23,787 bases of DNA. Source: a virus. Below are positions 1-23,787 of the stretch, in pieces. The position numbers and the translations under genes were made by a program. The notes under the pieces are model-generated. The model saw only the letters and a list, made by a program, of their open reading frames with translations. It was not told where the DNA came from and searched no databases. The stretch is taken from IMG/VR virus record IMGVR_UViG_3300036819_000058, positions 1 through 23,787 of that record. The stretch is one strand, 5' to 3'. Every line of letters starts with the position of its first letter. Position 1 is the stretch's first letter.

Positions 1-2
1 TT

Positions 3-20
3 GCCGGCCGGGAGGCCGGC
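3..20. repeat. Perfect GC-rich stem-loop upstream of the tRNA
   Basis: Arms GCCGGCC (3-9) and GGCCGGC (14-20) flank a GGGA loop. No T-run follows on either strand inside the window, so this could be the end of an upstream host terminator or part of the tRNA promoter region. It lies in host sequence left of the prophage. Confidence 0.4.
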
Positions 21-49
21 GTATATCAACCGCTTACATTCGCCTTCAG

Positions 50-126
50 CGGGGCATAGCGCAGTCTGGTAGCGCGTCTGGTTTGGGACCAGAAGGTCGC
101 AGGTTCGAATCCTGCTGCCCCGACCA
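50..126 (+). tRNA. tRNA-Pro (anticodon TGG), prophage integration site
   Basis: A 77-nt cloverleaf is visible. The acceptor stem is CGGGGCA (50-56) with TGCCCCG (116-122). The anticodon stem is TCTGG (77-81) with CCAGA (89-93), around the loop TTTGGGA, which gives anticodon TGG at 84-86. The T-loop carries GGTTCGAATCC, and CCA is encoded at 124-126. The tRNA is intact although a phage integrase operon points straight at its 3' end. This is the usual arrangement when a phage integrates into a tRNA 3' half and restores it with its own attP copy. Confidence 0.97.
86..126. other. Probable attL core region (tRNA 3' half)
   Basis: The integrase gene lies just to the right and reads toward the tRNA, and phage coding sequence starts within about 12 bp of the CCA end. 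The crossover core should therefore lie in the anticodon-to-CCA part of tRNA-Pro. Its exact limits need attR, which lies outside the window, so the interval given is only an estimate. Confidence 0.4.
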
Positions 127-137
127 AATTTGCCTAG

Positions 138-377
138 TCATTTCAACCTCCGATTCTGACATGTGGCCCGCGATTCTGACGGGCGGTTCTGACCATGTTC
201 TCCGAAGCCGGGCGAGCGCACCACAGTGAGCTTATCGCGGCGGCACTCGCGCCACGACCACAGCGTGGCCTCGCGGCGGCTCATGCCGTGGTGGAGCGCC
301 ATGAGGTCGACGAGAAGGTCGAAGTCAATGCGCCTGGCAGGGTCGCCGCGGTGCCGAAAACTGACAACGTTGGTCAT
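138..377 (-). CDS. Small phage protein coupled to the integrase
   Basis: This encodes 79 aa. The ATG at 377 overlaps the integrase stop as ATGA, so translation is probably coupled. The N-terminal part (residues 1-54) looks like a folded domain, with an acidic/hydrophobic stretch IDFDLLVDLMALHHG and then REATLWSWRECR. The last 25 residues are encoded over the three TTCTGAC repeats and look like read-through into attachment-site DNA. In a free phage the C-terminus may differ, because the gene ends 12 bp from the tRNA. I do not recognise the function. Position suggests an accessory protein made with the integrase, or a remnant. Confidence 0.6.
   Translation of the reverse strand: MTNVVSFRHRGDPARRIDFDLLVDLMALHHGMSRREATLWSWRECRRDKLTVVRSPGFGEHGQNRPSESRATCQNRRLK
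151..193. repeat. Three direct repeats CG(A/G)TTCTGAC beside the attachment site
   Basis: CGATTCTGAC occurs at 151-160 and 171-180, and CGGTTCTGAC at 184-193, all in the same orientation and within 70 bp of the tRNA end. Short direct repeats flanking the core are typical arm-type binding sites of phage tyrosine integrases, and that is the likely role here. They also encode the repeated QNR residues at the end of the 138-377 protein. Confidence 0.5.
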
Positions 378-1732
378 GTCCCGCCCTCCTGCCGGCTGCG
401 GTTGCGCACCTCCTGCACCGCGACGCGTTGCTTGTCGCGGCGGCGCAGGTAACGCACGGTCGTCGCTTCCTGTTTCTCCGAGTGAGTGAGAAGCGCGCGG
501 ATGGCGCCGAGTTCGGCGCCGGCTTCCTCCGCTTCGGTGGCCGCGCCGGCGCGCGCGTCCATGTTCCAGACCGCGTCGGGAATACCGGCAACCCGCGCGA
601 TCGCGCGATACCACTTGCGATAGCTGCGCTCCTGCACCGCGTGGCCGTGCTCGCCCTTGACGACCGCGCCGGCGCGCTGCTCCTGCGGCACGGCTTCGAG
701 CAGCGGAAACAGCAACGGGTAGATGGTGAGATCGAAATTGGCCGGTGCCCGATATTTCGATTTCGACGTGCGCATGCGCCATTGCCAGCCGGGAATGTTC
801 TCCCAGGTGAAATAGCCGGTCCAGATCTGGCCGCCGTAGTCGATCGCCGCGGCGCCGCGGCGCACGGCCTTGTCGCGATCGCGCAGGGTCTTCGGCCGCT
901 CGCCGATGATGTCCTTGGGGCGCAGCACAAGCTCGAACTGCGTGGCGACGCCGATCGCCATATAGAGCATGCGGTCCGCCGGCAGCAGGCCGGCGCGCCC
1001 GAGATCGAGCGCCTTCTCGATGAAGGCGCGTGCCTGTGAAAATGTCATTTCCTCGGTGCGCGCGCCGCCTTTCTCGAAGCTGACCATGCTCGTCGCCTTA
1101 TCGAGATCGGCCAGGAGCGCCGCGCAGTCCGGCCGCCGCAGCGCGGCGTTGAAGCGCAGCACCGTCTTGAACATCGTCACGGCGTTGTGGGCGCGGTCGA
1201 TGCGCTCGCGACCGCCGGCAATCTTCGGCTGGCGCCAGAGGTCGTAGTAATCCTGCACGTCGAATATCGTCAGGTTGCGGATCAGCCGCTTGCCGATCGT
1301 GCCGCGAACGACCTTGAGACTGTCGAGATAGGTCCTGCGCGTGTTCGCCTTGACCTTGCGGAAGCGCGTGCGCGGATGCTGCTCGTACCAATCGCAAGCC
1401 GAGTCGACCGTGCCGTCGTAGGGCCGCAGCAGCGGCGCGTCCGCGGCGGCGTCGGCCGCGACCGCGCGCTGCTGCTCGTCGATCCACGCGAACAGGCGCG
1501 CGCTGTGCGCCTGGCAGAGTTCGATGAGCTCAGCCTCGGTTGCCTCGGGCGGCAACGCGATGCACGGATCCGGAAAGCCCATCGGGTCGCGCACCACGTT
1601 CTTCGCGTACCAATAGGGCAGGCGCTTGCCGAGCTCCGGGCGGTAGCGGCCGCCCTTGAGGCCTGGTGCTTTGCTGCGCGGGGGCATCGAAGTTTTCCCG
1701 GCCGTCTTCGGCGGTTGGTCGTGCGGGTGCAT
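374..1732 (-). CDS. int: Phage tyrosine integrase (tRNA-Pro type)
   Basis: A 452-aa site-specific recombinase that should integrate and excise the prophage at tRNA-Pro. Residues 100-215 form the SAM-like core-binding domain and 225-430 the catalytic domain. Visible catalytic residues are Arg271 (LRPKD), Lys324 (TSKSK), Arg394 in MDAR, His417 (LLTHS) and nucleophile Tyr428 (TTVRY). The first His of the HxxR box is Met391 here. I recall MDxR as common in alphaproteobacterial prophage integrases, so this is probably a family trait and not damage. The start at 1732 has an upstream AGGAAGGG about 11 nt away. The first 200 bp overlap the upstream excisionase-like frame. The gene ends next to the tRNA, as expected. 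Confidence 0.93.
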   Translation of the reverse strand: MHPHDQPPKTAGKTSMPPRSKAPGLKGGRYRPELGKRLPYWYAKNVVRDPMGFPDPCIALPPEATEAELIELCQAHSARLFAWIDEQQRAVAADAAADAPLLRPYDGTVDSACDWYEQHPRTRFRKVKANTRRTYLDSLKVVRGTIGKRLIRNLTIFDVQDYYDLWRQPKIAGGRERIDRAHNAVTMFKTVLRFNAALRRPDCAALLADLDKATSMVSFEKGGARTEEMTFSQARAFIEKALDLGRAGLLPADRMLYMAIGVATQFELVLRPKDIIGERPKTLRDRDKAVRRGAAAIDYGGQIWTGYFTWENIPGWQWRMRTSKSKYRAPANFDLTIYPLLFPLLEAVPQEQRAGAVVKGEHGHAVQERSYRKWYRAIARVAGIPDAVWNMDARAGAATEAEEAGAELGAIRALLTHSEKQEATTVRYLRRRDKQRVAVQEVRNRSRQEGGT

Positions 1733-1955
1733 TGCGGCTCAGCCCTTCCTCTTCGTCAAGCCAAGCTTGCACCTTCGGCCAATATCGGCCCTGCCAGCGC
1801 TTGCTTAGCCTGGGGAAAACTGCATCACGCTCGCACTCACGCAACTGCGCATGGAAACGGTCGTCACCAAGATGCGGGGCGATTCGCCGATGCAGCTCCT
1901 CGTCGGTGACGTAAAGTGCCGACCCGATCGCCTCCTTGCGCACCTCGTCCTTCAC
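1530..1955 (-). CDS. Putative excisionase / winged-helix DNA-binding protein
   Basis: 141 aa from a GTG start at 1955 with a strong GGAGGGG 9 nt upstream. Residues 14-70 resemble the short DNA-binding protein that often precedes rhizobial phage integrases: LYVTDEELHRRIAPHL forms a helix-turn-helix-like start, then FPRLSKRWQGRYWPKVQAWLDE resembles the wing and recognition part of excisionases. The frame stays open 203 bp into the integrase gene, and its last 65 residues are Pro/Arg-rich and low in apparent structure, so only the first ~75 residues may be under selection. Direction control of the integrase is inferred from fold and position. Confidence 0.7.
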   Translation of the reverse strand: MKDEVRKEAIGSALYVTDEELHRRIAPHLGDDRFHAQLRECERDAVFPRLSKRWQGRYWPKVQAWLDEEEGLSRNAPARPTAEDGRENFDAPAQQSTRPQGRPLPPGARQAPALLVREERGARPDGLSGSVHRVAARGNRG

Positions 1956-1961
1956 TGATGC

Positions 1962-2222
1962 TCACCCCTCCACCGGAGACACGCGATCGAGCGCGACGCA
2001 GCCGGGCGGCACGATCCTCGCCGCGGCCGCGAGCTGCAGCTCGATCATTTCAAGACGCGTGAGCAGCTCGCGCGCGTGGGTCAGCGCCGCGCGCAGCTGG
2101 CGCAGTTCGTCGCCGCGCTCGCCATGCCCGGCGCGCACCACCGCGTACACAATGCGCGGGCAGATGATCGTGGCCGCGAGGATCGCGGGTGAGAGCGGAT
2201 TTCCCGGGCGCCGCTCGCTCAT
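1962..2222 (-). CDS. Small hypothetical protein with helical C-terminus
   Basis: 86 aa. The ATG at 2222 overlaps the stop of the Cys-rich gene as ATGA, which fixes the start. Residues 9-30 (PLSPAILAATIICPRIVYAVV) are hydrophobic and could be one membrane segment or a buried helix. Residues 35-68 are charged and likely alpha-helical or coiled-coil. It ends 6 bp before the excisionase GTG. No family recognised. It belongs to the repressor-controlled minus-strand operon. Confidence 0.6.
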   Translation of the reverse strand: MSERRPGNPLSPAILAATIICPRIVYAVVRAGHGERGDELRQLRAALTHARELLTRLEMIELQLAAAARIVPPGCVALDRVSPVEG

Positions 2223-2512
2223 GCGGCCTCCGGCGTGTCGAGCTCGTCCCTGCAATGCACGCAGTAGGCGCTGCCGTCGCCGCGGAACAGCGGCTGATGG
2301 TGGCCGCTCGTGCTGCCCGCGCAATGGTCGGCGCCCGCGCCGATGCCGCCGGCGTAAAAGTCGTCCCGCTCGAGGGCGCTGTCTTCATCGCCGCCGGCGG
2401 CGCAGGCGCTGCAGATCGGCGGGCTGAGCGAGGCCCAGCTGCAGGGGCCGTCAGCCGTCACGCAGGCGCGCTCGTCGGTGCAGCCGCAGTTCACGCAGGC
2501 GAGGATCGTCAT
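2219..2512 (-). CDS. Small Cys-rich, probably zinc-binding protein
   Basis: 97 aa. Cysteines occur at 6, 9, 11, 17, 24, 34 and 37 in the pattern CxxCxCx5C...CSW...CSAC. A second cluster holds His63, Cys64, His71, His72, Cys84 and Cys87 (YCVHC). This looks like two zinc-ribbon-like modules. Similar CxxCGC...G.CSW...CSAC proteins are frequent hypothetical proteins in rhizobial prophages, as far as I recall. Zinc binding is inferred and the role is unknown. The start is the ATG at 2512, right after the previous stop (2522). Confidence 0.72.
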   Translation of the reverse strand: MTILACVNCGCTDERACVTADGPCSWASLSPPICSACAAGGDEDSALERDDFYAGGIGAGADHCAGSTSGHHQPLFRGDGSAYCVHCRDELDTPEAA

Positions 2513-2521
2513 GGCAGCGGG

Positions 2522-2710
2522 CTACTTTGACTTGAGAGCGGGGATAAGATTGGCAGACTTCACCAGCGCGAAAAGATCGGACTTCGGCAGGCTCTTGATG
2601 CCGCCATAGCCGGCATCGGTCAGCACCTCGACATAGGCATCACGGCTAAAATCGTTGAGCGCGAGCCCCGTCTGCCGCTGCGCCTTCTGTAGCTGGTCGG
2701 TCGTTGCCAT
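2522..2710 (-). CDS. Small hypothetical protein
   Basis: 62 aa from the ATG at 2710, with AAAGGG just upstream. Longer in-frame starts would overlap the 2719-2928 gene and are less likely. The protein is mixed helical and soluble, with a repeated SLPKSDLFALVKSANLI-type amphipathic segment near the C-terminus. No family recognised. It is part of the minus-strand operon, 8 bp after its neighbour. Confidence 0.55.
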   Translation of the reverse strand: MATTDQLQKAQRQTGLALNDFSRDAYVEVLTDAGYGGIKSLPKSDLFALVKSANLIPALKSK

Positions 2711-2718
2711 CGGGCCCT

Positions 2719-2928
2719 TTATTGACTTTCTGCGAGCGCCTTGCGGCCCGCGTCGGTTATCTTGAAATCTCCGTGGCTCAACCAGCCGCGACGGAACAGC
2801 GCCTCGCGCGTCACACCCCAGCCGCCCCAATCCGACATGCCGCGAAGATGCGCGGTCGGCGTTCCCTTGTCGCGGGCGCTTTCGAGCGCCTTGCGCATTG
2901 CCGGCGTCATTCTGGCGGATTTCGGCAT
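2719..2928 (-). CDS. Small winged-helix-like protein
   Basis: 69 aa. The pattern of helix (MTPAMRKALESARDKG), a short Trp/Gly turn, TREALFRRGWL, then ITDAGRKALAE resembles the small winged-helix domains found in phage regulators, where TDAGRxAL closes the wing. DNA binding is inferred from this resemblance only. ATG at 2928 with a TAGGG-like site upstream. It sits between two other small operon genes. Confidence 0.6.
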   Translation of the reverse strand: MPKSARMTPAMRKALESARDKGTPTAHLRGMSDWGGWGVTREALFRRGWLSHGDFKITDAGRKALAESQ

Positions 2929-2941
2929 CGGCCCTATGCCT

Positions 2942-3151
2942 TCAGGCGAGCGCCGTATCTTGGCGCTCCATTGGAGTGACGCGATTTAAGTCGTAGCCGC
3001 CGCTGCGGCCTTTGAGCATTACGACTGGCTGACCGCCGCCAAGTTCCCATGCCTTGCTGCGCGTCTTGGTGTGCCACAGTTTTCCGCTATCAAGTTTTAC
3101 GAGAACGCCGATGCCGGGCTTGTGCCGAGCGTTCCATTCGGTCGCAGTCAT
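2942..3151 (-). CDS. Small basic hypothetical protein
   Basis: 69 aa. The ATG at 3151 overlaps the HNH gene stop as ATGA, which fixes the start. The protein is basic and beta-rich, with KPGIGVLVKLDSGKLWHTKT and GQPVVMLKGRSGGYDLNRV, suggesting a small SH3-like barrel. No family recognised. Coupling to the HNH gene suggests they are made together. Confidence 0.6.
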   Translation of the reverse strand: MTATEWNARHKPGIGVLVKLDSGKLWHTKTRSKAWELGGGQPVVMLKGRSGGYDLNRVTPMERQDTALA

Positions 3152-3600
3152 GGCAGCGGCGCGGTGGTGACGTCGCCGAACGAGCGCAGCTCGCGCAGCC
3201 GCTCGAGCTTCTGGCCGAGGGTGAGCCGCGGCTGCACGCCGTGGCGCATGGTCTTGCTCAGGCCCGAGCGCGTGCCGCCCGGCAGCGCGTGGCGGCCGAG
3301 CCCCGGACCAGTGACGCCCAGGTGGCGCAGGCGCACGCGCTTGACGCGCGCGACCGTCGGGGTGACCACGAGGTTGTTGTCGAGGCGGTTGCAAAGGCGA
3401 TGGCCGACGCCGGTGTCCTTGCCGCCGAGCGCGCGCGGCACGACGACATGCGCCTCGTCCCAGGCCTGGCCGACCGTCACGGGCCGATCGCAATGGACGC
3501 AGATCGGGTGCTCGCCGCGCCCGGCCTTGTAGGCGGCGAGCGCCTCGCATTGCCACAACGCCTCGCGGCGCTTCGATCCAAAACGCGGCCTGTATCGCAT
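3148..3600 (-). CDS. HNH endonuclease
   Basis: 150 aa. A CxxC pair at Cys34/Cys37 precedes the metal-binding core: His51 in WDEAHVVVPRALGG, then His67, Cys70 and Asn71 in GVGHRLCNRLDNNLVVTP. This is the usual HNH layout with all visible catalytic and zinc residues kept. ATG at 3600 with GGGAG about 7 nt upstream. It is the first gene of the minus-strand integrase operon. Phage HNH enzymes are often beside the terminase and help packaging, but this one is 11 kb from terminase, so a homing or recombination-linked role is possible. Confidence 0.85.
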   Translation of the reverse strand: MRYRPRFGSKRREALWQCEALAAYKAGRGEHPICVHCDRPVTVGQAWDEAHVVVPRALGGKDTGVGHRLCNRLDNNLVVTPTVARVKRVRLRHLGVTGPGLGRHALPGGTRSGLSKTMRHGVQPRLTLGQKLERLRELRSFGDVTTAPLP

Positions 3601-3634
3601 ACCCGGGCTCCCATGCCATCACGAGTCGGCGGGA

Positions 3635-3664
3635 AAGTTACCGCTATGGAAACTAGGCGGTCAA
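3635..3664 (-). promoter_or_regulatory. Candidate promoter of the HNH-to-integrase operon
   Basis: On the minus strand, TTGACC (3664-3659) and TAACTT (3640-3635) are separated by 18 bp and lie about 35 bp before the HNH ATG. The spacer is almost filled by the palindrome at 3637-3653, so repressor binding would block this promoter. The -10 is weak (3/6), so the call is tentative. Confidence 0.4.
3637..3653. promoter_or_regulatory. Putative repressor operator O1
   Basis: GTTACC, 5-bp spacer, GGAAAC: an imperfect dyad sharing half-site GTTnCC with the palindromes between the repressor and Cro-like genes. It lies inside the candidate integrase-operon promoter. Confidence 0.6.
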
Positions 3665-3671
3665 GCGGAAA

Positions 3672-3688
3672 GTTTCCACAAAGGAAAC
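3672..3688. promoter_or_regulatory. Putative repressor operator O2
   Basis: GTTTCC-ACAAA-GGAAAC is a perfect dyad with the same spacing as O1, centred 35 bp from it. That spacing matches the 34-37 bp between operators O3, O4 and O5. It ends 2 bp before the stop of the 3690-3977 gene. Confidence 0.65.
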
Positions 3689-3689
3689 C

Positions 3690-3977
3690 TCAGAGCAGGA
3701 AGCGGCTGGAGAGCGAGACGGCGCTGGCGAGGCCGCCCTCGATCAGGGCCTTGAGCATCAGATCCACGGCCTCCGGGCAGGCGGCCAGCGGCGCGAAAAT
3801 ACGCCCGCAGATCTGCACCTCCGGCGCGCCGGAGCCCACGGCGATGGCGTTGCGGTAGAGCACGAAGCACGCCAGGCCGTTGCCCATGAATTCGACACGG
3901 GCAAGTCCCGAGCAGGTGATTTCCGACCCCATCCCGTGATCGACGAGCTGGCGGCCATTATCGACGAACAGCGGCAC
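3690..3977 (-). CDS. Conserved-looking phage hypothetical protein
   Basis: 95 aa from a GTG at 3977, chosen because AAGGGGGG ends 4 nt upstream. An ATG at 4007 would add 10 residues across a hairpin and lacks a good ribosome binding site. The protein is compact and beta-rich (SGLARVEFMGNGLACFVLYRNAIAVG), then helical (VDLMLKALIEG). I do not recognise the fold. It lies between the repressor gene and the O1/O2 operators, co-directional with both the repressor and the integrase operon. Confidence 0.6.
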   Translation of the reverse strand: MPLFVDNGRQLVDHGMGSEITCSGLARVEFMGNGLACFVLYRNAIAVGSGAPEVQICGRIFAPLAACPEAVDLMLKALIEGGLASAVSLSSRFLL

Positions 3978-3989
3978 GCAACCCCCCTT

Positions 3990-4015
3990 GCCGGCTTCTG
4001 CCGGCATTTTCTTTT
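3990..4015 (+). terminator. Terminator-like hairpin, plus-strand sense
   Basis: GCCGGC (3990-3995), loop TTCT, GCCGGC (4000-4005), then ATTTTCTTTT. The form suits a plus-strand terminator that would stop antisense transcripts entering the repressor gene. On the minus strand it sits just before the GTG start of the 3690-3977 gene and could affect that leader instead. Confidence 0.4.
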
Positions 4016-4103
4016 GTGACAGTGTGCGGGTATAGAACCGCGCCGCGCGAGGACCCTTCCTCCGATTTATCCGGATTTTATTCGTCGCGGTTAACGGTGG
4101 ATT

Positions 4104-4448
4104 TCAGCGGCCGCGCTTGAGCAGGACGTCGATCATTTCGCGCGCCGTGCGCCGCAGATCCTTGGGCGCCCGCGCCAGCATGTCGTCGATGCTCTCGTCG
4201 TCGTCGGGCGCCCGGTAGAGCCTGGTCGCGGGGAACGGCCGTCCCGTCAGCTGCGCGAGGGCCTCGGCATAGGCCGCCAGCACGTTGAGCGAAAGGCCGC
4301 GCCGGTCGCGCTCGTAACGCGAGATCGTGCCCTTGTCGGTCGGCGGGTCGAAGCAGTCGCCCACGTCCTGCTGGGTGAATTCGAAATGCTCGCGCCATTC
4401 GGCCAGGTGGACGTTGACGCTCTTGCGCGGTGCGACTCTCGGCGGCAT
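4104..4448 (-). CDS. Xre-family phage repressor (CI-like, no protease domain)
   Basis: 114 aa. Residues 16-65 form a helix-turn-helix of the Xre/CI type: WREHFEFTQQDVGDCF, then TDKGTISRYERDRRGLSLNVLAAYAEAL. The C-terminal 40 residues are short and helical (probable dimerisation), with no LexA-type peptidase, so induction cannot work by self-cleavage. The ATG at 4448 has no ribosome binding site and overlaps operator O3, so the message may be leaderless and autoregulated. A longer start at 4544 would run over all three operators and is unlikely. It is divergent from the Cro-like gene, the classical lysis/lysogeny switch layout. Confidence 0.82.
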   Translation of the reverse strand: MPPRVAPRKSVNVHLAEWREHFEFTQQDVGDCFDPPTDKGTISRYERDRRGLSLNVLAAYAEALAQLTGRPFPATRLYRAPDDDESIDDMLARAPKDLRRTAREMIDVLLKRGR

Positions 4449-4466
4449 TGCCAGAATGGTAACCGC
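4444..4466. promoter_or_regulatory. Putative operator O3, overlapping the repressor start
   Basis: GGCATTGCC, spacer AGAAT, GGTAACCGC. The right half matches the consensus exactly and the left half is degenerate. It covers the ATG of the repressor (4446-4448), which suggests autorepression. Confidence 0.6.
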
Positions 4467-4480
4467 GCGGGGCTGTGTAA

Positions 4481-4503
4481 GAGACAGCCAGAACGGCAAC
4501 CGT
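4481..4503. promoter_or_regulatory. Putative operator O4 (one good half-site)
   Basis: GAGACAGCC, spacer AGAAC, GGCAACCGT. Only the right half fits GGnAACC well. The nine-base right half is identical to that of O6 near 8391. Confidence 0.45.
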
Positions 4504-4514
4504 CCCCTTGCTGC

Positions 4515-4537
4515 GCGGTTTCCATTATGGTAACCGC
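4515..4537. promoter_or_regulatory. Putative operator O5, near-perfect palindrome before the Cro-like gene
   Basis: GCGGTTTCC, spacer ATTAT, GGTAACCGC: 9-bp arms with one mismatch, ending 5 bp before the Cro-like ATG. The centre contains CATAAT read on the minus strand and CATTAT on the plus strand, either of which could be a -10 element. Binding here would block transcription both ways. Confidence 0.7.
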
Positions 4538-4542
4538 TGGGC

Positions 4543-4797
4543 ATGGGTGCGATCGCTCAGAGGATTCGCGCAGGGATGCGACGCAAGGGGCTCGGGCAGA
4601 GTGACCTTGTGAAGCAGTGTGGCGCGCCGAAGAACCTCGTGTCCGACTGGGTGCGGGGCAAACGTGCCGTGAGCGCGACCTATCTGCCGCGCGTGTCCCG
4701 CGCCCTCGAGATTCCGATTTTCCAGATTGCGCCGCGAAAATTGCGGCCGCTGCTCGCGGCTCACGAGGCCGACGTGCTGCGGCGCGCGGCGGCTTAA
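4543..4797 (+). CDS. Cro-like Xre-family regulator
   Basis: 84 aa, a single helix-turn-helix domain: RIRAGMRRKGLGQSDLVKQC, then APKNLVSDWVRGKRAVSATY and a helix LPRVSRALEIPIFQI. Size and divergent orientation to the repressor suit Cro or another early antirepressor. ATG at 4543 lies 5 bp after operator O5 and has no clear Shine-Dalgarno, so translation may be leaderless or weak. It would open the rightward early transcript. The Cro role is inferred from context. Confidence 0.78.
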   Translation: MGAIAQRIRAGMRRKGLGQSDLVKQCGAPKNLVSDWVRGKRAVSATYLPRVSRALEIPIFQIAPRKLRPLLAAHEADVLRRAAA

Positions 4798-4880
4798 GGC
4801 TGCTGTCCCCCCTCATACGCTACGCGGGACGAAAATCCTGCGCCGCAACGGGGGAACGAGTCGAGGGGGCCAAGTCGCCC

Positions 4881-4889
4881 TGTGGATAA
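4881..4889. promoter_or_regulatory. Consensus DnaA box
   Basis: TGTGGATAA is an exact match to the complement of TTATCCACA. It is single here, in the 145-bp gap after the Cro-like gene, which otherwise shows no gene. A second exact match lies at 7025. Confidence 0.4.
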
Positions 4890-4943
4890 GTGGTTTGTGT
4901 TTGCGTCGCGTCCATCCGCCGAACAACCGCGAGGCCGCAAGCC

Positions 4944-5153
4944 ATGCCGACCGTCAGCGCCAGCACGCGCACGCCACGTTCCTGCTCTCCGCAATTTCGT
5001 GCGCCTGCGCGCCCTGAGCTTTGGGCGCCGATCGCCGCGCCATCGCGCGCGCCTGCCGGCGCGTTCCTGCTGGTGGCGCTCGCCCTCATCGCCGCCACCG
5101 CCGCCGTGCTTGGCGGTCTGCTTGGGCAGGCCTGCTCGGGCGGCTGCCCATGA
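4944..5153 (+). CDS. Small single-pass membrane protein (holin-like candidate)
   Basis: 69 aa. The ATG at 4944 has GAGG 9 nt upstream; an earlier in-frame ATG at 4890 lacks one. Residues 1-36 are polar and rich in Arg, Pro and Ser. Residues 37-60 (GAFLLVALALIAATAAVLGG) form one clear transmembrane helix, followed by a short tail with two Cys (ACSGGC). The stop overlaps the next ATG as ATGA. Placement directly before an RlpA-like wall protein suggests a lysis helper or wall-modifying partner, but holin function is only a guess. Confidence 0.6.
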   Translation: MPTVSASTRTPRSCSPQFRAPARPELWAPIAAPSRAPAGAFLLVALALIAATAAVLGGLLGQACSGGCP

Positions 5154-5707
5154 GCGACAATCCCGTTGTCAGTTCACCGGAGCGGGCGATCGCCCGCAGC
5201 GCCACGGTGCGAAGTACACCGCGGCGACCTCACCGTAGTAACTCCGGTGATGACCGGGGCCGCCGCTGGCCCCTTACCCGTGCGGCGGCGGCCCCGTGTT
5301 TTTTTGCGTTCGCGTTGCTGCTGCTCGGGCTCTCCGACGCGACGCCGCGCGACTTCCCGTGGTTCTTCGATCACATCAAGCCGACCGGGCTGTGCCCCGG
5401 GCGCGAGGTCGCCGCGTCGTTTTATTGGAGCGGGCGGCACACCGCCAATGGCGAAGCCTTCGACGCCAACGGCAACACCGCGGCCAGCCGCGACTACGCC
5501 TTCGGCACGCGGCTGCGGCTGACCAATCCGGTCAATGGCCGCACGGTCACCGTGCGGATCAACGATCGCGGGCCTTACGGCATCGCGCATCAGCTCGGCG
5601 TCAAGCTCGCTCGCGCGCGCGGCGCCGCGCGCCGCCTCGGCATGACGCAGACCGGATGGATCTGCGTCGAGCGCGGCCTGCTCGAAGCCGACAAGGCCGT
5701 CCCTTGA
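5150..5707 (+). CDS. RlpA-like double-psi beta-barrel wall protein
   Basis: 185 aa. Residues 39-60 form a signal peptide or anchor (RRWPLTR then CFFAFALLLLGL). Residues 88-175 match the RlpA double-psi beta-barrel: ASFYWSGRHTANGEAFDANG, then AFGTRLRLTNP, NGRTVTVRINDRGPYG and an ARxLGM helix. RlpA proteins are periplasmic lytic transglycosylases acting on peptidoglycan. The Asp of NDRGP and the Glu of NGE are present. The His of the usual AAHRTLPFGT segment is Ser here, so activity is uncertain. The ATG at 5150 overlaps the previous stop. The first 38 residues are poorly structured and are encoded across a palindrome. Likely role: phage lysis or DNA-entry wall remodelling. Confidence 0.8.
   Translation: MSDNPVVSSPERAIARSATVRSTPRRPHRSNSGDDRGRRWPLTRAAAAPCFFAFALLLLGLSDATPRDFPWFFDHIKPTGLCPGREVAASFYWSGRHTANGEAFDANGNTAASRDYAFGTRLRLTNPVNGRTVTVRINDRGPYGIAHQLGVKLARARGAARRLGMTQTGWICVERGLLEADKAVP
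5182..5197. repeat. 16-bp perfect palindrome
   Basis: GCGGGCGATCGCCCGC, centred on GATC, near the 5' end of the RlpA-like gene. It could be a regulator site or a compact RNA hairpin. No second copy seen. Confidence 0.45.
5256..5305 (+). terminator. Strong terminator-like hairpin inside the RlpA-like gene
   Basis: GGGGCCGCCGC (5256-5266) pairs perfectly with GCGGCGGCCCC (5285-5295), and T7 follows at 5299-5305 after a GTG. This has intrinsic-terminator form but lies in frame, encoding the start of the signal peptide. It could act as an attenuator limiting early expression of the wall protein and everything downstream. A chance product of Arg/Ala codons plus a Phe-Phe pair is also possible. 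Confidence 0.55.
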
Positions 5708-5850
5708 GCGCGCTGCAACGGGCATGGCGGTGGCTTGCGGGGCTGGACCGCGCGCAGCTTCGGGCGGACCTCCTGACCGCCACGCTAGTCGTTTTTGCGG
5801 TGGTGGTGATATCGGCCAGCATCGCGGTTGTGGTCGCGGGGATCCGATGA
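5704..5850 (+). CDS. Small single-pass membrane protein
   Basis: 48 aa from a TTG at 5704 that overlaps the RlpA-like stop as TTGA. The stop overlaps the next gene as ATGA. Residues 1-22 are basic and amphipathic (RAWRWLAGLDRAQLR), and 23-46 form one transmembrane helix (LLTATLVVFAVVVISASIAV). The overlaps on both sides support this start even though it is TTG. It could be a holin or pinholin-like partner of the RlpA-like protein. Function unproven. Confidence 0.6.
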   Translation: MSALQRAWRWLAGLDRAQLRADLLTATLVVFAVVVISASIAVVVAGIR

Positions 5851-6476
5851 GCGACTGGCCGTTCGGAACGCTCAAGCCGTTTTCCTATGACCTGATCATG
5901 GTCGACCCGCCGTGGCCGACGACGTTGCGATCGCCCAAGGGCGAGGGCAAGAGCTTCACGCGCCACTACGGCGCAATGAGCTTCGAGCAGATCGCGGCGC
6001 TGCCCGTCGGCCAGCTCGCCAGTAAAAACTGCGTGCTGATGCTGTGGGCCACCTGGGGTCTGCTGCTGCACGGCGGCGATCCGAAGCGGCATTTTGCCGG
6101 CGCCGATGCCGGGCGCTCGCCGGTCGGCGAGACGATGCAGGGCTGGGGCTTCCGCTACGTCACCGGCGGCCCGTGGCTCAAGCGCACGGTGACCGGCAAG
6201 CTTGCCTTCGGCTGCGGCTACCGGCTGCGCGATTGCAACGAGCCCTTCCTGCTGGGGGTTACCGGCGCGCCCGTCACGTCGCGGCGCGAGCGCAATCTGA
6301 TCGAGGGACTGCGGCGTGAACATTCGCGCAAGCCCGAAGAGGCCTTCGCCTGGTGCGAGCGCCTGATGCCGGACGCTCGCAAGCTCGAGTTGTTCTCGCG
6401 CCAGTCGCGCCCGGGCTGGGACAGCTGGGGCCTCGAGGCCGGCAAGTTCGATCCGGTCGTGCAGGTGGCGGCATGA
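5847..6476 (+). CDS. MT-A70 family DNA adenine methyltransferase
   Basis: 209 aa. The catalytic DPPW motif is at residues 20-23 (YDLIMVDPPWPT). It is followed by MSFEQIAALPVGQLA and an LMLWATWG strand, and later by GFRYV, GCGYRLRDCNEPFLLGV and the basic EHSRKPEEAF segment, all usual for phage MT-A70 enzymes. These add a methyl group to N6 of adenine from S-adenosylmethionine. No partner restriction enzyme is nearby, so it more likely protects phage DNA from host restriction or tunes gene expression. ATG at 5847 overlaps the previous stop; its own stop overlaps the next ATG. Confidence 0.9.
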   Translation: MSDWPFGTLKPFSYDLIMVDPPWPTTLRSPKGEGKSFTRHYGAMSFEQIAALPVGQLASKNCVLMLWATWGLLLHGGDPKRHFAGADAGRSPVGETMQGWGFRYVTGGPWLKRTVTGKLAFGCGYRLRDCNEPFLLGVTGAPVTSRRERNLIEGLRREHSRKPEEAFAWCERLMPDARKLELFSRQSRPGWDSWGLEAGKFDPVVQVAA

Positions 6477-7591
6477 AGTCGCTCGCACGGATCGACGAGG
6501 AGAAAGCCGCGCGCGAGCGCAAGCGCGTGTGGCGCTGGTGCCGCCGCGAGAACGGGTTTTCCGATCTGCCGCGCTGGCGCGTCGTCGCGGCGCGCTGCGA
6601 GCTGCCGCTGTTCCAGGTAGTCGCCTTCGTCAATCGTCTTGAAGAGGTCGCCAACGATGCCGGCAACAAAGGGCTCGGCCGCGGCGAAGTCAGCCATTTC
6701 GATGCCGCCGAATTTGCCGCCGCGCTCGACATGGCCGGCGCGGAGGCCGAGCGCATCTTTGCAGCTCTCGAGGAGGGCGGCTGGGTCTGCGACGGTCACG
6801 TCGCCGACTTCTGGAATCGCAACAAGGACGAAGAGGACGACACGGCGGCGCTGCGGCAGCGGCGCAAGCGTGCCCGCGCGACGGTGCAGAAGTTTCTGGC
6901 GCCGCTCGCGCGCATGGGGCTTATCGCGGCCGCCTTGCGCACCGACCTCGAGAGCCGGTTGCCGTCGCTCAAGACGATGGCCGACGTCGAGCTGTTCGCG
7001 CTGGTGGTCGAGCTTGAGCGCGCTTTATCCACACGTCAGGCCGTCACGCGTGACACCCGCCGTGACTCCGTGACTGTCACTGGAGAGAAGAAAACACAAA
7101 GCTCTTCTGCTGCTGTGGACAACAGCGGGACCACAGGGTGCAGCGGCACGGAAGGCCTTCAATCAGGGCAGGGCGGTGGGGAAAACCCCGCAGCGAGCGT
7201 CACGCGTGACTCCCGGACTGTGGAGGAACCGGTGCCCGACGAAACGCAGATCGAGGAGGCGCGGCTCTGGCTCGAGACCGAGGGCGTGCGCTTCGTCGTC
7301 GAGCTGGCGAACGAGCCGCGCACGCGCGCCGCGATGCTGCTCGAGCGCTGGGGCCGCGACCTCGACGATCCGGTGCTGATGGTCAAGATCGTCGCCGGCG
7401 CCGCCGAAACCAGCGCGCGCGGCGTGCGCTTTAATTTTCTGATCGCCGACCAGGTCAAGCGCTGGGTCGGACACAAGCTGCACGGCGCGCCGCTGCCGCT
7501 GATGCCGCCGAGCCCACGCGCGGGGAATCGCGCATTGGTGCTTGCCACCGACGCGGCCGCCGAGCCGCTCAAAAAAGCCGCCAACGACTAA
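6473..7591 (+). CDS. Putative phage replication initiator with internal origin
   Basis: 372 aa. The N-terminal domain (1-190) is basic and helical, with a winged-helix look typical of phage replisome organisers (RRENGFSDLPRWRVVAARC, LFQVVAFVNRLEEVA, then GGWVCDGHVADFWNRNKD). Residues 183-256 are a Ser/Thr/Gly-rich linker without predicted fold. The C-terminal part (257-350) is helical (EEARLWLETEGVRFVVELA...). The linker DNA holds DnaA boxes and GTCAC iterons, the lambda gene O arrangement. No helicase or helicase loader is in the window, so host DnaB would have to be recruited. Assignment rests on layout and sequence character, not a recognised family. ATG at 6473 overlaps the methyltransferase stop. 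Confidence 0.65.
   Translation: MKSLARIDEEKAARERKRVWRWCRRENGFSDLPRWRVVAARCELPLFQVVAFVNRLEEVANDAGNKGLGRGEVSHFDAAEFAAALDMAGAEAERIFAALEEGGWVCDGHVADFWNRNKDEEDDTAALRQRRKRARATVQKFLAPLARMGLIAAALRTDLESRLPSLKTMADVELFALVVELERALSTRQAVTRDTRRDSVTVTGEKKTQSSSAAVDNSGTTGCSGTEGLQSGQGGGENPAASVTRDSRTVEEPVPDETQIEEARLWLETEGVRFVVELANEPRTRAAMLLERWGRDLDDPVLMVKIVAGAAETSARGVRFNFLIADQVKRWVGHKLHGAPLPLMPPSPRAGNRALVLATDAAAEPLKKAAND
7025..7210. other. Candidate phage replication origin
   Basis: TTATCCACA at 7025-7033 is a perfect DnaA box and TGTGGACAA at 7114-7122 differs by one base. The 12-bp palindrome GTCACGCGTGAC occurs twice, at 7043-7054 and 7199-7210. Extra GTGAC/GTCAC units lie at 7062-7066, 7070-7074 and 7076-7080. 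A purine/A-rich stretch (7083-7100) lies between. All are inside the linker of the initiator gene. Confidence 0.6.
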
Positions 7592-7608
7592 CCGAAGGAG
7601 ACCAGCCG

Positions 7609-7917
7609 ATGAGCGAGCCGAAAAATCCGTATCCGCAGGCGCCCTCGAGCCCAGGCCAGGAGGCGCTCGACAAACTGCTCAAGCTGCACGAGCAATTCGC
7701 GGCCGCGCGCACGCGTCTCAAGACGGTGCTCGCCTCGATCGGCAGCGCGGTGCCGGGCCCTGAGCGCACTGGGTCGGACGATGGCGAGGCGCACGAGGGG
7801 TCGACCGGGCGCGCCGAGACCCGTTTTTTCCCCGGGCTCGCGACCCTGACCGACAAGCTTGCCCGCGACGCCGCCGCCATCGAGGCCGATATCGCCGAAC
7901 TGGAACGGCGTTTCTAG
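7609..7917 (+). CDS. Small coiled-coil hypothetical protein
   Basis: 102 aa with a strong GAAGGAG before the ATG at 7609. Residues 18-45 (EALDKLLKLHEQFAAARTRL) and 77-101 (DKLARDAAAIEADIAELERRF) are heptad-like helices joined by a polar, Gly/Glu-rich linker. Probably a dimeric helical protein. It follows the replication gene by 17 bp and may belong to the same transcript. Function not recognised. Confidence 0.7.
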   Translation: MSEPKNPYPQAPSSPGQEALDKLLKLHEQFAAARTRLKTVLASIGSAVPGPERTGSDDGEAHEGSTGRAETRFFPGLATLTDKLARDAAAIEADIAELERRF

Positions 7918-7991
7918 GCTAAAGTGCTGGTTTAAGGTCTGTGGCTAACTTGCGGTAATAGCTATGGATTATTTGCACATATAGTCCTACT
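7918..7991. promoter_or_regulatory. AT-rich intergenic patch, possible promoter
   Basis: The 74 bp between 7918 and 7991 are far richer in A and T than the rest. Plus-strand candidates are TAATAG (about 7957) and TATGGATTATTTG, but no convincing TTGACA partner is found. Read as a likely promoter or operator region for the next gene block. Confidence 0.3.
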
Positions 7992-8402
7992 TTGGCGCCC
8001 CAAATCACGGGGGTGACCGTGCATCAGCGGGCGAACGAGCGCGGTGTCGCCATCGGCCTGGTCGAAGCCTTGCCGGCGGCGCCGCAGGTGTTCCACTACG
8101 AGAACGGGCCGATCGCCTATCGCCATTTCGTGCGCAACGGCGGCTCCTGGCTGGCCGTGCACGAGGCCCAGCATGATGGCGTCGGCTGGCTGGTGACGCG
8201 CACGACCTGCCGCCCGCTGGTGCTGATGCAGGGCGATCATGTGCATTGCCGCCTGGAATTCGTCGAGGACCGCGGGCCGACCGTGCTGGTGCGCATGCTG
8301 CGCGGCGGCGATGGTCGCGACATCGAGATCGATCGCAAGTGCATCGTGTTCCTCGACGAGGCGCCGCGCGAACTGCCGGTAGGCCATTCTGGCAACCGTT
8401 AA
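7992..8402 (+). CDS. Hypothetical phage protein
   Basis: Up to 136 aa from TTG 7992. GTG codons at 8013 or 8019 (preceded by GGGGG) are equally plausible starts. The body is beta-rich with regular strands (VFHYENGPIAYRHFVRNGG, WLVTRTTCRPLVLMQGD, CRLEFVEDRGPTVLVRML). No membrane segment and no recognised family. A long opposite-strand frame also exists, but codon composition and the co-directional neighbours favour this strand. The last residues are encoded over the operator-like sequence O6. Confidence 0.55.
   Translation: MAPQITGVTVHQRANERGVAIGLVEALPAAPQVFHYENGPIAYRHFVRNGGSWLAVHEAQHDGVGWLVTRTTCRPLVLMQGDHVHCRLEFVEDRGPTVLVRMLRGGDGRDIEIDRKCIVFLDEAPRELPVGHSGNR
8377..8399. promoter_or_regulatory. 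Operator-like site O6
   Basis: The reverse complement contains TTGCCAGAATGG, 12 bases identical to O3, and its GGCAACCGT half equals that of O4. The other half is degenerate. It overlaps the end of the 7992-8402 gene, about 60 bp before the next ATG. Confidence 0.45.
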
Positions 8403-8430
8403 CCGGCCGTCAAAGCCATAGCCCTAGCGT

Positions 8431-8450
8431 GCGCCCCGTCCTCGGGGTGC
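8431..8450. repeat. Hairpin in the leader of the 8458 gene
   Basis: GCGCCCCG (8431-8438), loop TCCT, CGGGGTGC (8443-8450), with one G-T pair. It contains the only GGGG that could serve as ribosome binding site for the ATG at 8458, so it could limit translation. Confidence 0.4.
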
Positions 8451-8457
8451 CCGTGTC

Positions 8458-8853
8458 ATGCGTCAATTCCCGCGGCCGTACCGGCTGACCTTCTTCCTGC
8501 CGCGCGAGCTCGGCCGCGGCGTTCCGCAAGGCCACCATGCGCCGTGCGCGGACGGTTGCACGGTGCAGGTCGAGCCGCCCGGCCTGGTGATGATCGCCGG
8601 GCCGTCGCGCGATGCGACCTTCGAGCAGGCGGCGCGGCTGCTGCGCATTGCAGTGCGCCGGCGTCCGCAGCGCGAGCCGCTGTCGATCGCGGCCATCCTC
8701 GATTCACCGGATCCGAGCGGGCGCGATTCCTGGTCGATCGCCGTCGGCGCCGACGTGGCGTTTTCGCCGACCGGGCTCGGCGTCCATTTCCCGCAACCCG
8801 AAACCGAGCCGCGGCCGCCGCCGCTGCGGCTCGTGCCGTCAGCGCAACGATGA
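8458..8853 (+). CDS. Hypothetical phage protein
   Basis: 131 aa, ATG at 8458. Beta-rich N-terminal part (PRPYRLTFFLPRELG, CTVQVEPPGLVMIAGPSR), one amphipathic helix (FEQAARLLRIAVRR), and a Pro-rich C-terminus (QPETEPRPPPLRLVPS). The stop overlaps the next ATG. No family recognised. It could be regulated by O6 and by the leader hairpin, but both are inferences from position. Confidence 0.6.
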   Translation: MRQFPRPYRLTFFLPRELGRGVPQGHHAPCADGCTVQVEPPGLVMIAGPSRDATFEQAARLLRIAVRRRPQREPLSIAAILDSPDPSGRDSWSIAVGADVAFSPTGLGVHFPQPETEPRPPPLRLVPSAQR

Positions 8854-9434
8854 TGCGGAATTGCTTTGCCAGGGAGATCGAGTTGGGAAGCCGCGGGAGA
8901 AAACGAAAAAGCGGCCGGCGCCATCCGTCCGGCAACCTGGTGCGCGAGAAGCGGCCAGACGATCGCGTGCGCACCGGGCGCCAGCCGCACCGCCGCTCGC
9001 TGCCGGAGGCCGACCGCATGAGCGAGAAAGCCGAATCGCCGCTCGGCCGGCTCAATCTCAAGCACGTCATCAGCGACGAGGAATTCGAGGCCGGCCAGCG
9101 CTACGCGCGCGACGTCGGCACCTATCGCGCCTCGATCGGCGCGCCGGCGACGACGGCTGGATCCGGACGCCGCCGGCATTGCCTTGCCGACGTCACGGCG
9201 ACGGCCGACACCTGCCGCGCGTATCCCGAGGACTGCGCCTGTCTGCGCGCCAAGCAGCGCTACGACGATCTTCTCGAGACACTCTCCGGCGCCGGCCAGC
9301 GCGCCGCGAAAAACGTCGCGAGCGCCGCGGTGCAGGCGCAGGACATTCGATTTGAAGAAATTGTTTACCTTAGAGCGGGATTACGAATTCTCGCGCACTT
9401 TTACGGATTGACCGGGCGCGGCGCACGCGCCTAG
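8850..9434 (+). CDS. Hypothetical protein, possible late regulator
   Basis: 194 aa, ATG at 8850 overlapping the previous stop as ATGA. Residues 1-55 are very basic (RGRKRKSGRRHPSGNLVREK), so nucleic-acid binding is plausible. Residues 57-95 (LKHVISDEEFEAGQRYARDVGTYR) and 130-190 are helical, with four Cys between 109 and 128 (CLADV...CRAYPEDCACLRAK). As I recall, similar EAGxRYAxDxxxYRxxxGxP segments occur in rhizobial prophage proteins of unknown role near the early-late border. It is followed by a strong terminator. Confidence 0.65.
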   Translation: MMRNCFAREIELGSRGRKRKSGRRHPSGNLVREKRPDDRVRTGRQPHRRSLPEADRMSEKAESPLGRLNLKHVISDEEFEAGQRYARDVGTYRASIGAPATTAGSGRRRHCLADVTATADTCRAYPEDCACLRAKQRYDDLLETLSGAGQRAAKNVASAAVQAQDIRFEEIVYLRAGLRILAHFYGLTGRGARA

Positions 9435-9459
9435 TTTGGAAATTGAAACTGACAAACCG

Positions 9460-9497
9460 CGCCCGGGCTTCGCAAGAAGCGCCGGGCGTTTTGTTTT
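9460..9497 (+). terminator. Intrinsic terminator
   Basis: Left arm CGCCCGGGCTTC (9460-9471), GCAA tetraloop, right arm GAAGCGCCGGGCG (9476-9488) with a one-base bulge, then TTTTGTTTT. It ends the early transcript 26 bp after the 8850-9434 gene and lies just before the next ribosome binding site. Confidence 0.8.
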
Positions 9498-9508
9498 GGG
9501 GGCACGCC

Positions 9509-9889
9509 ATGACACCGCTGCGCCTCATCGACCTCGATCCGGAATGGATCACTGATTACGATGCTGGCGCGCACTCAATGCGCCGCAAGCACGACCTGGC
9601 GCATGCGGTTTCCGATGCCAGCGCCGACGGGCATGGCTCGACGGATCTGCAACACGCGCAAGGCGTGATGTTTTTGTGCCCCGTTTGCTTCGTGAAGAAC
9701 GGCGGCGCGGTCGGCACCGAGTCGGTGCTCTGCTGGTTCAAAGACAGGGGTGTCCCGGCGGACGCGCTCCCGGGGCCTGGACGATGGACCTGCACGGGCA
9801 CGAGCTTTGCCGATTTGACGCTGAGCCCCTCGGTCAACGTCGACGACGGTCATTGGCATGGCTGGGTGCAAAACGGCGAGGTTAAATGA
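9509..9889 (+). CDS. Hypothetical phage protein with LSPS...WHGWVxNGEV signature
   Basis: 126 aa from ATG 9509, with GGGGG 6 nt upstream. Starting at 9443 would place the terminator hairpin in the coding sequence. A CPVC pair (about residue 54) and the C-terminal DLTLSPSVNVDDGHWHGWVQNGEV motif resemble a small metal-binding family of phage proteins (possibly DUF6527-like, from memory). Role unknown. Its stop overlaps the next ATG. Confidence 0.7.
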   Translation: MTPLRLIDLDPEWITDYDAGAHSMRRKHDLAHAVSDASADGHGSTDLQHAQGVMFLCPVCFVKNGGAVGTESVLCWFKDRGVPADALPGPGRWTCTGTSFADLTLSPSVNVDDGHWHGWVQNGEVK

Positions 9890-10095
9890 GCGCCGCGCAG
9901 ATCTCCGGCGAGCTCGAGGCGCTCGCCGCGCGGATCGCGCGCATCGGGATTTCTCGGCGCAACCCGGATGCCTTCTTCGAGCTGCGCTCGCAGGCCGCGC
10001 GCGACGCGCGCTTGCTCGCCGACTGGCTGCGGCGCGGCCGTCGCCCCGCCGAATTTCAGCTCGCCGACGAACGGACGAGCGACTCGCAGCGATGA
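9886..10095 (+). CDS. Small helical hypothetical protein
   Basis: 69 aa, ATG overlapping the previous stop and its own stop overlapping the next ATG. Helices ISGELEALAARIARIG and FFELRSQAARDARLLADWLRRG are visible, with a polar tail. No family recognised. The overlaps on both sides make it a real gene. Confidence 0.65.
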   Translation: MSAAQISGELEALAARIARIGISRRNPDAFFELRSQAARDARLLADWLRRGRRPAEFQLADERTSDSQR

Positions 10096-10481
10096 TCGAA
10101 GCCGACGCCATCGCGGCGACGCGCGAGGCGGTGCGCCTGGCGCTGCTCGCCGACGCGCCGCTCGTCGAACTGCTCGGCGGTCCGCGCATCTTCATCGAGC
10201 CGCCGGCGCCGCGCGAGTTTCCTTGCATCACCTTTGGTGAGGCCACCGCCGACGATTCTCGCGCCGAAGCGTTCGGGAGCATCGAGTTCGCGCTGCGCGT
10301 CTGGTCGCGCAACGATGGCGAGCGCGCGCATATGCTGTGCGGCGCGCTGCTGCAGGCGCTCGATGAGGCCTGGCCGATCACTCTGGCAAATGGCCGCGAG
10401 CTGGCCGTTCTTTTTGCGGAGTGTCCGCGCACATGGCACGGCCTCGTGCACGTGCGCGCCGTCGTGGCGGCGCCGTGCTGA
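10092..10481 (+). CDS. DUF3168-like protein (tail-terminator type)
   Basis: 129 aa, ATG at 10092 overlapping the previous stop. LVELLGGPRIFIEPPAPREFPCITFGEA followed by a strand FALRVWSRNDGERAHMLCGALLQAL fits the DUF3168 pattern, whose members include tail-terminator/completion proteins of long-tailed phages. In a podovirus-like genome, and 3 kb before terminase, this placement is odd, so the family call is cautious. It may be a leftover from recombination with a siphovirus or a head-closure protein. Confidence 0.6.
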   Translation: MIEADAIAATREAVRLALLADAPLVELLGGPRIFIEPPAPREFPCITFGEATADDSRAEAFGSIEFALRVWSRNDGERAHMLCGALLQALDEAWPITLANGRELAVLFAECPRTWHGLVHVRAVVAAPC

Positions 10482-10624
10482 AGACCGAGGTGCGCACGCT
10501 CGCGTCGCAGAACGCCGATCGCTCGTTGATGTACCCCGGCCTCTGGCAGCTCACCTGGTTGCAGGTTCCGTGGGGATGGTTGTTGGTCGATATGCAGCCC
10601 GCGGCCGCCTCTGACGTCCGATAA
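10475..10624 (+). CDS. Possible small protein
   Basis: 49 aa from GTG 10475, which overlaps the end of the DUF3168-like gene. Residues 21-40 are rich in aromatic and hydrophobic residues (YPGLWQLTWLQVPWGWLLV). A weak call based on position and coupling; it may not be translated. Confidence 0.3.
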   Translation: MLKTEVRTLASQNADRSLMYPGLWQLTWLQVPWGWLLVDMQPAAASDVR

Positions 10625-10879
10625 GCGGCAGTCTCGGACGCCAGCTTGTCAAGCATCCGGGTCAGTTTGACGAATTGCGCAAAGCGCTAGTTTTGCCGGG
10701 GAAGGCCGCGAAGCCGCAGCTTGGCCGCTTGGCCTTGTTAGGCGTAAGCGCGGTTCGCCTTTAGGGCACCCCCGGCACCAGCTCGCGGCGGGGTCACGAC
10801 CCCCGAATAAGCGGCACAAAAATGGCAGCCGCTCCCCGCGTCAATTTTTCCGCCCTCCCGGTCGGGAGAAAAAACCGAC
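10625..10879. other. Non-coding region before the second recombinase
   Basis: 255 bp with no convincing gene. It holds TTGACG near 10667 without a clear -10, repeated TTGGCC blocks at 10720-10736, the perfect dyad GGGGTC-AC-GACCCC at 10790-10803, and the start-site hairpin at 10855-10868. A promoter, or a recombination site for the adjacent recombinase, would fit here. Confidence 0.45.
10855..10868 (+). promoter_or_regulatory. Hairpin covering the recombinase ribosome binding site
   Basis: CTCCCG and CGGGAG form a perfect dyad, with GT between them. The right arm contains the only Shine-Dalgarno (GGGAG), 11 nt before the ATG at 10880. Folding would hide the site and keep the recombinase low. 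Confidence 0.55.
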
Positions 10880-11803
10880 ATGGGCGCGCTTGTCGATCCG
10901 ATGGCCTCGGTGCGGGCCTATCTGGCGGCCGAGAAGTCCAGCGCCACCAGGCGCGCCTACAAAAGCGACTTCGACCACTACACCGCCTGGTGTGACACTC
11001 AGCAATTGCAGCCGCTCGGCACGCCGCCGATCGACGTCGCCCGCTATCTCGCCCAGCTCGCCGACGGCGGGTTGAAGACGTCCACCATCGTCCGGCGCGC
11101 CTGCGCCATCCGTTACGTCCACAAAGCCGCCGGCCTCGAGCCACCGACCAACGCCGAAGGCGTCAAGGCGGTGCTGCGCGGGATCCGGCGCACACTTGGC
11201 GCCAGGCCTTTGCGCAAGGCGCCGGCGACGGCCGCGGCAATCGCCGCCATGCTCGAGCAGCTCCCGACAACTCTCTCCGGATTGAGGGATCGCGCGCTCC
11301 TGCTGATCGGTTTTGCCGCGGCCTTGCGCCGTTCCGAACTTGTTGACTTAAAAGTCAACGACGTCGAGCGCCGCCAGCGCGGCGTCGTTCTGCATATCCG
11401 CCGCTCGAAGACCGACCAGGAAGGCCGCGGGCAATCGGTTCCGGTGCCGAGCGGCCGCGCGCTCAGACCGGTCGAGGCGCTCGACGCCTGGCTGAGCGCC
11501 GCCGGAATCGTCGAGGGCCACCTTTTTCGCCAGGTCGACCGGCACGGACGCGTCGGCGCGCGCGCGCTTAGCGGCCGGTCGGTGGCGCGCATCGTCAAGC
11601 GCGCGGCGAAAGCTGCAGGTCTCGACGAGTCCACGTTCTCCGGCCACTCGCCGCGCGCCGGCTTCGTGACGTCGGCGCTCGAGGATGGCGTCGACGCGCT
11701 CAAGGTCATGCAGATCACACGCCACGTCGATCCGAAGAGCCTCGCTGCGTACGACCGCCGCGAGCGCGAGCTCGACGATCATGCCGGGAAGGGGTTTCTC
11801 TGA
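10880..11803 (+). CDS. Second tyrosine recombinase (XerC/D-like)
   Basis: 307 aa. Residues 8-95 are a SAM-like core-binding domain (SVRAYLAAEKSSATRRAYKSD). The catalytic domain (110-300) shows the full set: Arg150 (ALRRSEL), Lys177 (RRSKTD), His256 and Arg259 (GHSPR), His282 (TRHVD) and nucleophile Tyr291 (AAYDRR). It is clearly different from the integrase at 374-1732, being shorter and of the kind seen on alphaproteobacterial plasmids and phages. Possible jobs are multimer resolution, DNA inversion or movement of a nested element. The stop overlaps the next ATG as TGATG. Confidence 0.92.
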   Translation: MGALVDPMASVRAYLAAEKSSATRRAYKSDFDHYTAWCDTQQLQPLGTPPIDVARYLAQLADGGLKTSTIVRRACAIRYVHKAAGLEPPTNAEGVKAVLRGIRRTLGARPLRKAPATAAAIAAMLEQLPTTLSGLRDRALLLIGFAAALRRSELVDLKVNDVERRQRGVVLHIRRSKTDQEGRGQSVPVPSGRALRPVEALDAWLSAAGIVEGHLFRQVDRHGRVGARALSGRSVARIVKRAAKAAGLDESTFSGHSPRAGFVTSALEDGVDALKVMQITRHVDPKSLAAYDRRERELDDHAGKGFL

Positions 11804-12069
11804 TGATCCGCCAGCACATCAAAGCGCTTAACCTGCGCCAGCTATTTGAATTGGTTAAGTCCGGCGTCGCGCTCCCGCCGGGCGAGCTCCGGATGCTGCG
11901 CCGCCTGAAACACCGCGCCGCTCGGCTCGGTCGTTACCGCCGGCGCAATGCCAGCTATCCCTACAGCAGCAAGCGCCAGCACGCGCGCTATGCGCGCAAC
12001 GGGATGGACGTCCAGCAGCGCAATTCGCACAAGCCCGGCACCTTGCAGCCGCGCCACGTCTTTGGCTGA
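11803..12069 (+). CDS. Small basic hypothetical protein
   Basis: 88 aa, very rich in Arg, Lys and His. An N-terminal helix (IKALNLRQLFELVKSG, PPGELRMLRRLKHRA) is followed by a Tyr/Arg-rich tail (RYRRRNASYPYSSKRQ). This charge suggests nucleic-acid binding. ATG overlaps the recombinase stop and TGA overlaps the next ATG, so it is translated with both. Family not recognised. Confidence 0.6.
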   Translation: MIRQHIKALNLRQLFELVKSGVALPPGELRMLRRLKHRAARLGRYRRRNASYPYSSKRQHARYARNGMDVQQRNSHKPGTLQPRHVFG

Positions 12070-12266
12070 TGTCGACCGCCGCGGCGCAAGAGACGTTGCT
12101 GTCGCCGCCGCGCACCGCCGTCGCGCATGCGTGGCTGAGCACCGAGATCTACCGGCTGCTCGAGCGCGAAGCCAACGCGCTGCGCATGCACCCCGATCGT
12201 CTCGCCGGCGATCTGATCGCAGCGATCGTGGGCGGTGGCTTGGTCGCCACGGTGCTTGGCCGCTGA
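12069..12266 (+). CDS. Small helical hypothetical protein
   Basis: 65 aa, ATG at 12069 inside the previous stop (TGATG). WLSTEIYRLLEREANALRMHPDRLAGDLI looks like a ribbon-helix-helix-type or other compact helical segment, followed by a hydrophobic end (AAIVGGGLVATVLG). Could be a small regulator of the recombinase. Not proven. Confidence 0.55.
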   Translation: MSTAAAQETLLSPPRTAVAHAWLSTEIYRLLEREANALRMHPDRLAGDLIAAIVGGGLVATVLGR

Positions 12267-12299
12267 GCGCGCCGGTGCTGAGAAAAGCGGAGGTTTCCG

Positions 12300-12524
12300 A
12301 TGGCCGTTGAAGCGCCGCAGAAACATTGGATGGGCGCTGTCGGCCGCAGCGAGCATCACGGTGCGTTCCGCGCCGATCTCAAACGGCTCGGCATGCTCGA
12401 CGGCGACGAGAAGGTCACGCTGGCGATGGTCAACCGCGCCAAGGCGCACGCGCGCAAGAGCGGCAACGAGACGCTGATGAAGCGCGCGACGCTCGCCGGC
12501 ACTTATCTGCACACAAACCGCTAG
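12300..12524 (+). CDS. Small basic phage protein
   Basis: 74 aa. ATG at 12300 with GGAGG 6 nt upstream. Soluble and basic, with His-rich N-terminus and helix VTLAMVNRAKAHARKSG, then ETLMKRATLAGTYL. It sits before terminase with a good ribosome binding site, so a late or packaging-linked role is possible. Family not recognised. Confidence 0.65.
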   Translation: MAVEAPQKHWMGAVGRSEHHGAFRADLKRLGMLDGDEKVTLAMVNRAKAHARKSGNETLMKRATLAGTYLHTNR

Positions 12525-12538
12525 ACCAAGGAGTTCAC

Positions 12539-12847
12539 ATGAGCGTTCTCGACAGGATTCGCACGCTGCTCGCCACCGATCTGCACGCCGCGATCGAGCA
12601 TCTCGGCGCCGAGATTGACGCGCTGAGGGCCGAGCTTCACGGCGGCCGCACGCCAGGCGCCGGCCATCAGTTGCCGAAGATCGCGGCGGAGATCGCCGCG
12701 GCCACGCCGCCGGCGCCAGTGGCCGAGCCGCAGGCGCAAGCGCAGCCCGTGGTGCAAGCGGAGCCGCAACCCGAGCAGCAGCAGACGGCGGCGACCACCA
12801 CCGACGCCGGCGCGCAGCCGGCCGCCGAGACGCAGCCGCAGCAATAG
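12539..12847 (+). CDS. Hypothetical protein with coiled coil and Pro/Ala/Gln tail
   Basis: 102 aa, AAGGAG before the ATG. Residues 1-36 form an amphipathic coiled coil (VLDRIRTLLATDLHAAIEHLGAEIDALRAEL). From residue 52 on, the protein is an unstructured tail rich in Pro, Ala, Gln and Glu. It ends 3 bp before the putative small terminase. A structural linker or accessory role is plausible but unproven. Confidence 0.65.
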   Translation: MSVLDRIRTLLATDLHAAIEHLGAEIDALRAELHGGRTPGAGHQLPKIAAEIAAATPPAPVAEPQAQAQPVVQAEPQPEQQQTAATTTDAGAQPAAETQPQQ

Positions 12848-12850
12848 CCC

Positions 12851-13525
12851 TTGGCTGCAGCTGGCAACACGGGCGCCGCATTGCCGCCGCTCAGCGTCAA
12901 GCATGAGGCGGTGGCGCAGGCCTATTGGGCGGACCCGGCGCGCGTTGGCTGGCGGGCTTACGCCAAGGTTTACCGCAAGTCGTCGCGGCACGCGTCCGAG
13001 ACCGCGTTCGGACGGCTGCGCAGTCGGCCGGAATTCCAGGCGCGACTCGAAGAGCTCAAGCAGGCGACCGCCGATCTGACGGTGATGTCGCTCCTCGAGG
13101 TGCTGCAGGAGCTCTCGAAACTTGGCCGCTCGAGCATCAAGAACTGCCTGGTCGACGGCGACACCACGGCCGACGTCGTGGCCTCGCTGCGGGATATGTC
13201 GGACGAGCACGCCGCGGCCATCCAGGAGCTGACGATCGAGACCTACATGGAGGGCGCCGGCGAAGACGCCCGCGAGGTCAAGCGGCTCAAGCTCAAGATG
13301 CACGACAAGCGCGGGCCGCTCTCCGAGCTGCGCCGCCATCACGAGCCCGACCGCCACGAACTTTCCGGCAAGGACGGCGAGCCGCTCGAAGCGCCACCGC
13401 CTGAGTTGTCCGTGCTCGAGCTCGCCCGCCGGATCGCCTTCGCGATGCGGCTTGCACAGAACGAAGCCAAGAAGCCGGCGCCGGCGAAGACGCCCGCGAG
13501 GCAAAAGAAAACCGCGAGGAGCTAG
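12851..13525 (+). CDS. terS: Putative terminase small subunit
   Basis: 224 aa from TTG 12851. Residues 15-60 look like a DNA-binding helix-turn-helix (VAQAYWADPARVGWRAYAKVY, SETAFGRLRSRPEFQARLEEL), followed by a long helical middle likely for ring assembly and a Lys/Ala-rich end (KKPAPAKTPARQKKTAR). Order, size and fold suit TerS, which would recognise phage DNA and feed the large subunit at 15032. The three small genes between the two are unusual but not rare. The start is uncertain, as no ribosome binding site is evident. Confidence 0.7.
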   Translation: MAAAGNTGAALPPLSVKHEAVAQAYWADPARVGWRAYAKVYRKSSRHASETAFGRLRSRPEFQARLEELKQATADLTVMSLLEVLQELSKLGRSSIKNCLVDGDTTADVVASLRDMSDEHAAAIQELTIETYMEGAGEDAREVKRLKLKMHDKRGPLSELRRHHEPDRHELSGKDGEPLEAPPPELSVLELARRIAFAMRLAQNEAKKPAPAKTPARQKKTARS

Positions 13526-13527
13526 AC

Positions 13528-13926
13528 ATGGCTGATGCCGTTGCGACGCAGGTGCTGCACGAGTCGGCGAGCGACCTGGTGGTCAAGCTCACCAACATTT
13601 CGGACGGGACCGGCGAATCCGGTGTGACCAAGGTCGACGTCTCGGCGCTCACGCCGGCGTGCACGGATCTGCGCCTCGAGGAGATCATCTATTCGACCGT
13701 CGGCATGGCGGTCGAGCTGCTGTGGGACGCGAGCTCGGCGGTGTTCGCCTGGGGACTTCCGCAGGACCGCAGCGGCCGCGTCAATTTCCGACACATGGGC
13801 ATGGCCGGCTTCCTCCCCAACAATGGCGGCGCCGGCAAGACCGGCGACCTCAAGCTGAGCACGATCGGCGCGACGTCCGGCGACACGTATTCGATCATCC
13901 TTGTGCTCGCCAAGATCGGCGCATGA
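13528..13926 (+). CDS. Beta-rich phage structural protein (decoration-like)
   Basis: 132 aa, GAGGAG before the ATG. The regular strand pattern TKVDVSALTPACTDLRLEEIIY, VELLWDASS and the C-terminal GGAGKTGDLKLSTIGATSGDTYSIILVLAK match a family of small virion proteins I recall from many phages, ending in GAGKTGxIxLxTxG...YSLxLxxxK. Probable head decoration or accessory protein on the virion. Confidence 0.68.
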   Translation: MADAVATQVLHESASDLVVKLTNISDGTGESGVTKVDVSALTPACTDLRLEEIIYSTVGMAVELLWDASSAVFAWGLPQDRSGRVNFRHMGMAGFLPNNGGAGKTGDLKLSTIGATSGDTYSIILVLAKIGA

Positions 13927-14114
13927 CGCGCGGCGAAATGGTGACCGAGCGGGCCTGGCACCGGCCCGACCAGATCGTCGAGAATTGCTACGGCAACCGC
14001 GCCTGGCTCAAGCCGACCGAGGACATGGAATTCCTGACCGACTGCTGCCTTGCGTCCGCCCCTTGCGCCTATCACGCGCGGCTGACGCACCAGGCCGCGC
14101 CGCTCACGCAATAA
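13923..14114 (+). CDS. Small hypothetical protein
   Basis: 63 aa, ATG overlapping the previous stop as ATGA. Contains three Cys in a short span (DCCLASAPC) and an aromatic N-terminal half. Its last 11 bp overlap the end of the minus-strand Tat-signal gene. Function not recognised. Confidence 0.5.
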   Translation: MTRGEMVTERAWHRPDQIVENCYGNRAWLKPTEDMEFLTDCCLASAPCAYHARLTHQAAPLTQ

Positions 14115-14337
14115 AGCCGTTCGGCAGCCTGCTCGCGGTGTGGTGCGCTTCGGCCTGCAGGAAGAGCACATGCCTGACAAGGATTGCCTCCGCCTCGCGG
14201 GGTGTGACGTAGTTTTGCATGCCGACCTGCACGTTCGGCATGATGAGGCCGCGCACCCGCATCAGCGACTGGGCCCGCACGATCGCTGGCGCTGCCAGCG
14301 CGCTCGTTAGTCCAACCAGGAATGACCGCCGGAGCAT
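14104..14337 (-). CDS. Small exported protein with Tat-type signal (candidate moron)
   Basis: 77 aa on the strand opposite to all surrounding late genes. It starts MLRRSFLVGLTSALAAPAIVRA, with twin arginines, a hydrophobic core and an Ala-x-Ala-like cleavage site near residue 22. This is a convincing Tat or Sec signal peptide. The mature part is about 55 aa (VQVGMQNYVTPREAEAILVRHVLFLQ). Similar short RRSF...APAIVRA proteins occur in rhizobial prophages, as far as I recall. It has its own promoter and may be expressed in the lysogen. Confidence 0.7.
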   Translation of the reverse strand: MLRRSFLVGLTSALAAPAIVRAQSLMRVRGLIMPNVQVGMQNYVTPREAEAILVRHVLFLQAEAHHTASRLPNGFIA

Positions 14338-14343
14338 GGCGCC

Positions 14344-14372
14344 CTTTTAGCGTCGTGCGCGCCGGTGTTCAA
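14344..14372 (-). promoter_or_regulatory. Candidate promoter of the Tat-signal gene
   Basis: On the minus strand TTGAAC (14372-14367), 17-bp spacer, TAAAAG (14349-14344). The ATG at 14337 begins 6 bp after the -10, so the transcript may be leaderless. AGGG within the -10 overlap could otherwise act as ribosome binding site. Confidence 0.55.
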
Positions 14373-14388
14373 CCGCTGCCGAGCGGTT
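14371..14388. promoter_or_regulatory. Palindrome overlapping the -35 of the Tat-signal gene
   Basis: AACCGCT and AGCGGTT flank GCCG. The dyad touches the upstream edge of the minus-strand -35, so it could be an operator, and it also lies 49 bp before the plus-strand 14437 ATG. Confidence 0.45.
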
Positions 14389-14436
14389 CTCGGCGCTCTC
14401 CACCAGCAACAGCAACAGCACGCATAGGAGACGACA

Positions 14437-15024
14437 ATGCCAAACGCCATTCTGCGATCTATTCACGGCAAGCGCTTCGGAATTGGTCCGCAGGGCGAGC
14501 TCCTGCTCGACAAGGGCTTCGGGCCCAAGATCCTGCCGGTCCTGCTCGGCAACCTCGCGGCCGCCGGCACGCCGCTCACCAGCTCGACCGCGGAGACCGC
14601 GCTCGGCAAGGTGACGATTCCGGCCAACACCCTGCAGCCCGGCTCGCTGATCCAGATCCGCTTCCAGGGCATCACGCCGACGACCAACTCGACCGACACC
14701 CTGGCGATCAAGGCCTACATCGGCGGCCTCGCCGGCACGGCGCTCATCTCGATGGCCGCGACCGACGTCGCCGACAACAACGTGTTCCAGGGTGAGTACG
14801 AGCTCGCCGTGCGCACGATCGGCGCCTCCGGCACCATCGTCGGCGTCGGCACCTACAAGTCCATCCCCGCGGCCGAGGGCACCATGACGATCAAGGACGA
14901 CATTCTGGCGTCGACCGCGATCGACACGACCGTGGACCAGGACGTCACGGTCTCCGGCACCTGGTCGGCGAACTCGGCGAGCGACATCGCGCGCCTCGAC
15001 TTCCTGCGTGTCATCGTTTTCTAG
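14437..15024 (+). CDS. Phage structural protein (head decoration/fibre-like)
   Basis: 195 aa with AGGAGA before the ATG. Thr/Ser/Gly-rich beta strands throughout (TALGKVTIPANTLQPGSLIQIR, TDTLAIKAYIGGLAGTALIS, VTVSGTWSANSASDIARLDFLRVIVF). The repeated GTW.A...D..RLDFL ending is common in phage head or fibre jelly-roll proteins. Likely a virion surface protein. It directly precedes the large terminase (7 bp gap). Confidence 0.68.
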   Translation: MPNAILRSIHGKRFGIGPQGELLLDKGFGPKILPVLLGNLAAAGTPLTSSTAETALGKVTIPANTLQPGSLIQIRFQGITPTTNSTDTLAIKAYIGGLAGTALISMAATDVADNNVFQGEYELAVRTIGASGTIVGVGTYKSIPAAEGTMTIKDDILASTAIDTTVDQDVTVSGTWSANSASDIARLDFLRVIVF

Positions 15025-15031
15025 GCCCGGA

Positions 15032-16606
15032 ATGGCATCGCTCATCGAGGAGATCAGTGCCACGCTCGGCACTTGCCACGGTGAGCGACGCAAGACTGTT
15101 ACCAGCGACACGCTGGCTGCGACACGCGCCTTCGTCTGGGTGCCCAATCCCGGGCCCCAGACGGAAGCGTATTTCAGCCTGGCCGACGAGACGCTCTACG
15201 GCGGCTCCGCCGGCGGCGGCAAAAGCGATCTGCTGCTCGGGCTCGGACTGACCGAGCACCAGCGCTCGCTGATCCTGCGGCGCGTCAACAAGGACGTCGA
15301 AGGTCCGGGCGGTCTCGGCGAGCGGCTGCTCGAGATCCTCGGCTCGCCGTCCGGCTACAACGCGCAGCAGCACATTTTCACGGGCCGCGGCCGGCGCATC
15401 CAGCTCGGCGGCTGCGAGCACGAAAAAGACAAACAGCGCTACAAAGGCCGCGCGCACGATCTCAAAGCCTTCGACGAGCTCGCCGACTTCACCGAGAGCC
15501 AGTACCTCTTCATCATCACCTGGAACCGTTCGGCCTCGCCCGGACAGCGCTGCCGCACGGTGGCGGCGACCAATCCGCCGACCACGCCGGAAGGGCAGTG
15601 GATCGTGCGGCGCTGGGCGCCCTGGCTCGATCCCAACCATCCCAAGCCGGCGCGCGACGGCGAGCTGCGCTGGTTCGTCAACATCAATGGCAAAGACACC
15701 GAGGTCGATGGACCAGGTCCGCACGACGTCGGCGGCGGCAAGATGGATCTCGCCCGCTCGCGCACCTTCGTGCGTTCGCGCCTTTCGGACAATCCGGATC
15801 TGGCCGCCACCGGCTACGCGGCGACGCTGGCGCAGCTGCCCGAGGAAGAGCGCCGCGCTTACGAGGGCGGCGACTTCACGGTCGGATTAAGCGACGACGA
15901 CTTCCAGGTCATTCCCTCGGCCTGGATCGAAGCCGCCATGCAGCGCTGGCAGCCGCAGCCACCGCTGGTGCCGATGACCGCGATGGCGGTCGACATCGCC
16001 GAAGGCGGCCCCGACAAGACGGTCGTCGCCTATCGCTATGGCGGCTGGTACGGGCCGATCGACAGCGAGCCCGGCAAGAACACGCGCGAGGGCGCGGCCG
16101 TCACTGCGATGGTGGTCAAGCGCCGGCGCGATCTCTGTCCCGTTGTCGTCGACGTGGGCGGCGGCTGGGGCTCCGACGCGGTCGTGCACATGACCGGCAA
16201 CGGCATCGAGGTCGTGCCCTTCGCCGGCGTCAAGGATTCGATGCGCCGTACGCAGGACGGCAAGATCAAATTCCGCAACAAGCGCGCTGAGAGCTACTGG
16301 ATGCTGCGCGAGGCGCTCGATCCCTCGCAGCCTGGCGGCTCGCCGATCGCGCTGCCCAAGGATCCCGAGCTCAAGGCCGATCTCGCCGCGGTGCGGCGCA
16401 AGCCGCTCACGCCGGCCGGGCTGCTGCTCGAGGATAAGCGCGAAGTGAAGAAGCGCATCGGCCGATCGCCGGACAAGGGCGACGCGGTGGTGATGTGCCT
16501 GTCCGAAGGCAATGCCGCCGGCGAGCGCCTGTTGCGCCGCCGCCGCGGCGCCGGCGGCCACCTGCAGGTCAATCTCGGTTTTTCCAATCTCAAGAGGAGA
16601 CGCTGA
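15032..16606 (+). CDS. terL: Terminase large subunit
   Basis: 524 aa DNA-packaging motor. The ATPase half has Walker A GGSAGGGKSD (57-66), Walker B LKAFDEL (144-150) and coupling motif AATNPP (178-183). The nuclease half shows conserved acidic residues: Asp321 (AVDIAEGG), Asp374 (VVVDVGGG) and Asp484 (DKGDAVVM). Both activities look intact. ATG at 15032 is taken because it follows the previous stop by 7 bp; GTG 15008 would overlap it. Its stop overlaps the next ATG as TGATG. Confidence 0.95.
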   Translation: MASLIEEISATLGTCHGERRKTVTSDTLAATRAFVWVPNPGPQTEAYFSLADETLYGGSAGGGKSDLLLGLGLTEHQRSLILRRVNKDVEGPGGLGERLLEILGSPSGYNAQQHIFTGRGRRIQLGGCEHEKDKQRYKGRAHDLKAFDELADFTESQYLFIITWNRSASPGQRCRTVAATNPPTTPEGQWIVRRWAPWLDPNHPKPARDGELRWFVNINGKDTEVDGPGPHDVGGGKMDLARSRTFVRSRLSDNPDLAATGYAATLAQLPEEERRAYEGGDFTVGLSDDDFQVIPSAWIEAAMQRWQPQPPLVPMTAMAVDIAEGGPDKTVVAYRYGGWYGPIDSEPGKNTREGAAVTAMVVKRRRDLCPVVVDVGGGWGSDAVVHMTGNGIEVVPFAGVKDSMRRTQDGKIKFRNKRAESYWMLREALDPSQPGGSPIALPKDPELKADLAAVRRKPLTPAGLLLEDKREVKKRIGRSPDKGDAVVMCLSEGNAAGERLLRRRRGAGGHLQVNLGFSNLKRRR

Positions 16607-16815
16607 TGGCGAGCTTGTTCAAACCGTCGACGCCCGCGCCGCCGCCTGTTGCTGCGCCCCCGCCGCTGCCGGACCTCAACAGTCCGGAGGTAATGGCGGC
16701 CAAGAACGCGGCGTCGAGCGCGGTTGCGACCAACGCCGGCCGCGCGGCCACGATCATGACGACGCCGAAGAACAGGCCGTCGGGCGGTGACTACACCGGC
16801 AGCAAGCTCGGTTAA
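16606..16815 (+). CDS. Small Pro/Ala-rich phage protein
   Basis: 69 aa, ATG at 16606 within the terminase stop, AGGAG upstream. A Pro-rich start (FKPSTPAPPPVAAPPPLPDL) is followed by a helix (SPEVMAAKNAASSAV) and TPKNRPSGGDYTGSKLG. Short proteins like this, with an N-terminal PPP.. and a C-terminal GG..LG, often sit between terminase and portal in podoviruses. Probable minor virion protein or packaging adaptor. Confidence 0.7.
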   Translation: MASLFKPSTPAPPPVAAPPPLPDLNSPEVMAAKNAASSAVATNAGRAATIMTTPKNRPSGGDYTGSKLG

Positions 16816-16826
16816 GGGCCGCCGCC

Positions 16827-18512
16827 GTGGACGCGCGCGTGCAGGACCTCGTGGCGCGCGGCGATCGCGCGTTCTCCAAGCGCTCTCCGGTGCTGTCGGT
16901 GTGGCAGACGCAGGCCGACAACTTCTACCCGGAGCGCGCCGACTTCACGCGCACGTTCTCGCTCGGCGAGGAATTCGCCTCGTATCTGATGACCGGGTTT
17001 CCGGTGCTGTGCCGGCGCGATCTCGCCAATTCGCTGGCGGCGATGCTGCGGCCGGCCGGCCAGGAGTGGTTTCACCCGAAGACCGATAGCGAGGCGGTCA
17101 ACAAGGATCCCGCCGCCAAGCGCTGGCTCGAGGAGAAGGCCGGCGTCATGCGGCGCATGATGTACGACCGGCGCTCGCAGCTCGTCTACGCCGCCAAGGC
17201 GATCGACAACGACTTCGTCACCTTCGGCAACGCCGTCGGCAAGGTCGAATGGTCGGACCGCGGCAACTATCTGCTGGCCGAGTGCCGGCACCCGCGCGAC
17301 GTCGTCTGGTGCCAGAATTACGAGCAGGCGATCGACGAGATTCACGACAAGTACAAGCTGCAGGCGCGCCAGCTTGTGCAGAAGTTCGGCGACAAGGTCG
17401 CCAAGGAAGTGAAGGACCTCAAGGGCCCGGACATCTACCGCGACATCACCTGCCGCCGTATCATCCTGCCGTCCGACGACTACGACCAGCCGGCGATGGC
17501 TGACGGCTCTGGCCTGCGCAAGCGCAAGCTGCCTTTCGTGTCAATCACGGTCGACGTCGAGCATGGGACGGTGCTCGACGAGACGCCGATCTGGGAAAAT
17601 CCCTATTTCGTGCCGCGCTGGATGCGCTGGCCGGGCATGGAGATCGGCACGTCGCCGGCGACGGTGATCGCGCTGCCCGATGCCCGCATGATCCAGCAGA
17701 TGCTGCTGACCATGCTCGAGGCCGGACAGAAGGCGGTGGACCCGCCGATGAAGGTCGTCGGCGAGATGATCCAGGGCGGCCTGAATTTCTTCGCCGGCGG
17801 CGCCACGGTGGTCGAGGCCGATTACGACGAGCACACCGGCAAGATCATCGAGCCGATCATGTCGACGATGCCGGATCTGTCGTGGGGCACCGATCGCGAG
17901 GACCGTATCCAGAAGGCCATCCGCTCGGCCTTCATGCTCGACCAGATCCGCGTGCCGGGCATGGACGGCAAGGCGATGACCGCGACGCAGTTCCGCGGCA
18001 TGTACGAGGAATATGTGCGGCAGAACCTGCCGCTGTTCGAGCCGGTGGAAAGCGACTATTCGGCCGCGCTCTGCGACAAGGTTTTCACGATGGCGCTGCG
18101 TCGCGGCGCCTTCGGCTCGTTCTTCGACATGCCGCAGTCTCTGCGGGCAAGAGACATCACGTTCGATTTCGACTCGCCGATCAAGTCCGCGAGCAACACG
18201 GCCAACGCGCAGAAATTCCAGGAGGGGCTCGGCTTGCTGTCGCAGGCGATGCAGCTCGACCCGGCCATGCGCTACGACGTCGACCTGGACAAGGCGCTGC
18301 GTGGTGCCTTTGACGGCATCGAGATGCCGGCCGACTGGATCGTCGACCCCGACACGGCCGCAAAGCTCAAGGCGGCGGACCGCCAGCAGCAGGCCGCGGA
18401 TGCCGCGACCGCGACGGTTGCCAAGGGCGCCGACGTCGCCCAGCGCGTCGGCGCTGCGGCGCAGTCGCTGCAGGGCGCCGGCATGGTGCCGGGCGGCGAG
18501 CAGGTTGCCTAG
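16827..18512 (+). CDS. Head-tail connector (portal) protein, T7 gp8 type
   Basis: 561 aa from GTG 16827. It forms the dodecameric ring at the DNA entry vertex, through which terminase packages. Recognised by the T7-like connector pattern (family PF12236 as I know it): RSPVLSVWQTQADNFYPERA near the N-terminus, DFVTFGNAVGKVEWSD, NPYFVPRWMRWPGMEIGTSPA, then MLLTMLEAGQKAVDPP and GTDREDRIQKAIRSAFMLDQI. The C-terminus is Ala/Gln-rich. This type places the phage among podoviruses. Confidence 0.92.
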   Translation: MDARVQDLVARGDRAFSKRSPVLSVWQTQADNFYPERADFTRTFSLGEEFASYLMTGFPVLCRRDLANSLAAMLRPAGQEWFHPKTDSEAVNKDPAAKRWLEEKAGVMRRMMYDRRSQLVYAAKAIDNDFVTFGNAVGKVEWSDRGNYLLAECRHPRDVVWCQNYEQAIDEIHDKYKLQARQLVQKFGDKVAKEVKDLKGPDIYRDITCRRIILPSDDYDQPAMADGSGLRKRKLPFVSITVDVEHGTVLDETPIWENPYFVPRWMRWPGMEIGTSPATVIALPDARMIQQMLLTMLEAGQKAVDPPMKVVGEMIQGGLNFFAGGATVVEADYDEHTGKIIEPIMSTMPDLSWGTDREDRIQKAIRSAFMLDQIRVPGMDGKAMTATQFRGMYEEYVRQNLPLFEPVESDYSAALCDKVFTMALRRGAFGSFFDMPQSLRARDITFDFDSPIKSASNTANAQKFQEGLGLLSQAMQLDPAMRYDVDLDKALRGAFDGIEMPADWIVDPDTAAKLKAADRQQQAADAATATVAKGADVAQRVGAAAQSLQGAGMVPGGEQVA

Positions 18513-18518
18513 CCGCCG

Positions 18519-18863
18519 ATGAACACGAAGTCAGGCGAGGCGGCCGCGCGGCAAATACGGCGCCGGCGCAAGCTTACGTTCAAGCCGTTTCCGGATTTTC
18601 CCGATGCCAATGGTCCGACGCTCGGCGCGGTGCGCGCGCTGCGCGACGGCGTGGCGACGGCGCACCAGCAGGTCTTTCTCTGGGAGCTGATCATCAAGCA
18701 GCTCGCCGGCGTCACGATGCAGCCCTTCGTCGAAGGGGCCGAGGGCGCGGCGCGCCAGACCGACTTCAACTGCGGCCGCCAGCACGTCGGCTACGCGCTG
18801 CTCAATCTCGCCGAGGCACCGATGCCGGCGCTGCCTTCCGGCAGCGGCCCGGCGCCGGACTGA
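18519..18863 (+). CDS. Bbp19-like phage protein
   Basis: 114 aa, starting 6 bp after the portal. QPFVEGAEGAARQTDFNCGRQHVGYALLNLAE resembles the end of Bbp19-type proteins of short-tailed phages, which also sit next to the portal. The N-terminus is basic (RRRRKLTFKPFPDF). Function in that family is not established to my knowledge. Confidence 0.65.
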   Translation: MNTKSGEAAARQIRRRRKLTFKPFPDFPDANGPTLGAVRALRDGVATAHQQVFLWELIIKQLAGVTMQPFVEGAEGAARQTDFNCGRQHVGYALLNLAEAPMPALPSGSGPAPD

Positions 18864-18896
18864 TCGCTTTTTCACGGTTTCAACGGAGCATCCTCC

Positions 18897-19991
18897 ATGT
18901 GGATCAACCGCTTTCTCACTCCGCGTTTCATGCTCGCACCGGACACCGGTGCTGGATCTGGCGCGGCCGGAACAGGCGAGGCCGCTAAGCCCGTCGCCGT
19001 CGCCGGCGCCGCCGGCACCGCTGGCGCTGCTGCAGGCGCTGGTGCCGAGGCCGGCGCTGCGGGTGCAGCTGCTGCCGCAGCGGCCGCGGGCACCGGTGCA
19101 GGCGCTGGCGCTGGCGCGGCTGTGGCCGGCGATCGCGGCGGTGCAGCCGCGGCCGATGCCGGCGCTGGCGCAGGGGCAGGTTCGAAGGCCGCGTGGCCGG
19201 AAGACTGGCGCAACCAGGCCGCCGGCGACGACAAGAAACTGCTCGAGCAACTCGGCCGTTATTCCGATCCGCTCGCCGCCATCAAGAAGGGCTTCGAATT
19301 CGAGAAGCGTCTCTCCGCCGGCGAGCTCAAATCGCAGCTGCCGGCCGGCGCAACGCCAGAGCAGGTCAAGGCCTGGCGCACGGAGAACGGCATCCCGGTC
19401 GAGGACAAGGCCTATGTCGACGCGCTCGCGCTGCCCAAGGGCGTCGTGCTCGGCGACGAGAACAAGGCGAACGTCGACGCCTTCGCGAAGGTCTCCAACG
19501 AGCTCGGGCTCGACACGAAATCCTTCAACCGCCTGGTCGCCTGGTCCTACGAGGCAGCCGATCGCGAGAAGGCGCTGCGCGAGGACGCCGACGCGGCGTT
19601 TGCCAAGAACTCCGAAGACAAGCTGCGTGACGTTTGGAAGACCTCGGCCGACTACAACCGCAACGAAAACGCGGTCTCCAATCTGCTCGGGCAGATGCCG
19701 GAAGGCTTGGCTGATCAGTTCCGCCTGGCGCGCATGCCGAACGGCAACATTGTCGGCAACGATCCGGGAATGATGCAGTTCATGGCGCGCATGGCGCTCG
19801 AGCTCGACCCGGCGGCGCCCCTGCTGCCGCACGGCAGTTCCGGCGGCGCGGCCGGCGCCGAGGCGCGGCTCGCCGAGATCCGCAAATTCCGCACCGACAA
19901 TCCGCAGGGCTACGACTCCGACAAGAAGATGCAGGAGGAGGAAGTCGCCCTCATCGACGCGCAGCTGCGCATGAACAAGCGCCGCGCCTAG
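18897..19991 (+). CDS. Scaffolding protein with Ala/Gly-rich N-terminal region
   Basis: 364 aa, CGGAG before the ATG. Residues 20-97 are almost only Ala and Gly with a few Asp, Glu and Arg. The rest is highly charged and helical (PLAAIKKGFEFEKRLSAGELK, ATPEQVKAWRTENGIP, EADREKALREDADAAFAKN). Highly charged helical proteins just before the capsid are scaffolds that guide procapsid assembly and then leave. Assignment follows from position and composition. An alternative start at the second Met (MLAPDTGAG, residue 12) is possible. Confidence 0.78.
   Translation: MWINRFLTPRFMLAPDTGAGSGAAGTGEAAKPVAVAGAAGTAGAAAGAGAEAGAAGAAAAAAAAGTGAGAGAGAAVAGDRGGAAAADAGAGAGAGSKAAWPEDWRNQAAGDDKKLLEQLGRYSDPLAAIKKGFEFEKRLSAGELKSQLPAGATPEQVKAWRTENGIPVEDKAYVDALALPKGVVLGDENKANVDAFAKVSNELGLDTKSFNRLVAWSYEAADREKALREDADAAFAKNSEDKLRDVWKTSADYNRNENAVSNLLGQMPEGLADQFRLARMPNGNIVGNDPGMMQFMARMALELDPAAPLLPHGSSGGAAGAEARLAEIRKFRTDNPQGYDSDKKMQEEEVALIDAQLRMNKRRA
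18955..19185 (+). repeat. GC-rich low-complexity tract (Ala/Gly codons)
   Basis: About 230 bp of imperfect GCNGGC and GCTGCNG units encode the Ala/Gly region of the scaffold. No exact long repeat unit is seen. Such tracts can vary in length by replication slippage. Confidence 0.7.
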
Positions 19992-20206
19992 AGCGCCGAG
20001 CGCAAACGAACAGGCGCCGCGGCGGCGCCCGGACACCTCGCTTCCAGCGACCCCGACCAACAGCCGCACCCACGCCCCACCGAACGCCCTGGCTTGCTGT
20101 CGTGACGGCTCTGCGCTTTCGCGCGGACACCCCGTTGCGTGGCGCCGCCGGACACCCGTGAGCAAAGGCATCCCGACAACGAGCAGACATCCCGAAAGGA
20201 ATTTCC
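19992..20206. promoter_or_regulatory. Capsid gene leader with short repeats
   Basis: 215 bp without a gene. It has a hairpin GGCGCC-GCGGC-GGCGCC at 20013-20029, three copies of CGGACACC (20030-20037, 20124-20131, 20149-20156) and two of CATCCCGA (20169-20176, 20188-20195). The capsid ribosome binding site AAAGGA follows. Likely a stabilising or regulatory leader for high capsid expression. Confidence 0.45.
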
Positions 20207-21046
20207 ATGTCTGTTGAAGCAGCAGTCATCCAATACCGGCAGGCCTTCGTCGATCAGTTCGAAGGCACCATGAGCGTGATCCGCGTGGCGACCACCAAGG
20301 AATCGGTCACCAAGGGCAACCAGGCCACGTTCCTCGTCGCCGGCTCCGGCACCGACACCGCGGTCACCCGCGGCGTCAACGGCAAAATCCCTTACGGCAA
20401 CCCGACGAACTCGCAGGTCACCGCGACGCTCGTCGAGAAACACGCGCCCTACGAGCTCACCGGGTTCAACGTGTTTGCCAGCCAGGGTGATCAGAAGGCG
20501 GTGATGCGCAAGGCGTCGATGAACGTCATCAACCGCGACATCGACCTGACCTTGCTCGCCGAACTCGCCAACGCGACGATCGACACCGGCTCCTATGCGA
20601 CGGCGTCGCAGGACATGATCGAGAAGTCGATCGCCTACCTCGGCAACCAGGACGTTCCGGTCGAGGAAGAAGACAACATGTTCGCGTTGATCAGTCCCGC
20701 CTTCCGCTCGTTCCTGCGCCGGACCACCGAGTACAACAACGGCCTTTACGTCGACGTGAAGCCGCTGTCGGGCCCGGTGCGCAAGCTGTGGCGTTGGGGC
20801 GGCATCAACTGGATGACGTCGTCTCGCGTCACCGGCGTCGGCACCGCGACGGAGCTGTGCTACATGTGGCACCGCAACGCGCTCGGCTACGCCGTCAATG
20901 TCGGCGAGGACACCGTCTCGATCGGCTACGACGACAAGCAGGACACCTCCTGGTCGCGCGCCACGATCTTCCACGGCGCGAAGATCCTGCAGAACACCGG
21001 CATCGTGCAGATGAAGCACGACGGCTCGGCCTCCGGCCTGAGCTGA
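20207..21046 (+). CDS. Major capsid protein
   Basis: 279 aa with AAAGGA before the ATG. The body carries a capsid-like pattern: VEKHAPYELTGFNVFASQGDQ, KASMNVINRDIDLTLLAELANA, ALISPAFRSFLRRTTEYNNG, and the C-terminal DTVSIGYDDKQDTSWSRATIF followed by GAKILQNTGIVQMKHDGS. That ending recurs in capsid proteins of podoviruses of alpha- and gammaproteobacteria, as I recall. Position after the scaffold and before terminators fits the most abundant virion protein. Confidence 0.9.
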   Translation: MSVEAAVIQYRQAFVDQFEGTMSVIRVATTKESVTKGNQATFLVAGSGTDTAVTRGVNGKIPYGNPTNSQVTATLVEKHAPYELTGFNVFASQGDQKAVMRKASMNVINRDIDLTLLAELANATIDTGSYATASQDMIEKSIAYLGNQDVPVEEEDNMFALISPAFRSFLRRTTEYNNGLYVDVKPLSGPVRKLWRWGGINWMTSSRVTGVGTATELCYMWHRNALGYAVNVGEDTVSIGYDDKQDTSWSRATIFHGAKILQNTGIVQMKHDGSASGLS

Positions 21047-21057
21047 TCGCCGCCACA

Positions 21058-21085
21058 CTGATTAGCTAATCCTGATTAGCTGATC
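21058..21085. repeat. AT-rich tandem CTGATTAGCT after the capsid gene
   Basis: CTGATTAGCT starts at 21058 and 21072, a 14-bp period, and GATTAGCTAATC (21060-21071) is palindromic. It stands out from GC-rich surroundings and lies just before the terminator. Confidence 0.5.
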
Positions 21086-21091
21086 CATCAG

Positions 21092-21124
21092 CGCCGCGGC
21101 TGCGTCAGCCGCGGCGTTTTCGTT
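21092..21124 (+). terminator. Strong intrinsic terminator after the capsid gene
   Basis: CGCCGCGGCTG (21092-21102), loop CGT, CAGCCGCGGCG (21106-21116), perfect 11-bp stem, then TTTTCGTTT. Confidence 0.85.
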
Positions 21125-21156
21125 TCCCGCAATGCAACTCTCGAAGGAGGCCAGCA

Positions 21157-21426
21157 ATGGCTGGATATGTGGCTGACAATGTCGCCATCGCGTTCGATTC
21201 GGTCGGCGGCGCGCTTCCGCGCGTCTTCGTCTATCTGAACGCCGGCAACGACGCCGACGCGACCATCGTGGGCGCCGGCTATTTCTCCGACGGCGTGACC
21301 AAGGGCATGCGCGTCGGCGATCTCGTCGACGCGTGCAACGTCGGCACCGCAAAATACAAGCGCTACCAGGTAGCGTCTGTGTCCGGTGCCGCCGCGACCG
21401 TGGCGGCTCCGACCGCGATCACCTGA
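21157..21426 (+). CDS. Small phage structural protein
   Basis: 89 aa with a strong GAAGGAGG before the ATG. Beta-rich with Gly-rich turns (YFSDGVTKGMRVGDLVDACN, YKRYQVASVSGAAATVAAP). The YFxDGVxxGMxVGDLV segment recurs in small proteins next to the capsid or fibre genes of phages, as I recall. Between capsid and tail genes, so likely a head decoration or head-tail protein. Confidence 0.65.
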   Translation: MAGYVADNVAIAFDSVGGALPRVFVYLNAGNDADATIVGAGYFSDGVTKGMRVGDLVDACNVGTAKYKRYQVASVSGAAATVAAPTAIT

Positions 21427-21455
21427 TCGCGCCGGGCTCGTTTCGGACTTAAACC

Positions 21456-21490
21456 GCGGGCGGTCCGTGTGGGGCCGCCCGCCTTCTCTT
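21456..21490 (+). terminator. Weak terminator-like hairpin
   Basis: GCGGGCGG (21456-21463) and CCGCCCGC (21475-21482) form an 8-bp stem, followed by CTTCTCTTTC, which is a poor T-run. May reduce read-through into the next gene. Confidence 0.45.
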
Positions 21491-21510
21491 TCGCAGCATA
21501 AGGAGCTCCA

Positions 21511-22017
21511 ATGCCTGCAACCGCTTCCGCGGCGTCCAAGGCCAACCCGTCTTTGCCGCGCGTCAACAAGCTGCTCGACAAGAGCTTTGCCGTTTCCAGC
21601 TACCGCTATAACCGCTGGTCGGCCGACCTCGACGAGACGCAATCGCTCGAGGATGCGCTGGTGCCCGGCTTCTGGGCGTCGGTCGTCGACAAGATCATGG
21701 GCCAGGACAAGCTCAACCCGCGCGGCTTCGGCGACATCGTCGAGATTCGCAAGCGCGACACCGGCCTCTTTGCCGAAGTGCTGATCGTCGGCATCGGCCC
21801 GGGCTTCGTGAAGGTCGAGCCGCTGCGCGCCTATGTGCCGGCCGACGTCGCGGAGCCTGCCAAATGCCCGCTCACCACGCGCTACAACGCCGGCAAGCGG
21901 TGCCACGACGTCGTGCGCCGCTCGGACGGGCAGCTGATGTCGTCTGGTCACCAGACCAAGACGGTCGCGGTCGACTGGATTACCACTCACATGAAGGCGA
22001 TGCGCGTCGCGGACTGA
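21511..22017 (+). CDS. Phage virion protein of unknown role
   Basis: 168 aa with AAGGAG before the ATG. N-terminus rich in Ala and Ser, then YNRWSADLDETQSLEDALVPGFWASV and a beta-rich core (GDIVEIRKRDTGLFAEVLIVGIG, VKVEPLRAYV). A likely head-completion or tail protein from its place between capsid and fibre genes. No family recognised. Confidence 0.65.
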   Translation: MPATASAASKANPSLPRVNKLLDKSFAVSSYRYNRWSADLDETQSLEDALVPGFWASVVDKIMGQDKLNPRGFGDIVEIRKRDTGLFAEVLIVGIGPGFVKVEPLRAYVPADVAEPAKCPLTTRYNAGKRCHDVVRRSDGQLMSSGHQTKTVAVDWITTHMKAMRVAD

Positions 22018-22055
22018 GCCGCCGCCGCGTGCTCGCTTAAGCGTCGAGATCGGAG

Positions 22056-22091
22056 GAAATCGCCGCCCTGGTGGGCGGCGATTTCGTTTTT
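22056..22091 (+). terminator. Strong intrinsic terminator
   Basis: GAAATCGCCGCCC (22056-22068), loop TGGT, GGGCGGCGATTTC (22073-22085): a perfect 13-bp stem followed by GTTTTT. The best terminator of the window. Confidence 0.88.
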
Positions 22092-22117
22092 GCCTGTTTC
22101 AACGAGGGGCGATTGCA

Positions 22118-23787
22118 ATGGACTATTACGAAGTGCCGGATCAGCTCGTGGCGGTGTGCCAAGACCAATTCACCTTCGGCACCGACATCGTCAGGGGTGG
22201 TGCGCTGACCATCAATATCGATCCCTCGCAGCTCGACCTGCTGCTCGACGGCGGCGAGCAGGTCGTCGTGGCTTCGCAGAACAACCGCAGCAATTATTTT
22301 GCCGGCATCACCGCGGCGTTCGACGGCACCGGGCCGCTGGTGTTTGAGAAGATCACCAAAGTGGGAGCGCAAGCCTCGGGCACCGACGGGCCGTGGCTGG
22401 TGTTCGCGTGGGCGCCGGCGCCGCGCGGGCTGCCATTCAGCTCGCTCTCCGGCATGCACGCCTCGATCAGCGGCACCACCTTCACCGTGACGGAAGGGGC
22501 CGTGCGGTCGAGCGACGACACGACGGACATTCGGTTGACGGGCGATGTAGGAAAATCCTTGGAAGACGTTGCGTGGAACTCGCTGGTGTCGCTCGCCGGC
22601 ACGTTCGATCTGAGCGTCGGCACCGTCAACCTTGTCGGCACGGGGACGTCATGGCTCACCGATCTCAAGGCGGGCAGCGTCGTTTCCTTTGTGGATGGGG
22701 CCGCGCGTTGGTACATTGCGCAGATTGCGACTGTCACCGACGACACGCACGCCACCATTACGGCGCCGAATAGCGCCGCCGGCGCGCTGGGCAACCAGGC
22801 CTTGTCCCGCGGGTTCACCGAAGAGTTTTATGACACGAGCAACAGTGCTAATTTCCTGTTCGGGACGCCGATCGTCGACATCGTGGCGATCCGCGAGGAT
22901 GCGACCGGCGCCGGCTCGTTCACTCTGACGAGCTTCGATGGCGCGGGCGACTACGATTTGCCGGCCGGCTACGGCAAGGGCCGTGTGATTGGCACAGTGA
23001 CGGTCAACCTCATCAATACGACCGTCGGCCTCTCGGCGTGGAAGATCGCGCAGTCGCTGGCCGGCGCCGCGCTGGTCAACTACGACAACACCGCCTCCGG
23101 CCTTGCCAGCCAGAACGTGCAGGCGGCGATCGACGAGCTGGCGGAAAGCCACCTGCGGCCCAAGGCAATCCTGCGCGCCATCGTCACGCCGACGCTTTTG
23201 ACCGGCAACATTTCCAGCGTCGATACCTCGACCGGCATCATCACCTGGTCGACCGGCCTGGGCGCGCAAGGCATCCTCGACGGGTCGCCGATCATCCCGG
23301 CGGTCGGCGGCACATGGCCGACCGGCGCCACCACGCGCGCGCTGCTCAACCTGCATCTGCTGAGCGACACGACCTTCACGCTGCACAAGAGCTATATCGA
23401 CGCCATCGCCGCCGCCAACAAGATCACGCTGACCGGGGCGGGCTCCGGCACGCGCACCGGGCACATGCTGGTGCTGTCGGGCGTCGTCAACGCAGGCTTC
23501 GCCGCCGCGTCGCCGCTCGGCGGCAGCGGCACCTACGAGACGACGATGGGCTTTGCGCTGAATTTCAGCCCGGCGCTCAATGACGGCAACGCCATCATCG
23601 ATGTGCTGCTGCACGGCGTCACGGCGTCCGCAACCGAGAACACTAACGATCTCACGCGGCCGAGGGCGAGCGCGGTCGACACCGCACATGCGGTGTTCCG
23701 CGGCGCCAATAACGATTTGCCGATCTGGGTTTTTACCGGATCCGTTCAATTCTGCACTCCGACGATCTGGGCGACGCAGGGCACGAC
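22118..23787 (+). CDS. Tail fibre-like protein, cut by the window end
   Basis: At least 556 aa, open to the last base. ATG at 22118 with GAGGGG upstream. Thr/Ser/Gly-rich beta repeats run through the whole length. Residues 1-110 (MDYYEVPDQLVAVCQDQF...) may form the virion attachment end. Around residue 335, SGLASQNVQAAIDELAE is the short helix often found before phage fibre domains. Beyond it, the strands SSVDTSTGIITWSTG, FTLHKSYIDA and TMGFALNFS suit a receptor-binding region. A fibre or structural tail protein is the best guess. Confidence 0.75.
   Translation, partial: MDYYEVPDQLVAVCQDQFTFGTDIVRGGALTINIDPSQLDLLLDGGEQVVVASQNNRSNYFAGITAAFDGTGPLVFEKITKVGAQASGTDGPWLVFAWAPAPRGLPFSSLSGMHASISGTTFTVTEGAVRSSDDTTDIRLTGDVGKSLEDVAWNSLVSLAGTFDLSVGTVNLVGTGTSWLTDLKAGSVVSFVDGAARWYIAQIATVTDDTHATITAPNSAAGALGNQALSRGFTEEFYDTSNSANFLFGTPIVDIVAIREDATGAGSFTLTSFDGAGDYDLPAGYGKGRVIGTVTVNLINTTVGLSAWKIAQSLAGAALVNYDNTASGLASQNVQAAIDELAESHLRPKAILRAIVTPTLLTGNISSVDTSTGIITWSTGLGAQGILDGSPIIPAVGGTWPTGATTRALLNLHLLSDTTFTLHKSYIDAIAAANKITLTGAGSGTRTGHMLVLSGVVNAGFAAASPLGGSGTYETTMGFALNFSPALNDGNAIIDVLLHGVTASATENTNDLTRPRASAVDTAHAVFRGANNDLPIWVFTGSVQFCTPTIWATQGT

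Follow-up and report, generated by a model that had tools for sequence, protein, structure and literature searches.

A candidate replication origin within a phage initiator gene and the GTGAC iteron it shares with other phage initiators

The stretch of viral DNA analysed here (the window, 23,787 bases) carries a cluster of repeats at 7025-7210 that very probably represents a theta replication origin of the phage lambda O/SPP1 kind, embedded in the gene for P0001, its own presumed initiator, which stands for a new protein family. The origin-like anatomy of this region, its conservation at the DNA level within the P0001 family and the association of its iteron with phage initiator genes are established in this work. 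Three elements go beyond an earlier note on this DNA, namely an AT-rich tract, a basic protein segment encoded at 6854-6877, and the occurrence of the same repeat in many unrelated phage initiator genes.

The P0001 gene and its repeat cluster

The record corresponds to a podovirus-like prophage or a fragment of one, with genes for integrases, repressors, an MT-A70 methyltransferase, terminase, portal and capsid. Two tyrosine recombinases are encoded at 374-1732 (minus strand) and 10880-11803 (plus strand), the second separating the early genes from the terminase. The candidate initiator gene P0001 (6473-7591, plus strand, 372 amino acids) is an open reading frame with homologues in two further records, L003 and L005, and with a structure model. 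Its start overlaps by 4 bp the gene of an MT-A70-type DNA methyltransferase (5724-6476, plus strand; Pfam MT-A70, E=2.8e-28), and a methyltransferase gene of this type also neighbours the initiator in L005 (2429-3307). Next to the P0001 gene, neither a helicase nor a loader for one could be recognised.

The protein is made up of a winged-helix-like N-terminal domain, followed by a basic segment, a linker and a helical C-terminal domain. The N-terminal domain (residues 31-118, 6563-6826, plus strand) is predicted to be a winged helix; it is modelled at a pLDDT of about 80, with helices and short strands ordered as in that fold, and Foldseek returned weak matches to winged-helix regulators and phage replication proteins. 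The basic segment RQRRKRAR (residues 128-135, 6854-6877, plus strand), which we propose as the iteron-recognition segment, aligns with an RxRRxRxR segment found upstream of GTGAC arrays in other initiators, and R128, R130, R131, R133 and R135 are invariant in the alignment of the three family members. The C-terminal domain (residues 257-337, 7241-7483, plus strand) is modelled as helices, at a pLDDT of 66-80 for residues 250-310 only, and may serve in partner binding or helicase loading.

Consistent with the view of the earlier note that the protein is not recognisably O, P0001 has no match in Pfam at E<=1, the lambda O family Phage_rep_O included, and none in NCBIfam. More specifically, neither collection gave a sequence-profile match to the DUF1376, Phage_rep_org_N, DnaD-DnaB_2 or DnaT families. 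The best PHROG is 21423 (E=0.007), of unknown function, and hhalign against initiators bearing GTGAC arrays gave probabilities of 28%, 2.5% and 36%. A Foldseek search of the PDB returned no significant match and a sequence search of solved structures nothing meaningful, while a structure search of BFVD gave one borderline match, the unnamed protein A0A3S6HD99 (E=3e-3).

The earlier note had described one exact and one single-mismatch DnaA box, two palindromes 156 bp apart and three additional GTCAC/GTGAC units in the linker coding region, and all of these were recovered. The exact DnaA box TTATCCACA lies at 7025-7033 (plus strand), with counterparts in L005 and L003, and the single-mismatch box TTGTCCACA at 7114-7122 (minus strand), comparable to TGTGGACAA, which occurs twice in L005; a weaker DnaA-box-like sequence, TTTTCCCCA, is found at 7177-7185 (minus strand). 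The palindromic iteron GTCACGCGTGAC, of which L003 and L005 hold exact copies, is present on the plus strand at 7043-7054 and 7199-7210 and absent elsewhere in the 23,787-base record. The three single units (GTGAC at 7062, GTGAC at 7070 and GTCAC at 7076) form a GTGAC unit and a GTGAC-T-GTCAC element spanning 7062-7080 (plus strand). Altogether, five units fall within 7043-7080, with the second palindrome following at 7199. The candidate DNA unwinding element is an AT-rich tract at 7079-7112 (plus strand), which occupies an equivalent place in L003 and L005. It contains the AT-richest 30-mer of the gene (7079-7108, 60% AT against 33% in the genome), which begins directly 3' of the GTGACTGTCAC element. 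A GGGGAAAACCCC palindrome at 7178-7189, between the AT-rich tract and the second iteron, was seen in neither L003 nor L005. Another exact DnaA box TTATCCACA is situated at 4881-4889 (minus strand), just 3' of a small repressor gene (4543-4797).

Chance is excluded as the source of this clustering. The linker holds seven GTGAC/GTCAC units within 170 bp, and windows shuffled at Markov orders 1-3 contained at most 6, with 0/900 reaching seven. Shuffling of synonymous codons within the gene yielded P = 0.0008 for seven units in 170 bp and P = 0.0005 for two exact palindromes (0.045% of trials). Furthermore, the TTA inside the exact DnaA box is the sole TTA among the 35 Leu codons of the gene; across the phage only 1.4% of Leu codons are TTA, and the probability that LST is spelled TTATCCACA is ~2e-4. 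Judged from the sequence, the DnaA boxes at 7025-7210 are under selection at the DNA level.

Conservation of the repeats in two relatives

The window, L003 and L005 are the three known members of the P0001 family; searches with the whole protein and with the N-terminal domain, covering viral contigs, species genomes and phage and plasmid records, returned these two relatives and no more. L005 was retrieved by a DNA pattern alone (GTCACGCGTGAC near TGTGGAWAA) and not by its protein. Overall identity of the two relatives to P0001 is 41% and 51%, and the N-terminal domain of L003 is 58% identical to that of P0001. Across the family the N- and C-terminal domains can be aligned and the linkers cannot. 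The earlier note had predicted that the repeats would be kept while the encoded residues change, and this holds in both relatives, in which exact palindromes, a DnaA box and the AT-rich tract are retained.

Each of the two relatives carries two exact GTCACGCGTGAC palindromes in its linker. In L003, TTTTCCACA occupies the position of the DnaA box of the window; L005 has four exact TTATCCACA boxes and two TGTGGACAA sites, and its DnaA boxes use both TTA codons. Measured from the start of the DnaA box, the palindrome begins 18 bp further on in the window, as it does in each of the two L005 modules, and 30 bp further on in L003; the gap between box and palindrome is 9 bp in three modules of two phages (the window and L005). 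The GTGAC-N-GTCAC element followed by GAGAAGA in the window recurs in L003 (4243-4253) and L005 (4019-4029), and in 3/3 family genes the AT-richest 30-mer comes directly after this element. Beyond its initiator gene, L003 contains three additional exact copies of GTCACGCGTGAC (4879, 6872 and 11570), one of them within the next downstream gene, which are possibly secondary sites.

A shared iteron and its pairing with a basic segment

Viral contigs were scanned for an array pattern consisting of GTCACGCGTGAC and then two GTGAC units at short gaps. At least 120 viral stretches matched the pattern; a control in which palindrome and units were reversed matched 5. A tail-assembly gene accounts for 29 of the 119 loci analysed among the matches listed; since they all represent this one phage gene, these loci were excluded as a single inherited case. 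The array in this gene (GTCACGCGTGAC with two GTGAC units, TLLSRVTSPR; for example, L013:6246-6306) is probably one inherited coincidence.

Among the matches listed, the remaining array genes mostly correspond to PHROGs for replication initiation, primosomal protein, DnaD-like loader and replisome organizer; by Pfam, DUF1376 is found in 19/80, alongside DnaT, DnaB_2 and Phage_rep_org_N. The motif R-x-[RKAQ]-[RKQE]-x-[RK] occurs shortly upstream of the array in 70 of the 88 non-tail loci listed, compared with a similar basic motif in ~18% of unselected stretches, a rough background that includes non-genes. The N-terminal domains of 51 non-redundant array genes among these matches form 12 clusters unjoined by BLASTP. 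In 58 such non-redundant genes, the palindrome lies in the VTRD frame 53 times and in the SRVT frame 23 times; because it is read in two frames across phages, the DNA rather than the peptide is conserved. For the same listed matches, the palindrome centre is nearly always GC, even in copies beyond those demanded by the search, and AT content 25-50 bp 3' of the array is 10% over the local mean (SE 1.5%, 58 genes). DnaA boxes are 16-fold enriched per base at the listed arrays, yet are present at only 4/58, and were therefore not considered characteristic of GTGAC arrays in general. Arrays of this kind are also carried by the cultured Gordonia phages DumpsterDude (gene 67) and BritBrat (gene 87). 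Three box-plus-palindrome matches (L006, L008 and L009), which do not lie in recognisable initiator genes, were taken as chance.

We define a GTGAC iteron cassette as at least three GTGAC/GTCAC units in 150 bp, one or more copies of GTCACGCGTGAC in the linker, and RxRRxRxR upstream; the P0001 gene has all three. For the relationship between segment and repeat, 80 loci were collected by the DUF1376 N-terminal domain alone, blind to repeats, and the segment following the domain served to type 70 non-redundant genes. Three or more GTGAC units in 150 bp were present in all 18 ERQRRxRERR genes (exact palindrome in 15/18), whereas among the 52 genes with other segments three units occur in 4 and the palindrome in 0. 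The ERQRRxRERR segment thus predicts GTGAC arrays (18/18 vs 4/52, Fisher P=3e-13). Other segments of DUF1376 genes have partners of their own, KAKASADARW being paired with GCAATGCGAACGCA at 22-bp spacing, NGKKGGRPRK with AACCCA and RLKRHREER with CCTGCAACG. A fifth pair, with few examples, joins [SI]AAGKAS to GTTCAA in the Rac YdaU gene (L137:6120-6977) and in phages of Bordetella, Pseudomonas and Moraxella (L222, L224 and L228); these GTTCAA repeats might mark the Rac origin.

On the tree of DUF1376 N-terminal domains, the ERQRRxRERR type switches 11 times, at least 5 of them on well-supported branches. In phylogenetically independent pairs the array tracks the segment in 4.7/5 and never goes the opposite way; with only five such pairs, the median P of the sign test is 0.06, which leaves the tree test by itself short of significance. 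The N-terminal domains of L179 and L192 are 91% identical and those of L170 and L168 90%, and segments and repeats differ within each pair.

A segment profile built from non-DUF1376 genes recovered 17/18 ERQRRxRERR-type DUF1376 genes at E<3e-4 and no other type above E=3. Among 579 targets the P0001 family came next, weakly (window E=0.045, L005 0.12, L003 0.18), the window's P0001 ranking 19 of 579 and one chance ORF standing ahead of the family. A profile of the segment only scored RQRRKRAR of P0001 at 11.9 bits (i-E 0.006), and this short profile did not find L003. From these profile scores, the segment that the GTGAC iteron would require is therefore present in P0001, statistically weakly so. 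Taken together, we think it rather probable that many temperate-phage initiators contain a portable cassette of a basic segment and its own in-frame iterons, exchanged as a matched unit between related and unrelated N-terminal domains. With similar, modest confidence, the window's P0001 gene would be one carrier of this cassette, to which DnaA boxes were added.

Initiator-gene origins have so far come to light in individual phages, one after another. Should the pairing hold, sequence would suffice to predict the origins of phages and prophages by the thousand that are as yet uncharacterised, origin specificity would be assignable to about 10 residues, and a change of replication specificity with an unchanged initiator domain would be explained; the protein key and the DNA lock would travel jointly because they overlap in one gene. 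In the literature searched, which largely lacked subscription papers, the GTGAC iteron and a segment-iteron pairing were found nowhere described, and the palindrome turned up in one paper, where it serves as primer for the E. coli msr. If confirmed, the pairing would, as far as that same literature goes, amount to a new general rule.

Proposed mechanism, alternatives and known systems

In the proposed mechanism, P0001 copies would bind the GTCAC-GC-GTGAC palindromes and the single GTGAC units, likely through residues ~128-135, and host DnaA would bind the TTATCCACA boxes beside the iterons. The AT-rich tract at 7079-7112 would then be opened, and the helical C-terminal domain of P0001 may assist helicase recruitment, with loading as in lambda (PMC7466680) and SPP1 (PMC6316719). 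We consider this explanation likely as a whole, from the origin in the P0001 gene and iteron binding through DnaA and opening of the AT-rich tract to helicase loading. We are less confident that RQRRKRAR (residues 128-135) reads the iteron than that the region is an origin, and lean only slightly towards the former. This segment is the likeliest reader because a similar segment goes with the same iteron across unrelated N-terminal domains.

The origin may be as proposed while the N-terminal winged helix reads the iteron and the basic segment contributes non-specific affinity, a reading that we regard as rather unlikely. Winged helices usually hold sequence specificity, as would be expected from lambda O, and no part of P0001 is better conserved than its N-terminal domain. 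Against this stand the DUF1376 domains that are 90-91% identical and paired with different iterons, and the at least 12 BLAST-unrelated N-terminal domains that share the GTGAC iteron. Since segment and repeat are exchanged as one unit, specificity would not come from the winged-helix domain alone. It is also possible that segment and repeat are merely linked, without recognition.

The other alternatives concern the nature of the repeats. An operator cluster for autoregulation or for another regulator, instead of an origin, would suit 12-bp palindromes, which fit a dimeric regulator, and the three further copies outside the gene in L003; it appears improbable, given that the sites lie in mid-coding region, 550-740 bp past the start codon, adjoin DnaA boxes and an AT-rich tract, and reside in replication initiator genes across phages. 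The sharing of the palindrome by phages of distant hosts and by unrelated proteins might point to a host protein, instead of the phage initiator, as the binder of GTCACGCGTGAC. This is highly improbable, as the palindrome varies together with a segment that the phage encodes, other segments in sister phages go with other repeats, and a scan of bacterial genomes for box plus palindrome gave only 2 stretches, 0 of them in recognisable initiator genes. Finally, selection might act on the linker peptide, with the DNA repeats as a by-product, as 6/6 linker palindromes in the P0001 family are read in the VTRD frame. We give this reading hardly any credence; at phage codon usage VTRD is encoded as GTCACGCGTGAC with a probability of 0.019 per copy, yet all copies are exact, and other phages show the SRVT reading and single GTGAC/GTCAC units in several frames and on both strands.

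Several plasmid origins, including P1 oriR, pSC101 and RK2, bring initiator iterons, DnaA boxes and an AT-rich region together; they lie outside the initiator coding sequence, and their Rep proteins belong to another family. In lambda O/ori-lambda and the origins of Stx phages, iterons and an AT-rich tract lie mid-gene, and linker length varies with iteron number (PMC7466680). The earlier note had invoked the logic of lambda gene O, and anatomically this was borne out, the P0001 gene having mid-gene repeats with an AT-rich tract. Unlike the lambda system, P0001 is not detectably related to O, its iteron is GTCACGCGTGAC, and DnaA boxes adjoin the iterons. SPP1 gp38/oriL has direct repeats and an AT-rich unwinding element inside the organizer's own gene (PMC6316719). 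The P0001 gene similarly holds repeats plus an AT-rich candidate unwinding tract, but it encodes another protein with other repeats. SPP1 has a second origin, oriR, whereas within the P0001 family only L003 has extra palindrome copies. P0001 shares with the DUF1376 (YdaU-like), DnaD-like and Phage_rep_org_N initiators of the ERQRRxRERR type, among them those encoded by DumpsterDude gene 67 and BritBrat gene 87, the order of N-terminal domain, basic segment, linker with GTCACGCGTGAC/GTGAC and C-terminal domain. In contrast, its N-terminal domain matches none of theirs, and DnaA boxes are rare at their arrays (the 4/58 of the matches listed). The E. coli K-12 Rac YdaU and lactococcal TP901-1 Rep genes resemble P0001 in having linker repeats in a phage replication gene, but with GTTCAA as the YdaU repeat, an A-rich repeat in TP901-1, and other pre-linker segments. 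In its mode of action the P0001 gene would thus resemble the lambda-O/SPP1 intragenic origins, and by sequence P0001 stands outside O and every described initiator family.

Two further observations were made in other phages. An AC-rich tract of the CACCAGACACCAGACACC type lies 3' of the iterons in L145, L147, L168, L179, L188, L192 and L204; it spans several segment types, independently of iteron type, and could be an unwinding or loading element. In addition, two GTCACGCGTGAC palindromes, one TTATCCACA box and the segment DRQRRHRQRQ reproduce the arrangement of the window in an unrelated protein, an actinophage-like initiator (L007:1-778).
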